From positions 1 through 64,000 of the forward strand of contig NZ_BOMS01000085.1 of NCBI RefSeq assembly GCF_016862315.1: a DNA stretch of 64,000 nucleotides, read 5' to 3'. The DNA is from Actinoplanes palleronii (GTDB lineage: Bacteria > Actinomycetota > Actinomycetes > Mycobacteriales > Micromonosporaceae). The translations under genes and the position numbers were made by a program. Shown piece after piece: positions 1 through 64,000 of the stretch. The notes under the pieces were generated by a model. That model was not told where the DNA came from. It ran no database searches and saw only the letters and a program-made list of their open reading frames with translations. Position 1 is the stretch's first letter, and the number at the start of each line of letters is the position of its first letter.

Positions 1-109
1 GGCGCCGAGCGCGGGGCTCCGCTGCTCCGTCGGCGTCGGCCAGCCGCGCCGACCGGGGCAGTGGCGGAGGTGGATGGGTGGGTGGGGAGGTGGGCTGGTG
101 TGGGTGGGG

Positions 110-1039
110 TCAGCGGTTGATGTCGGTGCCGGTTAGGGCGGTTAGGTCGGGGCGGGTGGGGGCGCCCTGGCAGTCGCCGGGGACCGTTACCGCGAAGGCG
201 CCGGCGGTGATCGCGGTGTGCAGGCGGGTGGTGGGTGGGGCGCCGGTCAGGCGGTCGGCCAGGTAGCCGGCCACGAAGGCGTCGCCGGCGCCGACCGGGT
301 CGATCACGGTTACCGGGAGGGCGTCGGCGGTGAGGCGGGTGCCGTCGATCAGGGCGGTGCAGCCCCGGGCGCCGTCCTTGATGATCACCTCGGTGGGGCC
401 GAGTGCGGCCAGGCCGGCGACCGGGTCGGTGGCGTCGGTGAGGATGGCGGCCTCGTCCGGGCCGGCGAACACCACGTCGGCCCGGGTGACCAGGTCGCGC
501 AGGATCGGGGCGGCGTCGGAGCGGGACCAGAGTTTGCTGCGGTAGTTGACGTCGATCGAGACCGGCACCCCGGCGGCCCGGGCGGCCTCGACGGCGGCGA
601 AGACGGTGGCGCGGGCGGTGTCGCTCAGGGCCGGGGTGATGCCGGTGATGTGCAGGATCCCGGCCGACTCCAGCTCGGACAGGGGCAGGTCGGCCGGGTT
701 CAGGTGGGAACCGGCGCTGCCGGCGCGGTGGTAGTCCGCGTGGATGAACTGGGCGGACCGCCGATAGCGGATCATCAGGCCGGTCGGTGACGCGTCGGGG
801 ACGGCCAGCACCCGTACGCCGGAGGAGCGCAGGCGGGCCGCGATCAGTGACCCGGCGGAGTCCGGGCCGAGGCGTCCGAGCCAGGTGGCGGACCCGCCGA
901 GACGGGCGACACCGACCGCGACGTTGCTCTCCGCCCCGCCGACCGCGAGGGTGAAACCGGGGGCGTGGTCGAGCGGGCCGATGCCGTCCGCCACGAAGAT
1001 CCCCATGGCCTCGCCGAGGGTGAACAGCCCGCCGCTCAC
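110..1039 (-). CDS. kdgK: PfkB-family sugar kinase, probable 2-keto-3-deoxygluconate kinase
   Basis: A 309-residue ribokinase-fold kinase that probably phosphorylates 2-keto-3-deoxygluconate (KDG) to KDPG in the cytoplasm. The substrate-side glycine motif GGAESNVAVGVARLG lies at residues 34-48. The C-terminal PfkB signature DPVGAGDAF is at 247-255, with Asp253 as the expected catalytic base. DVNYR (163-167) is also typical of KDG-type members. The GTG start at 1039 has a GGGGTG ribosome site about 7 bases upstream. The KDPG aldolase gene ends 34 bases upstream on the same strand, so the pair would carry out the last two steps of uronate/KDG breakdown. The assignment rests on this pairing; fructokinase-like specificity remains possible. 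Confidence 0.85.
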   Translation of the reverse strand: MSGGLFTLGEAMGIFVADGIGPLDHAPGFTLAVGGAESNVAVGVARLGGSATWLGRLGPDSAGSLIAARLRSSGVRVLAVPDASPTGLMIRYRRSAQFIHADYHRAGSAGSHLNPADLPLSELESAGILHITGITPALSDTARATVFAAVEAARAAGVPVSIDVNYRSKLWSRSDAAPILRDLVTRADVVFAGPDEAAILTDATDPVAGLAALGPTEVIIKDGARGCTALIDGTRLTADALPVTVIDPVGAGDAFVAGYLADRLTGAPPTTRLHTAITAGAFAVTVPGDCQGAPTRPDLTALTGTDINR

Positions 1040-1073
1040 CGGACACCCCGGACCGATGCCGAGCGAGGCGCGG

Positions 1074-1715
1074 TCACGAGCGGGCCTGGGCGACGGCGTC
1101 GACGGCGCGCTTGGCCCGGGCGGCGAGGGCGGTGAGGCTGCCGCCGGTGGCCGCGTCGCCGACCAGGGGGCCGCCCAGCCCGACCGCGGACGCGCCGGCG
1201 GTCAGCCAGGCGGTGATGTCGTCCAGGTTGATGCCGCCGGTGGGCAGGATGCGGACGTGCGGGAGGGGGCCGCGGAGGTCTTTCAGGTACGCCGGTGTCA
1301 GCCCTCCGGCCGGGAAGAGCTTGACCATCGGCGCCCCGGCGAGGTGGGCGCGGTAGACCTCGGTCGGGGTGTACGCCCCCGGGTAGCACGGCACGCTCTG
1401 CCCGGCGAGGGTGTCGAGCACCGGCGAGACCAGGAACGACGCGCCCGCGTCGACGGCCGCCCGGGCGTCGTCCGGTGTGAGCACGGTGCCGGCCCCGATG
1501 ATCGCGTCGGGTGGCAACCGGCGGCGCAGGGCGGCGATCGCGTCGAGGGCGCCCTGCGAGGTCAGGGTGACCTCCAGGGCGGTGATCCCGGCGGACACCA
1601 GCACGTCGGCGACGACGGAGAAGCCGCCCGCGGTCGGTGCCCGGAGGATGGCGACCAGGCCACTGTCGGCGATGGCCGCGGAGACGGGGTCGAGGGGGGT
1701 GCGAAGATCGGTCAC
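1074..1715 (-). CDS. eda: KDPG/KHG aldolase
   Basis: A 213-residue class I aldolase of the Eda family, which cleaves 2-keto-3-deoxy-6-phosphogluconate to pyruvate and glyceraldehyde 3-phosphate. The Schiff-base lysine is Lys132 in MVKLFPA. The N-terminal VAILR (21-25), the glutamate in ALEVT (Glu48) and GAGTVLT (74-80) are the expected TIM-barrel motifs. Length matches the family. The start is GTG at 1715. It is upstream of and co-directional with the KDG kinase, so kinase and aldolase are probably one transcript, with the aldolase translated first. No uronate isomerase or oxidoreductase is visible in the window, so the source of KDG is not shown. Confidence 0.9.
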   Translation of the reverse strand: MTDLRTPLDPVSAAIADSGLVAILRAPTAGGFSVVADVLVSAGITALEVTLTSQGALDAIAALRRRLPPDAIIGAGTVLTPDDARAAVDAGASFLVSPVLDTLAGQSVPCYPGAYTPTEVYRAHLAGAPMVKLFPAGGLTPAYLKDLRGPLPHVRILPTGGINLDDITAWLTAGASAVGLGGPLVGDAATGGSLTALAARAKRAVDAVAQARS

Positions 1716-1801
1716 GGGGTCGATCCTGCCCGATCCCCCGCCGCCGAGGCCAGCTACCGACGGCGGATTCCCATCACCGAAGGAAAGCGCATTCCCAGCG
1801 C

Positions 1802-2368
1802 TCAGGAGCGCTCCACCTCGGAACGTTTGAGGGCTGCACCGTTCTGCGGCCTCCGCCCGTTCAGGGAGTGCGGCCGCGCCGACGGCGGGGCGTCCTCGAT
1901 GCCCAGCTCCTCGCGGATCGCCGCCTCGAGCTGTTGCATGATCAGGGGCACCTGGGCGAGCAGCTCGCGGAAGTGGGTCTCCGGGCGGACCCCGGACACC
2001 CCGGCCGGGTTCATCGGCGCGTGCAGCCGCTCGAGTTGCAGGTGGACGGCGAGGGCCGCGCTGCGTACCGGGCCGGAGGCGAGCAGCCGGACCGGCATCA
2101 GGGCCGGGCTGATCTCGTCGGTGTAGGCGAGGGCGGACGGCGGCTTCTCGTCCGCCTCGAAGCTCAACCGCAGGCGCACGACCGACCGTTCGAAGGCGGC
2201 CAGCAAATCGACGTAGGCGGCCTTGCGCTCCTCATACCAGCGGCGGGTGCGCCGCCGCCGGCTCAGCAGAACGTTGTCACGGGCGGCGATGAACCGCACC
2301 GACGCGGCGCCGACCAGCGCGAACACGGCGGCCACGAGGGGCAGCCCCCACCACGGGATCTGAGACAC
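1802..2368 (-). CDS. Small membrane-anchored protein of unknown function
   Basis: A 188-residue protein I do not recognise. Residues 5-30 form one N-terminal transmembrane segment (IPWWGLPLVAAVFALVGAAS), followed by an Arg-rich cytoplasmic stretch (SRRRRTRRWYEERKAAY) that fits the positive-inside rule. The remainder is mainly helical with amphipathic segments. The start is GTG at 2368. There is no partner gene overlap: the KDPG aldolase starts 86 bases downstream, and the hybrid repressor gene ends 66 bases upstream. Actinomycetes carry many such single-pass proteins, and no enzymatic motif is visible. Confidence 0.65.
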   Translation of the reverse strand: MSQIPWWGLPLVAAVFALVGAASVRFIAARDNVLLSRRRRTRRWYEERKAAYVDLLAAFERSVVRLRLSFEADEKPPSALAYTDEISPALMPVRLLASGPVRSAALAVHLQLERLHAPMNPAGVSGVRPETHFRELLAQVPLIMQQLEAAIREELGIEDAPPSARPHSLNGRRPQNGAALKRSEVERS

Positions 2369-2434
2369 CCGCTAACCGTATCGACCCGGTGCCGGGCGGT
2401 CTGTCACCCACTCCCGAGGCATCGACGACCAGGG

Positions 2435-3316
2435 TCACCCGATCCAGACCTCGATCCCGTCCAGGATCCGGGCCAGGCCGAACTCGAAGAGCACGTTCAG
2501 ATCAAATGCGAAGTCCGGCGTACGCAGGAACAGCTCCTCGAACTGCGGCATCCGATGCTCCTCGACGAGCCGCCCGAACGCCGCACTCTGGGCGTCCATC
2601 CACTCGTCGTCGGTCAGCCCGGTGTCCCGCATCGCCACGGCTTCCGGCTCGAGCGCGCTGGCCACCCCGCGGACGAAGCTGAACAGCAGCACCTCGACGA
2701 GCATACGGTCGGTCACGGTCAGCCGGGTCCCGCCGAGCGAGCCCATCAGCCACTCGCCGAGGCGCATGGCGTTCGGGGTCATCTGCGGCCGGGTCAGCGA
2801 CATCGACACACCCAGCCAGGGGTGCCGCTGGAAGATGTCCCACAGCGCCCGGCCGCAGCCTTCCAGATCGGCCCGCCACGCGCCGGAGTACCGGGGCGGC
2901 ACGCGCAGCTCGCCGAGCGCCGCGTCGATCATCGCGAGTTCCAGGTCCTCCCGGCCGGGCACGTGCCGGTAGAGCGACATGGTGGCCACGCCGAGGTCGG
3001 CGGCGACCCGGCGCATGGACAGCTCGCCCATGCCGTGCTCGTCGGCGATCCGGATCGCGGCCACCACGATCCGCTCCGGGCTCAGGTCGGTGTCGCGCCG
3101 CGGGGCCGGCCCGGCGACCACGGTCCCGACGCCGGGCCGGGCCAGGGTCAGCCCCTCGTCGCGCAGCGCCGCGTGCGCCTTGGTGGCGGTCGCGATCGCC
3201 ACACCCCACTCCCGGGTGATCGCCCGCGCCGACGGCACCCGGTCGCCGGGGCGCAGCTCGCCGGCCTCGATCCGGCGCCGCAACTCCGCCACGATCCGCG
3301 TGTAGGCCGCCTCCAC
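2435..3316 (-). CDS. GntR-TetR hybrid transcriptional repressor
   Basis: A 293-residue regulator with two DNA-binding modules. Residues 1-70 are a GntR-type winged helix (YTRIVAELRRRIEAGELRPG, then DRVPSARAITREWGVAIATA). Residues about 78-130 are a TetR-type helix-turn-helix (ERIVVAAIRIADEHGMGELS, RRVAADLGVATMSLYRHV), followed by a TetR C-terminal ligand domain related to tetracycline-repressor class proteins. The start is GTG at 3316 with GGAGAGGTGGG upstream. It is transcribed divergently from an FAD monooxygenase, with a perfect inverted repeat between them. It therefore probably represses itself and the monooxygenase and is released by a small aromatic or drug-like ligand (inference). Confidence 0.85.
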   Translation of the reverse strand: MEAAYTRIVAELRRRIEAGELRPGDRVPSARAITREWGVAIATATKAHAALRDEGLTLARPGVGTVVAGPAPRRDTDLSPERIVVAAIRIADEHGMGELSMRRVAADLGVATMSLYRHVPGREDLELAMIDAALGELRVPPRYSGAWRADLEGCGRALWDIFQRHPWLGVSMSLTRPQMTPNAMRLGEWLMGSLGGTRLTVTDRMLVEVLLFSFVRGVASALEPEAVAMRDTGLTDDEWMDAQSAAFGRLVEEHRMPQFEELFLRTPDFAFDLNVLFEFGLARILDGIEVWIG

Positions 3317-3342
3317 CTAGTACACCCACCTCTCCGTACTAG
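3317..3342. promoter_or_regulatory. Inverted repeat, probable operator of the GntR-TetR hybrid
   Basis: CTAGTAC (3317-3323) and GTACTAG (3336-3342) are perfect inverse complements separated by 12 bases, directly before the regulator's GTG start. Related GTAC-containing half-sites (TAGTAC at 3382-3387 and GTAC near 3402) recur on the monooxygenase side of the same intergenic region. Operator function is inferred from symmetry and position. Confidence 0.6.
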
Positions 3343-3419
3343 TGCAGTTTGCCCTGCTGGGAGAACCGCGCTTAGCGTGCATAGTACATCGATATACAGA
3401 GTACGCAGGGGGCGGGGAA

Positions 3420-4652
3420 ATGCGGGTACTGATTTCCGGGAGCAGCATCGCCGGGCCGGCGTGTGCGTTCTGGCTGCACCAGGCCGGCGCCGAGGTGACC
3501 GTGGTGGAGAAGGCCCGGGCGCCGCGGCCGGGCGGGCACGCGGTGGACGTGCGCGGCGTGGCCCGGCGGATCGTCGAGGCGATGGGTGTCCGGGAGGCGA
3601 TCCGGGCCCGGCAGGTGGACGAGCGGGGCATCGCGCTCGTCGACCGGAACAACCGGCCGTTCGGCAAGCTGCCCGCCACCGCGTTCGGCGGCGAGGGCAT
3701 GATCGCCGAGATCGAGATCGCCCGGGGTGACCTCGCCGAGGTGCTGCGCGAGGCGACCGAGGACGTCGCCGACTACCGGTACGGCGACCGGATCACCGCG
3801 CTGGCCCAGGACCCGACCGGCGTCGACGTCACGTTCGCGAGCGGCACCACCGGCCGGTACGACGTGGTGCTCGGCGCCGACGGCGTGCACTCCGGGGTCC
3901 GCGCGCTGGCCTTCGGCCCGGAGACGGACTACGTGCGCCACCTCGGGGCCTACTCGGCGTACTTCACCGTGGCCGATCCGGGCGACCTGGACCACTGGGC
4001 GCTGATGTACAACGAGCCGGGCCGGGTCGCCCTGCTCCGGCCGGAGCGCGGCGGCACCGCCAAGGCCGGGCTCTCCTTCCGGGAGTCGTCACCCGGTTTC
4101 GCCCGGCTCACCCGGGACGAGGAGCTGCGGCTGGTCGCCGAGCGGATGGCCGGCGCCGGCTGGAAGATCCCGGGGCTGCTGGCACAGATGCCGGACGCGC
4201 CGGACTTCTTCTTCGACGCGATCAGCCAGGTCCGGGTGCCGCGCTGGTGGCGGGGCCGGGTCGCCCTGGTCGGCGACGCCGGGTACTGCGGGTCGCCGCT
4301 CGCCGGGCTGGGCACCAGCCTGAGCCTGACCGGGGCGTACGTGCTGGCCGGCGAGCTGGCCACCCGGCCCGATCCGGAGTCGGCGTTCGCGGCGTACCAG
4401 GACGTGATGGCCGACTACGTGGCGTCCGGGTTGGAGCTGCCGCCGGGCGGGATGTCCGGTTTCGCGCCGAACAGCCGGCTGATGATCCGGGCCCGCGGGC
4501 TGTCCTTCGGGATGATCAGCCGATGGCCGATGCGGCAGCTCGTGGCGAAACAGTTCGGCAAGGCCGACGCGATCACCCTGAAGGACTACGCGCTGGGCGC
4601 GACCCGGTTGCCCGACCGGGCCGTCACTCCAGGTACGCCAGCCCGTCGATGA
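3420..4652 (+). CDS. FAD-dependent monooxygenase (aromatic hydroxylase type)
   Basis: A 410-residue group A flavin monooxygenase, expected to hydroxylate an aromatic or polyketide-like substrate with NAD(P)H and O2. The N-terminal dinucleotide fold is MRVLISGSSIAGPACAF (a GxSxxGPA variant of GxGxxG). The middle motif GADGVHSGVR contacts FAD/NADPH, and the C-terminal GDAGYCGSPLAGLG is the FAD-ribose GD motif. The ATG at 3420 follows GCAGGGGGCGGGG, so in-frame codons upstream of it are unlikely to be used. It is divergent from the hybrid repressor, which suggests ligand-induced detoxification. Its last 29 bases overlap antisense with the 3' end of the amidase gene. The substrate cannot be read from sequence. 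Confidence 0.85.
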   Translation: MRVLISGSSIAGPACAFWLHQAGAEVTVVEKARAPRPGGHAVDVRGVARRIVEAMGVREAIRARQVDERGIALVDRNNRPFGKLPATAFGGEGMIAEIEIARGDLAEVLREATEDVADYRYGDRITALAQDPTGVDVTFASGTTGRYDVVLGADGVHSGVRALAFGPETDYVRHLGAYSAYFTVADPGDLDHWALMYNEPGRVALLRPERGGTAKAGLSFRESSPGFARLTRDEELRLVAERMAGAGWKIPGLLAQMPDAPDFFFDAISQVRVPRWWRGRVALVGDAGYCGSPLAGLGTSLSLTGAYVLAGELATRPDPESAFAAYQDVMADYVASGLELPPGGMSGFAPNSRLMIRARGLSFGMISRWPMRQLVAKQFGKADAITLKDYALGATRLPDRAVTPGTPARR

Positions 4653-6669
4653 TCACTCCCGGACGTCCGGCCGTGCCCTCCGGCTCCACCCGGACGGTGT
4701 GCTGCCCGGCGTCGGTCCACGAGCGGGCCCAGATCACCCGGCGGTAGACCGGTGCGGTCGCGTGCGTGTCGGCGTACCCCTGGAAGTCGCCGTCGACGTA
4801 GACCTTGACCCGGCCCGAGTTCGTCGTCCGGCCCACCACCAGGCCCGCGGAGCTGCCGGTGAACGTCCAGCTCAACGACGACGCGTCGGTCGCGGCGGCG
4901 GCTGCCGCGCCGCCGAGATGGCCTGGGTCCGGGCGGTCCCGCCAGCTTCCGGTCCGCACGGCCTCGGTCTCCTGCAACACCCCAGGGGTACGACTGACCG
5001 CCGCGGCACGCTCGTTGCCCGCGTGGTCGGTCGCCGTGACCGTCCAGGTGCTCTCCTCGCCGACCCGGGCCGTACCCGTCAGGCTCTTGATGCTCCCGGC
5101 CAGCGCGGCCTCGCTCGCGCCGGCCACGGTGACCCCCCGCAACCCGGCGGGATCGGTGGCCGACCAGCTCAGCCGGACCGGCGCGGTGACACCGACCGTC
5201 CCGCCGGTGATCGTGGCCCGCGGCAGGCCGGTGAAGTCCGGCGGCGTCGCGTCCGCCACCACCTGGACCGTGGCGGTCGCGGTCCGGCCGGAGAGGTGCA
5301 CGGCCTGGACCGCGACGGTGTGCTCGCCGGGTTCCAGGGTGAGGTTCGCGAGCCGGAAGCCGTTGGCCCGGGACAGCGCGAGCTTGCCGTCCACGTAGAC
5401 GTCGAACCGGTTGATCATCCGGCTCGAGGTGATCAGGTCCCAGAGCGGGCGGAGCGCGCCCTGGGTCCAGTAGGTGCCGGACCAGAGCCAGGCGCCGGAG
5501 AGCTTCCGGAAGGCCAGGCTGCTCGGCGCCGCGCCGGCCAGGCTCCGGATCGACGGGAGCTGGGCGTAGAGCGCCTTGCCGGGGCACTCGGTGAGGCCGG
5601 CGTCGCGGTGCCCGGAGATCCGGTTCAGCAGCACCCGGCGGCCGGCGGTGAATTTCGGGCTGCCGCCGGAGACCATCGTGGTCCGCCCGGCCGGCGCGTT
5701 GCCGTCACCGCCCAGCTTGTACGCCGCGAGCTGGGCCACCGACAGCCGCGCCGCCGCCGGGATGGCCACCGAGCGGAAGTCGCCGATCACCGCGACCGCG
5801 CTGGCGTTGCTGTTGAAGCCCAGGGTGTGCGCGCCGAGCACGTTGTGGGTGACGCCGCCGCCACGCCCCTCGAAGATCGTGCCGCACTTGTCGACCAGGA
5901 AGTTGTAGCCGACGTCGTTCCAGCCCTTGCTCTTCACCTGGTAGGCCTGGATGCCGCGGACGATGCTGGTCGAGGTCTTGCAGCTGTAGTTGTTGCCGGT
6001 CGCGGTGTGGTGCACGAAGAACACCTCGACGTCACCGGTGTAGCTCGGCGACTCCTTGACGATCCGTTCGTTCGCGCCCCAGGCGGCCCGGGTCAGCATC
6101 TTCGGCACCGGGCGGGCCGGGATCTCGACGCCGGCCTTCCGGCGAGGTTTCTCGAACGCTGCGGGTGTCATCGCCGCCGACGAGGAGGAGGTCGCGTCCG
6201 GGTTGATCAGGTCGACGCGCATCCCGGCCGGCAGCGCCCGCGCCCCGCTTCCGGTGATCACCCGGGCCTGCACCCCGGTCGACGGGCCGACCCAGAGCGG
6301 GTCGCTCGCACCCCGGACGCCCGGGCCCTCGGCGCCACCGGACTCGTCCGGCGCGTCGGTCTCCAGCACCTGCCACGGCGTCCAGGTCCCGGTGCCGGAC
6401 GGCCGGGTCCGCACCTCGATCGTCCCGGCCGCGACCGCCTTCGGGTCGTCCCAGGTCACGCCGACCAGGCTGAACCGCGCGGTGTCCCGCTCCGGCAGCT
6501 CGGCGATCTCCGCGCGGCCGCCCGAGGACTCCGCGACCAGGCGCATCCCGGCCGGGAAGGCGAACGTCTGCAGCAGCGGGACCGGGCGGGACGGGGTGAG
6601 ACCGACGATGGCGAGTGCCACCGCCGGGGTGGCGGCGACCATGGCGGCGACGAGACGGTTCCGGCGCAT
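4624..6669 (-). CDS. Secreted N-acetylmuramoyl-L-alanine amidase / PGRP-domain protein
   Basis: A 681-residue exported protein expected to cleave the amide between MurNAc and L-alanine in peptidoglycan. An N-terminal signal segment (MRRNRLVAAMVAATPAVALAI) is followed by about 150 residues of uncertain fold. The amidase_2/PGRP domain lies at about 185-375: FFVHHTAT gives the first zinc histidine, and GHRDAGLTECPG gives the second histidine and the cysteine. The C-terminal 300 residues look like Ig-like or sandwich repeats, including an Asp/Thr-rich Ig fold near TPPDFTGLPRATITG. I chose ATG 6669 over the GTG at 6690 because GGGGGAG sits about 8 bases upstream of it. The 3' end overlaps the opposing monooxygenase gene by 29 bases. 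Confidence 0.88.
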   Translation of the reverse strand: MRRNRLVAAMVAATPAVALAIVGLTPSRPVPLLQTFAFPAGMRLVAESSGGRAEIAELPERDTARFSLVGVTWDDPKAVAAGTIEVRTRPSGTGTWTPWQVLETDAPDESGGAEGPGVRGASDPLWVGPSTGVQARVITGSGARALPAGMRVDLINPDATSSSSAAMTPAAFEKPRRKAGVEIPARPVPKMLTRAAWGANERIVKESPSYTGDVEVFFVHHTATGNNYSCKTSTSIVRGIQAYQVKSKGWNDVGYNFLVDKCGTIFEGRGGGVTHNVLGAHTLGFNSNASAVAVIGDFRSVAIPAAARLSVAQLAAYKLGGDGNAPAGRTTMVSGGSPKFTAGRRVLLNRISGHRDAGLTECPGKALYAQLPSIRSLAGAAPSSLAFRKLSGAWLWSGTYWTQGALRPLWDLITSSRMINRFDVYVDGKLALSRANGFRLANLTLEPGEHTVAVQAVHLSGRTATATVQVVADATPPDFTGLPRATITGGTVGVTAPVRLSWSATDPAGLRGVTVAGASEAALAGSIKSLTGTARVGEESTWTVTATDHAGNERAAAVSRTPGVLQETEAVRTGSWRDRPDPGHLGGAAAAAATDASSLSWTFTGSSAGLVVGRTTNSGRVKVYVDGDFQGYADTHATAPVYRRVIWARSWTDAGQHTVRVEPEGTAGRPGVIIDGLAYLE

Positions 6670-6788
6670 GCGAGAAGCTCCCCCAGCCACCGGCGGAAGG
6701 GGTCATTTCGGGATGCAACCGGCGACCAACTGACACCTTGCCGGGGACGCGAGTGGCCTGTGATGAGTTCCGTGAAAAAGCCTCGGAC

Positions 6789-7424
6789 TTATCCGGCTTT
6801 CTGCTGATGCCGGGCCTGCTCCACCAGACCGGCGATCATCCAGTCGGCGATCGCGGGGAATTCCAGCGGCCCGCCACCGCCCTCGATCAGCGCCTTCCGC
6901 AGGAACGGGAAGTTTCCGCTGGTCACGGCCGCCCCGATGTCCACCGCGGCCAGCGCCGGATCACTCGTCAGCTCACCGGTCACGTAGGACGCCACGAACC
7001 CGGTGAACAGCCCGAGCAACGTCATCTTGGTGATGCCGGGAAGACCGGCCGGCTCCAGCGCGCGCAGCCCGTGCTCCAGGAAACCGAGCAGGTTGCGGCC
7101 GGTCAGCCGGCGGCCGCCGAGCACACCGGGCAGCCACGGGTGGGCCCGCATCAGGTCGCGCTGCATGACCAGCAGCGCCAGCACGTCGGCCCGCCAGTCG
7201 CCGGTGACCCGGGGCGGGACCGGCTCGCCGGCCACCCGGTCCACCATCAGGTCGATCAGGTGCTCCCGGTCCGGCACGTACGTGTAGAGCGACATCGCGC
7301 CCGCGCCGACCTCGGTGGCGACCCGGCGCATGGTCACCGCCTCCAGCCCGTCGGTATCCGCGACGGTCACCGCCGCGGTCACCACCTGGTCACGCGTGTA
7401 CGCCGGTGGACGCCCTCGCGGCAT
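6789..7424 (-). CDS. TetR-family transcriptional regulator
   Basis: A 211-residue repressor. The N-terminal helix-turn-helix is at about residues 10-55 (TRDQVVTAAVTVADTDGLEA, RRVATEVGAGAMSLYTYV), followed by a TetR_C-type ligand domain. ATG at 7424 is preceded by AGGAGG, so the longer in-frame extension upstream is rejected. It is transcribed divergently from the CocE/NonD hydrolase with 54 bases between start codons, and probably controls that gene and itself. The inducer is unknown. Confidence 0.88.
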   Translation of the reverse strand: MPRGRPPAYTRDQVVTAAVTVADTDGLEAVTMRRVATEVGAGAMSLYTYVPDREHLIDLMVDRVAGEPVPPRVTGDWRADVLALLVMQRDLMRAHPWLPGVLGGRRLTGRNLLGFLEHGLRALEPAGLPGITKMTLLGLFTGFVASYVTGELTSDPALAAVDIGAAVTSGNFPFLRKALIEGGGGPLEFPAIADWMIAGLVEQARHQQKAG

Positions 7425-7445
7425 GACGTTCCTCCTGGTAATCTT

Positions 7446-7462
7446 TTTGGTACAACGTACGG
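7446..7462. promoter_or_regulatory. Possible TetR operator between divergent genes
   Basis: GTAC (7450-7453), AAC, GTAC (7457-7460) forms a short symmetric element within the 54-base region between the TetR gene and the hydrolase gene. It is short and could be chance; position is the main support. Confidence 0.3.
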
Positions 7463-7478
7463 GAAAGGGGTTTGATCG

Positions 7479-9062
7479 ATGCGCGACCTGCCCTGGCTCC
7501 TCCGCCTGATGCGACGGCGGACCCGCAAGGGTCCCGCCGCACGGTACGACGTCCGCTGGGATCCGGCCGTGCCGGTGCCCGGCGCCGACGGCGATCCGAT
7601 GCTCACCGACCACTACGCCCCGACCACCTCCGAACCCTGCCCGACCGTCCTGCTCCGCGCGCCGTACATCCGCGGCGGCTTCCCCTGGAACTACCTCTAC
7701 GGTGCCCTCGTCGCCGAGCAGGGTTTCCACGTGCTGCTGCAGAGCAGCCGTGGCACCGGCGGGTCCGGCGGTGAGTTCGCCGCCTGGAGCAACGAGGCCC
7801 GCGACGGTCAGGCCGCCGTGGAGTGGATCCGCAAGCAGGACTTCTTCAACGGTGACCTCTACACGCTCGGCCCGAGTTACCTGGCCTACAGCCAGCTAGC
7901 CCTGGCCGCCGCGCCGCCGCCGGAGTGGCGCGGCGCGGTCGCCCAGGTCGGCGTGATCGATCCGTACCGGTTCTTCTGGCCCGGCGGGCGGTTCGCCCTG
8001 GAGCGTTCGCTGGTCGGCGGCCTCGGCCTGTTCAGCCAGGCCCGGACGTTCCGGGCCAACCTCGGTGCGGTCGTGCGCCTGCAGATGCGGCTCAGCGGGA
8101 TGCTGCGCCGCACCCCGCTGATCAGCACGTATCCCGCGCTGTTCGGCGGCCGTCGCCCGGAGTTCGAGAACTGGCTGACCAGCCCGTCGCCGGACGACCC
8201 GTACTGGGCGGGCGCCGGCGTCGGCGCGGCCGCGGCGGCGCTGCCGGTCCCGGTCAGCCTCTGCACCGGCTGGCACGACCTGGCCACCGACCAGGTGATC
8301 GAGCTCTACCAGCGGCGCCGGGACGCGGGCCACGAGGTGGATCTGCTGATCGGTCCGTGGACGCACACCAACGCGCTGGAGCGCGGCTGGGCGGAGGTGT
8401 TCGGCCAGGCGATGCGGCGGATGCGCGGCGAGTCACCGCCGCTGCCGGTCCGGGTGCACGTCGGTGGCGCCGACGAGTGGCGCGATCTGCCCGATTGGCC
8501 GCCGCCCGGCGTCCGCCCGCGGCGGTTCCACCTGGGTCCGGGTTCGCTCACCGCCCTTCCGGGTCAGGGTTCGACCACTTTCCGGTACGACCCGGAGCAC
8601 CCGACCCCGTCCATCGGCGGCGCCCTGCAATCGCCCACACAGGGCACCCGGGACATGGCGAAACTCGAAGAGCGCGACGACGTGCTGCTGTTCACGTCCG
8701 CCCCGCTCGACGAGGCGGTCGAGGTGATGGGTCCGGTGCAGACCGAGTTCGACGCGTCGACCAGCGCGGCCAGCGGCGACCTGTTCGCCCGGCTCTGCGA
8801 CGTCGACCCTGCCGGCCGGTCGGTCAACGTGTGCGACGGGCTGGCCGGGATCACGGCCGACGGCCGGACCGTGGTGACGATGGGCTCGGCGGCACACCGG
8901 TTCCGGGCCGGGCACCGGATCCGGCTGCTCGTGGCCGGTGGGGCGTACCCGCGCTGGCTGCGCAACTACGGCACCGGCGAGCCGCCGGCCACCGCCACCC
9001 GGATGGTCCCCACCGAGACCACGGTGGAGCACAGTTCAGTATTGATGATCACTGTGGTTTAG
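7479..9062 (+). CDS. CocE/NonD-family serine hydrolase
   Basis: A 527-residue alpha/beta hydrolase of the X-Pro dipeptidyl-peptidase/cocaine esterase class, which hydrolyses acyl esters, amides or N-terminal peptides. The nucleophile is Ser133 in LGPSYLAYS (the family's GxSYxG elbow with its last glycine changed to alanine). RGTGGSGG (91-98) is the family's conserved loop. WHDLATD and GPWTHTN are candidate sites for the acid and histidine. The last 200 residues form the usual jelly-roll domain. No signal peptide is visible, so it is probably cytoplasmic. The ATG at 7479 has GGAAAGGGG 7-8 bases upstream. It is likely controlled by the divergent TetR. Confidence 0.87.
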   Translation: MRDLPWLLRLMRRRTRKGPAARYDVRWDPAVPVPGADGDPMLTDHYAPTTSEPCPTVLLRAPYIRGGFPWNYLYGALVAEQGFHVLLQSSRGTGGSGGEFAAWSNEARDGQAAVEWIRKQDFFNGDLYTLGPSYLAYSQLALAAAPPPEWRGAVAQVGVIDPYRFFWPGGRFALERSLVGGLGLFSQARTFRANLGAVVRLQMRLSGMLRRTPLISTYPALFGGRRPEFENWLTSPSPDDPYWAGAGVGAAAAALPVPVSLCTGWHDLATDQVIELYQRRRDAGHEVDLLIGPWTHTNALERGWAEVFGQAMRRMRGESPPLPVRVHVGGADEWRDLPDWPPPGVRPRRFHLGPGSLTALPGQGSTTFRYDPEHPTPSIGGALQSPTQGTRDMAKLEERDDVLLFTSAPLDEAVEVMGPVQTEFDASTSAASGDLFARLCDVDPAGRSVNVCDGLAGITADGRTVVTMGSAAHRFRAGHRIRLLVAGGAYPRWLRNYGTGEPPATATRMVPTETTVEHSSVLMITVV

Positions 9063-9122
9063 CGGCTCGGAGCCGTGGGGTACAGGGTCGCCGCCCCATC
9101 CCCACGGCTTCGAGGAGTATCC

Positions 9123-9266
9123 ATGACCATCCAGGGCGTCTTCTATCTGATCGCGATCATTCTGCTGGTGCTGGCCGCACTGCCGGTCGCCACCCGCGGT
9201 ATCAGCCTGGCCCTGCTCGGCGCGGCGTTCGCGCTGCTGGGTTACGCCTGGCCGGTCCTCACCTGA
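9123..9266 (+). CDS. 47-residue two-helix membrane protein
   Basis: A very small hydrophobic protein. Residues about 5-22 (GVFYLIAIILLVLAALPV) and 26-45 (GISLALLGAAFALLGYAW) are two transmembrane helices joined by a TR turn. ATG at 9123 follows a good ribosome site (GAGGAG, 7 bases away). It lies 60 bases after the hydrolase gene on the same strand. I do not recognise a family; similar two-helix proteins are common in actinomycetes. Confidence 0.7.
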   Translation: MTIQGVFYLIAIILLVLAALPVATRGISLALLGAAFALLGYAWPVLT

Positions 9267-9294
9267 TAGCAGTCCCGGTCTTCCCGGGCATTGA

Positions 9295-11001
9295 TCACCG
9301 GCTGTGCTTGCGCCGGTAGACCACCGCCTGCCAGGGGGCGAGCGTCAGCGCTTGCGACGACGCCCCCGGCAGGTTGGTCAGCACCAGTTCGGCGCCGGCC
9401 CACCCGGCCGCGTCGTCGATCTCGGCCGGCGCCGTCTCGCCGGAGAAGTTGCCGATCACCAGCAGCTCGGTGTCGCCGAGCCGGCGGGTGAACGCGTAGA
9501 GCCGCTCGTCGTGCGGCAGCAGCATGGTGAAGTCACCCTCGGCCACCGCCGGTTCGGCGTGCCGCAGCGCGATCAGCTGCCGGTAGTAGTGGAACACCGA
9601 GTCCGGGTCGGCCCGCTGCTCGGCCGCGTTGATCTGCGGGTAGTTCGGGTTGACCGCCAGCCACGGCGTGCCGGTGCTGAACCCGGCCTGCGGCGAGGAG
9701 TCCCACTGCATCGGGGTGCGCGCGTTGTCCCGCCCCCGGGCCCGCAACACCTTCAGCACCTCGTCCGGGGTCCGGCCCTCCAGCTCCAGGGCCTGCTTGT
9801 ACTGCCCGAGCGCCTCGATGTCGCGGAAGTCCTCGATGCCGCCGAACGGGTAGTTGGTCATGCCGAGTTCTTCGCCCTGGTAGACGTACGGCGTGCCGCG
9901 GTGCAGGTGCAGCACGGTGCCGAGCATCTTGGCCGAGGCGGCCCGGTGCTCCGCGGAGTCGTCGCCGTAGCGGGAGACGACCCGGGGCTGGTCGTGGTTG
10001 TTCCAGTACAGGCTGTTCCAGCCGACCTCGGCGAGACCGGCCTGCCAGCGGCCCAGGATCGCCTTGAGGTTGGTCAGCTGCAGCCGCTGCAGCAGCCACG
10101 GGTCCGGGCCCCGATCGGCCCAGACGTGGTCGAACTGGAAGACCATGTCGACCTCGTGCCGGTCCGGGTCGGTGTGCAGCTTCGCCTCGTCGACGGTGAC
10201 GCCGGGCATCTCCCCCACGGTCAGCATCTCCTCACGGCCGGCGAACACCTCCCGGTACATCTCCTGGAGGAACTCGTGCAAACGCGGACCGCCGATAAAT
10301 CCGGCCGAGCCGTCGGCGTACGCGGAACCGGCCGCGAGCCGGCCGTCCGGCAGCGGAAGGACCTTGGAGATCATGTTGATCACGTCCATCCGGAAGCCGT
10401 CCACGCCCCGGTCCAGCCACCAGCGCATCATCGCGTAGACCGCCTGGCGGACCTCGTCGTTCTCCCAGTTGAGGTCGGGCTGCTTGCGGGAGAACAGGTG
10501 CAGGTAGTACTCGCCGGTCTTCTGGTCGAACTCCCAGGCCGGTCCGCCGAAGACCGAGCCCCAGTTGGTCGGCTCGGCGCCCGGCGCGCCCGGCTCCATT
10601 CCGTCTCTGGCCGGTCGCCACCAGTACCAGTCGCGCTTCGGGCTGTCGATGGACGAGCGGCTCTCCTCGAACCACGCGTGCTCGTCGGAGCTGTGGTTCA
10701 CCACCAGGTCCATGATCAGCTTCATGCCGCGGTCGTGGGCGCCGGCGAGCAGCTCGTCGAAGGTCGCCAGGTCGCCGAACATCGGCTCGATGCCCTGGTA
10801 GTCGCTGATGTCGTAACCGTTGTCGTCCTGTGGCGAGGGATAGATCGGCGACAGCCACAGCACATCCACACCGAGTTCGGCGAGATGGTCCAGGTGGTTG
10901 ATGACGCCGCGCAGATCACCCATGCCGTCACCATCCGAGTCCGCGAAGCTCCGCGGGTAGATCTGGTAGACGACCGCCTTCTTCCACCACGAATCAGTCA
11001 T
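9295..11001 (-). CDS. GH13 alpha-glucosidase / oligo-1,6-glucosidase
   Basis: A 568-residue cytoplasmic GH13 enzyme, probably releasing glucose from maltose-, isomaltose- or sucrose-type oligosaccharides. Family regions in order are VVYQIYPRSF near the start, MDLVVNHSS (region I), GFRMDVIN (nucleophile Asp), TVGEMPG (acid/base Glu) and WNNHDQPR (transition-state Asp). The YQGEELGMTNYPF segment is typical of the oligo-1,6-glucosidase/alpha-glucosidase subgroup. There is no signal peptide. ATG is at 11001. It is divergent from the GT4 gene at 11084. A second GH13 of the same type sits in the glucan locus at 28517. Exact linkage specificity is not readable. Confidence 0.9.
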   Translation of the reverse strand: MTDSWWKKAVVYQIYPRSFADSDGDGMGDLRGVINHLDHLAELGVDVLWLSPIYPSPQDDNGYDISDYQGIEPMFGDLATFDELLAGAHDRGMKLIMDLVVNHSSDEHAWFEESRSSIDSPKRDWYWWRPARDGMEPGAPGAEPTNWGSVFGGPAWEFDQKTGEYYLHLFSRKQPDLNWENDEVRQAVYAMMRWWLDRGVDGFRMDVINMISKVLPLPDGRLAAGSAYADGSAGFIGGPRLHEFLQEMYREVFAGREEMLTVGEMPGVTVDEAKLHTDPDRHEVDMVFQFDHVWADRGPDPWLLQRLQLTNLKAILGRWQAGLAEVGWNSLYWNNHDQPRVVSRYGDDSAEHRAASAKMLGTVLHLHRGTPYVYQGEELGMTNYPFGGIEDFRDIEALGQYKQALELEGRTPDEVLKVLRARGRDNARTPMQWDSSPQAGFSTGTPWLAVNPNYPQINAAEQRADPDSVFHYYRQLIALRHAEPAVAEGDFTMLLPHDERLYAFTRRLGDTELLVIGNFSGETAPAEIDDAAGWAGAELVLTNLPGASSQALTLAPWQAVVYRRKHSR

Positions 11002-11063
11002 AACTCTTCTCTAACACGAGAACGGACCGCAGAACGGGCAGGCATACTGTGCGAGTGTTAATT

Positions 11064-11083
11064 GACCAAAGATCGCTTTTGTC
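11064..11083. promoter_or_regulatory. Inverted repeat abutting a GTG start
   Basis: GACCAAAG, ATCG, CTTTTGTC forms a dyad with one mismatch that ends on the base before the GTG of the GT4 gene. It could be an operator controlling the divergent GH13/GT4 pair or an RNA hairpin over the start site. There is no good ribosome site in front of this GTG. Confidence 0.35.
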
Positions 11084-12088
11084 GTGAAGATCGCGTTGTT
11101 GGGGCCTATCGCCTGGCGGACGCCGCCACTGCACTACGGACCATGGGAACTGATCACCAGCCTGCTCGCCGAGGGGCTGACCGCGCGCGGCATCGACGTC
11201 ACGCTCTTCGCCACCCTGGACTCGGTCACCGAGGCGACCCTGGACGGTGTCGTGCCCACCGGTTACGAGGGCAACCCGGAGATCGACGGCCGGGTCTGGG
11301 AAGCCCTTCACGTGAGTCACGCCCTAGCACGATCGACCGAATTCGATCTCGTGCACAACCACCTGGACTGGCTGCCGCTGGCGTTCTCGGCGCACTGCGC
11401 GACCCCGATGCTGACCACCGTGCACGGCTTCTCCGGTGTGAACATCCTGCCGGCCTACCGCCGGGCCCGGTCGCAGTACGTGTCCATCTCCGACAGCGAC
11501 CGCTCGCCCGATCTCGACTATCTGGCCACCGTCTACCACGGCGTTGATCTGAACGGGCTGCCGTTTCACGCGGATGGTGGTGAAGATCTGATCCTGTTCG
11601 GGCGAATCCACCCGGACAAGGGCACCGACACCGCCATCGAGATCGCTCGACGGGCCGGCCGCCGATTGGTGCTCTGCGGCATCGTCCAGGATCATGACTA
11701 CTTCACCGAGCGCGTGGAGCCGCATATCGACGGTGACCGGGTGGTCTACCTGGGCTCGGTGGGTCCCGACGAACGAGGGAAGATCCTCGGTTCCGGCCTG
11801 GCTCTGCTGCATCCGATCCGCTTCGCCGAACCCTTCGGCCTCTCCGTGGTGGAATCGATGGCGTGCGGCACCCCGGTGATCGCTTACCGAAAAGGATCAA
11901 TGCCTGAGGTAATCGACGACAGCGTGACCGGCTTCCTGGTGGATACCGTGGACGAGGCTGTCACCGCGATCGGTCGGGTCGGGGAGATCGATCGGGGAGC
12001 GTGTGCCGCGCGTGCCCGGCACCGCTTCTCCGCGGACCGGATGGTCGACGAGTACCTGGCGATTTACCGAAAAATCGTCAGCAAATAG
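11084..12088 (+). CDS. GT4 glycosyltransferase
   Basis: A 334-residue GT-B fold glycosyltransferase. The N-terminal acceptor domain starts MKIALLGPIAWRTPPLHYGP, a pattern seen in GT4 enzymes that act on nucleotide-sugar donors. The donor domain contains LILFGRIHPDKGTDTAIEIA (phosphate-binding GR...KG) and EPFGLSVVESMACGTP (the EX7E motif). The start is GTG at 11084. A second GT4, an alpha/alpha-toroid protein and a GH130 gene follow on the same strand after a 155-base gap containing a hairpin. Together they suggest synthesis and turnover of a short glycan or glycosylated solute. Donor and acceptor are unknown. Confidence 0.85.
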   Translation: MKIALLGPIAWRTPPLHYGPWELITSLLAEGLTARGIDVTLFATLDSVTEATLDGVVPTGYEGNPEIDGRVWEALHVSHALARSTEFDLVHNHLDWLPLAFSAHCATPMLTTVHGFSGVNILPAYRRARSQYVSISDSDRSPDLDYLATVYHGVDLNGLPFHADGGEDLILFGRIHPDKGTDTAIEIARRAGRRLVLCGIVQDHDYFTERVEPHIDGDRVVYLGSVGPDERGKILGSGLALLHPIRFAEPFGLSVVESMACGTPVIAYRKGSMPEVIDDSVTGFLVDTVDEAVTAIGRVGEIDRGACAARARHRFSADRMVDEYLAIYRKIVSK

Positions 12089-12097
12089 CTGAATCTT

Positions 12098-12129
12098 GTT
12101 AACGTCGCAATGTGAATTGCGCGTTAAAC
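12098..12129 (+). terminator. Stem-loop between the two GT4 genes
   Basis: The arms at 12098-12111 (GTTAACGTCGCAAT) and 12116-12129 (ATTGCGCGTTAAAC) pair with one bulge on each side around a 4-base loop. A smaller CGGGA/TCCCG hairpin follows at 12129-12143. There is no T-tract, so it may be a weak terminator, an RNA-processing site or an operator. Confidence 0.4.
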
Positions 12130-12243
12130 GGGAGTTATTCCCGGAACGCCTTTACGCCGTTCACGCGCGGTGTACACGTTCGATGCCCGCGCGCGGAGTC
12201 CGCGCTGCGGGGAGGCAGCCGGCCTAGGATAGAAAGGCCAGTC

Positions 12244-13398
12244 ATGCCCGCGACATACGGGTTTTTGAGCACTTATCCGCCCACTCAATGCGGTTTGGCG
12301 ACGTTCAATGCGGCGTTGTCGTCCCACCTCACGGCCGGCAGCGGCGGATCGGGGGTGGTGCGGCTTCTCGCCAGGGACAATGCCAGCGGGGGGATCGCGC
12401 TCGACCGAGGCGCACCGCGGGTCGTGCACACCTGGGACACCGACATGCCCGGTGGCTGGCCGGGGGCGGCCGCCGCGCTGAACCGTTTCGACGTGGCGGT
12501 GCTGCAGCACGAGTACGGCATCTACCCCGGCGACACCGGTGACGAGGTGCTGCCCCTTCTGCGCGCCCTCCGGGTGCCGTCGATCGTCGTGCTGCACACC
12601 GTGCTGACCCAGCCCGATCCCCGGCAGCGGGCCGTCCTGGAGCAGATCGTCGCCCGGGCGGACGCCGTGGTGACCATGACCGACACCGCCCGGCGCCGAC
12701 TGACCACGTACTACGCGGTCGACCCGCACAAGGTGACGGTGATCCCGCACGGCGCCACCAGCCACAGCGGGGTGGCCCGCGAGACCCACGACCAGCCGTA
12801 CCTGCTCACCTGGGGCCTGCTCGGGCCGGGCAAGGGCATCGAGTGGGCGCTGCGGGCGCTCGCGCTGCTCGACGACATGGACCCGCTGCCGATCTACACG
12901 GTCGCCGGCAAGACCCACCCCAAGGTGCTCGAACAGCTCGGCGACGGATACCGGGACGGGCTGCGCAAGCTCGCCGACGAGCTCGGCGTGACCGACCAGG
13001 TCCGCTGGGTGGACACCTACCTGGAACCGGCCGAGCTGTCCCGGCTGATCCGCTCGGCCGACGCGGTGGTGCTGCCGTACGACTCGACCGAGCAGGTCAC
13101 CTCCGGCGTGCTGATCGAAGCGGTGGGCGGCGGGGTGCCGGTGGTGGCCACCGAGTTCCCGCACGCCGTGGAGCTGCTGGCGGACGGGCCGGGGCTGCTG
13201 GTGCCGCACCACGACCCGGAGGCGATGGCGGTGGCCATCCGGCACGTGCTCGCCGAGCCGGCCATGTCCGGCCGGCTGACCGGGCTCGACAGCGGACCGA
13301 CCCTGCGCTGGCCGGCGGTCGCCGCCCGCTACCAGGCGCTGGCCTCCCGGCTGGTCGCCGACCGCTCGCCGCTGGCCGCCGCGACCATCCCGGCATGA
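12244..13398 (+). CDS. GT4-type glycosyltransferase
   Basis: A 384-residue GT-B fold protein. MPATYGFLSTYPPTQCGLAT is characteristic of a clade whose genes neighbour GH130. The donor-site motifs are LLTWGLLGPGKGIEWALRAL and STEQVTSGVLIEAVGGGVPV; here the EX7E motif is altered, with Thr-Ser-Gly-Val before the second Glu. I chose ATG 12244 over in-frame codons upstream because the family N-terminus starts there and AGAAAGG precedes it. Its TGA overlaps the next start (ATGA), so the products are probably made together. It likely transfers a sugar to a product that the next two proteins also handle (inference). Confidence 0.83.
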   Translation: MPATYGFLSTYPPTQCGLATFNAALSSHLTAGSGGSGVVRLLARDNASGGIALDRGAPRVVHTWDTDMPGGWPGAAAALNRFDVAVLQHEYGIYPGDTGDEVLPLLRALRVPSIVVLHTVLTQPDPRQRAVLEQIVARADAVVTMTDTARRRLTTYYAVDPHKVTVIPHGATSHSGVARETHDQPYLLTWGLLGPGKGIEWALRALALLDDMDPLPIYTVAGKTHPKVLEQLGDGYRDGLRKLADELGVTDQVRWVDTYLEPAELSRLIRSADAVVLPYDSTEQVTSGVLIEAVGGGVPVVATEFPHAVELLADGPGLLVPHHDPEAMAVAIRHVLAEPAMSGRLTGLDSGPTLRWPAVAARYQALASRLVADRSPLAAATIPA

Positions 13399-14477
13399 GC
13401 CTTTCCTTACGGCTGATCCCGCCGCCGGTCCAGCTCGCCGACGTGCCGCAGCCCCGCTTCGACCACGTGCTGCGGCTCTCCGACGACACCGGCATGCTGG
13501 AGCACGCCCGCAACGCGATCGCCCGCCGCGAGCACGGCTACTGCGTCGACGACGTGGCCCGCGGCCTGCTGGTCGTCGCCCGGGAGCCGAAACCGGCGCC
13601 GGACGTGCTCCGGGCCGCCGAGCGCTACCTGGCGTTCCTCACCCACGCGCAGGGCGCCGACGGGGCGTTCCGCAACCGGATGAGCTACGACCGGCGCTGG
13701 CAGGACGAGCCGACTCTGGGCGACTGCTGGGGCCGGGCGCTGTGGGGGCTCGGCACGGCGGCGGCCCGCAGCACCTCCGGCTGGATCCGGCGGGAGGCGC
13801 TGATCGCGTTCCGCCTCGGCGCCGCACGGCGCTCCACCTGGCCTCGGGCGATGGCCTTCGCCGGGCTGGGCGCGGCCGAGGTGCTGCGCGCCGGCCCGCA
13901 CGATCCGGTCGCCGCCGAGCTGCTCGGCGACGCGGCCACCGTGATCGGGCTGCCCGGCTCGGACCCGGCGTGGGTGTGGCCGGAGCGCGAGCTGACCTAC
14001 TCCAACCCGGCCCTGGCCGAGGTGCTGATCGCGGCCGGCGACCTGCTCGGCGACGAGGCGCTGCTCGGCGACGGCTTGCGGATGCTGTCCTGGCTCTGCG
14101 ATCAGCAGGAGCAGCACGGGCACCTGTCCTGCGTGCCGGTCGGCGGCTGGCGGCCCGGCGCGGTCCGGCACCGGTACGACCAGCAGCCGATCGAGGCGGC
14201 GGCGACCGCGGACGCCTGCGCCACCGCCGCCGCGGTCACCGGCGACGAGCGCTGGGACGCACCGCTGTTTCAGTCGATCGCGTGGTTCCTGGGCGATAAC
14301 GACACCGGATCGGTGATGTACGACAGCGAGACTTGCGGTTGTTATGACGGATTGACGGCTGATGGTCCTAATCTGAACCAAGGAGCCGAATCCACCCTCG
14401 CGCTCGTCTCCACGCTGCAGCATGCCCGCACGCTGGCGATCCGGAGCGCGACCCGACCGTCAGGCGGCCAAGCGTGA
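13395..14477 (+). CDS. Alpha/alpha-toroid (six-hairpin glycosidase-like) protein
   Basis: A 360-residue helical protein resembling the six-hairpin (alpha/alpha)6 fold of glycosidases. The N-terminal part has DDTGMLEHARNAIARREHGY, CVDDVARGLLV and later LGDCWGRALWGLG. A middle NPALAEVLIAAG and a C-terminal TCGCYDGL follow. The ATG overlaps the upstream GT4 stop and its own stop overlaps the GH130 GTG, so it is translationally coupled on both sides. In other bacteria such proteins are found beside GT4/GH130 pairs, but I know of no established reaction. It could be a glycosidase or a glycan-binding partner. Confidence 0.75.
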   Translation: MSLSLRLIPPPVQLADVPQPRFDHVLRLSDDTGMLEHARNAIARREHGYCVDDVARGLLVVAREPKPAPDVLRAAERYLAFLTHAQGADGAFRNRMSYDRRWQDEPTLGDCWGRALWGLGTAAARSTSGWIRREALIAFRLGAARRSTWPRAMAFAGLGAAEVLRAGPHDPVAAELLGDAATVIGLPGSDPAWVWPERELTYSNPALAEVLIAAGDLLGDEALLGDGLRMLSWLCDQQEQHGHLSCVPVGGWRPGAVRHRYDQQPIEAAATADACATAAAVTGDERWDAPLFQSIAWFLGDNDTGSVMYDSETCGCYDGLTADGPNLNQGAESTLALVSTLQHARTLAIRSATRPSGGQA

Positions 14478-15961
14478 CCGCAACAGTCAATACGACCGAC
14501 ATCACTCGTCACAACATCACCATGGCGCCCGACGGCCGGCGCGTGGTCATCAAACTGTTCGTGCCCGGCGAGGATGCCCACGCCACGCACAACCGCGCGG
14601 CCTGCATGATCGAACGGATGCTCCAGCTCGACGAGAAGGACATCACCGAGCTGCTGGACGACGTGCTGAACCGCTTCTCCGGCCGGCACCACGACATCCT
14701 GTCGGTCTTCCAGCACCACTACGAGGTGGTCCAGCACCGGGTGCCGCCGGAGATCGAGCTGTCGCCGTCGGCCCGGACGCTGATCGGGGCGTACTTCAGC
14801 CACGAGTTCTCGGTCGAGGCCGCGGCGCTCTGCAACCCGTCGATGATCCCGCACCCGGACCAGAGCGACCTGGGCCCGGGCGAGCTGCGGGCGGCGCTGA
14901 GCCTCCGGCAGATCGGCGAGGGACACATCTCGTCGATAGGGTTCTGCAGCGTGATCATCGGACCGGGCGCGGCGATCCGGCTGGAGGACCGGGACGGACC
15001 GCTCACGATCGGCCAGCGGGTCGGCGCCAAGCACATGAAGCACCAGCTCTTCGCGGCGCTCGGGGACGAGAACATCGACAACGAGGCGTCCGCGTACATC
15101 CTGAACTCGCTGCCGGACCGGTACGACGACCTGGAGTTCGAGGACACCCTCAGCCACATGCCGCACGAGCTGTCGGCGCGTCCCACCACCCCGATGACGA
15201 TGGACCTGATCCGGCGGATCGTCGGCGACGACTACGCGGTCACGTTCCCGGCCACCATGCCGCTGCACCAGCGGGTGCTCTGGCCGGCCACCCCGAGCGA
15301 GAGCCGGGGCATGGAGGACGCCCGCTTCGTCCGGGTGATCGACCCGGACGGGCGGCCGGCGTACCAGGCGACCTACACCGCGTACGACGGCTTCAACATC
15401 TCCGGGCGGGTCATCTACACCCGTGACCTGCGGCACTTCGAGGTCACCACGCTGCACGGGCCGGCCGCCCGGAACAAGGGCATGGCGCTGTTCCCGCGGT
15501 ACATCAAGGGCAAGAAGATGGCGCTCTGCCGCTCCGACGGCGAGACGCTGGGCCTGGCCGTCCGCGACGAGCAGCACCGCTGGCAGCCGGCCGGCCCGCT
15601 GCTGGTCCCGCACCGCGGCTGGGACCTGATCCAGGTCGGCAACTGCGGCTCGCCGATCGAGACCGAGGCCGGGTGGCTGGTGCTCACCCACGGCGTCGGG
15701 CCGATGCGCCGGTACGCCATCGGCGCCATGCTGCTCGACCTGGACGACCCGTCGAAGGTGATCGCCGACCTCCCGCAGGGCCTGATCGACCCGGACGAGA
15801 TCGAGCGCGAGGGGTACGTCCCGAACGTGCTCTACTCCTGCGGCGGCCTGGTGCACGAGGGCCGGTTCTGGCTGCCGTACGCGTCCAGCGACGTCCGCAT
15901 CAGTTTCGCCAGCATGCCGCTGGACCGGCTGCTGCACCGGATGACCCCGATCGAGCGCTAG
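14474..15961 (+). CDS. GH130-family glycoside phosphorylase-like enzyme
   Basis: A 495-residue protein whose second half is a five-bladed beta-propeller of the GH130 type, a family of inverting phosphorylases or hydrolases on beta-mannosides. GMEDARFVRVID (near residue 280) is the family's E-D-x-R region. NKGMALFPRYIKGKKMALCR and GNCGSPIETEAGWLVLTHGV are further conserved blades. The N-terminal 200 residues extend beyond the minimal propeller. GTG at 14474 overlaps the preceding TGA. As the last gene of the two-GT4 set, it may recycle the glycan by phosphorolysis. Preference for mannose is known for the family but not shown here. Confidence 0.85.
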   Translation: MTATVNTTDITRHNITMAPDGRRVVIKLFVPGEDAHATHNRAACMIERMLQLDEKDITELLDDVLNRFSGRHHDILSVFQHHYEVVQHRVPPEIELSPSARTLIGAYFSHEFSVEAAALCNPSMIPHPDQSDLGPGELRAALSLRQIGEGHISSIGFCSVIIGPGAAIRLEDRDGPLTIGQRVGAKHMKHQLFAALGDENIDNEASAYILNSLPDRYDDLEFEDTLSHMPHELSARPTTPMTMDLIRRIVGDDYAVTFPATMPLHQRVLWPATPSESRGMEDARFVRVIDPDGRPAYQATYTAYDGFNISGRVIYTRDLRHFEVTTLHGPAARNKGMALFPRYIKGKKMALCRSDGETLGLAVRDEQHRWQPAGPLLVPHRGWDLIQVGNCGSPIETEAGWLVLTHGVGPMRRYAIGAMLLDLDDPSKVIADLPQGLIDPDEIEREGYVPNVLYSCGGLVHEGRFWLPYASSDVRISFASMPLDRLLHRMTPIER

Positions 15962-15965
15962 CGCC

Positions 15966-16787
15966 TCACACCGTGCCGGCCACCACCCAGATGGTCAGCA
16001 CGGCGAGGAAGTCGCCGCGGGCGCCGGCCGCCTCGACGTGTGCCAGCCACTCGTCGCGCAGGCCCGGCGGCGTCCGCCAGGTGTCCTCCGGCACCCGCGG
16101 GTTGACCATCGGGAGCACCACGGCAGCCGAGTCCGGGTTGCCGAACAGGCACGTCACCGGGGTCGCGGTCAGGTCGCTCAGACCGGCCGCGACCAGCCGG
16201 CGCCGCAGGGTGCGCCCCATGTCGCCCTGCTCCGGCGTGAAATGCGGCCCGACGAACGACAGCACCGTGTCACGCAGCCCGACCGGCATCCCGTCGAAGG
16301 CCAGCGAGTCCCAGTCGGTGTCGATCAGGCAGAGCCGGCCGCCCGGACGGGTCACCCGGCGCAGTTCGCCGATCGCCGCGTCCGCGTCGTCGACGTGCTG
16401 CAGCACCCGCTCGCACCACACCCCGTCGACCGTGTCGTCGGGCAGGTCCAGGTCGCAGACGTCGCCGGTCACGTACCGCACGTTGCTGTCGTCGTGCCGT
16501 GCGACAGCGGCCGCCGTGATCGCCGCCGAGTAGTCCAGCGCGATCACCTCACCCCGCGGCCCCACCTCGGCGGCCAGCCGGCGGGCCACCTCGCCGCTCC
16601 CGGAGCCCGCGTCCAGCAGCCGCGCCCCGAGCGCCGGCCGCAGCGCGTCGAACCCGGCCCGGCGCACCCGCCGGATCTCCGGATGGCGGCCCATCTCGGT
16701 GAGCGCGGTGAGCACCATCTCCGACATCCGCGCCGGCAGTCCGTCGATGTCGGAAAACGGCGTGCGGTCCTTCTGCGCGGGTTCCAT
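15966..16787 (-). CDS. SAM-dependent methyltransferase
   Basis: A 273-residue class I methyltransferase. Motif I is RLLDAGSGSGEVARRLA, then GEVIALDYS (motif II) and DVCDLDLPDDTVDGVWCER. ATG at 16787 opens MEPAQKDRTPFSDIDGLPAR; a much longer reading frame continues upstream but runs antisense through the repeat membrane gene and is not believable. It resembles small-molecule or quinone-type methyltransferases, but the substrate is unknown. It is convergent with GH130 (4 bases apart) and divergent from the membrane protein. Confidence 0.82.
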   Translation of the reverse strand: MEPAQKDRTPFSDIDGLPARMSEMVLTALTEMGRHPEIRRVRRAGFDALRPALGARLLDAGSGSGEVARRLAAEVGPRGEVIALDYSAAITAAAVARHDDSNVRYVTGDVCDLDLPDDTVDGVWCERVLQHVDDADAAIGELRRVTRPGGRLCLIDTDWDSLAFDGMPVGLRDTVLSFVGPHFTPEQGDMGRTLRRRLVAAGLSDLTATPVTCLFGNPDSAAVVLPMVNPRVPEDTWRTPPGLRDEWLAHVEAAGARGDFLAVLTIWVVAGTV

Positions 16788-16913
16788 GCCGCGATTGTTC
16801 TCTTGGCGCACACCTATTCGGCGGTGCCGGTCATCCATCCGACAGGGGGCTCCACCTGCTTTTCTTTTGATCCGTTCCAGTACCGTGGGGCCCTTGTGAG
16901 ACAGGAGCACCCG

Positions 16914-17891
16914 ATGACCACCCCCCTGCCGCGGCCACAGCCGCCCGCCCCCACGGCGCCGGCCTGGATCACGTGGCCGCTGAGGGCCATGGCCCTGGTG
17001 GTGGTGCTGCCGGTCCAGTTGGTGTGGGCCGTCCTCGGCGCGGCGTACCAGTACGTGCTGGTCCCGATCGGCCGCGCGCTGGGCTGGCTGCTGCGCACCC
17101 TGCTGGTCGCGCCGCTGCTCTGGCTGCTCCGCCAGCTGCTGCAGTGGGTGATCCTGCCGGTGCTGCACGCGCTGCGCTGGGTCGGCGGCGCCGTGCTGGT
17201 CGCGGTCGGCTGGGTGCTGCGGATGCTGGTGCGCTGGGTGTTCCGTCCGATCGGGACGGCGCTCGCGGCGGTGGTGTTCTTCATCGGACGATGGATGCTG
17301 CTGCCGATCGGGCGGGCGCTGGCCTGGGTCGCACAGATGATCTACCGCTGGGTGCTGACCCCGATCGGACTGGTGATCGCCGGGCTGGTCTACGCGTCGT
17401 ACCGCTGGGTCCTGCGGCCGATCGGCCTGGCCATCGCCTGGACCGCCCGCCGACTCGGCGCGGCCCTGGCCTGGACCGGCGTCACCCTCTACCGCTGGGT
17501 CCTGCGCCCGATCGGCCTGGCCATCGCCTGGACCGCCCGCGGACTCGGCGCGGCCGTGGCCTGGACCGCGGTCGCCACGTACCGCTGGCTGCTGCGCCCG
17601 GTCGGCCTGGCGATCGCCTGGACCGTCCGCGCCATCGGGGCGGCCCTGGTCTGGGCCGCGGTCACGCTCTACCGCTGGATCCTGCGGCCGATCGGCCTGG
17701 CCGTCGCGTGGGCCGCCCGGTTCCTCTACCGCTACCTGTTCCGCCCGATCGGCCTCGCGGTCGCCTTCACGTGGCGGTACACGTTCGGCGCGGCGTTCCG
17801 CGGTCTCGCCGCCGCCGGCCGCTGGCTGCGCGACGAGGTGCTCCGCCCGGCCGGCGCTGTGATGCGCGACGCGCTGGGACTGCGCCGCTGA
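16914..17891 (+). CDS. Repeat-built multi-pass membrane protein
   Basis: A 325-residue protein made almost wholly of near-identical hydrophobic repeats. The unit begins YRWVLRPIGLAIAW and occurs at residues 144, 163, 193, 223, 253 and 272, with more degenerate copies earlier (for example GRWMLLPIGRALAW at 125). Spacing is either 19 or 30 residues; the longer form adds an 11-residue hydrophobic segment. Each repeat has a Trp-x-(Leu/Phe)-x-Pro-(Ile/Val)-Gly core, so it should form about nine short helices or re-entrant loops with an Arg at the interface. The C-terminus ends with an amphipathic RWLRDEVLRPAGAVMRDALGLRR tail. ATG 16914 has ACAGGAG upstream. No known family or function is recognisable. 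Confidence 0.8.
   Translation: MTTPLPRPQPPAPTAPAWITWPLRAMALVVVLPVQLVWAVLGAAYQYVLVPIGRALGWLLRTLLVAPLLWLLRQLLQWVILPVLHALRWVGGAVLVAVGWVLRMLVRWVFRPIGTALAAVVFFIGRWMLLPIGRALAWVAQMIYRWVLTPIGLVIAGLVYASYRWVLRPIGLAIAWTARRLGAALAWTGVTLYRWVLRPIGLAIAWTARGLGAAVAWTAVATYRWLLRPVGLAIAWTVRAIGAALVWAAVTLYRWILRPIGLAVAWAARFLYRYLFRPIGLAVAFTWRYTFGAAFRGLAAAGRWLRDEVLRPAGAVMRDALGLRR
17400..17726 (+). repeat. 90-bp in-gene tandem repeats encoding membrane units
   Basis: Three consecutive 90-base units start at 17400, 17490 and 17580, and a 57-base short unit starts at 17670. The first two are almost identical at DNA level, including third codon positions, which suggests recent duplication or conversion. They encode the YRW(V/L)LRP(I/V)GLAIAW module of the membrane protein. 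Confidence 0.85.
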
Positions 17892-17988
17892 TACCACATT
17901 TCGTGACGCCATGTCATGCGGCCGTTATCACAAGTAACCACCGGGTGCACCCGCAACAGGCTGGCAATGGATGTGAAAAACTTCCGGC

Positions 17989-19011
17989 ATGATCGAGCAG
18001 GTGCGGTTCGGGCTGGTGGGCTACGGCAGCGGTGGGCGGATCTTCCATGCCCCGCTGGTCTCGTCGGCGAAGAACATCGAGTTCGTCGGCGTGGTGACCA
18101 CCTCCGAGGAGCGCCGTAAGCAGGTCGCCGAGCAGCTCCCGGGCGTGGCGAGCTACGACTCGCTCGCCGCGCTGGCCGCGGACGGGGTGCAGGCGGTGAC
18201 CATCTCCACCCCCGCCTCGACGCACGCCGAGCTGGCCCTGGAGGCGGTCCGGCTGGGTCTGGCCGTGGTCGTCGACAAGCCGTTCGCCCTGGACGCGGCG
18301 AGCGCCCGTGAGCTGGTCAAGGCGGCCGAGGCGGCCGGTGTCCCGCTGACGGTCTACCAGAACCGCCGCTGGGACTCGGACTTCCTGACGATCCGCCGGC
18401 TGATCGAGAAGGGCTCGCTCGGCACCATCCGCCGCTTCGAGTCCCGGATGGAGCGCTGGGCGCCGGACCGTCTGCCGAAGGCGGCCGGCGGCGGCACCCT
18501 GCTCGACTTCGGCTCCCACCTGGTCGACCAGGCGCTGCAGCTGCACGGGCCGGCCCAGCGGGTCTACGCCGAGATGCGCGGCGAGACCGAGCTGGACGAC
18601 GACTTCTTCCTGGCCATGCACCACCTCAGCGGCGTCGAGTCGCACCTGTGGGGCAGCTGGCGGCAGGCCGGCCCGGGCCCGCGTTTCCGGGTCACCGGCA
18701 CCGCCGGCACGTTCATCTCCAACGAGCTCGACGGCCAGGAGGACCTGCTCAAGGCCGGCAAGACCCCGGCCAAGCTGGACGAGCGCTGGGGCCTCGAGCA
18801 CGAGCACCGCTGGGGCCACCTGTTCCGCGGCTCGACCGGCGCCCCGGTGGAGAGCGCCCGCGGCCGCTGGGACTCGTTCTACCCCGCGTTCGCCGACGCG
18901 GTCCTGGGCAAGGGCCCGCTGCCGGTCGACCCGTGGGACTCGGTCCGCGCCATGGAGGTCCTCGACGCCGCCCGCGTCAGCGCCACGACGGGCCGCTCCG
19001 TCACCCTCTGA
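17989..19011 (+). CDS. Gfo/Idh/MocA-family NAD(P)-dependent oxidoreductase
   Basis: A 340-residue dehydrogenase. The Rossmann motif is FGLVGYGSGGRIFHAPL, the conserved lysine motif is VVDKPFALD (DKP in place of EKP), and GGGTLLDFGSHLVDQALQL provides the substrate-side aspartate and histidine. It is expected to oxidise or reduce a sugar, inositol or related alcohol in the cytoplasm. The ATG start is at 17989. It stands alone, followed by a terminator-like stem-loop at 19028. The substrate is unknown. Confidence 0.88.
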   Translation: MIEQVRFGLVGYGSGGRIFHAPLVSSAKNIEFVGVVTTSEERRKQVAEQLPGVASYDSLAALAADGVQAVTISTPASTHAELALEAVRLGLAVVVDKPFALDAASARELVKAAEAAGVPLTVYQNRRWDSDFLTIRRLIEKGSLGTIRRFESRMERWAPDRLPKAAGGGTLLDFGSHLVDQALQLHGPAQRVYAEMRGETELDDDFFLAMHHLSGVESHLWGSWRQAGPGPRFRVTGTAGTFISNELDGQEDLLKAGKTPAKLDERWGLEHEHRWGHLFRGSTGAPVESARGRWDSFYPAFADAVLGKGPLPVDPWDSVRAMEVLDAARVSATTGRSVTL

Positions 19012-19027
19012 CCCGCTTCTCCCCAGG

Positions 19028-19058
19028 CCGGCGTCCCACTCAGGGCCGCCGGTCTTTT
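19028..19058 (+). terminator. Intrinsic terminator after the oxidoreductase gene
   Basis: The arm CCGGCGTCCC (19028-19037) pairs with GGGCCGCCGG (19043-19052) with one or two mismatches around a 5-base loop, followed by TCTTTT. Confidence 0.6.
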
Positions 19059-19170
19059 CAACCCCATATGGTACGAAATGGGAGTCCCGTCCGCAGGCTA
19101 CGAGCCGAGTCCCGTGCCAGTCTCGCGCGACACCGCCCCCACTCCCGACCGCACCGCGCCCCCAGGCCCC

Positions 19171-19222
19171 GGCTGGTCCTTCAGGGGTGTCTCGGGGTGC
19201 CGGAGGCACCCCGGAGAGCCGG
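19171..19222. repeat. Type-A intergenic hairpin (degenerate copy)
   Basis: GGCTGG...CAGGGGTGTCTC (19171-19193) faces GGAGGCACCCCGGAGAGCC (19202-19220). It is the least regular of five copies of the same element; the others are at 51644, 57475, 57559 and 57622. It lies between convergent genes (oxidoreductase and amidohydrolase). Confidence 0.6.
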
Positions 19223-19231
19223 CGGGGAGTG

Positions 19232-20497
19232 TCAGCGGGGCTGGAGGGTGTCGTCGACTACCCGGGCGGTGGCCAGGAGGTCGGCGAAGGTGGCCGGGGT
19301 CAGGTCCAGGCCGCTCGGGAGCCAGGTGATGCCGGGCTGGTCGGGTTCGGTCATCGCGATCAGGATCTCGTCGGGGGTCAGGCCGGCGGCGCGGAGCGCG
19401 CGGAGTTCGCGCGGGTTGACGCCGGCGGGCAGCGGGCCGTTGCCGAGGTCGGTGCCGTAGCGGACCTTGCCGCCGTGCTCGACGAAGCGCCGCAGGTTGC
19501 CGATCGCGACCTCCCGCGCCGGATCGATCTCCGGAGCCGGGGGCACGGAGCCGGGCGGGGGCACGGAGCCCGGCGGGGGCACGGAGCCCGGCGGGGTCGG
19601 GTCGGTCCAGCCGTGGATGTCCAGGGTGCTGATCCAGGTCATCCGGGAGGCGCAGGCGCGGAGCAGCGGGTCCGGCAGGGACTCCGTCCACGGGGTGTGT
19701 GCCAGCAGGTCGGCGCCCGCCTCGAAGGCCGCGGCGACCGTGCCGGGCCCCTCGGCGTGCACCACCACCTGAAGGCCGGACGCGTGGGCCGCCTCGACCA
19801 GGGCGCGCAGCGTCGGCTGCGGGAGCGTGGGGCCGCCGGCATGCGCGGTCACCTTGATCAGGGTGGCGCCGGCCGACCAGGCCTCGGCCACCGCGGCGCC
19901 CGCGTCGGCGGCTGAGCTGATCTCCCGCCAGCTGCCGGCCGGCGCCCAGGCGCGGTCGCTCGGGTAGCCGCCCGGTGCGATCAGGAACGGTCCGGCGTAA
20001 CGAATCCGGGGCAGGGCCGAACCGAGCCTCCCGGCGCGCGCCGCGAGGTCCCGCAGGGTGTCCGGGACGCCGCCGAGGTCCCACACCGCGGCGATCCCGC
20101 CGGCCCGGACGGTGCCGAGGTCGGCCAGGGCCGCGTGCACGTGCGCGTCGACCAGGCCGGGCAGCAGCGTGCCGGGCAGGCGGCGGACCCCGTCGCTCGG
20201 CGCCATCTCGGCGGGTACCGGCTTGGCCCGGCCGTCCGTGCCGACCCGGAGGGCCACTCCCCGGCGGAGCCGGCCGCCCCACCAGATCGAGTCGGCGAGC
20301 AGCCAGTCGACCCGGTCGCGCGCCTCGGTCACCGTCGGACGCGGTTCCCCGGGCCGGACGGTTCCGGTCGTGGCGGCTCTGGCCGTACGGGAAAAGCAGT
20401 TGTCTGTGCCGCAACCCGCACCGCCGCAGGAACGCGGCGGCAGACCGCCCACCTCGGCGTCCGGCGCGGCCGAAGAGGCACAGGACTCCGCGGTCAC
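19232..20497 (-). CDS. Amidohydrolase-family metal-dependent hydrolase
   Basis: A 421-residue protein with the amidohydrolase fold. LPGLVDAHVHAALADLG gives the HxH metal site near residue 115. Later VTAHAGG, VVHAEG and YGTDLGNGPL supply the remaining histidines and the catalytic Asp. The GTG at 20497 overlaps the kynureninase TGA (GTGA), the basis of this start. Homology begins near VDWLLADSIWWGG (about residue 63), leaving a Cys-rich N-terminus (GGAGCGTDNCFS) of unclear role; an internal start is possible. As the third gene of the kynurenine operon it may act on a formyl- or acyl-kynurenine intermediate (inference). A six-residue Pro-rich repeat lies at the middle. Confidence 0.8.
   Translation of the reverse strand: MTAESCASSAAPDAEVGGLPPRSCGGAGCGTDNCFSRTARAATTGTVRPGEPRPTVTEARDRVDWLLADSIWWGGRLRRGVALRVGTDGRAKPVPAEMAPSDGVRRLPGTLLPGLVDAHVHAALADLGTVRAGGIAAVWDLGGVPDTLRDLAARAGRLGSALPRIRYAGPFLIAPGGYPSDRAWAPAGSWREISSAADAGAAVAEAWSAGATLIKVTAHAGGPTLPQPTLRALVEAAHASGLQVVVHAEGPGTVAAAFEAGADLLAHTPWTESLPDPLLRACASRMTWISTLDIHGWTDPTPPGSVPPPGSVPPPGSVPPAPEIDPAREVAIGNLRRFVEHGGKVRYGTDLGNGPLPAGVNPRELRALRAAGLTPDEILIAMTEPDQPGITWLPSGLDLTPATFADLLATARVVDDTLQPR
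19541..19594 (-). repeat. 18-bp triple tandem repeat in the amidohydrolase gene
   Basis: Three 18-base units at 19541, 19559 and 19577 (plus strand, starting GGGCACGGAGCC) encode a repeated PPGSVP on the minus strand. It inserts a flexible Pro-rich loop in the amidohydrolase between STLDIHGWTDPT and APEIDPA. The copy number could vary between strains. Confidence 0.85.
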
Positions 20498-21714
20498 CGC
20501 TGCTTCTCGGCCAGGTCGCGGAGGATCGAGAGGCCGTGGTGGACCTCGGTGAAGCTGGTGCTCAGCGGCGCCGGACCGATCCGCAGACCGTCCGGGTGGC
20601 GGTAGTCCGGGATCACCCCGCTGTCCCACAGCGGCTCCAGCAGCTCCTCGAAGCCGGCCCGGCGCAGCGTCACGTGCCCGCCGCGGCGCTCCGGCTCGCG
20701 CGGGCTGACCACCTCGACGCCCAGCGGCGTCAGCCAGGCGTCCGCGATGTCCAGGACCAGGCCGGTGAGCAGCAGCGACTTGGTCCGCACCGCCTCGATA
20801 CCGGCTTCGGCGAGCATGTCCAGGTTGGCGTGCATCGGCACCATCGCCAGGATCGGCGGGGTGCCGCTGAGCAGCGCCCGGGCGCCGGACGCCGGCTGAT
20901 AACCGGGACCCATCTCGAACACCGCCCGATGCCCCATCCAGCCCTGGATCGGCTGGCGCAGCTCGTCCTGCAGGCCCTGGCGCAGGTAGCCGAACGCGGG
21001 CGCGCCCGGGCCGCCGTTGAGATATTTGTACGAGCAGCCGACCGCCAGGTCCACTCCCCACTCGTCGAGCCGGATCGGCACCGAGCCGGCCGAGTGGCAC
21101 AGGTCCCACAGGGTCAGCGCGCCGGCCGCGTGCGCGATCCGGTTGATCTCCGCGACGTCGGCGAGCCAGCCGGAGCGGTACGCGACGTGGGAGAACAGCA
21201 CCAGCGCGGTGTCCGGACCGACCGCGTCGGCGACCTGCGCGGGGTGCACGCCGGTGACCGGGTCGGTCTCGATCCAGTGCAGGGTGAGGCCGCGCTCGGC
21301 GGCGATGCCCTCCAGGATGTACCGGTCGGTGGGGAAGTTGTCGGTGTCGAGCACCACGGTGCGCCGGTCCGGGCGGGCGTCGACAGCGGCCCGGGTCAGC
21401 TTGTAGAGCAGCACCGTGGTCGAGTCGGCGACCACGGTCTGCCCGGCCGCGGCGCCCAGCGCGACCGCGCCGAGCCGGTCGCCGAGGGTGAGCGGCCAGT
21501 CCATCCAGCCGTCGGTCCAGCCGCGGATCAGCCGGCCGCCCCACTGGCCGCGGACGAAGTCGTCGAGCAGCCGGGCGGTCGCCTCCAGGGGACGGCCGAG
21601 CGAGTTGCCGTCCAGGTAGGAGACCGCCGAGGTGGGCACGAACCGGTCCCGGAAGGCCGCGAGCGGGTCGGCCGCGTCCAGGGCGGTGGCGCGGGCCAGC
21701 AGATCGTCGGTCAA
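20494..21714 (-). CDS. kynU: Kynureninase
   Basis: A 406-residue PLP enzyme (aminotransferase fold) cleaving kynurenine to anthranilate and alanine. The PLP lysine is in VGCSYKYLNGGPGAP. ADSTTVLLYKL and LWDLCHSAGS are the cofactor-contacting segments typical of the family, and SYLDGNSLGRP is the conserved N-terminus. The start is TTG at 21714, which overlaps the dioxygenase stop (TTGA); no ATG or GTG lies near it. Its own stop overlaps the next gene. Expression should be coupled to the dioxygenase. Length matches the family. Confidence 0.93.
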   Translation of the reverse strand: MTDDLLARATALDAADPLAAFRDRFVPTSAVSYLDGNSLGRPLEATARLLDDFVRGQWGGRLIRGWTDGWMDWPLTLGDRLGAVALGAAAGQTVVADSTTVLLYKLTRAAVDARPDRRTVVLDTDNFPTDRYILEGIAAERGLTLHWIETDPVTGVHPAQVADAVGPDTALVLFSHVAYRSGWLADVAEINRIAHAAGALTLWDLCHSAGSVPIRLDEWGVDLAVGCSYKYLNGGPGAPAFGYLRQGLQDELRQPIQGWMGHRAVFEMGPGYQPASGARALLSGTPPILAMVPMHANLDMLAEAGIEAVRTKSLLLTGLVLDIADAWLTPLGVEVVSPREPERRGGHVTLRRAGFEELLEPLWDSGVIPDYRHPDGLRIGPAPLSTSFTEVHHGLSILRDLAEKQR

Positions 21715-22562
21715 CGCGGGACTCCGATCTCGGTGCGGACGGCGTAGAGCTCCGGGAAGAATGTCAGATCGAGAGCGGCTTTCAGGAACGAGACCCCGCT
21801 GGACCCACCGGTGCCGCGCTTGAAGCCGATCGTCCGTTCCACCGTCTTGAGGTGCCGGAACCGCCAGAGCTGGAAGTTCTCCTCCAGGTCGACGAGCTCC
21901 TCGCAGGCCTCGTAGGCCTCCCAGTGCTGCTCGGCCTGCTCGTAGATGGCGGTGAGGACCGGCACCAGGTCGGCGCGGTACTCCCACGGCTCGGTGACGT
22001 CGCGCTGCAGGATCTCCACCGGGACCGGGTGTCCCTGCCGGGCCAGCAGGTGCAGGAACTCGTCGTACACGCTGGGCGTGCCGAGCAGCTCCTCGAGCAG
22101 CTCCCGGGCGGCCGGCTGGTCGTCGAAGATCTGCAGCATGTGCCGGTCCTTGTTGCCGAGCAGGAACTCGACCGCGCGGTACTGGTACGACTGGAAGCCC
22201 GACGACGTGCCCAGGAAGCTGCGGAACTGGGCGTACTCGGTCGGGGTCAGGGTGGCCAGCACCGACCACTGATCGGTCAGGGTCCGCTGGATGTGCTTGA
22301 CCCGGGCCAGGCCCTTGAGCGCCGGCTTGAGCTCGTCCTTGGTCAGGTGGGACAGCACCCGGCGCAGCTCGTGGATGATCAGTTTCAGCCACAGCTCGGA
22401 CGTCTGATGCTGGATGACGAACAGCAGCTCGTCATGGTGCTCCGGAACGCTCACCGGATGCTGAGCACCCAGGACCTCGTCCAGATGCAGGTATTCGCCG
22501 TACGAGAGATTCACTTTGAAGTCCCGGACGATGTCGTCTTCCAGCGGCCTCGATGCCGACAT
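21711..22562 (-). CDS. kynA: Tryptophan 2,3-dioxygenase
   Basis: A 283-residue heme dioxygenase that opens the indole ring of L-tryptophan to N-formylkynurenine. The signature LSYGEYLHLDEVLGAQHPVS and DELLFVIQHQTSELWLKLII at the N-terminus, SSGFQSYQYRAVEFLLGNKD in the centre and FKRGTGGSSGVSFLKAALD at the end are diagnostic. Either ATG 22562 or the in-frame GTG at 22571 could start it; AAGGAG is 12 bases from the ATG and only 3 from the GTG, so ATG is preferred. It heads an overlapping set with kynureninase. No arylformamidase is annotated, so the third gene is a candidate. Confidence 0.93.
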   Translation of the reverse strand: MSASRPLEDDIVRDFKVNLSYGEYLHLDEVLGAQHPVSVPEHHDELLFVIQHQTSELWLKLIIHELRRVLSHLTKDELKPALKGLARVKHIQRTLTDQWSVLATLTPTEYAQFRSFLGTSSGFQSYQYRAVEFLLGNKDRHMLQIFDDQPAARELLEELLGTPSVYDEFLHLLARQGHPVPVEILQRDVTEPWEYRADLVPVLTAIYEQAEQHWEAYEACEELVDLEENFQLWRFRHLKTVERTIGFKRGTGGSSGVSFLKAALDLTFFPELYAVRTEIGVPR

Positions 22563-22599
22563 GGTGATCACCCACTCCTTGTGCGCCTCTTGAAGGAGA

Positions 22600-22992
22600 T
22601 CACACCGGGCCCTGGTACACCCATCGGCCGTCGTGCCGGACGAATCTGCTGCGCTCGGTCATCACGCCGGGCGTGCCGCCGTCGCGGTAGTGCGCGCGGA
22701 ACTCGACGAAGCCCTCGGCGTCGAAGAGGCCACCACCGGTGCTCTCCAGCACCTCCAGGCGTACCCAGCGCAGGGCGGGGTCACTCTCCAGCTCGTCCGG
22801 GCGGGTCTCCGGGAGCCAGGAGTGCAGAACATAATCGGACAGGTCCAGGGCGAACGCGCTGAAGCGCGATCGCATCAAGGCTTCCGGGTCCGGTGCCGGC
22901 TTGCCGTCGTGGATCGGTCCGCAACATTCCGCGTACGACGGTGAGCCGCACGGGCACGCCCGGGCGCGGGGGGTTCGCTTGCTACCAGCCAT
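22600..22992 (-). CDS. YchJ-family SEC-C-motif protein
   Basis: A 130-residue protein with an N-terminal SEC-C type zinc motif (RACPCGSPSYAECCGPIH), followed by a YchJ/NTF2-like domain (MRSRFSAFALDLSDYVLHSW, ERSRFVRHDGRWVY). The zinc motif is known from SecA C-termini, but YchJ proteins have no settled role. The gene is 38 bases upstream of the dioxygenase start on the same strand and may share its transcript. ATG start is at 22992. Confidence 0.85.
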   Translation of the reverse strand: MAGSKRTPRARACPCGSPSYAECCGPIHDGKPAPDPEALMRSRFSAFALDLSDYVLHSWLPETRPDELESDPALRWVRLEVLESTGGGLFDAEGFVEFRAHYRDGGTPGVMTERSRFVRHDGRWVYQGPV

Positions 22993-23007
22993 GCCGGACA
23001 GTCTTCC

Positions 23008-23511
23008 TCAGCCCGCCTGCTGCTCCACCACGATCCCGCTGATCACCTTCTGGCAGCGGTCCAGCTCCTCGATCAGGCCCTGCATCTCCTCGATCGCCGA
23101 GACCGCGCTCTGCGTGTCGGTGCGGATCCCGCCGACCTGGCTGCCGATCTCGCTGGTCGCCGTCGCGGTCTCGTTGGCCAGGTCCTTGACCTCGCTGGCG
23201 ACCACGGCGAAGCCGCGTCCCGCCTCGCCGGCCCGGGCCGCCTCGATGGTGGCGTTGAGCGCCAGCAGGTTGGTCTGCTTGGCGATCGTGGCGATCAGCT
23301 GGACCACCTTGCCGATCTCGGTGCTGCTCGCCTCGAGCCGCTGGATCACCTGCACCGCGGTCTCCGCGGCGTGCACGGCGGCCTGGGTGGCGGTGGCCAT
23401 GTCGTTGCTGACGTTGGCCAGCCGGAACACCGAGTCACGCTGCCGGTCGTGCGCCGACTGGTCCCCCGCGCCGCCGGAGGACCAGCTGTCGTTCTGATCC
23501 CAGTCGGTCAT
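23008..23511 (-). CDS. Soluble MCP signalling-domain protein without sensor
   Basis: A 167-residue protein that is almost entirely the cytoplasmic signalling tip of a methyl-accepting chemotaxis protein. The hairpin tip is [39 protein letters not shown] and [14 protein letters not shown]. Usual MCPs of 400-700 residues have a periplasmic sensor, transmembrane helices and HAMP; all are absent, and the N-terminus is a short Ser/Gln-rich stretch. It could bind a CheW/CheA partner or act as a truncated decoy. No chemotaxis genes are nearby. ATG 23511 follows GAAAGGG. The Glu sites for methylation cannot be assigned. Confidence 0.82.
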
Positions 23512-23865
23512 GTGGTGGGGTCCCTTTCTTACCGGTAGCCCCCAACATCCCACCCCTCCACCCGGGGCGGGCGGTTTTCGACAACCTCGCCGCGCTCGCC
23601 GTCAGGCAGCCGCTCGCCGCGCTCGCCGTCAGGCAGCCGCTCGCCCGCTCGCCGTTATGCAAGCGTGAGGTAAGCCCTGTCAGCACGAAGCGCGACGGTT
23701 AACCGGGTAAGTCCCGGGCGAACCGCGGCACACGCTCACCGCCCGTGAAACATCTTGGAAACTTAAAAGCTGCGCCTGCAACGATCGGCAAGCACTGTCA
23801 TCAATTCCGAAATCGGCCGCAAAAGACGGTTCAGTTTTTGCAACATCCTGACGTAGGATTCCGGC
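23512..23865. other. Intergenic region with 27-bp repeats and LacI-gene promoter
   Basis: This 354-base stretch separates the MCP-like gene (minus) from the LacI gene (plus). It contains the 27-base tandem repeat at 23586, an AT-richer stretch from 23746 with GAAACATCTTGGAAAC, and the LacI promoter element. The motif GAAAC..CTTG.GGAAA also occurs before the sugar-binding protein gene at 25028, so it may be a shared regulator site. I see no gene here. Confidence 0.6.
23586..23639. repeat. 27-bp tandem repeat, two full copies
   Basis: The unit starts CTCGCCGCGCTCGCCGTCAG, at 23586 and 23613, and a decayed third copy runs to about 23665. It is GC-rich and between genes; no function is evident. 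Confidence 0.8.
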
Positions 23866-23866
23866 G
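23854..23866 (+). promoter_or_regulatory. Leaderless-type -10 element of the LacI gene
   Basis: TAGGAT at 23854-23859 lies 6 bases before the GTG start, the spacing typical of leaderless actinobacterial transcripts. There is no ribosome site in front of this GTG. A -35 hexamer is not clear. Confidence 0.5.
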
Positions 23867-24879
23867 TGACCAAACGTCTTGCCGAGGTGGCGAAGAAGGC
23901 CGGGGTCAGCGAGGCAACCGTCAGCCGGGTGCTCAACGGCCGCAGCGGCGTCTCCGAGGCCACCCGCGCCTCGGTCCTCACCGCCCTCGATGTCCTGGGC
24001 TACGAACGCCCCACCAAACTCCGTGGCGAGCGCGGCCGGCTGGTCGGCCTGGTGCTCCCCGAACTGCAGAACCCGATCTTCCCGGCGCTCGCCGAGGTGG
24101 TGACCGCCTCGCTCGCCCAGCGCGGCTTCACCCCGGCACTGTGCGCCCGGACCATCGGCGGCGTCCCCGAGTCGGACTACGTCGAGATGCTGCTCGACCA
24201 CCAGGTCTCCGGCGTCATCTTCGCCGGCGGGTCGTATGCGCTGGCCGACGCCTCGCACGAGCACTACCGCCGGCTCACCGACCGCGGGCTGCCGGTGGTG
24301 CTGGTCAACGCGGGCGTCGACGAGCTGGGCTTCCCCCGGGTGTCCACCGACGACGCGGTGGCGGTCGAGCAGGCGTACGGGCACCTGCGCTCCCTCGGCC
24401 ACGAGCGGATCGGCATGGTGCTCGGCCCGGAGGGCCACATCCCGTCGCGCCGCAAGCTGGCCGCGATGATCCAGGCGGCCGGCTGGCCGGACACCGGAGT
24501 GTCGTCGGATCACCAGTGGGTCGAGCGCTCCAGCTTCTCGATGGAGGGCGCCCGGGTCGCCGCGGCCAAGCTGATCGAGCGCGGCGCCACCGGCATCATC
24601 TGCGCCAGCGACGTGCTGGCGCTCGGCGCGATCCGGGCCGCCCGGCGGCTGGGCCGGCAGGTGCCGGCCGACGTGTCGGTGGTCGGCTTCGACGACTCGG
24701 CGTTCATGACCTGCACCGATCCGCCGCTGACCACGGTCCGGCAGCCGATCGAGACGATGGGCCAGGCGGCGGTGGACCTGCTGGTCAGCCAGATCGAGGA
24801 GACCAACGTGCCGAGCGACGAGCTGCTCTTCGAGCCGGAGCTCGTGGTCCGCGGATCGACAGCTCCCGCCCCTCGATAG
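23866..24879 (+). CDS. LacI-family transcriptional regulator
   Basis: A 337-residue regulator. The HTH and hinge helix lie at residues 1-55 (TKRLAEVAKKAGVSEATVSR, VLNGRSGVSEATRASVLTAL), followed by a periplasmic-binding-type domain (GLVLPELQNPIFPALAEVVT, GRQVPADVSVVGFDDSAFMT). It is directly upstream of the alpha-glucan ABC importer and secreted glucanases, and most likely represses that locus until a sugar binds. Start is GTG at 23866, 6 bases after TAGGAT. A strong terminator at 24893 separates it from the importer genes. Confidence 0.92.
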   Translation: MTKRLAEVAKKAGVSEATVSRVLNGRSGVSEATRASVLTALDVLGYERPTKLRGERGRLVGLVLPELQNPIFPALAEVVTASLAQRGFTPALCARTIGGVPESDYVEMLLDHQVSGVIFAGGSYALADASHEHYRRLTDRGLPVVLVNAGVDELGFPRVSTDDAVAVEQAYGHLRSLGHERIGMVLGPEGHIPSRRKLAAMIQAAGWPDTGVSSDHQWVERSSFSMEGARVAAAKLIERGATGIICASDVLALGAIRAARRLGRQVPADVSVVGFDDSAFMTCTDPPLTTVRQPIETMGQAAVDLLVSQIEETNVPSDELLFEPELVVRGSTAPAPR

Positions 24880-24892
24880 ACGCCGCAAACCG

Positions 24893-24932
24893 ACGGCCGT
24901 CGACCGCATCTTGCGGTGGACGGCCGTTTTTT
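24893..24932 (+). terminator. Strong intrinsic terminator after the LacI gene
   Basis: The arms 24893-24908 (ACGGCCGTCGACCGCA) and 24912-24927 (TGCGGTGGACGGCCGT) pair over 16 bases with one mismatch, the loop is 3 bases, and six Ts follow. Confidence 0.9.
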
Positions 24933-25180
24933 CATGCCCGCCGACCGGGCGAAGGCCGGGAAATCACCTCAAACCACACCGCTGTCAACATCTGCCATCG
25001 CAATGTCGCGTCTTTTCAGTGCACGATCGAAACCTTGCGGAAATGAGTACGCCTCGCTACGGTGACTCCACTCACAGAGCTGACCACGGCGAGTGCCGGA
25101 GCGTCGACTCTGCGAACACGTGCATCGATGAAATCGCAGCTGTAGCTAAGCCAGATACCCGTTCCCGAAGGGATGGACAG
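24933..25180 (+). promoter_or_regulatory. Promoter region of the glucan importer operon
   Basis: TTGCGG (25035-25040) and TACGGT (25058-25063) are 17 bases apart, a plausible vegetative promoter about 110 bases before the binding-protein start. GAAACCTTGCGGAAA (25029-25043) overlaps the -35 and resembles the sequence at 23748 upstream of the LacI gene, making it a candidate operator. No palindrome of the usual LacI kind is clear. Confidence 0.45.
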
Positions 25181-26560
25181 ATGTCCGCACCGCAGTACCG
25201 GAAGGCCGTGGCGTACGCGCTCGCGGCCGGCCTGGGACTCAGTCTCGCGGCGTGCTCCACGAAGAGCGACGACGCGGCGACCGACGCCAACGGCAAGGTC
25301 ACCATCACGGTCGACTGCCAGCCGGTCGGTACCGAGAAGGACCTCCTGGCGAACTGGAACGCCGACGTCGCCGCGTTCCAGAAGGACAACCCCGACATCA
25401 CCATCAAGAGCGTCAGCGTCGGCCAGCAGTGCAACAACCCGCCGGACTTCACCGCCCGGCTGGCCGGCGGCACGATGACCGACGTCTTCTACGGCTACAT
25501 GACCGACCTGTCCCAGGTGCTCGACTCCGGCCAGGCGATGGACATCACCGAGTACGCGAACAAGGACACCGTCCCGACCTTCGACAGCATCGACCCGGCG
25601 CTGACCAAGGTCTTCACCGACGGCGGCAAGCTCTACGCCCTGCCGGTGAAGAACTACTCGATGGGCCTGGTCTACAACAAGACGCTGTTCCAGAAGGCCG
25701 GACTCGACCCGGCCAGCCCGCCGAAGACCTGGGCCGAGGTGCGCACCGCGGCCAAGAAGATCGCGGACGCCGACAAGGGCGCCGCCGGCTACGCGGAGTA
25801 CAGCGCGGGCAACACCGGCGGCTGGCACTTCACCGCCGAGCTGTACTCGCAGGGCGGTCAGGTCCTCAGCGAGGACGGCAAGAAGGCCGACTTCAACAAC
25901 GCGCTCGGCAAGCAGGTCCTGCAGAACCTCAAGGACATGCGGTACGGCGACAACAGCATGGGCACCCGCCAGCTGCTGCAGTGGGGCGACCTGCTGACCA
26001 ACGCGGCGGCCGGCAAGGTCGGCATGTTCGTCGGCGCGCCGGACGCCACCCAGGCGATCGTCAGCCAGTTCAAGGGCAAGTACGAGGACTGGGCGGTGGC
26101 CCCGCTCCCCGGCCAGGACGGTCTCGCGAAGTCGACCCTCGGTGGCGGCGAGGGCTACTTCTTCAAGAAGGGCCTCACCCCGGAGCAGGTCAAGGCCGGC
26201 CTCAAGTGGGTCGCCTACGAGAAGCTGACCGTCGGCAAGGGCCAGTTCGACTACCCGCGGGCCAAGCCGCAGAACTACCCGGTCGGTGTGCCGCAGCCGC
26301 TGCTGTTCGCACCGGGCACCGAGGCGCAGAAGGCCGAGGTCGAGCTGCGCAAGGCGAACGCCAACGTCGACCCGGCGATCTACGCGCTGTTCGAGAACCA
26401 GCAGCTCCCGATCAAGGGTGAGCCGACCAACGCGCAGGCGATCTACGCGGTGCTCGACTCGGCGATGTCCGGGGTGCTGACCAACCCGAACGCGAACATC
26501 GACGAGCTGCTCAAGACCGCGGAGACCAAGGTCAACCAGCTGCTGGCCGCCGGTAGCTGA
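25181..26560 (+). CDS. Sugar-binding lipoprotein of an ABC importer
   Basis: A 459-residue extracellular solute-binding protein. The signal sequence ends in LGLSLAAC, a lipobox with the lipid-carrying cysteine about residue 25. The mature part has the bilobed class 1 (maltose/oligosaccharide) fold: FDSIDPALTKVFTDGGKLYA, PVKNYSMGLVYNKTLFQKAG and GGGEGYFFKKGLTPEQ. ATG 25181 follows GAAGGGA. It heads an operon with two permeases and a GH13 enzyme, and would hand gluco-oligosaccharides to the permeases. A hairpin after its stop may raise its expression over the permeases. Ligand size is not known. Confidence 0.92.
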   Translation: MSAPQYRKAVAYALAAGLGLSLAACSTKSDDAATDANGKVTITVDCQPVGTEKDLLANWNADVAAFQKDNPDITIKSVSVGQQCNNPPDFTARLAGGTMTDVFYGYMTDLSQVLDSGQAMDITEYANKDTVPTFDSIDPALTKVFTDGGKLYALPVKNYSMGLVYNKTLFQKAGLDPASPPKTWAEVRTAAKKIADADKGAAGYAEYSAGNTGGWHFTAELYSQGGQVLSEDGKKADFNNALGKQVLQNLKDMRYGDNSMGTRQLLQWGDLLTNAAAGKVGMFVGAPDATQAIVSQFKGKYEDWAVAPLPGQDGLAKSTLGGGEGYFFKKGLTPEQVKAGLKWVAYEKLTVGKGQFDYPRAKPQNYPVGVPQPLLFAPGTEAQKAEVELRKANANVDPAIYALFENQQLPIKGEPTNAQAIYAVLDSAMSGVLTNPNANIDELLKTAETKVNQLLAAGS

Positions 26561-26571
26561 TTCGGCGAGTG

Positions 26572-26597
26572 GTGAGGGCCGGTGCGCCGGCCCTCAC
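26572..26597 (+). promoter_or_regulatory. mRNA-stabilising type hairpin between binding protein and permease
   Basis: GTGAGGGCCGG (26572-26582), TGCG loop, CCGGCCCTCAC (26587-26597) is a perfect 11-base stem. No T-run of terminator kind follows directly. Such stems are common after binding-protein genes and give unequal expression in the operon. Confidence 0.75.
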
Positions 26598-26625
26598 CCT
26601 TCTCTTCAAGTGCAGGAGTTTTCCG

Positions 26626-27573
26626 TTGGCGATCATCACCGCCCCGGGCACCACCGAGAAGCTGGGCCGTAGTGAGCCGGCGATCCGGAACAACGCCCGG
26701 CGCAACCGCAAGATCCGCGACAACGTCACCGGGCACGCCTTCCTGATCGGGGCGGTCCTCTGCTTCGCCCTCTTCTCCTGGTATCCGATGATCCGCGGCA
26801 TCGTGATGAGCTTCCAGCGCACCAAGCGCGGGGTGACCACCTGGGTGGGCTGGGACAACTACACCCGGATCGTCGCCGACCCGAGCTTCTGGCCGGCCTG
26901 GAAGAACACCTTCTACTTCACCGTCCTGGCGCTGATCCTGGGTTACGCGGTCCCGTTCTTCGTGGCGATCCTGCTCAACGAGCTGCGGCACGCCAAGGGC
27001 TACCTGCGGATCCTGGTCTACCTGCCGGTGATGCTGCCGCCGGCCTCGGCGCTGTTCCTGTTCAAGTTCTATGCGTACGACCCCAGCGACGCCGGCCTGT
27101 TCAACGCGATCCTCAAGTCGCTGCACCTGCCGACCTCGCAGTGGATGCAGTCGGCCGACGCCACCATGCCGGCCATGGTGATCGCCTCGACCTGGATGAA
27201 CATGGGCGGCGCCGTACTGATCTACCTGGCCTCGCTGCAGAACATCCCGGGCGAGCTGTACGAGGCGGCCGAACTCGACGGCGCCGGACTCTGGCGGCGG
27301 ATCTGGAACGTCACCATCCCGCAGACCCGGCTGATCCTGGCCCTGCTGGCGATGATGCAGATCGTCGCGACCATGCAGCTCTTCATCGAGCCGCTGATCC
27401 TGGCCAACGGCGCCGGCACCGAGGACTCCGCGACCACCGTGGCGTACCTGATCTACCAGCACGGCTTCTTCCAGAACGACCTCAACGGCGCCGCGGCGCT
27501 CGGGGTGATCATGCTCGTGGTGCTGGCCGCCTTCTCCGCCGTCTACGTGCGGCTGACCACCAAACAGGACTAG
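26626..27573 (+). CDS. ABC sugar importer permease (MalF type)
   Basis: A 315-residue permease of six predicted transmembrane helices (first at ITGHAFLIGAVLCFALFSW, residues about 35-55). The cytoplasmic EAA loop reads YEAAELDGAGLWRRIWNVTI. I start at TTG 26626, which has CAGGAG 8 bases upstream; the reading frame continues upstream, but that stretch is the intergenic hairpin. It would pair with the next permease. No ATPase gene is present in the operon; a shared MsiK-type ATPase elsewhere is expected by analogy with Streptomyces. Confidence 0.9.
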   Translation: MAIITAPGTTEKLGRSEPAIRNNARRNRKIRDNVTGHAFLIGAVLCFALFSWYPMIRGIVMSFQRTKRGVTTWVGWDNYTRIVADPSFWPAWKNTFYFTVLALILGYAVPFFVAILLNELRHAKGYLRILVYLPVMLPPASALFLFKFYAYDPSDAGLFNAILKSLHLPTSQWMQSADATMPAMVIASTWMNMGGAVLIYLASLQNIPGELYEAAELDGAGLWRRIWNVTIPQTRLILALLAMMQIVATMQLFIEPLILANGAGTEDSATTVAYLIYQHGFFQNDLNGAAALGVIMLVVLAAFSAVYVRLTTKQD

Positions 27574-27581
27574 GACGGACG

Positions 27582-28469
27582 ATGGCACAGGAATCCGGAA
27601 CCCGCACGCTCGTCTCGCAGGCGCAGCTCCGGCGAGGACGCGGCAGGATCGTCTACTGGACGCTGCTCGCCACGATCATCCTGGGGTTCACCCTCGTCTT
27701 CCTCGGACCGCTCTACTGGATGGTCACCGGCGCGCTGAAGTCCGGCACCGAGATCGCGCAGACCCCGCCGACGTTGTGGCCGCAGCACCCGGAGACGGAC
27801 AACTACGTCAACGCGTGGCACGACCTGAACCTCGCGAAGCTGCTGTTCAACACGTTCTACTACGCGATCGGAGCGGTGCTGTTCCAGCTGATCCTGGACA
27901 CCGCGGCGGCGTACGCGCTGTCGAAGCTGCGCCCGGCGCTGGGCAACGTGATCCTCGGCGCGATGCTGGCGACCCTGATGATCCCGGCGATGGTGCTGAT
28001 CGTCCCGCAGTACGTGACCGTGATCGACCTGCCGATCGTGCACGTCAACCTGCTCGACTCGCCGTTCGCGATCTGGCTGCCCCTGGTCGCCAACGCCTTC
28101 AACATCTTCCTGCTCAAGCGGTTCTTCGACTCGATCCCGGAGGACCTGATGGCGGCCGCCTCGGTGGACGGCGCCGGCCCGCTGCGCACCCTCTGGTCGA
28201 TCATCCTGCCGATGTCGCGCCCGATCCTCGGCGTGGTCTCGATCTTCGCGGTGACCTACGTCTGGAAGGACTTCCTCTGGCCGAAGCTGGTCATGCCGTC
28301 GGCGGAGACCCGGACGGTCAGCGTCGGCATCGAGGCGTTCTCCCGGGGCACCTCGATGAACGAGATCGTCGCCGCCTCGGTGATCGCCGCGATCCCGACC
28401 GTGATCATCTTCCTGATCTTCCAGCGGAACATCATGTCCGGCCTGACCGCGGGCAGCGTCAAGGGCTGA
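27582..28469 (+). CDS. ABC sugar importer permease (MalG type)
   Basis: A 295-residue partner permease with six helices (first at YWTLLATIILGFTLVFLG). The EAA loop is MAAASVDGAGPLRTLWSIIL. ATG 27582 is 8 bases after the stop of the first permease. It is followed by the GH13 gene 47 bases later, after a TCTCTTCAAG stretch that also occurs before the first permease (26601). The function is oligosaccharide import with the binding protein. Confidence 0.92.
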   Translation: MAQESGTRTLVSQAQLRRGRGRIVYWTLLATIILGFTLVFLGPLYWMVTGALKSGTEIAQTPPTLWPQHPETDNYVNAWHDLNLAKLLFNTFYYAIGAVLFQLILDTAAAYALSKLRPALGNVILGAMLATLMIPAMVLIVPQYVTVIDLPIVHVNLLDSPFAIWLPLVANAFNIFLLKRFFDSIPEDLMAAASVDGAGPLRTLWSIILPMSRPILGVVSIFAVTYVWKDFLWPKLVMPSAETRTVSVGIEAFSRGTSMNEIVAASVIAAIPTVIIFLIFQRNIMSGLTAGSVKG

Positions 28470-28516
28470 GCGTCACACCTCTCTCTTCAAGGCCAACGTA
28501 CGAAAGCGAGTTCTTC

Positions 28517-30079
28517 GTGTCCGGAATTGACGATGCTTGGTGGCGCGACGCGGTCATCTACCAGGTGTACCCCCGCAGTTTCGCCGACGCCGACGGTGAC
28601 GGGGTCGGCGACATCGACGGCATCCGGGCGCACCTGGGCCACCTGCGTGACCTCGGGGTGGACGCGATCTGGATGAGCCCGTGGTACCCGTCGCCGATGG
28701 CGGACGCCGGTTACGACGTGGCGGACTTCCGCGACATCGACCCGGTCTTCGGTGACCTGGCCGGTGCCGAGGCCCTGATCGCCGAGGCGCACGCGGCCGG
28801 CATCCGCATGATCGTCGACATCGTCCCGAACCACATCTCCTCTGAGCACCCGTGGTTCAAGGCCGCGCTCGCCTCGCCGGACGCGCCCGAGCGCGACTAC
28901 TTCTGGTTCCGGCCGGGGCGCGACGGCGGCGCGACCATGCCCACCGACTGGACCGGCGAGTTCGGCGGCACCACCTGGACGAAGGCACCAGACGGCTCCT
29001 GGTACCTGCACCTGTTCACCCCGGAGCAACCCGACCTGAACTGGGAGCACCCGGACGTCCAGGCCGAGTTCGAGGCGATCCTGCGGTTCTGGTTCGACCG
29101 CGGGGTGGACGGGATCCGGATCGACTCCGCCGCGCTGCTCTTCAAGGACAAAGACCTTCCCGAGGTACGCGAGGGAGCCCCGCACCCGTTCCACGACCTG
29201 GACGCGGTGCACGACGTCTACCGGGCCTGGCGCCGGGTCGCCGACGAGTACCCGGGCCGGGCGCTGATCGGCGAGGTGTGGATGCCGGAGGTGGACCGCT
29301 TCACCAACTACCTGCGCCCCGACGAGCTGCACGCGGCGTTCAACTTCGACTTCCTCGGCTGTGCCTGGGACCCGTACCTGATGCGCGACTGCGTCGACCG
29401 GACCCTGGACGCGCACGCCAAGGTCGGCGCCCCGCCCACCTGGGTGCTGTCCAACCACGACGTGACCCGGCACGTCACCCGGTACGGCCGGGCCGACACC
29501 ACGTTCAGCTTCGACAACAACCTCGACGGCACCCCGGTCGACCTGGAGCTGGGCACCCGCCGGGCCCGGGCGGCCGCCCTGCTGTCGCTGTCGCTGCCTG
29601 GCGGCGCCTACGTCTACCAGGGCGAGGAGCTGGGCCTCTGGGAGAACGAGACCATCCCGGAAGACCAGATCCAGGACCCGATGTACGCCCGGCGCGGGCA
29701 CACCCGGGACGGCTGCCGGGTGCCGCTGCCCTGGTCCGGCGACGAACCGCCGTACGCGTTCAGCACCACCACGCCCTGGCTGCCCCAGCCGGCCGAGTGG
29801 AAGGACCGCACGGTCCAGGCGCAGACCGGCGACCCGAGCTCGATGCTCGAGCTGTACCGCGCCGCGATCCGCCTGCGTCACTCGCAGGGCGCCGGGTTCG
29901 CCTGGCTGGATCGGGGCGCGACCGTGCTCGCCTACACCCGCGGCGCGGACTTCGCCTGCGTGCTCAACCTCTCCGGCGCACCCGTTCCCCTGCCGGAGCA
30001 CCAGACCATCCTGCTCGCCAGCGGCCCGCTCGACGGTGACCTCCTCCCCCAGGACACCGCGATCTGGCTGCGCCTCTAG
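28517..30079 (+). CDS. GH13 alpha-glucosidase, intracellular
   Basis: A 520-residue enzyme without a signal peptide, hence cytoplasmic. GH13 motifs are VDIVPNHIS (region I), GIRIDSAAL (nucleophile Asp), GEVWMPE (acid/base Glu) and LSNHDVTRH (transition-state Asp), with YQGEELGLWENE near the active site. It is a paralogue of the 9295-11001 enzyme. It is the last importer gene and would hydrolyse imported gluco-oligosaccharides; given the GH87 genes next to it, activity on alpha-1,3 (nigero-) oligosaccharides is a testable guess. GTG at 28517 has no strong ribosome site. The next gene lies 90 bases on. Confidence 0.9.
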   Translation: MSGIDDAWWRDAVIYQVYPRSFADADGDGVGDIDGIRAHLGHLRDLGVDAIWMSPWYPSPMADAGYDVADFRDIDPVFGDLAGAEALIAEAHAAGIRMIVDIVPNHISSEHPWFKAALASPDAPERDYFWFRPGRDGGATMPTDWTGEFGGTTWTKAPDGSWYLHLFTPEQPDLNWEHPDVQAEFEAILRFWFDRGVDGIRIDSAALLFKDKDLPEVREGAPHPFHDLDAVHDVYRAWRRVADEYPGRALIGEVWMPEVDRFTNYLRPDELHAAFNFDFLGCAWDPYLMRDCVDRTLDAHAKVGAPPTWVLSNHDVTRHVTRYGRADTTFSFDNNLDGTPVDLELGTRRARAAALLSLSLPGGAYVYQGEELGLWENETIPEDQIQDPMYARRGHTRDGCRVPLPWSGDEPPYAFSTTTPWLPQPAEWKDRTVQAQTGDPSSMLELYRAAIRLRHSQGAGFAWLDRGATVLAYTRGADFACVLNLSGAPVPLPEHQTILLASGPLDGDLLPQDTAIWLRL

Positions 30080-30169
30080 GCAACCGGTGGCGTCCCCGGT
30101 TCCACCGCCGGGGGCGCACAGGAGCAGGAAAGGAAACACCGGGGGCTGGCCACACCAAGGAAGGTACCC

Positions 30170-32449
30170 ATGGCCAACCGCACCGCCCCACTAGCCACGC
30201 TCGCCGTCGTCCTCGCGGCAGCCGTCACCACCGTGATCTGGCAACCGCCCGCGGCGCACGCCGCCGGGCTGTCCCCCTTCGACGTCGCCGGGCGCGGCGC
30301 GACAGTACCGTTCACCGAGATCGAAGCCGAGAAGGCCGCCACCAACGGCACCTCGACCGGCACCGACCGCACGTACGGCACGCTCTCCTCCGAGGCCTCC
30401 GGCCGGGAGGCGGTCACCCTCGACGCCGCGGGTGAGTACGTCGAGTTCACCCTCACCAAGCCGGCCAACGCGGTCACCTTCCGGTACAGCATCCCGGACG
30501 GCAAGAACGCGTCGCTGGACCTGCGCACCGGCTCCACCCTGATCAAGACAGTGCCGGTGACCTCGAAGTACAGCTGGTTCTACGGGTACTACCCGTTCAC
30601 CAACAATCCCGGTGACGGGCGGCCGCACCACTTCTACGACGAGACCCGGGCGACGTTCGGGACCACCTACCCGGCCGGCACCAAGATCCGGATCCAGGTG
30701 GGCTCGACCGCGCAGTCACCGAGCTTCACCGTCGACCTCGCCGACTTCGAGAACGTGCCGGCCGCGGTCGCCAAGCCGTCCGGCGCGATCGACGTGGTCG
30801 CCGACTACGGCGCGGACCCGACCGGCACCACCGACTCGACCGCGAAGTTCCAGGCCGCGGTGAACGCCGGCGCCTCGTCCGGGCGGGTGGTCTTCGTACC
30901 GGCCGGCAATTTCACGCTCTACAGCCACGTCATCGTCGACCGGGTCACCCTGGCCGGGGCCGGCCCCTGGTACACGGTCCTCGGCGGCCGGCATCCCACC
31001 CAGCGCAGCCAGGCGGCCGGCATCTACGGCAAGTACGTCGGCCAGGGCGGCCCGAGCCAGAACGTCGTCGTCAAGGACCTCGCGATCATCGGCGACATCC
31101 AGGAGCGGGTCGACGAGGACCAGGTGAACGCGTTCGGCGGGGCGATGTCGAACTCGACGATCGACAACGTCTGGATGCAGCACACCAAGGTCGGCGCGTG
31201 GATGGACGGTCCGATGGACAAGTTCACCATCAGGAACAGCCGGATCCTGGACCAGACCGCGGACGGCGTGAACTTCCACATCGGGGTCACCAACTCCACG
31301 GTGACCAACACGTTCGTCCGCAACACCGGTGACGACGGCCTGGCCATGTGGGCGGAGAACACGCCGAACGTGGCGAACTCCTTCACCCACAACACCGTTG
31401 TCGTACCGATCCTGGCGAACAACATCGTCAGCTACGGCGGCCGGGACATCAATATCAGCGACAACGTGATGGCCGAGACCGTCACCAACGGTGGTGGCCT
31501 GCACGTCGCGAACCGGTACCCGGGTGTCACCGGGCCGACCGCGGTGGCCGGCACCTGGACGCTGGCCCGCAACACCCTGATCCGCACCGGCAACGCCGAC
31601 TACAACTGGAACTTCGGGATCGGCGCGCTGTGGTTCTGGCCGGACCAGGGCGCGATCACCGGGGCGACCATCAACGTCACCGACACCGACATCCTGGACA
31701 GCTCGTACGCCGGTATCCAGTGGATCGGCAACGCCACCAGCGGGCTGAACCTGACGAACGTGAACATCGTCGGCGCGGGCACGTTCGCGCTGCAGGCGCA
31801 GGCACCGGCGTCCGCGACGTTCACCAACGTCAAGGCGAGCGGGATCGCGCAGAACCCGCCGACCTACAACTGCGTGGGCTCGGCGCTGGCGATCACCGAC
31901 GGGGGCGGCAACTCGGGCTGGCAGTCGGCCAACCCGTACTGCGGCCCGTGGCCCGCCCCTCGATGGGGAAACACCACGTCGACGCCCACTTCCAGCCCCA
32001 CTGTTAGTCCGACGGCCAGCCCCACTGTTCCCAGCGGCAACCTCGCGGCGGGCCGCCCGGCCACCGCGACCGGGCAGGCCGACGTCTACGGCCCGGGCAA
32101 CGTCACCGACGGCAACCCGAACACCTACTGGGAGAGCACCAACAACGCGTTCCCCCAGTCGATCACCGTCGACCTGGGCCAGAACCGGCCGGTGGCGCGG
32201 GTCGTCCTCAAGCTGCCGCCGGCGACCGCCTGGGCCACCCGGACCCAGACGCTGTCCGTCCTCGGCAGCACCGACGGGTCCACGTTCAGCACGGTGAAGA
32301 GCAGCGCCGGATACGTGTTCAACCCGGCGAGCGGCAACACGGTCACCGTTCCGGTCACCACGACGCAGCGCTACCTGCGCCTGACCGTCACCGGCAACAC
32401 CGGCTGGCCCGCGGGTCAGCTCTCCGAGTTCGAGGTCTACGCCTCCTGA
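30170..32449 (+). CDS. Secreted GH87-type alpha-1,3-glucanase (mycodextranase-like) with CBMs
   Basis: A 759-residue exported enzyme. Order: signal peptide 1-30; CBM35-like sandwich about 42-195 (FTEIEAEKAATNGTSTGTDR); right-handed beta-helix about 200-600; Thr/Pro/Ser linker near 605-622; F5/8-type (CBM32-like) domain 623-759 starting NLAAGRPATATGQAD. ADGVNFH (Asp365) and NTGDDGLAMW (Asp388, Asp389) match the three-aspartate arrangement of GH87. The fold is shared by other beta-helix enzymes, so GH87 is a family-level call. Its C-terminal binding domain closely resembles the first domain of the next gene, suggesting duplication. ATG at 30170 has GAAGG about 5 bases upstream. Confidence 0.83.
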   Translation: MANRTAPLATLAVVLAAAVTTVIWQPPAAHAAGLSPFDVAGRGATVPFTEIEAEKAATNGTSTGTDRTYGTLSSEASGREAVTLDAAGEYVEFTLTKPANAVTFRYSIPDGKNASLDLRTGSTLIKTVPVTSKYSWFYGYYPFTNNPGDGRPHHFYDETRATFGTTYPAGTKIRIQVGSTAQSPSFTVDLADFENVPAAVAKPSGAIDVVADYGADPTGTTDSTAKFQAAVNAGASSGRVVFVPAGNFTLYSHVIVDRVTLAGAGPWYTVLGGRHPTQRSQAAGIYGKYVGQGGPSQNVVVKDLAIIGDIQERVDEDQVNAFGGAMSNSTIDNVWMQHTKVGAWMDGPMDKFTIRNSRILDQTADGVNFHIGVTNSTVTNTFVRNTGDDGLAMWAENTPNVANSFTHNTVVVPILANNIVSYGGRDINISDNVMAETVTNGGGLHVANRYPGVTGPTAVAGTWTLARNTLIRTGNADYNWNFGIGALWFWPDQGAITGATINVTDTDILDSSYAGIQWIGNATSGLNLTNVNIVGAGTFALQAQAPASATFTNVKASGIAQNPPTYNCVGSALAITDGGGNSGWQSANPYCGPWPAPRWGNTTSTPTSSPTVSPTASPTVPSGNLAAGRPATATGQADVYGPGNVTDGNPNTYWESTNNAFPQSITVDLGQNRPVARVVLKLPPATAWATRTQTLSVLGSTDGSTFSTVKSSAGYVFNPASGNTVTVPVTTTQRYLRLTVTGNTGWPAGQLSEFEVYAS

Positions 32450-32454
32450 AAACC

Positions 32455-32488
32455 CCGGCGGGCGGCTCCCACCGATGTCGCCCGCCGG
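32455..32488 (+). terminator. Stem-loop between the two glucanase genes
   Basis: CCGGCGGGC (32455-32463) and GCCCGCCGG (32480-32488) are perfect complements, followed by TCTTC. It may be a partial terminator or a processing site. Confidence 0.5.
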
Positions 32489-32535
32489 TCTTCACCGAAC
32501 ACCTCACCTCTCACGGAAGAAAGGTGCGCTCCCAC

Positions 32536-35500
32536 ATGTCCAGATTCAGACTCATGGTCGCTGCCACGGCAGCCGCCAGCGTCGTCGCCGCACTGATACA
32601 CGCCCCGGCAGCCCTCGCCGCGGGCCCCAACCTGGCCGCCGGCAAGACCTTCAGCGCCAGCAGCTACACCGACGTCTACCCGGCCGGCAACGCCGGTGAC
32701 GGCAACGCCAACACGTACTGGGAGAGCAACAACAACGCGTTCCCGCAGTGGCTGCAGGTCGACCTCGGTACCGCCACGCAGGTCAACCAGGCAATCCTCA
32801 AGCTGCCGCCGGCCACCGCGTGGAGCACCCGCACCGAGACGCTAGCCATTCAGGGCAGCACGAACGGCACCTCGTTCAGCGACCTCAAGGCGAGCGCCGG
32901 GTACACGTTCAACCCGTCCTCCGGCAACACCGTCACCGTCGACTTCACCGCGGCCAGCGCGCGGTTCGTCCGGCTGACCTTCACCGGCAACACGTCGTGG
33001 CCGGCCGGTCAGCTGTCCGAGCTGGAGCTGTACGGCCCGGTCAGCGGCGACAGCCAGGCACCGAGCGCGCCCGGCGGCCTCGCCTACACCCAGCCGGCCA
33101 GCGGGCAGATCCGGCTGAGCTGGAACGCGTCCACCGACAACGTCGGCGTGACCGGTTATGACATCTACGCGAACGGCCAGCTGCGCACCAGCGTGGCCGG
33201 GAACGTGCTGACCTGGACCGACAGCCAGCCGGACTCGGCGACCGTGGCGTACTACGTGCGGGCCAAGGACGCGGCCGGCAACGTGTCGGCGAACAGCTCG
33301 ACGGTGACGCGCACCGGCGCGAGCGGCGACTCGCAGGCGCCGACCACGCCGGGAACGCTGTCCTACACCACGCCGGCCGCCGGGCAGATCCGGCTCAGCT
33401 GGGGCGCGTCGACCGACAACGTCGGCGTGACCGGCTACAACGTGTACGCCAACGGGACGCTCACGACCACCGTCACCGGGACCACGTACACCGACAGCCA
33501 GCCGGACACCGCGACCGTGGCGTACTACGTCAAGGCCAAGGACGCGGCCGGCAACGAGTCGGCGGCCGGCAACACGGTCACCCGTACCGGGGCGCCGCAG
33601 ACCGGTGCCAACCTCGCGGTCGGCAAGCCGATCGAGGCCTCGTCGTCGATCTTCACGTTCGTCGCGACCAACGCGAACGACAACGACACCGCCACCTACT
33701 GGGAGGGTTCGGCCTACCCGGCGAACCTGACCGTGAAGCTGGGCGCGAACGCGACGGTCTCCTCGGTGGTCGTCAAGCTCAACCCGGCGACCGACTGGGG
33801 CACCCGGCAGCAGACGTTCGCGGTGCTCGGGCGGGAGCAGTCGGCCACCGCGTACACCACGATCGCAGGCTCCGCGACGTACACCTTCAATCCCTCGTCG
33901 CAGAACACGGTGACCATCCCGGTCTCCGCGACCACGGCGGACGTCCGTCTTTCCTTCACCGCCAACACCGGCGCACCCAGCGGTCAGGTGGCGGAGTTCC
34001 AGGTGATCGGCGCTCCGGCGGCGAACCCGGACCTGACCGTGACCGGCCTGTCCTTCGCGCCGGCCGCGCCGGTCGAGACCGACGCGGTGACGCTGTCGGC
34101 GACGGTCCGCAACGCGGGCACGGCCGCCTCGCCGGCCAGTTCGGTCAACTTCTACCTGGGTACGACGAAGGTCGGCACCGCGACCGTCGGCGCCCTCGCG
34201 GCCGGCGCCGCCTCGACCGTCTCGGCCTCGATCGGGGCCCGGGACGCGGGCAGCTACGCGCTCTCCGCGAAGGTCGACGAGGCGAACACGGTCATCGAGA
34301 CCAACGACGCCAACAACTCCTACACCAGCCCGACGAACCTGGTCGTCGCGCCGGTCAGCAGCTCCGACCTGGTCGCCTCGGCGGTCTCCTGGTCACCGGG
34401 CAACCCGGCGGCCGGCAACACGGTGACGTTCGCGGCCACCCTGAAGAACCAGGGCACCGCGGCCACCGCCGGCGGCGCGCACGCCGTGACGGTGACCGTG
34501 CTGAACGGCTCGGCCACGGTCAAGACGTTCACCGGCTCGTACACCGGTTCCCTGGCCGCCGGCGCCTCCTCGCCGTCGATCACGCTGGGCACCTGGACCG
34601 CGGTCAACGGCAAGTACACGGTGCGTACCGTGGTCGCGACCGACGCCAACGAGTTGCCGGTCAAGCAGGACAACAACACCAGCGAGAAGCCGTTCTTCGT
34701 CGGCCGCGGCGCCAACATGCCGTACGACATGTACGAGGCCGAGGACGGCACCACCGGCGGCGGGGCGGCGGTCGTCGGCCCCAACCGCACGGTCGGTGAC
34801 CTGGCGGGCGAGGCGTCCGGCCGCAAGGCGGTCACGCTGAACCAGACCGGCTCGTACGTCCAGTGGACCACCCGCAACCCGACCAACACGGTCGTCGCCC
34901 GGTTCTCCATCCCGGACGGCACCACCAGCTCGATCAACGTGTACGTCAACGGCACCCTGAACAAGTCCCTGCCGCTGACCTCGAAGTACGCCTGGCTGTA
35001 CGGCAACGAGACGGCGCCGCAGAACTCCGGCACCGGCCCGCGGCACATCTACGACGAGGCGAACATCCTGCTCACCGGCTCGTTCCCGGCCGGCAGCACG
35101 ATCAAGCTGCAGAAGGACGCCGGCAACAGCGGCTCGATCGCGATCGACTTCATCAACCTGGAGCAGGTCGCCCCTCTGGCCAACCCCGATGCTGCTCGTT
35201 ACGTCGTGCCGACCGGTTTCGATCAGCAGTCGGTGCAGAACGCGCTCGACGCCGCCCGGCAGGACACCAGCAAGCTGGGGGTCTACCTCCCGGCCGGTGA
35301 CTACCAGACCGCGAACAAGTTCCAGGTCTACGGCCGCTCCTTGCGCATCGTCGGGGCCGGGCCCTGGTACACCCGGTTCCACACCCCGGACACGCAGACC
35401 GAGACGGACGCCGGCTTCCGGGCCGACGCCACCGCCAACGGGTCGACGTTCGCGAACTTCGCGTTCTTCGGCAACTACACGATCCGGATCGACGGTCCGG

Positions 35501-36357
35501 GCAAGGTGTTCGACTTCGCCAACGTCGCCAACGTGACGATCGACAACATCTGGGCCGAGCACGTGGTCTGCCTGTACTGGGGCGCGAACACCGACAACAT
35601 GGTGATCAAGAATTCGCGGATCCGGGACACGTTCGCCGACGGCGTCAACATGACCAACGGCAGCACCGGCAACCTGGTCGACAACAACGACGCCCGGTCC
35701 ACCGGTGACGACGCGTTCGCGCTCTTCTCGGCGATCGACGCCGGCGGATCCGACGAGATCAACAACACGTTCTCGAACCTGTCCACCACGCTCACCTGGC
35801 GGGCCGCCGGCGTCGCCGTCTACGGCGGGTACGCCAACACCTTCAAGAACATCTACATCGCCGACACGCTCGTCTACTCCGGCATCACGATCAGCTCGCT
35901 GGACTTCGGGTACCCGATGAACGGCTTCGGCGCCAACCCGCCGACCGTTTTCGACAACATCTCGATCGTCCGGGCCGGCGGCCACTTCTGGGGCGCGCAG
36001 GTCTTCCCGGCGATCTGGATGTTCAGCGCCTCGAAGGTCTTCCAGGGCATCCGGGTCAGCAACGTCGACATCGTCGACCCGACCTACTCCGGCATCATGT
36101 TCCAGACCCAGTACATCGGTGGAAACCCGGTCAACCCGATCACCGACTCGGTCTTCACCAACGTCACCATCACCGGCGCGCAGAAGAGCGGCGACGCCTT
36201 CGACGCCAAGAGCGGCTACGGCATCTGGGCCAACCCGCTGCCGGAGACCGGCCAGGGCCCGGCGGTCGGCTCGGCCACCTTCACCAACCTGCAGATGAGC
36301 AACAACTTCAAGGACATCGAGAACCCGACCAGCACGTTCACCATCACCCGCAACTGA
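32536..36357 (+). CDS. Large secreted GH87-type alpha-1,3-glucanase, multidomain
   Basis: A 1273-residue exported protein. Order, approximate: signal peptide 1-32; F5/8 (CBM32-like) domain 35-170; two fibronectin type III repeats 178-265 and 270-355 (both with SWNAST/SWGASTDNVGVTGY); second F5/8-like domain 360-495; two CARDB domains 500-600 and 610-720; CBM35-like domain 725-875; GH87 beta-helix 890-1273. Asp1035 in ADGVN and Asp1058/1059 in TGDDAFA correspond to the aspartates of the smaller enzyme, with the same spacing. ATG 32536 is preferred to the GTG at 32524, which abuts the ribosome site AAAGG. It would bind and hydrolyse insoluble alpha-glucan, such as fungal wall or bacterial mutan. 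Confidence 0.83.
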   Translation: MSRFRLMVAATAAASVVAALIHAPAALAAGPNLAAGKTFSASSYTDVYPAGNAGDGNANTYWESNNNAFPQWLQVDLGTATQVNQAILKLPPATAWSTRTETLAIQGSTNGTSFSDLKASAGYTFNPSSGNTVTVDFTAASARFVRLTFTGNTSWPAGQLSELELYGPVSGDSQAPSAPGGLAYTQPASGQIRLSWNASTDNVGVTGYDIYANGQLRTSVAGNVLTWTDSQPDSATVAYYVRAKDAAGNVSANSSTVTRTGASGDSQAPTTPGTLSYTTPAAGQIRLSWGASTDNVGVTGYNVYANGTLTTTVTGTTYTDSQPDTATVAYYVKAKDAAGNESAAGNTVTRTGAPQTGANLAVGKPIEASSSIFTFVATNANDNDTATYWEGSAYPANLTVKLGANATVSSVVVKLNPATDWGTRQQTFAVLGREQSATAYTTIAGSATYTFNPSSQNTVTIPVSATTADVRLSFTANTGAPSGQVAEFQVIGAPAANPDLTVTGLSFAPAAPVETDAVTLSATVRNAGTAASPASSVNFYLGTTKVGTATVGALAAGAASTVSASIGARDAGSYALSAKVDEANTVIETNDANNSYTSPTNLVVAPVSSSDLVASAVSWSPGNPAAGNTVTFAATLKNQGTAATAGGAHAVTVTVLNGSATVKTFTGSYTGSLAAGASSPSITLGTWTAVNGKYTVRTVVATDANELPVKQDNNTSEKPFFVGRGANMPYDMYEAEDGTTGGGAAVVGPNRTVGDLAGEASGRKAVTLNQTGSYVQWTTRNPTNTVVARFSIPDGTTSSINVYVNGTLNKSLPLTSKYAWLYGNETAPQNSGTGPRHIYDEANILLTGSFPAGSTIKLQKDAGNSGSIAIDFINLEQVAPLANPDAARYVVPTGFDQQSVQNALDAARQDTSKLGVYLPAGDYQTANKFQVYGRSLRIVGAGPWYTRFHTPDTQTETDAGFRADATANGSTFANFAFFGNYTIRIDGPGKVFDFANVANVTIDNIWAEHVVCLYWGANTDNMVIKNSRIRDTFADGVNMTNGSTGNLVDNNDARSTGDDAFALFSAIDAGGSDEINNTFSNLSTTLTWRAAGVAVYGGYANTFKNIYIADTLVYSGITISSLDFGYPMNGFGANPPTVFDNISIVRAGGHFWGAQVFPAIWMFSASKVFQGIRVSNVDIVDPTYSGIMFQTQYIGGNPVNPITDSVFTNVTITGAQKSGDAFDAKSGYGIWANPLPETGQGPAVGSATFTNLQMSNNFKDIENPTSTFTITRN

Positions 36358-36374
36358 CCCACTCCCGCAGGAAA

Positions 36375-36421
36375 GCCGCGTGTCCGGACCGTCTCCGGGC
36401 GCGCGGCCCCTTCATTTTTTT
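36375..36421 (+). terminator. Terminator of the glucan locus
   Basis: GCCGCGTGTCCGGA (36375-36388) pairs with TCCGGGCGCGCGGC (36394-36407) with two G-U type pairs, followed by TTCATTTTTTT. Confidence 0.8.
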
Positions 36422-36547
36422 CGGTACGACCTGTGCACAGCCCCACCGCACACCGCGACGCATCCCCCACTCCCGACCGCGAGGCCGCATCCGGGCCGAA
36501 TCCGGTGGAGACAGATCCGCCCACACCGACTGGCGCCGACGGTCGTC

Positions 36548-36696
36548 GGCTGGTGCTGGCGGCCCTCAAAGCAGCCCGATAACGGCCGCCAGGACCAGCT
36601 GAATGTGCTCGGCTGGTGCTGACGGCCCTTAAAACGGCCCGATACCGGCCGCCAGGACCAGCTCGGTGTGCCCGGCTGGGGCTGGCGGTCCTATCG
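36548..36696. repeat. 63-bp tandem repeat, each unit a hairpin
   Basis: Units start at 36548 and 36611, with a truncated third at 36674. Inside unit one, GCTGGTGCTGGCGGCC (36549-36564) pairs with GGCCGCCAGGACCAGC (36584-36599) with one mismatch; unit two has the same arms at 36612-36627 and 36647-36662. Outer GGCTGG and CCAGC ends match those of the type-A elements elsewhere. Confidence 0.85.
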
Positions 36697-36745
36697 AAGG
36701 GCGGGAAACCACCGTGGGGTGCTCGCCCGGCCGAGGTGGCGAGCG

Positions 36746-36803
36746 CCCGTGGTGGTCACAAGCGGCGCGAGACCACAAACCAGCGCTCGCCTGACCACCA
36801 CGG
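36746..36803. repeat. Imperfect dyad in the gene-free region
   Basis: CCCGTGGTGGTCA (36746-36758) faces TGACCACCACGG (36792-36803), about 12 paired bases with a 33-base loop. Function is unknown. Confidence 0.5.
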
Positions 36804-37052
36804 CGAGCGGCCATCGTCGTCACAACGGCCCCGACACCACCGGGAGCGCTCGCCGGGCCGCCTGGGGCGCGGGGCGTCGTGTGGCTGAGGACGTACCGGA
36901 AAGGGGGTGCTGCCGGCGATGACCTGGAGTGGAGCAGCTGCCGGGACCGGACGCCCACATTCCGGGCCCGAGGCGGACCGTGACCGGCGGCGGCCCCGCC
37001 TGGCTGGCCACCCCGGCCATCCGGCAACCGCGAGCATGCGGCGGGTCCGGCT

Positions 37053-37109
37053 CCGGCTGGTGCCGGCGGCTGCCTCGAGGCCGTCGAGGCAGCCGTGACC
37101 GCCAGCCGG
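37053..37109. repeat. Long hairpin related to the type-A elements
   Basis: The arms at 37053-37078 and 37084-37109 each span 26 bases. They start CCGGCTGG and end CCAGCCGG outside, have GGCTGCCTCGA/TCGAGGCAGCC inside and a GGCCG loop. It is 60 bases beyond the stop of the SulP fusion gene. Confidence 0.8.
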
Positions 37110-37168
37110 GACCGGGCGTGGAAGCGGGGCCGGAGCCTGGTGGCTTCGGCCCCGCGGGGTGGGGTGGG

Positions 37169-39322
37169 TCAGGCGGCGGGTGTGTGGAGTGGGCGGTGGG
37201 TGCCGAGGACCGGGTCGACCTGGTGCATCAGGGCTTCGGCGATGTCGAAGTACATGCCGGTGATGCGCAGCCGGCCGGCGGCCTCGGCGGCCTGCACCAC
37301 CGGGTAGGTACGCAGGTTGGCGAGTTGCTGCAGCACGTTGTCGGTGCAGCAGCGCTGCTCGTCGTCGACGTCGGTGAAGTGGACGCCGGAGAGGCCGAGC
37401 CAGTCGCCGAGGGCCGAGCCGGGCTGAGCCGCCCCGGACATCAGGGCGCGGACCGCCCCGCAGCCGGAGTGGCCGCACACCGTGATGGTGGTGACGCCGA
37501 GGACGTCCACGGCGTACTCGATGGCGGCGCCGACCGAGGTGTCACCGGCGGCCGGGCGCGAACGGTGACCCGGCGCCGGTTGGTGCGGCGGGACCAGGTT
37601 GCCGACGTTGCGGACGCAGAACAGGTCACCCGGCCCGCTCGCGGTGATCAGGTTGGGCACCACGCGGGAGTCCGCGCACGTGATGAAGAGCTGTTCCGGG
37701 TTCTGCCCCTCGCGGGCCAGGGTGGCCAGGTGCGGCCGGACCATCGGGGCGACGCTGCGTTCGAACTCGGCGATGCCGGCCGCCATCGCGTCCCGGCGCT
37801 GGTGGTTGAGGCCCTGCCAGCGCGACCACGAGCCGATCAGCCGCGGCGTGCTCTTGTTGCTGCCGAGCCGGCCCGAGGTGGCCTGGTGGAACCAGGAGTC
37901 GTGCACCTCGCGGATCCGGACCGTGCCGCCACCTTTGTGGTACGCGTCCGCCCAGTTCTTGATCGTCTCGAAGGCGCCGTGGTCGAGGTAGTCCAGGTGC
38001 AGCTCGACCTCGACCTCCTGGCCGGGCGGGATCGCGCCGAACTCCCGGGTGAGGCGGGCCGACTCGATGAACGCGCAGGTGCCGGCGATGTTCACCGACC
38101 ACTGCCCGGGCGCCTGTTCGACGGTCTGGATCTCACAGCGGGTGAGCCGCCAGAGGATCATCGCGGCGGCCGTGACCATGCCGAGCGCGACCCCGGTGAG
38201 CAGGTCGACGGCGACCACCCCGATCGCGGTGACCAGGTAGGTGGGCAGTTCCCGGTGCCGGGCGTAGGTGCGGATCTGGCCCAGGTCGATCAGCCGGAGA
38301 CCGACCACGATCAGCACGGCGGCCAGCACCGCCATCGGGATCCGTTCCAGCAGCCCGGCGCAGAGCAGCACGAACGCCGCCACCCACACGCCGTGCATGA
38401 TCGCCGAGGCGCGGGTCCGCGCGCCGGCGGCCACGTTCGTCGAGCTGCGGACGATCACGCCGGTCACCGGCAGACCGCCGAGCAGGCCGGAGACGGTGTT
38501 CGCGGCGCCCTGGCCGATCAGCTCCTTGTTGAGCCGGGCGCGCGGGCCGTCGTGCATCCGGTCCACCGCGACCGCGGAGAGCAGCGATTCGACGCTGGCG
38601 ACGAGCGCGATGGTGAGCACCGCGACGGTGATCTGGCGCAGGGGCGCGTCCGGCCAGACCGGGGTGATCAGCTCGGCGAGCGGCTCCTCGGGAAGTTTGA
38701 CCCGGGTCACGTCGGCGCCGGTGACGTGCGCCAGCACGGTCACTCCGACGACCGCGACCAGGGCGGCGGGCAGCAGCGAGATCGTGACGAAACGGGGCCA
38801 GAGGATCAGGACCGCGATGGTGAGCAGGCCGAGCGCCGCGGACAGGCTGTGGTGCTCGACGATCTGGGCGGGCAGGTCGCGCAGGTTCGCCCAGGCCGAG
38901 CTCTGCGGCGCGCCGCCGAGCAGCACGTGCACCTGGCTGAGCGCGATGACCAGCCCGATGCCGGCCAGCATGCCGTGCACGACGGCGGGTGAGAGGGCGA
39001 GGGCGGCGCGGCCCAGGCGGGACACGCCGAGCAGGATCTGGACGATCCCGGCGAGGGCCACGACCGCGGCGGTGCCGGCGAAGCCGAAGTCGGCCACCGC
39101 TCCCGCCACGATCACGGTAAGGCCCGCGGCCGGGCCGCTGACCTGGAGTGGGGCGCCACCTAGGGCGCCCGCGACGATGCCGCCGACAACAGCGGCGACC
39201 AATCCCGCGAGAAGCGGGGCCCCGGATGCCGCGGCGATGCCGAGCGACAGCGGGATGGCGATCAGGAACACGACGATGGACGCCGGCAAGTCCCGGCGCA
39301 GGAACTGCGTCAAGTCGGACAT
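37169..39322 (-). CDS. SulP-family anion transporter fused to beta-carbonic anhydrase
   Basis: A 717-residue inner-membrane protein. Residues about 1-390 are a SulP transporter with 10-12 helices (RRDLPASIVVFLIAIPLSLG at the N-terminus). About 395-490 is a STAS-like cytoplasmic region. From about 500 to 717 is a beta-class carbonic anhydrase: CADSR supplies the first zinc Cys and the Asp-Arg dyad, and CGHSGCGAVRAL the His and Cys ligands. Such fusions probably move bicarbonate with interconversion of CO2 and HCO3-. ATG is at 39322. A 163-base AT-richer region with the promoter precedes it. Sulfate transport is the alternative for SulP, but the fused anhydrase favours bicarbonate. Confidence 0.9.
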   Translation of the reverse strand: MSDLTQFLRRDLPASIVVFLIAIPLSLGIAAASGAPLLAGLVAAVVGGIVAGALGGAPLQVSGPAAGLTVIVAGAVADFGFAGTAAVVALAGIVQILLGVSRLGRAALALSPAVVHGMLAGIGLVIALSQVHVLLGGAPQSSAWANLRDLPAQIVEHHSLSAALGLLTIAVLILWPRFVTISLLPAALVAVVGVTVLAHVTGADVTRVKLPEEPLAELITPVWPDAPLRQITVAVLTIALVASVESLLSAVAVDRMHDGPRARLNKELIGQGAANTVSGLLGGLPVTGVIVRSSTNVAAGARTRASAIMHGVWVAAFVLLCAGLLERIPMAVLAAVLIVVGLRLIDLGQIRTYARHRELPTYLVTAIGVVAVDLLTGVALGMVTAAAMILWRLTRCEIQTVEQAPGQWSVNIAGTCAFIESARLTREFGAIPPGQEVEVELHLDYLDHGAFETIKNWADAYHKGGGTVRIREVHDSWFHQATSGRLGSNKSTPRLIGSWSRWQGLNHQRRDAMAAGIAEFERSVAPMVRPHLATLAREGQNPEQLFITCADSRVVPNLITASGPGDLFCVRNVGNLVPPHQPAPGHRSRPAAGDTSVGAAIEYAVDVLGVTTITVCGHSGCGAVRALMSGAAQPGSALGDWLGLSGVHFTDVDDEQRCCTDNVLQQLANLRTYPVVQAAEAAGRLRITGMYFDIAEALMHQVDPVLGTHRPLHTPAA

Positions 39323-39485
39323 TGCGTAAAAATACCGAGAAATGGTTACGGCAGCTTTACGACGCTCGTACGCCCAGGCAAAACACAGCTATGTGCCCGC
39401 AAATTCCCAGCTACCGGGAGAAAAGCCGCACAACCGGTCCGCCAAACCAAACAAAAGACCTTTTTGTGTACGGAACAGCAGGCGA
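39323..39485. promoter_or_regulatory. AT-richer region upstream of the SulP fusion gene
   Basis: 163 bases between the SulP start (39322, minus) and the epimerase stop (39486, minus). It is visibly richer in A and T than its surroundings (for example AAAAATACC and CAAACAAAAGACCTTTTT). It should contain the SulP promoter; no defined -10/-35 pair is clear enough to place. Confidence 0.4.
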
Positions 39486-40556
39486 CTACGCCTTCCAGAC
39501 GTCCTGGTTCGCCTCGTACATCTCGCGGAGGATGGCCGGCACGTCGTAGGTCAGCTTCCAGTCCGGGAAGTGCTCCTCGAACCGGCCGGTGCCGCTGATC
39601 CACCACTGGTGGTCGCCCATCCGGTTCTCGTCGACGTATTCGGTGCGCGCCTCGCGGCCGGTGATCTCCTCGGCGATCGCGAAGGCCTCGATGTGGCTGC
39701 AGTTCGAGAACCGGCCGCCGCCCATGTTGTAGATCTCGGCGACCCGCGGGGCGCGGAAGAACGCCTCGAACGCGGAGACCAGGTCGTGCGAGTGGATCGC
39801 GTCGCGGACCATCTTGCCCTTGTAGCCGTAGATCTTGTAGAGCCGGCCCTCCATCACGCAGCGCATCACGTACGCCAGGAAGCCGTGCAGCTCCGCCGCC
39901 GAGTGACCCGGCCCGGTGAGCGTGCCACCGCGGAACACCGAGGTCGGCATGTCGAAGTACCGGCCGTACTCCTGGACCATGACGTCGGCGGCCACCTTGC
40001 TCGCGCCGAAGACCGAGTGCATGCTGCTGTCGATCGACATGGTCTCGTCGATGCCGCCGTACCACTTGTGGTCCTCGGGCAGCTCCCAGCGGGTCTCCTG
40101 CTCGACCAGCGGCAGCGAGTTCGGCGTGTCGCCGTACACCTTGTTGGTCGAGGTGAAGATGAACGGCGCCTCGATCGCGTGCCGGCGGGTCGCCTCCAGC
40201 ATGTTGATCGTGCCGACCGCGTTCACGTCGAAGTCGGTGAACGGCTCGCGGGCCGCCCAGTCGTGGCTCGGCTGCGCGGCGGCGTGGATCACCAGGCCGA
40301 TGTTCTTGCCGAGCTTCGCGAAGAGCTGGTCCAGGCCTTCGCGGTCCCGGATGTCCAGCGAGTGGTGCGTGTAGCGGTCGCCGATCTCCTTGGTGAGCCG
40401 CTCCAGGTTCCACTTGGTGGAGCCGTCGGCGCCGAAGAAGTAGCCGCGCATGTCGTTGTCGACACCGACCACGTCCATGCCGAGGCCGGCGAAGTGGCGA
40501 ACCGACTCCGAACCGATCAGACCGGCCGAGCCGGTGATGACGACGACGCTGCCCAT
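39486..40556 (-). CDS. NAD-dependent nucleotide-sugar epimerase/dehydratase (SDR)
   Basis: A 356-residue extended SDR resembling CDP-tyvelose/paratose epimerase-like enzymes. The cofactor motif is [20 protein letters not shown]. The active-site region reads [20 protein letters not shown], where the usual catalytic Tyr of YxxxK is Phe; a Tyr follows the Lys further on. NFSN-like [20 protein letters not shown] is the sugar-binding part. ATG 40556 has GGAGG 5 bases upstream. It stands alone; the substrate is not known. The Phe may be normal for this clade, but would change the proton-transfer step. Confidence 0.85.
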
Positions 40557-40752
40557 CAGGACCTCCGCGGGGATGTGGTGCCGACGCCCGAGGTTACCGG
40601 TAGCGACGAAGGCCCGGCCGCGCCGGTCGGTGTGTCGCGATCATCATGCTTGGCGCGAGCGCGAAACGGGCACGTCACAGATCTGCCACATCCGATGGGA
40701 AGGCTCCGGCGATACGAACGCTATGCCGGACTTGATAGCAGAGGCGGTCGCA

Positions 40753-43350
40753 ATGACGGAGTCCCTTCCGGCTTTGGATCCCCCCATGCCCGCCACGAAT
40801 GCGCTCACCCTCGGTGCCGAGGAGGAGCTGCACGTCGTCGATCTGGCCACCCGGGAACTGGTGCCCCGGGCCCCGGAGGTGCTCGACCAGCTCGACCCGA
40901 AGCACTTCTCGGCCGAGCTGCACCGCTCGGTGGTGGAGACGAACACCCCGGTCAGCACGACCCTGGACGGTCTGCGCGAGGGCATCGCGGAACGCCGGCG
41001 GGCCGCCCTGGCGGTCGCCGAGTCGCTCGGGCTGGGCCTGGTCGCGGCCGGCACGGTGCCGCTCGTCGACCTGGACACCCTGCCGGTCACCCCGACCACC
41101 CGGTACCGCCGGATGCTCAGCGAGTACCAGATGCTCGTCCGCGAGCAGCTGATCTGCGGCGCCCAGGTGCACGTCGGGGTGCCGGACCGGGACGAGGCGG
41201 TGTCGGTGGCCCAGCGGGTCGTCCCGGCGCTGCCGGTGCTGCTGGCGCTCTCGGCCAGCTCGCCGTTCTGGATGGGCGAGGACTCCGGGTATGCCAGTGC
41301 CCGCTCGCTGGTCTGGACGCGCTGGCCGACGGCCGGCGACAGCGGCGAGCTGCACTCCGCCGAGGAGTTCGACATGCTGGTCAACGACCTGATCGCGTCC
41401 GGCGCGATCAGCGACCCGAAGATGGTCTACTTCGACGTCCGGCCGTCCGCGCACGTGCCCACGGTCGAGCTGCGGGTCACCGACGCCTGCCCGGACGTGG
41501 ACACCGTGGTGCTGCTGGCCGGTCTGTTCCGGGCGCTGGTCCGGCGGGCCCAGGAGGACTACCGGGCCGGCAAGCCGCTGCCTCCCTCGCGGCCCCCGTT
41601 GCACCGGGCCGCGATGTGGCGGGCGGCGCGCTCCGGCCTGGAGGGCGACCTGCTCGACCTGCCCCGCTCCCCGGTCGCGGTGCCGGCCGCCACCGCGGTC
41701 GAGCACCTGGTCGGCGAGCTGCGCCCGCACCTGGAGGCGCTCGGTGACTGGGAGCAGGTCTTCGACCTGTCCGCGCGGGCGCTGAGCCGGGGCAGTTCGG
41801 CCGCCCGGCAGCGCCGCGCGCTGCAGCGCCGCGGCCGGATCGCCGACGTGGTGGATCTGCTGGTCTCGGAGACGCGGGGCGGGGCCGCGGCTCCGGTTCC
41901 GGGTGGGACCGGGGCACCGGCCAGGCTCATTCCGTACGCGGTGGTCGGCGACGAGGCGTTCCCCGAGGACGCGGTCACCGACGAGTACGCGGACATGGTG
42001 CCGGTGCTCACCGCGCTCGGCGCCACCGGCCTGCGGCACCGGGAGGACGCCCGGGACGAGGAACAGCGCGCCAACGGCGTCACGTTCAGCGTGGCCGGCG
42101 AGGCGGCCACCCGGCTCTTCCCGTTCGACCTGGTCCCCCGGGTCGTGCCGGCGACCGGCTGGACGGCGTTGCAGTCCGGGCTGACCCAGCGGGTCCGCGC
42201 CCTGAACGCGTTCCTCGCCGACGTCTACGACGGGCGGCAGATCGTCGCCGACGGGATCATCCCGGAGTGGGTCATCGACGGCTCGCCCGAGCTGCGGGCC
42301 AGCGGCGCGCTGGTCGCCGGGCAGGGCACCCGCGCCCAGGTGGCCGGTGTGGACCTGGTCCGTGACGAGGACGGCAAGTGGTGCGTGCTGGAGGACAACC
42401 TGCGGGTGCCGTCCGGCATCGCGTACGCCATGCAGAACCGCCGGCTGACCGAGAGCATCCTGCCCGAGCTGCCCCGGCCGCGGAACCTGATCCCGGTCGA
42501 GGACACCCCGCGGCTGCTCAAACAGGCGCTGCTGGCCTCGGCCAAGCCGTCCGCCGGCGACAACCCCTCGCTCGTGGTGCTGAGCCAGGGCCCGGACGAC
42601 TCGGCCTGGTTCGAGCACCGGATGCTGGCCGAGGCGATGGGTGTGCCGGTGGTGCGCAGCACCGAGCTGTTCGTCGAGGACGGCCGGGTGCGGCGGCTGC
42701 GCGACGGCAAGCGCTACCCGGTGGACGTGATCTACCTGCGGATGGGCGAGGACAGCCTGGTGCACTCGCCGGGCGCGGACGGGATGCCGCTGGGCCCGAG
42801 CCTGGTCTCGGCGCTGCACGCGGAGACGGTCACGCTGGCCAACGCGCTGGGCAACGGGATCGGCGACGACAAGGCCGTCTACGCGTACGTGCCCAAGATG
42901 ATCGAGTACTACCTGAGTGAGAAGCCGCTGCTGGCGGACGTGCCGACGTACCTGTGCGGGGTGCCGGACCAGCGGGCCGAGGTGCTGTCCCGGCTCGACG
43001 AGCTGGTCAGCAAGCCGGTCGACGGGTACGGCGGTGACCGGATCGTGATCGGGCCGCACGCGACCGCCGACGAGCTGGACGCGCTGCGGCGGCAGATCCG
43101 TACCGCCCCGCACCGGTGGGTGGCGCAGGACCTGGTCCGGCTCTCCACCCACCCGGTCTTCGACGGCCACCAGCTGGCGCCCCGGCACGTGGACCTGCGC
43201 GCGTTCGTCTTCACGGGCGGCGACGGGAGCAAGCCCGTGGTGGCGCCGGCCGCGCTGACCCGGGTGGCCCCGGCCGGCTCCATGATCGTCAACTCGTCGC
43301 GCGGCGGCGGCTCGAAGGACACCTGGCTACTCGCAGAGGGAGGCAAGTGA
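40753..43350 (+). CDS. GCS2 carboxylate-amine ligase fused to circularly permuted ATP-grasp
   Basis: An 865-residue fusion. Residues about 14-395 are a GCS2/YbdK-type glutamate-cysteine-ligase fold (LTLGAEEELHVVDLATRELV, GAQVHVGVPD, HVPTVELRVTDACPDVDTVV). About 400-865 are a CP_ATPgrasp_2 domain (FPFDLVPRVVPATGWTALQS, GKWCVLEDNLRVPSGIAYAM, SKPVDGYGGDRIVIGPHA). Both form amide bonds with ATP, so the product is probably a short peptide or a gamma-glutamyl conjugate. ATG 40753 has AGAGG 8 bases upstream; ATG 40723 is an alternative. The next gene starts within its stop (TGATG), so production is coupled. Confidence 0.85.
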   Translation: MTESLPALDPPMPATNALTLGAEEELHVVDLATRELVPRAPEVLDQLDPKHFSAELHRSVVETNTPVSTTLDGLREGIAERRRAALAVAESLGLGLVAAGTVPLVDLDTLPVTPTTRYRRMLSEYQMLVREQLICGAQVHVGVPDRDEAVSVAQRVVPALPVLLALSASSPFWMGEDSGYASARSLVWTRWPTAGDSGELHSAEEFDMLVNDLIASGAISDPKMVYFDVRPSAHVPTVELRVTDACPDVDTVVLLAGLFRALVRRAQEDYRAGKPLPPSRPPLHRAAMWRAARSGLEGDLLDLPRSPVAVPAATAVEHLVGELRPHLEALGDWEQVFDLSARALSRGSSAARQRRALQRRGRIADVVDLLVSETRGGAAAPVPGGTGAPARLIPYAVVGDEAFPEDAVTDEYADMVPVLTALGATGLRHREDARDEEQRANGVTFSVAGEAATRLFPFDLVPRVVPATGWTALQSGLTQRVRALNAFLADVYDGRQIVADGIIPEWVIDGSPELRASGALVAGQGTRAQVAGVDLVRDEDGKWCVLEDNLRVPSGIAYAMQNRRLTESILPELPRPRNLIPVEDTPRLLKQALLASAKPSAGDNPSLVVLSQGPDDSAWFEHRMLAEAMGVPVVRSTELFVEDGRVRRLRDGKRYPVDVIYLRMGEDSLVHSPGADGMPLGPSLVSALHAETVTLANALGNGIGDDKAVYAYVPKMIEYYLSEKPLLADVPTYLCGVPDQRAEVLSRLDELVSKPVDGYGGDRIVIGPHATADELDALRRQIRTAPHRWVAQDLVRLSTHPVFDGHQLAPRHVDLRAFVFTGGDGSKPVVAPAALTRVAPAGSMIVNSSRGGGSKDTWLLAEGGK

Positions 43351-45122
43351 TGTGTGGCATCGCCGGTGAGATCAGATATGGCGAACGGCAGGCGGACGCC
43401 GAGGCGGTCCGGCGGATGCTGCCCTGCATGCAGTCGCGCGGGCCGGACGGCGACGGGGTCTGGGAGCACGGACGGATCGTTCTCGGTCACCGGCGCCTGA
43501 AGATCATCGACCTGAGCGAGAACGGCGCGCAGCCGATGACCGACGACGAGCTGCGGCTCACCGTGGTCTTCAACGGCTGCGTCTACAACTACCAGGAGCT
43601 GCGCACCGAGCTGCAGGGGTACGGCTACCGCTTCTTCTCCACCTCGGACACCGAGGTGATCCTCAAGGCGTACCACCGGTGGGGCGCCGACTGCGTCACG
43701 CACTTCCTCGGGATGTTCGCGTTCGCGGTGGCCGAGCACGACAGCGGGACGGTCACGCTGGCCCGGGACCGGCTCGGGATCAAGCCGATGTACCTGGCCG
43801 AGACGCCGGGGCGGTTGCGCTTCGCGTCGACGCTGCCGGCGCTGCTGGCCGCCGGCGGGGTGGACACCACCGTGGACAAGGTGGCGTTGCAGCACTACAT
43901 GACGTTCCACTCGGTCGTCCCGGCGCCGCGGACCATGCTCGCCGGGGTCCGGAAGCTGCCGCCGGCCACGGTGCGGGTGGTCACCGCGGACGGGACCGTG
44001 TCCGAGCGGGTCTATTGGGAGGCGGGCTTCGATCGTACGAAATCGATGTCTTCCGACGAGTGGGCCGCAGCCGTGCGGGACAAGCTCAACCTCGCGGTGA
44101 AGCGGCGGATGGTCGCCGACGTGCCGGTCGGGGTGCTGCTCTCCGGCGGTCTCGACTCGAGTCTCATCGTGGCGCTGCTGGCCGAGCAGGGGCAGCACGG
44201 GCTCACCACGTTCAGCATCGGGTTCGAGTCGGGCGGTGGCGAGGCCGGCGACGAGTTCGCCTATTCGGACCTGATCGCCAAGCAGTTCGGCACCGAGCAC
44301 CACCAGATCAAAATCGGGCACGACCGGTTCCTGCCGGCGGTGGACCGCACCGTCGCGGCGATGAGCGAGCCGATGGTCAGCCACGACTGCATCGCCTTCC
44401 ACCTGCTCAGCGAGGACGTGGCAAAGCAGGTCAAGGTCGTACAATCAGGGCAGGGCGCGGATGAGATCTTCGCCGGTTACAGCTGGTACCCACCCCTCGC
44501 CGGCGTCCCCCGGGAGCAGGCCGCCGAGGCGTACGCGAAGGAGTTCTTCGACAGGCCGTTCGCGGCGCTGACGAAGCAGCTCAGCCCGGCCTGGATGCTC
44601 GAGGAGGACACCGCGGCGGCCTTCGTCGCGGCGAGTTTCGCCCGGCCCGGCGCGACCACCGCGGTGGACGCGGCACTGCGGCTCGACTCGCAGGTGATGC
44701 TGGTCGACGACCCGGTCAAACGGGTCGACAACATGACTATGGCGTGGGGGCTGGAAGCACGCGTACCCTTCCTCGATCACGAGTTGGTGGAACTCGCCGC
44801 GGCCTGCCCGCCCGAGCTGAAACTGGCCTCGGACGGCAAGGGTGTGCTCAAGGACGCGGCGCGCGGGCTCGTGCCGGACGAGGTGATCGACCGCACCAAG
44901 GGCTACTTCCCGGTTCCGGGGATCCGGCACCTGGAGGGGACGATGCTGACGAAGGTGCGTGACGCTCTCCACGCGCCGGAGGCTCGCGCCCGCGGGCTGT
45001 TCCGGCCGGAGTACGTCGACGCGCTGCTCGCCGACCCGAACACTCCGCGCACCACGCTCGGGGCGAACCAGTTGTGGCAGCTCGCGCTGCTGGAGATGTG
45101 GTTACAGCACAACAAGATCTAG
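43350..45122 (+). CDS. Asparagine-synthase-type amidotransferase
   Basis: A 590-residue protein. The N-terminal Ntn glutaminase starts MCGIAGEIRYG with catalytic Cys2, and the rest (from about 235) is an ATP-pyrophosphatase with VLLSGGLDSSLIVALLAE and the SGQGADEIFAGYSWY loop. It amidates a carboxylate using glutamine nitrogen and ATP. Proteins of this clade accompany ATP-grasp ligases in N-acetylglutaminylglutamine amide (NAGGN) synthesis in other bacteria. Here the partner is a GCS2/ATP-grasp fusion, with no GNAT domain found. The start is the ATG overlapping the upstream stop (TGATG). Confidence 0.88.
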   Translation: MCGIAGEIRYGERQADAEAVRRMLPCMQSRGPDGDGVWEHGRIVLGHRRLKIIDLSENGAQPMTDDELRLTVVFNGCVYNYQELRTELQGYGYRFFSTSDTEVILKAYHRWGADCVTHFLGMFAFAVAEHDSGTVTLARDRLGIKPMYLAETPGRLRFASTLPALLAAGGVDTTVDKVALQHYMTFHSVVPAPRTMLAGVRKLPPATVRVVTADGTVSERVYWEAGFDRTKSMSSDEWAAAVRDKLNLAVKRRMVADVPVGVLLSGGLDSSLIVALLAEQGQHGLTTFSIGFESGGGEAGDEFAYSDLIAKQFGTEHHQIKIGHDRFLPAVDRTVAAMSEPMVSHDCIAFHLLSEDVAKQVKVVQSGQGADEIFAGYSWYPPLAGVPREQAAEAYAKEFFDRPFAALTKQLSPAWMLEEDTAAAFVAASFARPGATTAVDAALRLDSQVMLVDDPVKRVDNMTMAWGLEARVPFLDHELVELAAACPPELKLASDGKGVLKDAARGLVPDEVIDRTKGYFPVPGIRHLEGTMLTKVRDALHAPEARARGLFRPEYVDALLADPNTPRTTLGANQLWQLALLEMWLQHNKI

Positions 45123-45133
45123 GGGGACTCGCG

Positions 45134-46906
45134 TTGGAAGGTCAGCTCCACCGCATCGACGTGACCGTTCTGCCGACCGGCTTCTTCCGCCCAGCCGGTC
45201 TCGCCTCGGAGATCGCCGGTAACTGGTCACCGGCGTTGTCCCCGGACGGACGGCACGCGGCGTACGTCTCCGACCGCAGCGGCACTCCCGCCGTCTGGGT
45301 GCAACCGGTCGGCAGCGAACTGACCTTCCAGATAGCGTTCCCGGAACCGGTGACCGAGGTGGCGTGGTCGTCCGGCGGTGGCTGGCTGGCCTGCCAGATC
45401 GCACCGGGCGGCGCGCCCCGGCACGAGGTGTGGCTGGTCCGGCCGGACGGGTCGGACCCGCACCAGGTGGCCGGGTTCGGCGAGGACACCGCGGAGAACA
45501 TGCGGTGGCTGCCCGGACGGCCGGTGCTCGCCCTGACCGAGAACCTGACCAGCACGGTCCTGGTCGACGTGGTGGCCGGGACCCGCGACGTGATCGCGAA
45601 GGGCGACCTGGTGTCGCTCTGCGACGTCGACCCGGCCGGGCGGTTCGCGCTGCTGCGGTACGGCCCGCGGGGCTCCCGCCGGATCGTGCTGCGGGATCTC
45701 GCCACCACCTTCGACGAGGTCATCACGCCGGGTGAGGTGGCGGTGTTCAGCCCCGGCGGCGGATGCGTCTACGCGCGCAGCGAGGACGGCGAGTTCCCGG
45801 CGCTGGTCCGGATCGCCGGCGGCACCACCGAGGTGCTCGCGTCCGGCCCGGCCGAGGTCGAGTCGTTCGCGGTGACCGCGGACGGGCGCACGGCCGCGCT
45901 GCTCTGGAACGTCCGCGGCGGCGAATCCCTGCTGGAACTGCTCGACCTGGACCACGACGGCCACGGCCAGAAGCAGTCGGTGCCGCTGCCCGGCGCGGTC
46001 GTCACCGGGTTGTGCTGGAGCTTCGACGGCTCGACCCTGGCGTTCACCGCCGAGGGACCGGGCCAGCCGCACGGGGTCTGGGCCTGCGACCGGGACGGCG
46101 CGAACCTGCGGGCGATCTCGGCCGAGCCGGCCGCCGTCGACGCGGTGCACCCGACGCTGGCGACGTTCCCGGCGCACGACGGGCGCACGCTGACCGGGTG
46201 GCTGTTCACCCCGGCCGGCACCGGGCCGCACCCGACGGTGATCTGGCTGCACGGCGGGCCGGAGGCGCAGGAGCGTCCGGGGCACGGGCCGCTGTTCCAG
46301 TCGCTGGTCCGGCGCGGGATCGCGGTGCTGGCACCCAACGTACGGGGGTCGTCCGGGTTCGGGCGCGACTTCGTGAACGCCGACAACATCGGGCTGCGGT
46401 ACGGCGCGATCGAGGACGTCCGGTCCTGCGTGACGTACCTGCGGGAGGCCGGGATCGCCAACCGGGTCGGCGTGATGGGCCGCTCGTACGGCGGGTACCT
46501 GACGCTGGCGGCGCTGTGTGCGTACCCGGAGCTGTTCGACGTCGGCATCGACGTCTGCGGGATGTCGAACTTCGCGACGTTCTACGAGCACACCGAGCCG
46601 TGGATCGCGTCCGCCGCGATCAGCAAGTACGGCGACCCGGGCGCGGACGCCGACCTGCTGCGCGACCTGTCGCCGATCCACCGGATCGACCGGCTGCGGG
46701 CGCCGCTGATGGTGGTGCACGGCGAGAACGACAGCAACGTGCCGGTGATCGAGGCGGAGCAGGTGGTGGCGGCGCTGGCCGCTCGCGGGATGCCGCACCG
46801 CTATCTGCTGTTCCCGGGCGAGGGGCACGAGCTGCTGCACCGCTCGTCCCGGGCCGCCTACCTCCGCGAGACCATCGACTGGCTCACCACCCACCTCCAG
46901 CCCTGA
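45134..46906 (+). CDS. S9-family peptidase (prolyl-oligopeptidase / acylaminoacyl type)
   Basis: A 590-residue protein with an N-terminal beta-propeller (WSPALSPDGRHAAYVSDRSG) and a C-terminal alpha/beta hydrolase. The triad is Ser in GVMGRSYGGYL, Asp in HGENDSNVP and His in GEGHELLHR. There is no signal peptide. Start is TTG 45134, with AGGGGG 7 bases upstream and 11 bases after the amidotransferase stop. Being the third gene of this set, it may process or recycle the peptide made by the first two. S9 peptidases accompany NAGGN-type clusters in actinobacteria, as I recall; this should be checked. Confidence 0.88.
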   Translation: MEGQLHRIDVTVLPTGFFRPAGLASEIAGNWSPALSPDGRHAAYVSDRSGTPAVWVQPVGSELTFQIAFPEPVTEVAWSSGGGWLACQIAPGGAPRHEVWLVRPDGSDPHQVAGFGEDTAENMRWLPGRPVLALTENLTSTVLVDVVAGTRDVIAKGDLVSLCDVDPAGRFALLRYGPRGSRRIVLRDLATTFDEVITPGEVAVFSPGGGCVYARSEDGEFPALVRIAGGTTEVLASGPAEVESFAVTADGRTAALLWNVRGGESLLELLDLDHDGHGQKQSVPLPGAVVTGLCWSFDGSTLAFTAEGPGQPHGVWACDRDGANLRAISAEPAAVDAVHPTLATFPAHDGRTLTGWLFTPAGTGPHPTVIWLHGGPEAQERPGHGPLFQSLVRRGIAVLAPNVRGSSGFGRDFVNADNIGLRYGAIEDVRSCVTYLREAGIANRVGVMGRSYGGYLTLAALCAYPELFDVGIDVCGMSNFATFYEHTEPWIASAAISKYGDPGADADLLRDLSPIHRIDRLRAPLMVVHGENDSNVPVIEAEQVVAALAARGMPHRYLLFPGEGHELLHRSSRAAYLRETIDWLTTHLQP

Positions 46907-46913
46907 CCCGCGC

Positions 46914-46958
46914 TGTGTGTGAAGTTCGGGCGCGCTCCGCACCCGAACTTCACACACA
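46914..46958. terminator. Perfect 17-base hairpin after the S9 gene
   Basis: TGTGTGTGAAGTTCGGG (46914-46930) and CCCGAACTTCACACACA (46942-46958) are perfect complements with an 11-base loop. It could end transcription of the peptide operon even without a T-run, and its right arm begins a tandem repeat. Confidence 0.65.
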
Positions 46959-47127
46959 ACCCGGCGCACCCCGCTGCGTGGGGACTTTCGGCGCGCACCG
47001 CACCCCAACTTCACACACAACCCGGCACACCCCGCAGCGGGGGGACTTTCGGCGCGCACCGCACCCCAACTTCACACACAACCCGGCGCACCCCGCAGCG
47101 TGGGGACTTTCGGCGCGCACCGCACCC
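46946..47127. repeat. 61-bp tandem repeat, three units
   Basis: AACTTCACACACAACCCGGC starts units at 46946, 47007 and 47068; each ends GGCGCGCACCGCACCC. Units are nearly identical, which suggests recent expansion. They sit between convergent genes. The three copies follow each other directly, without the distinct spacers of a CRISPR array. Confidence 0.85.
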
Positions 47128-47142
47128 GGAACACGCAACCGG

Positions 47143-47220
47143 TCAGACGCAGGGGCTGGACAGGACCAGCAGCAGGAAGACGAGCAGCGCGGCGATCCGG
47201 CTGGTCATCGCCCGGCTCAT
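47143..47220 (-). CDS. 25-residue membrane peptide, translationally coupled
   Basis: MSRAMTSRIAALLVFLLLVL SSPCV: a basic N-terminus followed by a single hydrophobic helix (residues 9-21). The ATG overlaps the stop of the Clp-N-type gene by the ATGA pattern, the best evidence that it is translated. It could be a membrane anchor, a small regulator or a lytic peptide. I do not recognise a family. Confidence 0.5.
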   Translation of the reverse strand: MSRAMTSRIAALLVFLLLVLSSPCV

Positions 47221-47972
47221 TCCTCGGCGGGGAGGCGCTGCTCCAGTCGCTCGATGCGGGCGAGCAGCGGCTGCAGCGCGCTCGCCAGCAACGCCGCCGG
47301 GTCAGGGGCCGCGGCGGACGTGGCGCGCAGCTGCGCATAGCCCGACGCGGCCGCGGTGTTCGCCCGCAGGTGGACATATCCAGCCAGGGCCGAGGCCACC
47401 GCCCGGCGGGTCAGCCGCGGCTCGGCGCCGGCCGCGCGCAGCACCTGGCCGGCCACCCCGTCCGGCTCCGCGACCAGGCCGAGCAGCAGGTGCTCGCAGC
47501 CCACGTAGTTGTGCCCCATCCCGACCGCCTCGGTCACCGCCAGCTCCAGCGCGCCGGCCGCCGGCGTGCTGAAGTGCACGCCCGGACCGGGGCCGGCCAC
47601 CTCGGCGACCTCCTGCCGGTCCAGGTCGCGCTGCAGTGCCGGCGGTTCGATCTCGATGGCCCGGAGCACGCTCAGGGACAGGTTGGCGCCCTCCTGGATC
47701 ATCGCGCCGAGCAGGTGGCCGGTGCCGACCGCGGCCGCGCCGCCGGCTCGCTCGACGGCCAACCCCAGCACGGTACGAGCGCGGCCGGTCAGCAGCGGGA
47801 ATCGCTCCTCGAGGTCGGCGCTGGACAGCTCGGTCAGGGACGTCTCCCGGATCGCGGTGACCCGGCGCACCGCCTGTTCGAGGGCTCGCTGGCAGATCGC
47901 GGAGACCGGGAGGCCGGTCTCCTTGACCGCCTCGGCCAGCTCGTCCGGCAGATACACGTTGATCTTCGGCAT
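47217..47972 (-). CDS. RHH-type DNA-binding / Clp N-terminal-domain protein
   Basis: A 251-residue protein. Residues 1-35 resemble a ribbon-helix-helix (MPKINVYLPDELAEAVKETG, SAICQRALEQAV). The rest is a double Clp-N repeat, helical peptide-binding folds otherwise found at the front of ClpC/ClpA (LTGRARTVLGLAVERAGG, GTGHLLGAMIQEGANLSLSV; and MGHNYVGCEHLLLGLVAEPD). There is no ATPase domain, so it cannot unfold proteins itself. It may link protein-quality signals to transcription, controlling its own promoter. ATG 47972 has GGAGG 8 bases upstream. It overlaps the 25-residue gene after it. Confidence 0.82.
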   Translation of the reverse strand: MPKINVYLPDELAEAVKETGLPVSAICQRALEQAVRRVTAIRETSLTELSSADLEERFPLLTGRARTVLGLAVERAGGAAAVGTGHLLGAMIQEGANLSLSVLRAIEIEPPALQRDLDRQEVAEVAGPGPGVHFSTPAAGALELAVTEAVGMGHNYVGCEHLLLGLVAEPDGVAGQVLRAAGAEPRLTRRAVASALAGYVHLRANTAAASGYAQLRATSAAAPDPAALLASALQPLLARIERLEQRLPAEE

Positions 47973-47994
47973 CGCGCACACCTCCACAGCAATT

Positions 47995-48026
47995 GGGGTT
48001 ACAACTATATACCCCCACAGGGGTTA
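47995..48026. promoter_or_regulatory. Repeated half-sites upstream of the RHH/Clp-N gene
   Basis: GGGGTTA occurs at 47995-48001 and 48020-48026, with TACCCCC inverted between (48010-48016). TATAGT on the minus strand (48004-48009) would be the -10, about 32 bases before the start. Tandem and inverted half-sites are what RHH proteins bind; autoregulation is inferred. Confidence 0.45.
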
Positions 48027-48115
48027 TGCGCAGCACCGGCAGTGAGCAGACGCACGTTGCAACCCGGCGACCTGCGGAGAAGGCTGGAAAAGAATCCACG
48101 AGTGGAAGGCCCCAC

Positions 48116-49462
48116 ATGTCCCTGCGACCCGGAGCCCGGGCCTGGGCGGTGTGGGCCGCCGGCCTCGCCGCGTACACCGTCGCCGTCCTGCACCGCACCT
48201 CACTGGGCGTCGCCGGGCTGGACGCGCAGCAGCGATTCGACGTCAGCGCCGGCACCCTGGCGAGCTTCGCGGTGCTGCAGCTGCTCGTCTACGCCGGCCT
48301 GCAGATCCCGGTCGGGCTGCTGCTCGACCGATTCGGATCACTGCGGTTGGTGGTGTGCGGCGGGCTGGTGATGGCCGCCGGGCAGACCCTGATGGCGTTC
48401 TCCGACGGGATCACCGGTGCCGTGTTCGCCCGGGTGCTGGTCGGTGCCGGCGACGCGATGACCTTCATCAGCGTGCTGCGGCTGGTCCCGCGCTGGTTCC
48501 CGCCCCGGCGCGTGCCGGTGCTGACCCAGATGACCGGGCTGGTGGGGCAACTGGGCCAGATCGTCTCCGCCGTACCCCTGGCCGCTCTTCTTGCCGGGCC
48601 TGGCTGGACCACCGCCTTCCTCGGCGCCGCCGGCACCGGATTCTTCGTCTCGCTGGTGGCCTTCGCCGCGCTGCGGGACACCCCGGAGCGGCGCTTCAGC
48701 AGTGGCACCGCGGTCAACCTGCGGCAGCTCGGCACCGACCTGGGCGACGCCTGGCGGCACCCGGGCACCCGGCTCGGGCTGTGGACGCACTTCACCACCC
48801 AGTTCACCGGCACGGTGTTCGCCCTGATGTGGGGCATCCCGTTCCTGATCGCCGGCGAGGGGCTGACCCGCGGCGAGGCCGGATCGCTGCTGACCATCTT
48901 CGTGATCACCGGGATGGCCGCCGGGCCGGTGCTCGGCACCCTGGTGCAGCGCTACCCGCTGCGCCGGTCGCTGCTGGTGCTCGGCATCGTCGCGATCAAC
49001 CTGGGCGCGTGGGCGCTGGTCCTGCTCTGGCCGGGGCGGGCCCCGCTGCCGGTGCTGGTCCTGCTGGTGGTCGCACTCGGCTCGGGCGGGCCGGGCTCGA
49101 TGATCGGTTTCGACTACGCCCGCAGCTTCAACCCACCGCACCGGCTCGGCACCGCGACCGGCGTCGTGAACGTCGGCGGTTTCGTCGCCTCACTGGTGAC
49201 CATCGAGCTGATCGGCCTGATCCTGGACGCCCGGACGGGTGGCAGTGCCGACTATCACATCGCCGATTTCCGGATCGCGATGTCGGTGCAGTTCGTGGTC
49301 GCCGCGGTCGGCCTGGCGGGCATTCTGCGCAATCGGCGGCTGGCCCGACGCCTGCTCGAGGAGGAGGAAGGCATCGTCATCCGGCCCTTGCGGGTGGTGC
49401 TGGCCGAGCGGCGGAGTTTAGCCGCCAGCCGTGCGGTAAAGGCTGAGGGCTGGCACGACTGA
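48116..49462 (+). CDS. MFS transporter
   Basis: A 448-residue major facilitator with about 12 helices. The N-terminus AWAVWAAGLAAYTVAVLHRT is the first, and GLLLDRFGSLRLVVCGG (GxxxDRxGxR) after helix 2 is the family signature. It resembles nitrate/sugar-phosphate/drug-type MFS members, but the substrate is not clear. ATG 48116 follows TGGAAGGC. It is divergent from the RHH/Clp-N gene, and a small membrane protein gene follows 10 bases later, so those two may be co-transcribed. Confidence 0.88.
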   Translation: MSLRPGARAWAVWAAGLAAYTVAVLHRTSLGVAGLDAQQRFDVSAGTLASFAVLQLLVYAGLQIPVGLLLDRFGSLRLVVCGGLVMAAGQTLMAFSDGITGAVFARVLVGAGDAMTFISVLRLVPRWFPPRRVPVLTQMTGLVGQLGQIVSAVPLAALLAGPGWTTAFLGAAGTGFFVSLVAFAALRDTPERRFSSGTAVNLRQLGTDLGDAWRHPGTRLGLWTHFTTQFTGTVFALMWGIPFLIAGEGLTRGEAGSLLTIFVITGMAAGPVLGTLVQRYPLRRSLLVLGIVAINLGAWALVLLWPGRAPLPVLVLLVVALGSGGPGSMIGFDYARSFNPPHRLGTATGVVNVGGFVASLVTIELIGLILDARTGGSADYHIADFRIAMSVQFVVAAVGLAGILRNRRLARRLLEEEEGIVIRPLRVVLAERRSLAASRAVKAEGWHD

Positions 49463-49472
49463 AAGGGGGCAC

Positions 49473-50189
49473 ATGACTGAGCACGCGCACCACCGGGTCT
49501 GGTCCGGTATCGACATCCCGAAGACCATCGCCGGCACTCTGGCCGCGGTCTCCGCGGCAGTGGTCGGTTCGTTCCTCGGCGTGGCCGGCACACTGATCGG
49601 CGCGGCCGTGGCCAGTCTGATCAGCTCGGTGGGCACCGAGATCTACCACCGGTATCTGGAACGGGGCACGAAGAAGCTGCAGACCGCGTTCGTGACCGCG
49701 CCGGCCGCCGTCGGGACACCCGAGGTGGCCGCGGCACCGCAGCCGCCGTCCGACGAGCCGGCACCGGCCCGGCAGATCCGCTGGAAGCGGATCTCGCTGG
49801 TGGCCGCGTCGCTCTTCGTGCTCGCGATGGGCACGCTCACCGCGGCCGAGTTGCTGGCCGGACGGTCCGCGGCGGACGCCACCGGCGGCAAGTCCGGCGG
49901 CGCGCCGACCGTGTTCAACTGGACCGGCAACGACTCGTCGAGCGACGCGGACACCGACAAGCCGGCTCCGGCGTCGTCCACGACACCGGCCGGAGCCGAC
50001 CCGAGCACGGAACCGGCCGCCGAGCCGAGCTCGCAGCCGGACCAGGGCACCGCGACCACGGCGCCGGCCGACCCCGGTACGGCCACCACCGAACCGGCCG
50101 CGGAGCCGACCACGGAGGCGCCGGCCGAGCCGGAACCGACCACCGGGGCCGACACCGATCAGGGCACCGCGGAACTGCCGGAGCAATAG
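49473..50189 (+). CDS. Membrane protein with Pro/Thr-rich C-terminal tail
   Basis: A 238-residue protein. Residues about 17-50 are a hydrophobic hairpin (IAGTLAAVSAAVVGSFLGVA), followed by a cationic stretch (YHRYLERGTKKLQ). Another helix is at about 108-132 (ISLVAASLFVLAMGTLTAAE). The last 100 residues are low-complexity Pro/Thr/Ala/Glu, expected outside the cell. No family is recognised. Its ATG is 10 bases after the transporter stop, and the next gene begins 14 bases after its own stop. Confidence 0.7.
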   Translation: MTEHAHHRVWSGIDIPKTIAGTLAAVSAAVVGSFLGVAGTLIGAAVASLISSVGTEIYHRYLERGTKKLQTAFVTAPAAVGTPEVAAAPQPPSDEPAPARQIRWKRISLVAASLFVLAMGTLTAAELLAGRSAADATGGKSGGAPTVFNWTGNDSSSDADTDKPAPASSTTPAGADPSTEPAAEPSSQPDQGTATTAPADPGTATTEPAAEPTTEAPAEPEPTTGADTDQGTAELPEQ

Positions 50190-50203
50190 GAAGGGATCGA
50201 GGA

Positions 50204-50719
50204 ATGGACGCGAAGGGTCTTCTCGAGGACGCGTACGGCCGCCTGCCCGACCTGGTCGGCACGGCGATCCGCGGCCTCACCCCGGAGCAGCTCCGCTGGG
50301 CGCCGCAGCCCGGCGCCAACTCGATCGGCTGGCTGGTCTGGCACCTCACCCGGGTGCAGGACAGCCACCTCGCCGAGGTGCTCGGCGCCGAGCAGGTCTA
50401 CGTCGACGGCGGGTGGGCGGCCCGGTTCGGCCGCAAGCCCGACCCGTCCGACACCGGGTACGCCCACACGGCCGCCCACACGGCCGCCGACGTGGCCGCC
50501 GTCGTCCCGGAGAGCTCCGAGGCGCTGACCGATTACTACCAGGCCGTGCACGAACGCACGATGGTCTACCTGGGTGGTCTCACCGACGCCGAGCTGGACC
50601 GGGTCGTCGACCGGAGATGGAATCCGCCGGTCACCCTCGGCGCCCGGCTGATCAGCGTGTACGACGACGACGCCCAGCACGCCGGCCAGGCCGCGTACGT
50701 CCGGGGCCTGCTCCCCTGA
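50204..50719 (+). CDS. DinB-family / DUF664 mycothiol-dependent-type protein
   Basis: A 171-residue four-helix-bundle protein of the DinB/DUF664 type. Histidines in GWLVWHLTRVQD (about residue 46) and DDDAQHAGQAAYVRG (about 157) are likely metal ligands. Actinobacterial members use mycothiol or bind metal in maleylpyruvate isomerase and detoxification. ATG 50204 follows GGAAGGG. It lies 14 bases after the preceding gene. Activity is unknown. Confidence 0.85.
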   Translation: MDAKGLLEDAYGRLPDLVGTAIRGLTPEQLRWAPQPGANSIGWLVWHLTRVQDSHLAEVLGAEQVYVDGGWAARFGRKPDPSDTGYAHTAAHTAADVAAVVPESSEALTDYYQAVHERTMVYLGGLTDAELDRVVDRRWNPPVTLGARLISVYDDDAQHAGQAAYVRGLLP

Positions 50720-50760
50720 CCGTATGACACCTGTCAGCGGCTGATCGACGTCGATGGGGC

Positions 50761-50773
50761 TAGCGTCGGGGCA
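50761..50773 (+). promoter_or_regulatory. Leaderless-type -10 element of the methyltransferase gene
   Basis: TAGCGT at 50761-50766 is 6 bases before the ATG at 50773. The same hexamer occurs 7 bases before the DUF1684 gene (58819). There is no ribosome site, consistent with leaderless translation. Confidence 0.5.
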
Positions 50774-51636
50774 TGGTGGAATACCGAGCCAGCCAGACCG
50801 CGGTCCTGGTCGCCCAGGGACGGGCCGCCGCACACGAGCGGCTCGCCCCGGGACGGTTCACCGATCCGACCGCGCGGGCGCTGCTGCGTGACGACGAGCT
50901 GACCACCGTCGATCTGGTCCGCCGGGACGAACCACCCGCGGACTGGACCGGCCGGGTCACGTACGAGATGGTGCGGCGCTGCGCCGAGATGATGGTGCCG
51001 CGGACCGTGGCGATCGACGCGGCGATGCGGGAACGGCGTACCCCTCAGGTTGTCATTCTCGGCGCGGGCCTGGACGGACGCGCCTGGCGGATGCCGGAGC
51101 TGGCCGCCGCGGACGTCTACGAGGTCGATCAGCCCGCCTCCCAGCAGGACAAACGGGAGCGCTCGGGCATCCTCGACGGCAAGCCGCCGGTGTTCGTGCC
51201 GGTGGACTTCGAACAGGACCGGCTCGGCGACGCGCTCGCCGCGGCCGGTCACCGCGCCGCCGCGACGACCTGGGTGTGGGAGGGCGTGGTGCCGTACCTG
51301 ACCCCGGAGCAGGTGGACACCACGGTGCGGGCGGTCGCCGCGCTCTCCCCGCCCGGCAGCCGCCTGATCATCAGCTATCAGGCCCGGTCGGGGCGGGCGC
51401 GGGTCGGCCGGCTGGTGGCGCACTCGATGGCGAGGGTCACCGGGCACGTCAGTCCGTGGGCCGCCGAGCCGTGGCGGTCGGCGTGGACCCCGCCGGGGCT
51501 GGCCGGGCTGCTGCAGCGGCACGGCTTCACCGTGCTCCGCGACGACAACCTGCTCGACCTGGCCGCCGGTCTGCTGCCGGCGACTCCGCGCACCGTCTCG
51601 TTCCGCTCCGGCCGGATCGCGGTCGCCGACATCTGA
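50773..51636 (+). CDS. SAM-dependent methyltransferase, TIGR00027/PPM-type
   Basis: A 287-residue methyltransferase of the leucine-carboxyl-methyltransferase-like family. QVVILGAGLDGRAWRMPELA is the SAM-binding motif, VYEVDQPASQQDKRER the second, and TTWVWEGVVPYLTPEQVDTT the catalytic part. Such proteins are abundant in actinobacteria and methylate unidentified carboxyl groups or metabolites. It stands alone, downstream of the DinB-type gene and facing an SRPBCC gene. A type-A hairpin lies after it. Confidence 0.87.
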   Translation: MVEYRASQTAVLVAQGRAAAHERLAPGRFTDPTARALLRDDELTTVDLVRRDEPPADWTGRVTYEMVRRCAEMMVPRTVAIDAAMRERRTPQVVILGAGLDGRAWRMPELAAADVYEVDQPASQQDKRERSGILDGKPPVFVPVDFEQDRLGDALAAAGHRAAATTWVWEGVVPYLTPEQVDTTVRAVAALSPPGSRLIISYQARSGRARVGRLVAHSMARVTGHVSPWAAEPWRSAWTPPGLAGLLQRHGFTVLRDDNLLDLAAGLLPATPRTVSFRSGRIAVADI

Positions 51637-51643
51637 CCGCGCG

Positions 51644-51700
51644 CCGGCTGGGCCTCAGGGGTGCTTCCGCGCCCTGGAGGCACCCCTGACAACCAGCCGG
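51644..51700. repeat. Type-A intergenic hairpin
   Basis: CCGGCTGGGCCTCAGGGGTG and CTTCC (51644-51668) pair with GGAGGCACCCCTGACAACC and AGCCGG (51676-51700), with a 7-base loop. It sits exactly between two convergent genes (stops at 51636 and 51708), where a bidirectional terminator would be expected. Confidence 0.85.
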
Positions 51701-51707
51701 AACCCCG

Positions 51708-52115
51708 TCAGACCGCGCTTTCCAGGACCGCTTTCATCTCCAGGATGCCGCGTTCCACGCGGGCCCGGACCGCGGGCGCGAGGGCGTGCGGGAGGACGTC
51801 GGTGGTCCAGACGACTTTGGTACGACCTTCTGCCGCCTCCACCACCTGGAACGCGGCCTGGTGATACGTCAGCGGCATGGCCTGGCCCTCGACCACCGAG
51901 TAGGCCATCCGCCGCAACTCGTGGTCGATCGCGATGATCAGCTCGCGGATCCGCGCGCCGTTCGGCATGGTCAGGATCCGGAAATCGCCGTCGAGCTCGG
52001 CGGCTGCCACCCGGCCGGGCAGCAGCCGCTCGTGCACCGCGCCCACGTCGGCGATCGCGTCCCAGACACGCGCGGCGGGCACCTCGACGAACGTCTCCAC
52101 AGCAACAGTGGCCAC
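51708..52115 (-). CDS. SRPBCC-family (polyketide cyclase-like) protein
   Basis: A 135-residue START/SRPBCC fold. MATVAVETFVEVPAARVWDA is the typical first strand and helix, and RRMAYSVVEGQAMPLTYHQA a middle part. It binds hydrophobic ligands in related proteins; no catalytic residue is assured. The GTG start at 52115 is two bases after the kinase stop (TAG-AC-GTG), so it closes the redox-signalling operon and may sense or bind a ligand for it (inference). Confidence 0.85.
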   Translation of the reverse strand: MATVAVETFVEVPAARVWDAIADVGAVHERLLPGRVAAAELDGDFRILTMPNGARIRELIIAIDHELRRMAYSVVEGQAMPLTYHQAAFQVVEAAEGRTKVVWTTDVLPHALAPAVRARVERGILEMKAVLESAV

Positions 52116-52117
52116 GT

Positions 52118-53584
52118 CTACGCCGAGGCCGGCTCGCTCAGCGGCAACCGGACCAGGAACCGGGTGTCCCCCGGCGCCGACTGCAGCGACAGGTCACCAC
52201 CGTGCCCGTTCACCACGATCCGGTACGAGATGTCCAGGCCCAGCCCGGTCCCCTCGCCCACCGGCTTGGTGGTGAAGAACGGCTCGAACACCCGCTTCTT
52301 GATCTCGTCCGGCACCCCCGGCCCGGAGTCGCCGACCGAGACCACGACCCGCTCGTCCTCCTGGTACGTCCGGATGGTCAGCGTGCCCGCCCCGGACATC
52401 GCCTGCACCGCGTTGTCGATCAGGTTCGTCCACACCTGGTTCAGCTCGGCCGGGTGGACCGGGATCTGCGGCAGCGTCCGGTCGTAGTCCTTGACCACCC
52501 GGATCCCGTCGCCGATCTTGTGCGCGAGCATCACCAGGGTGCTGTCCAGCCCGGTGTGCACGTCGATCCACTGGTGCGCCGAGCGGTCCACGTGCGAGTA
52601 CTGCTTCGCCGCGTTGACCAGCGACGACACCCGGCCGGTGGCGTCCTCGATGTCGCTCATCAGCTGCTCGGTCTCCAGCGCGTACCCGATCCAGTGGATC
52701 GCCTGGTCGAGCAGCTCCGGCGAGGCCAGCCGGTCCTGGATCTCGGTGAGGCAGTCGACGTCGATGCCACCCTGCGCGAAGACCGGCGCGACGTCCCAGC
52801 CACCGGTGACCCCGTGCTCGTCCATCCAGTCGCCGAGCTCGTCCTCCCGGTCGGCGGTCTGCATCGCGGTCAGCGACGGCGCCTTGGCGGCCCGCTCGAT
52901 GACCTCCTCCTGCAGCTCGAGCAGCTGCATCAGCCGGTCCGGGGCGACCTTGCCGGCGGCCAGCTTGCCGAGCTTCATCCGCATCCCGGCGACCCGCTGG
53001 CGCAGCGCGCCGGTGGCCCGGGAGGCGGCCGCGGCCGGGTTGTTCAGCTCGTGCATCAGCCCGGCGGAGAGCGCGCCGAGGGCCTGCAGCCGCTGCCGTT
53101 CCCCGATCACCGCCTGCGAGCTGCGCATCCCCAGGGTCAGGCCCTCGAGCAGGTGGATCGCCATCGGGAACCACTCGCGCATCAGCCACCCGAAGTCGGC
53201 CGCGGAGAGCGTGAAGAACTCGCTGTCGGAGAGCGCCCGCATCGACGCCATGTAGCGCTGCGGCACGCCGTCGTCGCGCAGGTAGGCGGTGGTCGCGCCC
53301 ATGTAGACGCCGCGCTGCTCGGTGCGGACCGTCTGGACGTCGTCCTGACCGACCCGGCGGGTCAGCGCGACGGTGCCGGTGAGCAGCACGAAGAACTGCT
53401 CGGCCGGGTCGCCCTCGCGCAGCACCAGGCCGCCGCCGGCCACCCGCTGGGTGCAGCCGTGCTCGGCGATCCAGGTCAGCTGCTCGTCGGTGAGTTTCTC
53501 GAAGAGGAACAGCGACCGCAGGTCCTCGGCGGTGAGCCGGCCGGGCTCACAGGGTTCCAGGTGGATCTCTTCGGGTTCGGTCAT
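52118..53584 (-). CDS. cNMP-binding-domain histidine kinase
   Basis: A 488-residue soluble kinase. Residues about 20-150 are a cyclic-nucleotide-binding-type fold (FLFEKLTDEQLTWIAEHG, GDPAEQFFVLLTGTVALTRR). About 165-250 is the dimerisation/phospho-acceptor region with His178 in LSAGLMHELNNP. About 370-488 is HATPase (NQVWTNLIDNAVQAM and GEGTGLGLDISYRIV). There are no transmembrane segments. Its partner is likely the response regulator fused to a reductase, two genes upstream. ATG 53584 overlaps the stop of the 30-residue gene before it. Confidence 0.87.
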   Translation of the reverse strand: MTEPEEIHLEPCEPGRLTAEDLRSLFLFEKLTDEQLTWIAEHGCTQRVAGGGLVLREGDPAEQFFVLLTGTVALTRRVGQDDVQTVRTEQRGVYMGATTAYLRDDGVPQRYMASMRALSDSEFFTLSAADFGWLMREWFPMAIHLLEGLTLGMRSSQAVIGERQRLQALGALSAGLMHELNNPAAAASRATGALRQRVAGMRMKLGKLAAGKVAPDRLMQLLELQEEVIERAAKAPSLTAMQTADREDELGDWMDEHGVTGGWDVAPVFAQGGIDVDCLTEIQDRLASPELLDQAIHWIGYALETEQLMSDIEDATGRVSSLVNAAKQYSHVDRSAHQWIDVHTGLDSTLVMLAHKIGDGIRVVKDYDRTLPQIPVHPAELNQVWTNLIDNAVQAMSGAGTLTIRTYQEDERVVVSVGDSGPGVPDEIKKRVFEPFFTTKPVGEGTGLGLDISYRIVVNGHGGDLSLQSAPGDTRFLVRLPLSEPASA

Positions 53585-53673
53585 GGCTGGGCCAGCCTTG
53601 TCATGCCCTCGTGGCCCTCGCCTGCGAGGTCGTTGTTCGGCACCAGGAAGTGCCGCTCGGTGCAGTCGGTCAT
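53581..53673 (-). CDS. 30-residue peptide gene inside the redox-signalling operon
   Basis: MTDCTERHFLVPNNDLAGEG HEGMTRLAQP: soluble, with one Cys and two His that could bind metal. It fits the gap exactly: its ATG comes two bases after the reductase TAG, and its TGA overlaps the kinase start as ATGA. It could be a coupling peptide or a remnant of a once larger protein. No family match is recognised. Confidence 0.5.
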   Translation of the reverse strand: MTDCTERHFLVPNNDLAGEGHEGMTRLAQP

Positions 53674-53675
53674 GA

Positions 53676-55334
53676 CTATTGCGCCTCCAGGTAACGATGC
53701 ACCAGCGCGACGGCCATCGCGCCCTCACCGACCGCCGAGGCCACCCGTTTGATCGAGTTGGCCCGGACGTCGCCGGCGGCGAAGATGCCGGGAACACTGC
53801 TCTCCAGATAGAACGGATCGCGGTCGCGATCCCATCCCCGCGGACGGTCCCCGTTCGCAAGAAGATCCGATCCGGTACGGATGAAGCCCTTTCCGTCCCG
53901 TGCCACCGCGTCACCCAGCCAGTCGGTGCGCGGTTCGGCCCCGATGAAGACGAACAGGTAGCCGCACTCGACGGTGGCCTTCGTGCCGTCCTTGCTGTCG
54001 CAGATGGTGATCGCCTGCAGGTGCCCGTCGCCGAGCGCCCCGATCACCTCGCAGCGGGTACGCACCTCGATGTTCTCCACCCGGGCCAGCTGCTGGATCA
54101 GGTAGTACGACATCGACGACTCCAGCGAGTCGCCGCGGACCAGCAGGGTGACCCGGCGCGCGTACTTCGCGAAGAAGAGCGCGGCCTGCCCGGCCGAGTT
54201 CGCGCCGCCGACGATGTACACGTCGGTGCCGGAACACGCCGGCCCCTCGGTGGCGGCCGAGCCGTAGAACACCCCGGAACCGGTCAGGCCGGCGACCCCG
54301 TCGGCCAGCAACGGGCGGTAGGAGACCCCGGTGGCCAGCAGGATCGCGTGCGCGGAGACCTCGCCGCCGTCGGCGAACGTCAGCGTACGAGCGGACCCGT
54401 CGGCCCGGAGCCCGACCACCTCGCGGGTGTTGAGCGTCTCGGCGGCGAACTTGTCGGCCTGCCGCCGGGCCCGGTCGGTCAGCTGGGCCCCGGAGATCCC
54501 GTCCGGGAAGCCCAGGTAGTTCTCGATCCGCGAGCTCTGCCCGGCCTGCCCGCCGACCGCCTGCCGCTCGATCAGCAACGTCTTGAGGCCCTCGGAGCCG
54601 CCGTAGACGGCCGCGCCCAGCCCGGCCGGGCCACCGCCCACGATGATCAGGTCGTAGAAGTCCCGGCCCGGGTTGGTGGAGAGCCCGGCCGCCTCGGCGA
54701 CCTCCTGCACGGTCGGCTGGGACAGCGCCCGCCCGTCCGCGGTCACCACCAGCGGGACCGACTCCGGACCGGCCCCGGCCGCCTCCAGCAGCCGGCGGCC
54801 CTCCGGCTCGTCCGCGCCGAAATACCGGTACGGCACCAGGTTGCGGGCGAGGAAGTCGCGGATCTGGAACGACGGCTCGCTCCACCGGTGCCCGACCACC
54901 CGGATGTCCAGTTGCTCCTGGTCACCGGTCGCCTGCCACGCGTCCAGCAGCGCGTCCAGCACCGGGTAGAGCTTCTCCTCCGGCGGGTCCCACGGCTTGA
55001 GCAGGTAGTGGTCGACGTCGACCACGTTGATCGCCTGGATCGCGGCGTCGGTGTCGGCATACGCGGTCAGCAGCGCCCGCCGCGCGTGCGGGAACAGGTC
55101 CATCGCCTGCTCCAGGAAGTCGATGCCGTTCATCTGCGGCATCCGGTAGTCGGCGAGCATGACGGCGACCCGTCCGCCACGCAATTTCAATTCCTTCAGT
55201 ACGTCGAGCGCGTCGCCGGCCGAACTCGCCCGGATGATCCGGTACTTGTCGCCGTAACGGCGGCGCAGGTCACGCGCGATGGCGCGGGAGACCGAGGGGT
55301 CGTCGTCGACGGTGAGGATCGCGGGTTGGCCCAT
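53676..55334 (-). CDS. Response regulator fused to thioredoxin-reductase-like flavoprotein
   Basis: A 552-residue fusion. Residues 1-125 are a receiver domain with acidic VDDDPS, the phospho-acceptor Asp62 (VMLADYRMPQMNG) and Lys113 (LLKPW). About 140-215 is a thioredoxin-like region. From 227 to 552 is an FAD/NAD(P)H reductase: IIVGGGPAGLGAAVYGG (FAD), YIVGGANSAGQAALFF (NADPH) and FAAGDVRANSIKRVA. The usual redox CxxC just before the NADPH motif is missing (YGSAATEGPAC at 357-367), so disulfide reduction by the standard route is unlikely. Phosphorylation may control flavin chemistry. ATG 55334 follows AGAGG. Confidence 0.88.
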   Translation of the reverse strand: MGQPAILTVDDDPSVSRAIARDLRRRYGDKYRIIRASSAGDALDVLKELKLRGGRVAVMLADYRMPQMNGIDFLEQAMDLFPHARRALLTAYADTDAAIQAINVVDVDHYLLKPWDPPEEKLYPVLDALLDAWQATGDQEQLDIRVVGHRWSEPSFQIRDFLARNLVPYRYFGADEPEGRRLLEAAGAGPESVPLVVTADGRALSQPTVQEVAEAAGLSTNPGRDFYDLIIVGGGPAGLGAAVYGGSEGLKTLLIERQAVGGQAGQSSRIENYLGFPDGISGAQLTDRARRQADKFAAETLNTREVVGLRADGSARTLTFADGGEVSAHAILLATGVSYRPLLADGVAGLTGSGVFYGSAATEGPACSGTDVYIVGGANSAGQAALFFAKYARRVTLLVRGDSLESSMSYYLIQQLARVENIEVRTRCEVIGALGDGHLQAITICDSKDGTKATVECGYLFVFIGAEPRTDWLGDAVARDGKGFIRTGSDLLANGDRPRGWDRDRDPFYLESSVPGIFAAGDVRANSIKRVASAVGEGAMAVALVHRYLEAQ

Positions 55335-55346
55335 GGGTCGTTACCT

Positions 55347-56495
55347 CTACTCCACATCGATTTCTTCGGGGTGCCGTTCCAGATAACCGGCGACGAACGG
55401 GCAGGTGGCGGTGACCGGCGTGGACCGGGAACGGGCGTCGGCGAGTGCCGCGGCGGCCAGCCGGCCGGCCAGCCCACGCCCGGAGAAGGCCTGGTCGACC
55501 TCGGTGTGCAGCAGCTCGACCCGGTCGCCGTGGCGGCGGTAGTGCAGCACGCCGGCGACCTCACCGCCGAGCAGGATCTCGTACCGGTCCCGCTCGAAGC
55601 TGTCCACCACGATCGCGTCCTCGGCGTTCCAGTCGCCGGCCTGGGCGCTGCCCTCGACCCGTAGCTTGCGCCGGGCCCGCTCGTAGAACGAGGTGGTGCC
55701 GAACCGGATCACCTGGGCGGCGGCCGGGAGCGGCTCGATCTCGATGGCCGCGCCCGGTTCGGCGTACCCCTCGATGATCCCGTCCACCTCGATCGCCAGC
55801 CGGCCACTGGTCGACAGCACGTCCAGGCAGAGGTGTTCGGAGGTGTCCAGCACCAGGGACCGGTTGAACGACGAGTGCGCGGCGGCCGCGCTGACGATCA
55901 GGCCCTCCACGTTCGGCGAGACGATCGGGCCACCGGCCGAGAAGCTGTACGCCGTCGAGCCGGTCGGCGTGGAGACCAGCACGGCGTCGGCCGCGTAGTT
56001 GACGAACCGGCGCCCCTCGACCCGGATCCCGACCGCGGCCAGCCCGTGGCCCGGCACCCGGACCAGGGCGATGTCGTTGAACGCGGTCACCGACCGGCCG
56101 TCCGGCAGGGTGGTGCGCACCGCGGTGCGGGTCTCGACCGTGTACCGGTGGTCGTCGATCGCGGAGAGCGCGTCCTTCAGCTCCGGCAGGTCGACCTCGG
56201 CGAGGAAGCCGAGCCGGCCCACGTTCACCCCGAGCACCGGGGTCTTGCGGCCCTCGACCAGGCGCATCGTGCGCAGCATGGTGCCGTCGCCGCCGAGGCT
56301 CACCAGCAGACCGGCGCGGTCGACCATCTCCTCCACGGAGACCGCCTCGGCGCTGCAGTCGATGCGGTCGATCTCGTCGGGCAGGCCCAGCACGGTCACG
56401 CCGCGGGACGCCGCCCAGCTCACGATGGTGTCGACCGCCGAGCCGCAGTCGCGGCGCGGATGCAGCACCAGACCGACCACTTTGATCATGCCCAT
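55347..56495 (-). CDS. nadK: NAD kinase fused to a GNAT-type acetyltransferase domain
   Basis: A 382-residue fusion. Residues about 1-290 are NAD kinase: LVSLGGDGTMLRTMRLV (GGDG motif), GVNVGRLGFLAEVD, and YAADAVLVSTPTGSTAYSFS for the NAD site. About 300-382 is a small GNAT of the COG2388 type (YRRHGDRVELLHTEVDQAFS, GRGLAGRLAAAALADA, CPFVAGYLERHPE). ATG 56495 has GAGAGGGG 7 bases upstream. It precedes the reductase gene by 12 bases, so NADPH supply and NADPH-linked reductase would be made together. The acetyl acceptor is unknown. Confidence 0.87.
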   Translation of the reverse strand: MGMIKVVGLVLHPRRDCGSAVDTIVSWAASRGVTVLGLPDEIDRIDCSAEAVSVEEMVDRAGLLVSLGGDGTMLRTMRLVEGRKTPVLGVNVGRLGFLAEVDLPELKDALSAIDDHRYTVETRTAVRTTLPDGRSVTAFNDIALVRVPGHGLAAVGIRVEGRRFVNYAADAVLVSTPTGSTAYSFSAGGPIVSPNVEGLIVSAAAAHSSFNRSLVLDTSEHLCLDVLSTSGRLAIEVDGIIEGYAEPGAAIEIEPLPAAAQVIRFGTTSFYERARRKLRVEGSAQAGDWNAEDAIVVDSFERDRYEILLGGEVAGVLHYRRHGDRVELLHTEVDQAFSGRGLAGRLAAAALADARSRSTPVTATCPFVAGYLERHPEEIDVE

Positions 56496-56618
56496 CAGTG
56501 TGCCCCTCTCCCGGTTCCCCGTCAGCCTCGCACGCCAGGCCGGAGATCGGCGACCATCCGGACCGTGGCGGAAACCACGGGGCGGCATCCGTCGTACGCA
56601 TGATGTTCAATGCCGTTC

Positions 56619-57422
56619 ATGACGGAATGGCGGGCGGTGGTCACCGATCTGGACGGCACGGTGGTCGGACGGAACGATCGCATCACGCCGGCCACCCTGA
56701 ACGCGGCCGCTCAGCTGCGGTACCGCGGGATCCCGCTGCTGGCCGCCACCGCCCGGACCCGCAACGGTGTGTTGCGGCTCGGCGCGTTCGCCGGGCACCT
56801 CGCGGTCGCGGTCTGCCACGGCGGGGCGCTGGGCTGGGCCCCGGAGAGCGGGCAGACCCTGTGGCAGCGCACCCTGCCCGCGGAAACCCTGCGTGACCTG
56901 GTCACCTTCGTCCGGGATCGGCACGGTGCCGGGCTGTCCGCGTTCGGTGTCACGTCCTGGGACCTCACCCCGGAGTACCTGGCGCTGCGGGGCACCCCGC
57001 CGGCCGAGCCGTGGCGGCCGGTCGCGCTCGCCGGGATCGCCGACCAGCCCGCGTACGGCGCGGCGATCCGGCACGCCTCGCTCAGCTCGGACGAGCTGAT
57101 CGCCGAGCTGGCCCAGGCCGGTTTCGCCGCGCGGGCCACCCTGACCTACGCGGCGCCGCACCTGGTCGAGATCGGTCCGCTCGGCGTGGACAAGGCGGCC
57201 GGGGTGGCGCGCGCCCTGGACTGGCTGGGTGTCTCGCCGGAGCACACCGTGGCTTTCGGCGACATGCCGAACGACCTGAGCATGTTCGCGCTGGTGGGGC
57301 ACTCGGTCGCGGTGGGCGCGGCGCATCCGGCGGTGCTGGCCGCCGCGACCGCCCACACGGCCGGCGTCACCGACGACGGCTTCGCCCAGCACCTGGCCAC
57401 CCTGGGCCTGATCCACACCTAG
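56619..57422 (+). CDS. HAD-superfamily (Cof-type) phosphatase
   Basis: A 267-residue hydrolase. WRAVVTDLDGTVVGRND gives the DxDGT nucleophile motif, ATARTR-like LLAATARTRNGV is motif II, DKAAGVARAL the Lys motif, and FGDMPNDLSMFALVG motif IV. The cap is C2 type. It likely dephosphorylates a sugar phosphate or cofactor. ATG 56619 and the in-frame ATG 56610 are both possible. It is divergent from the NAD kinase fusion gene. Three hairpin elements follow it. Confidence 0.9.
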   Translation: MTEWRAVVTDLDGTVVGRNDRITPATLNAAAQLRYRGIPLLAATARTRNGVLRLGAFAGHLAVAVCHGGALGWAPESGQTLWQRTLPAETLRDLVTFVRDRHGAGLSAFGVTSWDLTPEYLALRGTPPAEPWRPVALAGIADQPAYGAAIRHASLSSDELIAELAQAGFAARATLTYAAPHLVEIGPLGVDKAAGVARALDWLGVSPEHTVAFGDMPNDLSMFALVGHSVAVGAAHPAVLAAATAHTAGVTDDGFAQHLATLGLIHT

Positions 57423-57474
57423 CGCCCGCGAGAAGCCCTCAGACCGCAAGGAACCGGCGCGCCGCGAGGAAGCC

Positions 57475-57527
57475 GGCTGGTTCTCAGGGGTGCCTCCGAA
57501 CGCCGGAGGCACCCCTGAAGACCAGCC
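57475..57527. repeat. Type-A intergenic hairpin, copy 1 of a triplet
   Basis: GGCTGGTTCTCAGGGGTGCC and TCCG (57475-57498) pair with CGGAGGCACCCCTGAAGACC and AGCC (57504-57527); 24-base arms, 5-base loop, few mismatches. Confidence 0.88.
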
Positions 57528-57558
57528 ACACACCTTGAGCGACCCGCCTCGTCACCCC

Positions 57559-57611
57559 GGCTGGCGCTCAGGGGTGCCTCGGAGTGCCGGAGGCACCCCT
57601 GAGGACCAGCC
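57559..57611. repeat. Type-A intergenic hairpin, copy 2 of a triplet
   Basis: GGCTGGCGCTCAGGGGTGCC and TC (57559-57580) pair with GGAGGCACCCCTGAGGACC and AGCC (57589-57611), with a loop of about 8 bases. The right arm keeps pairing despite base differences from copy 1. Confidence 0.88.
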
Positions 57612-57621
57612 TCGTTGCCTC

Positions 57622-57674
57622 GGCTGGTGCTGAGGGGTGTCTCAAGGCCGTTGAGACACCCCTGAGCACCAGCC
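57622..57674. repeat. Type-A intergenic hairpin, copy 3 of a triplet
   Basis: The arms at 57622-57645 and 57651-57674 are 24 bases with one mismatch and a GGCCG loop. Here the inner core is GTGTCTCAA/TTGAGACAC instead of GTGCCTCCG/CGGAGGCAC; both sides changed together, which supports selection on the folded form. Confidence 0.9.
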
Positions 57675-57755
57675 GGGACCGGGACCGGCGCTCGGGCGCC
57701 GGGCTGGGCGGTTCGGGCGCCGGGCTGGGCGGCGCGGGGCTGGGCGGGCGCTTGG

Positions 57756-58739
57756 TCAGTGGCGCGTGGCGAGGGCCAGGAAGCGGTCTTCGCCGTCCTC
57801 ATAATCGGTCAGCAGCCAGCCCGCGGCGGCCAGCAGCGGGGCCAGCCGGACCTCGCTGAGCGCCTCGTCCGGCCGCAGCGTGCGCCCGTGCCGGGTGGCC
57901 AGCGCCGCCCGGCCGATCGGGTGGAAGAGCGCCAGCCGGCCGCCGTGCCGGGTGACCCGGGCCAGCTCGGTCAGCCCGGCCGCCGGGTCCGGCAAGTGGT
58001 TGATCAGGCCGGCCGCGAAGACCACGTCGACGCTGTGGCCGGCCATCGGCAACCGGCGGGCGTCCGCGACGATCAGGGTGGCCGCCGAGTCCCGGCCGGC
58101 CCGGCTCGCCTCGGTCAGCATGTCCGGGGTGAAGTCCAGCCCGACCACCCGACCGGTCGGCCCGACCGCGCCGGCCAGCGCCGGCAGTGCCCGGCCGGTG
58201 CCGCACCCGACGTCGATGGCGACGTCGCCGGGGCGGACCCCGGCCTGCTGGACCGCTTTCGCGTACGCCGGCAGGTCGTCACCGAACTTGACGTCCCAGC
58301 TCGCCGCGCGGGCCGCGAAGAACGCCCGGCTCTCCGAGAGATACCACCGGTCCGGGTCGGCCAGCGACGGGTGCACGTGCCGGATCACCGGCCAGTCCGG
58401 GTCGCGATGGTCGATCACCACCTGGGCGCGCCGCTCACCGTCCCCGGCGGTGAACCTGTTGCGCGGGCCGCCCCGCAGGTAGACCAGGACCTGGTCGGTG
58501 GCCGGTTCGAGCACGTTGAGCGCCGAGTCGAACCCGCCCGCCCCCGGCCCGGTCAGCCCGAGCACCGCGTCGATGTTCCAGGCCCGCGAGCTGGCCGGGA
58601 ACGCCGCGGCGAGCCGGGACGCGAACGCCGCGGCCGCACCCGGGTCACCGCCGTCGACGATCACCGTCAGCGGGGCGCGAGGCGCCAGGACCTCGGCCAA
58701 CAGGGCGGTGACTTCGGTTATCCGTTCCGGCACGCCCAT
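57756..58739 (-). CDS. Methyltransferase with N-terminal degenerate kinase-like domain
   Basis: A 327-residue protein. Residues about 1-130 resemble a uridine-kinase-like P-loop domain (LTVIVDGGDPGAAAAFASRL, later RAQVVIDHRDPDWPVIRHV), but the Walker A glycine-lysine of GxxGxGKS is absent, so it should not bind ATP the usual way. About 165-327 is a class I methyltransferase (VAIDVGCGTGRALPALAGAV, VVGLDFTPDM). ATG 58739 opens MGVPERITEVTALLAE; upstream in-frame codons lack support. The substrate is unknown. Confidence 0.8.
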   Translation of the reverse strand: MGVPERITEVTALLAEVLAPRAPLTVIVDGGDPGAAAAFASRLAAAFPASSRAWNIDAVLGLTGPGAGGFDSALNVLEPATDQVLVYLRGGPRNRFTAGDGERRAQVVIDHRDPDWPVIRHVHPSLADPDRWYLSESRAFFAARAASWDVKFGDDLPAYAKAVQQAGVRPGDVAIDVGCGTGRALPALAGAVGPTGRVVGLDFTPDMLTEASRAGRDSAATLIVADARRLPMAGHSVDVVFAAGLINHLPDPAAGLTELARVTRHGGRLALFHPIGRAALATRHGRTLRPDEALSEVRLAPLLAAAGWLLTDYEDGEDRFLALATRH

Positions 58740-58818
58740 CAGAATGCAGCCGCGATGTGACCCGCGCAACACTTCACTCACGCAATTACGCCGGGGTGAG
58801 CTGGGCGGATCCCCCGGC

Positions 58819-58832
58819 TAGCGTTCCGGGTA
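58819..58832 (+). promoter_or_regulatory. Leaderless-type -10 element of the DUF1684 gene
   Basis: TAGCGT (58819-58824) is 7 bases before the ATG at 58832 and there is no ribosome site. The same hexamer lies before the gene at 50773. Confidence 0.5.
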
Positions 58833-59416
58833 TGCAGTCACTGGAGCTGGCCGATTTCCGGACCAGGGTCGCCCGTAACCACCTGGACGCGACCGACCTG
58901 GCCGATTTCCGAGCCCGGCGGGACGCCCTGTTCGCCACCCACCCGCAGTCCCCGATCCCGGCCGGGGAGCGCCGGGAGTTCACCGGGCTCCGCTATTTCC
59001 CGGCGAACCCGGAACTGATCGTCGACGTCCCGATGCGGACGGCCGAGGGCGAGCTCACCATCGACACCGGCGGCCCGGACGGTGTCGTCCGCTACACCCG
59101 GTCGGCGATCCTCGAGACACCGTTCGGCGAGCTGACCCTCTGGTGGATCGCCGCCTACGGCGGAGGCCTGTTCCTCCCGGTCCGCGACGAGACGTGCGGC
59201 AAGCAGACGTACGGCGGCGGCCGCTACCTGACCGACACCGTCAAGGGCACCCACGGTCGCGGTGTCGAGTGGCTCGGCGGCGACCGGGTCCGCCTCGACT
59301 TCAACTACCTCTACAACCCGTCCTGTGCCTACGACCCCGAGTGGGCGTGCCCGCTCGCCCCACCGGAGAACCGGCTCACCCACCGGATCGAGGCGGGCGA
59401 ACTCACCTACCACTGA
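58832..59416 (+). CDS. DUF1684 protein
   Basis: A 194-residue protein of the DUF1684 type (LADFRARRDALFATHPQSPI, FTGLRYFPANPELIVDVPMR). The conserved C-terminal segment has LDFNYLYNPSCAYDPEWACP, including Cys, Tyr and a likely metal- or substrate-binding pattern. Function of the family is not established as far as I know. It is divergent from the methyltransferase gene and followed by the nitroreductase gene 69 bases later. Confidence 0.87.
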   Translation: MQSLELADFRTRVARNHLDATDLADFRARRDALFATHPQSPIPAGERREFTGLRYFPANPELIVDVPMRTAEGELTIDTGGPDGVVRYTRSAILETPFGELTLWWIAAYGGGLFLPVRDETCGKQTYGGGRYLTDTVKGTHGRGVEWLGGDRVRLDFNYLYNPSCAYDPEWACPLAPPENRLTHRIEAGELTYH

Positions 59417-59485
59417 CCCGTTGACCTGGCCGAACCGGGACCTTTGGCCTTATCGGGCGCCGGTCGGCACGGTCACTATCGAGGT

Positions 59486-60463
59486 ATGAGCGAGGTCAAG
59501 CAGGCACTGGTGCAGGCGGCGGATGCGGCTCGGTTCGCCCCGTCGATCCACAACACCCAGCCGTGGCGGTGGGTGGTCCGGGCCGACCGCCTGGAGCTGT
59601 TCGCGGTCGCCGGTCGGCAGCTGCAGGCGCAGGACCCGGACGCCCGGATGCTGTTGCTGAGCTGCGGCGCGGCGCTGCACCACGCGCAGGTGGCGCTGGA
59701 CGCGGAGGGCTGGGCGTACTCCGTCGACCGCCCCGCCGCCCTCACCCCGGACGCGCCGCTCGCGGTGATCACCCCGGGTGAGCGCCGGCCGGCCGAGCCG
59801 GAGGCCACCCGGCACCTGCAGATGCTGCGGGTGCGGCGGACCGACCGGCGCACGGTCGGCGAGGAGGCGGTGAGCGAGACGGTGCTGGACGAGTTGGTCA
59901 AGGCGACCGAGCAGTCCGGCGCGCGGCTGCACGTGCTGGGCCGTGACCAGGTGCTGGAGCTGGCTGTCGCGGTGGAGCACGCCCAGTCGGCCGAGGCCGC
60001 CGACGACGGGGCGCGGGCCGAGCTGGCCGCCTGGGTGGGCGGTGAGCGACCGGAGGGCACCGGCATCCCGTCCGCGTCGCTGCCGGTCGAGGTGCCGCTG
60101 ACCACTGTCGCGGAACGCGACTTCCAGACCGCCGGGACGGTCGCGGCCGGCGGTGGGCACGACCGGGCCGCGACGTACGCCGTGCTGTACGGCCCCGGTG
60201 ACGCCGAGCAGGACTGGCTGCGAGCCGGTGAGTCGCTGAGCCGGTTGTGGCTGTCGGCGACCGAGCACGCGGTGAGCCTGCTGCCGTTCAGCGGGCCGGT
60301 CGAGGTGCCGTTCGCCCGGGAGGCACTGCGCCGGATCCTGGGCGGGACCGGAATGCCGTACCTGGCGATCCGTCTCGGCCTGCAGGACCCGGCGCACACC
60401 GCGCCCCCGCACACCCCGCGCCTGGCCGCCGATCAGGTCATCGACATCCTGGAAGAGGGGTAG
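59486..60463 (+). CDS. Acg-type nitroreductase-family protein
   Basis: A 325-residue FMN-type nitroreductase-fold protein resembling the DosR-regulated Acg group of mycobacteria. The N-terminal FAPSIHNTQPWRWVVRADRL is the diagnostic segment, and RVRRTDRRTVGEEAV and ARAELAAWVGG resemble other flavin-fold parts. Mycobacterial Acg binds FMN without reducing nitro compounds; whether this one is active is unclear. ATG 59486 follows CGAGGT, a weak site. A long dyad follows before the next, convergent gene. Confidence 0.82.
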   Translation: MSEVKQALVQAADAARFAPSIHNTQPWRWVVRADRLELFAVAGRQLQAQDPDARMLLLSCGAALHHAQVALDAEGWAYSVDRPAALTPDAPLAVITPGERRPAEPEATRHLQMLRVRRTDRRTVGEEAVSETVLDELVKATEQSGARLHVLGRDQVLELAVAVEHAQSAEAADDGARAELAAWVGGERPEGTGIPSASLPVEVPLTTVAERDFQTAGTVAAGGGHDRAATYAVLYGPGDAEQDWLRAGESLSRLWLSATEHAVSLLPFSGPVEVPFAREALRRILGGTGMPYLAIRLGLQDPAHTAPPHTPRLAADQVIDILEEG

Positions 60464-60477
60464 CAGCAACCCGATGC

Positions 60478-60572
60478 GCATTTCGCCCGTCGATGACGAG
60501 AGTGCCGAAAATGGCTAGCGAAGCGTCGGTCATTTTCGGTGCTCTCGTCATCGACTCCCCGGGGCGAAATGC
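60478..60572. terminator. Long dyad between convergent genes
   Basis: The left arm 60478-60513 (GCATTTCGCCC, GTCGATGACGAGAG, GCCGAAAATG) and right arm 60531-60572 (CATTTTCGG, CTCTCGTCATCGAC, GGGCGAAATGC) are complementary almost end to end, with a 17-base loop and a small extra loop (about 6 bases) in the right arm. It lies between convergent stops at 60463 and 60597. It could be a bidirectional terminator or a remnant of a mobile inverted-repeat element. Confidence 0.8.
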
Positions 60573-60596
60573 CGCCGAGCGGAGCGAGGCCATGGG

Positions 60597-62258
60597 TCAG
60601 TGCGGGTCGCCCTCCGGGCCGAAGGCGGTCAGGAAGCGGTCGCGGAACGTGTCCATCCGCCAGACCGGCGCGTCCGCGGCCGGCTTCACGCTGCTGGTCC
60701 AGCCCCAGGAGGCGATCCGGTCGAAGACCTTGGGGTCCTTGGCGACGATCGTGATCGGCACGTCGTGGCTGGCGGTCTGGCCGACCACCACCGAGGCCGG
60801 CTGGTGGTCACCGAGGAAGACCATCACCAGGTTGTCGTCGCCGTACTTGGCGGCCCAGCCGATCAGGCTGTCGACCGAGTAGGCGATCGAGCGGGCGTAC
60901 TCGGTGCGGATCCGGGCGTCGTCCTTCCACACCTCCTTGGGCGTGGCGGCGCTCTTCACCATCGGGCCGTAGACGCTGCCGTCGCCGAGCTGGTCCCAGT
61001 CGAGCATGCTCGGCACCGGGGCCCACGGGGTGTGGCTGGAGGTCAGGGTGATCTCGGCGAGCAGCGGGCCGCGGTTCGGCTTGGCGTACTCCTGCTTCTG
61101 GAACTGCGACATCACGAACTGGTCGGGCATCGGTGACCAGCTCAGCTGCGGGCCGTGGTAGTTGAAGGCCTGCTTGTCGTAGACCTGGTCGTACCCGTAG
61201 AAGGCACCTTCCGGCCAGGCGAAGATGACGCCGGGCTCCATCCCGACCGTACGATGTCCGGTGTTCTTGAAAGCCCTGGTGAGGGTGAGTCGGTCGGTGG
61301 CGACGAGACTGCGGTAACGGGATTCGTTGTTGACCCACATGCCGGACAGGAACGTCGAGTGCGCGAGCCAGCTGCCGCCACCGGCCGTGGACGAGGTGAG
61401 GAAGCCGCTGCGGGCGGCGAACCCGGCCGCGGCGAGCTTCTTGTCACCGTCGGCGAGTGAGGTGAGCACCGCGCCGTTGAACGCCGGGTTCTCCACCGCG
61501 TCCCGGCCGTAGCTCTCCACGAACGAGACGACCACGTCCTTGCCGCGCAGCGCGGTGAGCAGCTGGTCGCCCGGCCGGTCCCGGTACGCGTCGTCCTGCG
61601 CCTCGGCCAGGAACTTGCGCTTGTCGGCCAGGTCCTTGGGCAGTGCCAGCGCGGTGTCGCGGGCCAGGTCGGCGGCCGCGGTCGAGGCCACCGGGATCCC
61701 GCCGATGAGCTGGTACCCGGTCAGGAACAACGCTACCCAGGCCACCCCGGCCACGCCGAGACCCGGCCAGGCGAGCCGGCGGTTCCCGGCGGCGACCACG
61801 GTCAGGCGCAGCATCGCCCAGGTCATCCCGGCGATCAGCAGCACCGCGCCGAGGAGCGCGCCGATCGCCACCGCGGTCGCGGACGGCCGGCCGGCCGAGT
61901 CGATCAGGAAGTTGAAGCCGTCGTCGAAGAGCGTCCAGTCCAGGACCGGGTCGAAGCGGCGGGCCAGGATCGCGTAGAAACCGATGTCCACCAGCTTGAT
62001 CACAGTGAGCGCGCCGAGCACCAGGCCGAGCGCGGCCGCGGTCCACCGGCGCCACCGGATCGGCAGCAGGAGCAGCACGGCGCCGGCGAGCAGCGCCTCG
62101 ATCGGGATCCGCAGCAGCGCGGTCTGCCAGTGGTTACCCGGCGGGAGGCGGGTGATCTGGTCCGGCAGGATCAGTGCGAGGAACACCAGGATGGCGGCGA
62201 AACCCGTGGTCACGTGACGGACGACCCGGCGGTACGACTTCGGTTGGCTCACGTTCAC
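60597..62258 (-). CDS. LTA-synthase-like sulfatase-family membrane protein
   Basis: A 553-residue membrane phosphotransferase or sulfatase-fold protein. The first about 200 residues carry five or so helices (VTTGFAAILVFLALILPDQI). The extracellular part has DVVVSFVESYGRDAV (the Glu metal ligand and its neighbour), a Gly/Ser-rich TSSTAGGGSWLAHSTFLSG that should carry the nucleophile, and VFLGDHQPASVVVG as the Asp-His metal ligands. In Firmicutes this family makes glycerol-phosphate polymers; an actinobacterial role in cell-surface polymer modification is inferred. GTG 62258 is the most likely start but has a weak ribosome site, so the N-terminus is uncertain. Confidence 0.82.
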   Translation of the reverse strand: MNVSQPKSYRRVVRHVTTGFAAILVFLALILPDQITRLPPGNHWQTALLRIPIEALLAGAVLLLLPIRWRRWTAAALGLVLGALTVIKLVDIGFYAILARRFDPVLDWTLFDDGFNFLIDSAGRPSATAVAIGALLGAVLLIAGMTWAMLRLTVVAAGNRRLAWPGLGVAGVAWVALFLTGYQLIGGIPVASTAAADLARDTALALPKDLADKRKFLAEAQDDAYRDRPGDQLLTALRGKDVVVSFVESYGRDAVENPAFNGAVLTSLADGDKKLAAAGFAARSGFLTSSTAGGGSWLAHSTFLSGMWVNNESRYRSLVATDRLTLTRAFKNTGHRTVGMEPGVIFAWPEGAFYGYDQVYDKQAFNYHGPQLSWSPMPDQFVMSQFQKQEYAKPNRGPLLAEITLTSSHTPWAPVPSMLDWDQLGDGSVYGPMVKSAATPKEVWKDDARIRTEYARSIAYSVDSLIGWAAKYGDDNLVMVFLGDHQPASVVVGQTASHDVPITIVAKDPKVFDRIASWGWTSSVKPAADAPVWRMDTFRDRFLTAFGPEGDPH

Positions 62259-62300
62259 TTGATACGCCTGTGCGCCATCCCGGGTTCGACGGGCCTCCGG

Positions 62301-62335
62301 TGACAAAGGTCCGGCACCCACCCATGACAAAAGTC
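62301..62335. promoter_or_regulatory. Direct repeat in the TetR/sulfatase intergenic region
   Basis: TGACAAAGGTC (62301-62311) and TGACAAAAGTC (62325-62335) are near-identical and spaced 24 bases apart. They lie between the divergent sulfatase-like and TetR genes and could be a binding site for an activator or repressor; the protein is unknown. Confidence 0.4.
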
Positions 62336-62340
62336 AGTGG

Positions 62341-62360
62341 ATGAGTGAGCGCTCGCTCAT
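62341..62360. promoter_or_regulatory. Probable TetR operator over the promoter
   Basis: ATGAGTGAGCGCTCGCTCAT is a palindrome over 20 bases with one mismatched pair. It lies directly upstream of TAGTCT (62361-62366) and the GTG start at 62374. TGAGTGAGCGCTCGCTCA-like dyads are typical TetR operators, so this is probably the autoregulatory site of the downstream repressor. Confidence 0.7.
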
Positions 62361-62373
62361 TAGTCTGGCCGTC

Positions 62374-62991
62374 GTGGAATCCCGACGCAGACGACAACCG
62401 GCCCTGGCGCCGGACGACCGGCGGGCGGCGCTGATCGCGGCGACCATCCCGCTGCTGCACGAGCACGGCACCGAGGTGAGCACCCGGCAGATCGCGCACG
62501 CCGCCGGGGTCGCCGAGGGCACCATCTTCGGCGTCTTCGACAACAAGACCCAGCTGGTGGTCTGCTCGATGGTCCAGGCACTCGACCCGCAACCCACGCT
62601 CGACGCGATCGCCGCCATCGATCCGGCGGCCGATCTGCGGGCCAGGCTCACTCAGGCGGCCGAGATCGTGCACGCCCGGTTCGCCGAGAACGCGCACCTG
62701 ATGCACGCCGCCCGGAAGCTGATCTTCACGAGCGACGCGCACCCGGAGGCCGCCAAGCAGATGGCGTTGACCCGCGGTGACCTGCTGGCCGCGGTCACCG
62801 TGCTGATCGAGCCGGACGCGGCCCGGCTGCGCATCCCGGCGGCCAAGGCGGCCCGGCTGCTGATGCTCCACTGCGGCGCCAGCACCTTCGGCCCGTTCGG
62901 CGGCGACGAGGCATTCAGCGGCGACGAGCTCGCGTCGCTGCTGCTCGACGGCATCCTTCAATCTCATACGGGGGAGCAAGTGACGTGTTGA
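62374..62991 (+). CDS. TetR-family regulator of an ABC exporter
   Basis: A 205-residue repressor. The HTH is at about residues 14-60 (DDRRAALIAATIPLLHEHGT, STRQIAHAAGVAEGTIFGVF), followed by an all-helical ligand domain. I choose GTG 62374, because the ATG at 62341 is the first base of the operator palindrome and TAGTCT lies 7 bases before the GTG, pointing to leaderless transcription. Its stop overlaps the exporter's start by 7 bases. It probably controls the exporter in response to a drug or toxic metabolite. Confidence 0.82.
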   Translation: MESRRRRQPALAPDDRRAALIAATIPLLHEHGTEVSTRQIAHAAGVAEGTIFGVFDNKTQLVVCSMVQALDPQPTLDAIAAIDPAADLRARLTQAAEIVHARFAENAHLMHAARKLIFTSDAHPEAAKQMALTRGDLLAAVTVLIEPDAARLRIPAAKAARLLMLHCGASTFGPFGGDEAFSGDELASLLLDGILQSHTGEQVTC

Positions 62992-64000
62992 TCAAACTGC
63001 TTCGTGTGCATCTGCGGCCGTACCGGAAGACGATCGGCCTGATCGTGCTCTTCCAGTTCCTGCAGACGCTCGCGACGCTCTACCTGCCCACCCTGAACGC
63101 CGACATCATCGACAACGGCGTGATCAAGGGCGACACCGGCTACGTGCTGAAGCTCGGCGGCGGCATGCTCGGCATGACCGTGCTGCAGATCGCGGCGCAG
63201 GTCGTGGCGGTCTATTTCGGCGCGCGCACCGCCATGGCGGTCGGCCGGGACCTGCGCGAGGCGATCTTCGCCAAGGTGCAGACGTTCTCGGCGCGCGAGG
63301 TCGGCCAGTTCGGCGCCCCGTCGCTGATCACCCGGACCACCAACGACGTGCAGCAGATCCAGATGCTGGTGCTGCTCACGTTCACGCTGATGGTCTCCGC
63401 GCCGATCATGTGCCTCGGCGGCATCGTGCTGGCGCTGCGCCAGGACGTCCCGCTCTCCGGGCTGCTCCTGGTGATCATCCCGATCCTGATCGGCATCGTC
63501 GCCCTGATCATCAGCCGGATGCGGCCGCTGTTCCGCAGCCTGCAGGTCAAGCTGGACCGGGTCAACCAGGTGATGCGCGAGCAGATCACCGGCATCCGGG
63601 TGATCCGGGCGTTCGTCCGTGACGAGCGCGAGCAGGCCCGCTACGAGGTGGCCAACGACGACCTGACCCAGGTCTCGCTGAAGGCCGGCAAGATCATGGC
63701 GTTGATGTTCCCGACCGTGATGCTGATCGTGAACCTGTCCAGCGTCGCGGTGCTCTGGTTCGGCGGGCACCGGATCGACAGCGGGCCGATGGAGGTCGGC
63801 GCGCTCACCGCGTTCCTCAGCTACCTGATGCAGATCCTGATGTCGATCATGATGGCCACCTTCATGTTCATCATGATCCCGCGGGCCGAGGTCTGCGCCG
63901 AGCGCATCCAGGAGGTGGTCGGCACCGAGAGCAGCGTGACGCCGCCTTCGGCGCCGATCACCGAGGTGACCCGGCACGGCGAATTGGAACTGCAGTCGGT
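62985..64000 (+). CDS. ABC exporter subunit (partial, cut by the window end)
   Basis: The first 338 residues of an ABC-type exporter half-transporter. Six transmembrane helices are visible (KTIGLIVLFQFLQTLATLYL at the first; IMMATFMFIMIPRAEVCAER near the end), with the family's intracellular loop AREVGQFGAPSLITRTTNDV. The nucleotide-binding domain should begin just beyond, at HGELELQSV. GTG 62985 with GGGGAG upstream is preferred; TTG 62988 is possible. The TetR gene overlaps its start. Multidrug or lipid export is typical for the family. Confidence 0.88.
   Translation, partial: MLIKLLRVHLRPYRKTIGLIVLFQFLQTLATLYLPTLNADIIDNGVIKGDTGYVLKLGGGMLGMTVLQIAAQVVAVYFGARTAMAVGRDLREAIFAKVQTFSAREVGQFGAPSLITRTTNDVQQIQMLVLLTFTLMVSAPIMCLGGIVLALRQDVPLSGLLLVIIPILIGIVALIISRMRPLFRSLQVKLDRVNQVMREQITGIRVIRAFVRDEREQARYEVANDDLTQVSLKAGKIMALMFPTVMLIVNLSSVAVLWFGGHRIDSGPMEVGALTAFLSYLMQILMSIMMATFMFIMIPRAEVCAERIQEVVGTESSVTPPSAPITEVTRHGELELQS

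Follow-up and report, generated by a model that had tools for sequence, protein, structure and literature searches.

Organization of the locus

The window is the whole 64,000-nucleotide stretch of Actinoplanes palleronii DNA that was analysed (NZ_BOMS01000085.1, positions 1 to 64,000). Five open reading frames (ORFs) are present between 56489 and 51708, all on the minus strand, one of them within a copy of a dispersed repeat. The features, in the order of reading, are as follows.

55347..56489, minus strand: NAD kinase fused to GNAT (Pfam NAD_kinase, NAD_kinase_C, Acetyltransf_CG)
53676..55334, minus strand: receiver, glutaredoxin-like fold and thioredoxin-reductase-like flavoprotein without CxxC (Pfam Response_reg 6-118, Pyr_redox_2 227-538)
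53582..53677, minus strand: copy of a dispersed MIRU-like hairpin repeat (102.3 bits against model R1; alignment and covariation)
53581..53673, minus strand: 30-codon ORF within the repeat, its TGA overlapping the kinase ATG by 4 nt (ATGA); no Pfam domain
52118..53584, minus strand: soluble histidine kinase with a cNMP-binding-like domain, H178 (HELNNP) and HATPase_c (Pfam cNMP_binding and HATPase_c; conservation)
51708..52115, minus strand: SRPBCC protein (Pfam Polyketide_cyc2), not conserved in the operon

The coordinates bear out the first-pass annotation on spacing, which had described five genes with gaps of 12 or fewer bases or overlaps. The NAD kinase-GNAT gene lies 12 nt from the receiver-reductase gene, which is followed after 2 nt by the 30-codon ORF; this ORF overlaps the kinase gene by 4 nt, and a further 2 nt separate the kinase from the SRPBCC gene. 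The kinase start codon agrees with the starts of its orthologues. The receiver-reductase stop is a TAG two bases ahead of the repeat, and the 4-nt overlap is found on the downstream side only. A Pfam search of the 30-residue peptide returned no domain, and an Rfam search of 51000-57200 returned nothing beyond chance (best E 0.27, far under gathering).

A conserved kinase and receiver-flavoprotein pair

Of 567 confirmed relatives, the best 80 were used for the neighborhood counts. The kinase and the receiver-reductase are both present in all 80 of these loci and lie at most 300 nt apart in 78, a proximity that exceeds chance. Across 47 sequences (from the window protein and from 46 of the 80 loci), the receiver residues D11, D12, D62, T90, and K113 do not vary, nor do H178 and N387 of the kinase across 79 sequences (from the window and from 78 of the 80 loci); the pair combines the conserved histidine, ATPase, and receiver aspartate residues of two-component systems. 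The kinase has no membrane segment, as had been proposed (highest 19-residue Kyte-Doolittle mean, 0.85), and its sensor domain lacks the residues that we take to be the canonical cNMP pocket. The presence of both genes at every locus also supports the earlier proposal that the kinase targets a receiver on a flavoprotein and not one on a DNA-binding domain, making the fused receiver its probable partner. Together they are an ordinary, widely conserved two-component signaling pair, in which the cNMP-type domain of the soluble kinase is the probable sensor of a cytoplasmic cue and the kinase probably phosphorylates D62 of the receiver, gating the flavoprotein. The receiver-reductase pair represents a widespread signaling module.

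The flavoprotein displays the thioredoxin reductase (TrxR) fold with its FAD domain. A structure model places a beta-alpha-beta-alpha-beta-beta-alpha domain (residues 144-216) between the receiver and reductase parts; in AhpF, too, a module of thioredoxin fold precedes the reductase part. None of 47 aligned proteins has a CxxC (positions 350-372), the one invariant cysteine being C367. Likewise, HRR is found in 0 of the 47, and only R400 is kept of the three arginines of HRRxxxR, which we take to be the NADPH-phosphate site; the ordinary TrxR of the same genome (L003) has both CxxC and HRRDSFR. The proposed NADPH-using reductase is therefore not supported as stated: without a CxxC and with one of three arginines, NADPH use is doubtful, and the function of the flavoprotein is best regarded as putative. 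The TrxR fold is common to AhpF and thioredoxin reductase (PDB 4xvg, 4zn0), although the window protein differs in the absence of a redox CxxC, the single invariant cysteine, and the added receiver, and its whole-chain superposition on AhpF is poor (TM 0.45, rmsd 23.1). The domain fusion itself is already in print: the accessible part of PMC5847659 lists REC-thioredoxin reductase response regulators as a 'Mycobacterium-like combination', identical in fusion to the window protein. To the account in that part, the window adds the glutaredoxin-like middle domain, the CxxC absence, and the adjacent kinase gene.

The first-pass annotation joined the five genes in a single redox circuit in which the NAD kinase supplies NADPH to a phospho-regulated reductase. 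The NAD kinase-GNAT, the second NAD kinase of this genome (the other is at L008), is an upstream gene of the same strand in 27 of the 29 other loci of the genus, and two Microbispora loci (L031, L045) have a second arrangement in which a related NAD kinase, matched over the kinase part only, is downstream of the kinase. Both observations favor the circuit, but an NAD kinase adjoins the pair in only 12 of the best 80 of 567 relatives, and the flavoprotein residues described above also argue against it. An SRPBCC gene adjoins the pair in none of these 80 loci; the only one found among them is ∼2.9 kb beyond the kinase (L019). The single circuit is not supported by these counts, and the NADPH model is unlikely. 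The NAD kinase-GNAT is a genus-level neighbor of the pair, and the five ORFs do not form one five-gene system.

A dispersed repeat with a covarying hairpin

The repeat is ∼89 nt long and dispersed, with 17 copies in the window's genome and DNA matches listed for 37 of 40 genomes of the genus, its own included. Model R1 matched 55 of 200 genomes in a family sample, with 33 of the 36 listed genomes of this genus, and 4 of 394 genomes class-wide under strict filters, none of them from family f2 of the same order. The multi-genome scans scored 10-22 candidates per genome, so their copy numbers are lower bounds. Removal of identical copies reduced 149 model matches to 147 distinct ones; these were drawn from genomes high in score-ordered lists, and canonical copies are therefore over-represented. 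Three size classes of ∼89, 66, and 57 nt were found, the short variants lacking the middle part. Such a repeat in Actinoplanes was not found in the titles and abstracts searched, a coverage mostly outside subscription journals; the accessible part of the genome paper on Actinoplanes sp. SE50/110 mentions only unspecified short repetitive contigs (PMC3364876).

The fold of the repeat is a covarying hairpin with 15 base pairs. In the first alignment 99.5% of pairs were standard (initial alignments held 26 of 27 copies, one with an N being left out), and four of five measures were reached by none of 500 shuffles and the fifth by 77, counted on the same alignment from which the hairpin was predicted. 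Over 109 distinct copies, 98.7% of pairs are standard, with 72 two-sided changes compared with 9.8 in shuffles. Folding energies of five single copies are modestly better than those of shuffles (z -0.55 to -2.04). The hairpin could form as RNA or as single-stranded DNA.

A strongly covarying hairpin with a Shine-Dalgarno (SD)-like tail ahead of a start codon would also suit a fixed cis-regulatory RNA, an attenuator or riboswitch-like leader for the downstream genes. The genes downstream of copies in this genome are diverse, however, and include a response regulator, ABC transporters, galactokinase, ArgJ, Ham1, DHFR, MeaB, and others; no common function was seen by Pfam among 15 of them, with L137 giving no match at all. 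Orthologous junctions are mostly without a repeat, and its presence differs between close relatives, which makes a fixed regulatory role improbable.

Stop-start geometry of the repeat frame

Of the 147 copies, 126 contain a TGA-terminated frame of 15-40 codons, which has exactly 30 codons in 102 of the 126. An A or a G precedes this TGA (RTGA) in 120 of the 126, compared with 3,443 of 6,078 TGAs (57%) outside repeats. The frame of the next gene begins at the repeat's NTG in 103 of 115 last-of-array copies against 772 of 1,987 RTGA sites outside repeats, a match that does not alone establish a start codon; the other 12 of 115 fail this test, and 15 of 130 last-of-array copies have no short TGA frame, some being fused in frame and some apparently outside operons. 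On the other side, the upstream ORF ends in the repeat's NTGA in 85 of 128 copies (43 of 1,987 outside), and among first-of-array copies the stop is elsewhere in 22 of 130 and no upstream ORF was found under the criteria used in 23 of 130. Ahead of the downstream start, an SD-like 4-mer is present in 109 of 127 copies, against 233 of 1,897 in the comparison set.

The peptide encoded by this frame had been counted as the fifth component of the operon, which would make the 30 residues a functional small protein of a signaling operon. The frame is open in most copies, and the motif MTDCTERH...AGEGQEGM is common to many. However, heterozygosity by codon position (0.230/0.264/0.257; 79 ungapped copies) displays no third-position excess, and no selection on the peptide is seen in these copies. 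The 3' half is read in a different frame in 24 of 124 anchored copies (three more have no anchor); copies with the shifted middle frame may be a single subfamily and not instances of repeated compensation. At codon 2 the variable base changes together with its partner in the hairpin, short variants do without the middle, and the downstream genes are unrelated in function. At the kinase junction itself, a comparison of 30 loci of the genus and 12 named ones found the ORF in this genome only, plus a short variant in one other; 28 of the 29 other loci of the genus are without it. A functional small protein is thus very improbable; the peptide itself is probably not selected, and the best reading is that the frame belongs to a dispersed repeat and serves coupling.

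Occupied and empty sites

Orthologous junctions are occupied by model R1 matches in 1 of 30 cases at argJ, 4 of 30 at rdgB, and 2 of 30 at the kinase junction (the window copy and the short variant). The NTGA was considered as a target-site duplication and rejected: among 105 single coupled copies, 32 have a right GTG, and in 28 of these the left codon is ATG; the left ATGA therefore belongs to the repeat. Pairing of base -2 with the base that follows CATG holds in 119 of 127 copies, and that of base -3 with the next base along in 104 of 127. In the comparison with empty sites, the flank fits this pairing at argJ but neither at rdgB nor in the window, and a base-pairing guide to the target is accordingly left as a possibility.

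Hairpin elements that insert beside a fixed tetranucleotide recall the IS200/IS605- and REP-type elements. The hairpin, the NTGA, and the absence of evident target duplication would be consistent with movement by such a single-strand transposase, with the repeat as a PATE-like element. Y1_Tnp, however, occurs in only 11 of 40 same-genus genomes, its own included, and is absent from four copy-rich ones (G004, G005, G013, G014; 18-26 repeat DNA matches each). At 20 Y1_Tnp loci there was no nearby R1 copy (best E 0.69), and thus no sign of repeat ends shared with the transposase element. Y1_Tnp was rejected as the mobilizer, and mobilization of this type is doubtful.

A broader reading, less likely than not, is a family of mobile elements specialized for the stop-start (NTGA) junctions of actinobacterial operons, inserting without target duplication. 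The route would probably involve a single-strand hairpin, the arm after CATG pairing with the bases immediately ahead of the ATGA that is inserted, and the element's own ATGA, SD, and frame would rebuild both translational couplings. The three size classes would then be independent solutions to one need, and the mycobacterial MIRU another.

Two proposed layers at one junction, and known repeats

The preferred explanation, with a probability of roughly three in four, is that the locus consists of two layers, the conserved two-component pair and a MIRU-like mobile repeat inserted at its receiver-reductase/kinase junction. We infer that the repeat is a mobile translational-coupling cassette that was inserted right ahead of the kinase start codon in this strain. 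It would bring its own ATGA, SD-like stretch, and ∼30-codon open frame, with a TGA overlapping the start of the target. Ribosomes ending the upstream gene may re-initiate twice, first on the small frame and next on the downstream gene, so that operon expression should survive insertion.

In the accessible part of PMC12548453, MIRU is a short dispersed repeat, seemingly mobile, at start codons, with an internal ORF coupled to the target at -4 nt spacing; a title cited there places its first description in a two-component operon. The repeat described here resembles that account in its dispersed short copies, start-codon position, internal ORF with a 4-nt overlap, and occupied and empty sites; movement itself was not observed, and the occupancy differences suggest that the repeat may be mobile at present. 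It differs in its covarying hairpin, its short or in-frame subfamilies, and its class-wide distribution (4 of 394 genomes under the strict filters). The repeat appears to work like mycobacterial MIRUs, a likeness drawn at the level of description. If this is correct, start-codon-targeting, translation-coupling repeats are not limited to mycobacteria, and a copy-rich genus of soil bacteria provides a place to test repeat mobility, target choice, and the effect on operon translation. Lineage-specific small ORFs in operons may, as a warning, be insertion elements and not peptides. The BRE repeat of Betaproteobacteria (PMC3110155) is also ∼90 bp and dispersed in up to tens of copies, and the accessible part of that source describes none of the start-codon coupling that the repeat displays here.

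Gene Layout and Conservation of the Kinase and Receiver-Reductase Pair

The five reading frames of the putative redox operon are found where the first-pass annotation placed them. All are encoded on the minus strand; three junctions are gaps of 12, 2 and 2 bases, whereas the 30-codon frame and the kinase overlap by the four bases ATGA.

51708-56489, minus strand: NAD kinase-GNAT, receiver-reductase, 30-codon ORF, cNMP-type histidine kinase and SRPBCC genes, in that order
52118-53584, minus strand: the histidine kinase

Pfam matches are NAD kinase and GNAT; receiver and Pyr_redox_2; cNMP_binding and HATPase_c; and Polyketide_cyc2 (SRPBCC), while the 30 residues of the small ORF have no Pfam match. 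The kinase had been described as lacking a membrane segment, and its sequence indeed contains no hydrophobic segment.

A protein query of named genomes provided the best 80 of 567 confirmed relatives, all with actinobacterial titles. A kinase relative is present in all 80 loci and lies within 300 nt downstream of the receiver-reductase in 78 of them, the two exceptions being 3.9 kb (L032) and 1.1 kb (L038) away; it is also present in 30/30 same-genus loci fetched. Residues D11, D12, D62, T90 and K113 of the receiver are invariant in 47 aligned proteins, as are H178 and N387 of the kinase in 79 sequences. This conserved adjacency, together with the invariant signaling residues, supports the proposed partnership of kinase and receiver-reductase. 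A fusion of REC and thioredoxin reductase, termed Mycobacterium-like, is already in print (PMC5847659). The cNMP domain of the kinase carries its own conserved signature (G92, Y94, G96, Y111). It lacks the pocket Glu/Arg usual for such domains. A long stretch, residues 190-310, separates the H-box helix of the kinase from its ATPase part; it exceeds the usual dimerization domain in length and includes family-conserved residues.

The flanking genes are less constant. The NAD kinase-GNAT gene precedes the pair in the same orientation in 27 of 29 other same-genus loci and in 10 of the best 80 named loci, and a relative of its NAD kinase part occupies the opposite side in two Microbispora loci among the 80. 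This genome has a further NAD kinase, which adjoins an S4/FtsJ-like gene. An SRPBCC gene is present in a single locus (L019), ∼2.9 kb beyond the kinase, a count that rests on the 80 named loci as the same-genus loci are too short to reach it. The reading of one five-gene redox circuit is not supported as stated: from neighbor conservation, the five genes are a core pair, a lineage neighbor, a strain-specific neighbor and something else.

The Flavoprotein

The TrxR fold spans residues 225-550 of the receiver-reductase. The AlphaFold2 model (mean pLDDT 77.9, pTM 0.54) predicts a beta-alpha-beta-alpha-beta-beta-alpha domain at residues 144-216, the order of the glutaredoxin fold. In a Foldseek search of the model AhpF ranks first, but it superposes poorly over the whole chain (TM 0.45, rmsd 23.1); for the C-terminal part, single TrxR chains give a better fit. 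Because CxxC is absent from all sequences aligned (0/47) and only R400 remains of HRRxxxR, a motif of NADPH-using reductases, the sequences do not support an NADPH-using disulfide reductase. C367 is the one invariant cysteine. L003, an ordinary thioredoxin reductase encoded in this genome, displays CATC and HRRDSFR in the alignment.

A paralogue is encoded elsewhere in the genome:

L002:1486-3135, minus strand, own genome: receiver-reductase paralogue in which a cNMP-binding domain replaces the receiver

It is as if this were a one-component version of the pair, in which the shared output would be controlled directly; cNMP-type sensing and the flavoprotein may therefore belong together.

Structure and Distribution of the Repeat

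In the closest relatives, the ATG of the kinase directly follows the stop codon of the receiver-reductase. The window has ∼92 extra bases at this junction, matching DNA in 37 of 40 same-genus genomes, its own included; they belong to a dispersed hairpin repeat of ∼89 nt, modeled as R1.

53582..53677, minus strand: R1 copy holding the 30-codon ORF

RNAalifold folds an alignment of 26 copies into a 15-pair hairpin. The closing stem covaries (GC 16, UA 8, CG 1, GU 1 at one pair; CG 16, GC 5, UA 4, unpaired 1 at another). Pairing holds for 99.5% of cells in the MAFFT alignment, a count favored by the hairpin being derived from that same alignment, against 13-43% with slid partners; on four of the five measures 0/500 shuffles do as well, and on the fifth, the number of pair types, 77/500. 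Among 109 distinct copies in a model-fitted alignment, which leans towards the structure, 98.7% pair and two-sided changes number 72 vs 9.8 in shuffles. Folded one at a time, the copies have only a modest advantage over shuffles.

The genome harbors 17 R1 copies, one of them in the window, and the genes downstream of 15 of these copies have unrelated functions. R1 matches 55 of 200 family genomes. These comprise 33 of the 36 same-genus genomes listed, 17 from another genus (g4) and 5 others. In 394 class genomes, four match: the present genome, one of g4, G540 from another family (92 bits) and, weakly, G546; no genome of f2, a family of the same order, matched in this sample. The g4 copies examined, from genome G084, are shorter: in their units of ∼57 bases the hairpin stem is retained and most of the loop is absent, and several are read in frame. 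Three G084 loci (L249, L252, L253) carry such units in tandem and mutually in frame (MSERTERSEGREGMP... and similar), with the stem kept. The G540 copy (L248), alone, full-length and far outside the genus, has a frame ending in ATGA and may reflect either horizontal transfer or contamination.

Frame Geometry of the Repeat

From the top of score-ordered lists, 147 distinct copies were examined. A frame of 15-40 codons ending in TGA is present in 126, with exactly 30 codons in 102 of these. A or G precedes this TGA in 120/126 copies vs 3,443/6,078 TGAs outside repeats, and the NTG so formed is where the coding frame of the gene downstream starts in 103/115 last-of-array copies vs 772/1,987 RTGA sites outside repeats. 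Among 130 first-of-array copies, an upstream ORF of at least 100 codons has its TGA overlapping the start of the small frame by 4 bases in 85, stops elsewhere in 22 and is lacking in 23; under one criterion for both, repeats show the overlap in 85/128 and control sites in 43/1,987. Both sides overlap in 63 of 116 single copies. The window copy has the 4-base overlap downstream only, the TAG of the upstream gene lying two bases ahead of the repeat.

The short TGA frame is missing from 15 of 130 last-of-array copies, some being fused in frame with the next gene. In L141, L164, L165, L190, L205, L228 and L243 the repeat frame continues for hundreds of codons, apparently as an N-terminal extension of the downstream gene.

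Heterozygosity at codon positions 1, 2 and 3 is 0.230, 0.264 and 0.257 in 79 ungapped copies, hence without a third-position excess. The 3′ half is in another frame in 24 of 124 anchored copies, most still totaling 89 in length; these may be one subfamily. The loop is one base longer in 18 last-of-array copies; a short TGA frame is still present in 15 of these, and 13 join the frame of the downstream gene. Ahead of the downstream start, an SD-like 4-mer is seen in 109/127 copies vs 233/1,897 RTGA sites. We conclude that the frame, ribosome site and hairpin appear to be kept, and not the peptide.

Comparison with MIRUs and a Proposed Mechanism

A 2025 review (PMC12548453) describes mycobacterial MIRUs as apparently mobile, with insertion at start codons and an ORF coupled to the target gene at −4 spacing. 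The present repeat seems to work alike. It is termed MIRU-like, a name that refers to its working and leaves descent aside; R1 had no match in f2 of the class sample.

Its anatomy and the MIRU precedent point most likely to re-initiation. A ribosome finishing the upstream gene would re-initiate at the ATG(A) of the repeat, placed at the hairpin foot, read ∼30 codons through the hairpin, stop at the TGA overlapping the next start and re-initiate there, aided by the SD-like tail. With re-initiation at both junctions, insertion would be near neutral for the operon.

Occupied and Empty Sites

At the receiver-reductase/kinase junction, only one of 29 other same-genus and 12 named loci matches the repeat:

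L261:3155-3220, genome G028: 66-base variant at the same junction, ending in TAATG

This variant may have arisen by a separate insertion into that site. The junction before argJ is occupied in 1 of 30 loci, and the 29 empty loci keep the NTGA overlap of argJ with the upstream gene, presumably argC. Of 32 copies of the repeat whose right start is GTG, 28 nevertheless have ATG on the left, so comparison of the two start codons gives no evident target duplication. No Y1 transposase linked to the repeat was found. Upstream of a Ham1-family gene, which we take to be rdgB, 4 of 30 loci hold the repeat, two full and two divergent. Other inserts at this junction, seen by eye in L343, L346, L357 and L334, have no R1 match; those of L343 and L346 begin ATGAGCGAG. 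They are perhaps a second coupling-repeat family, and the junction perhaps an insertion hotspot.
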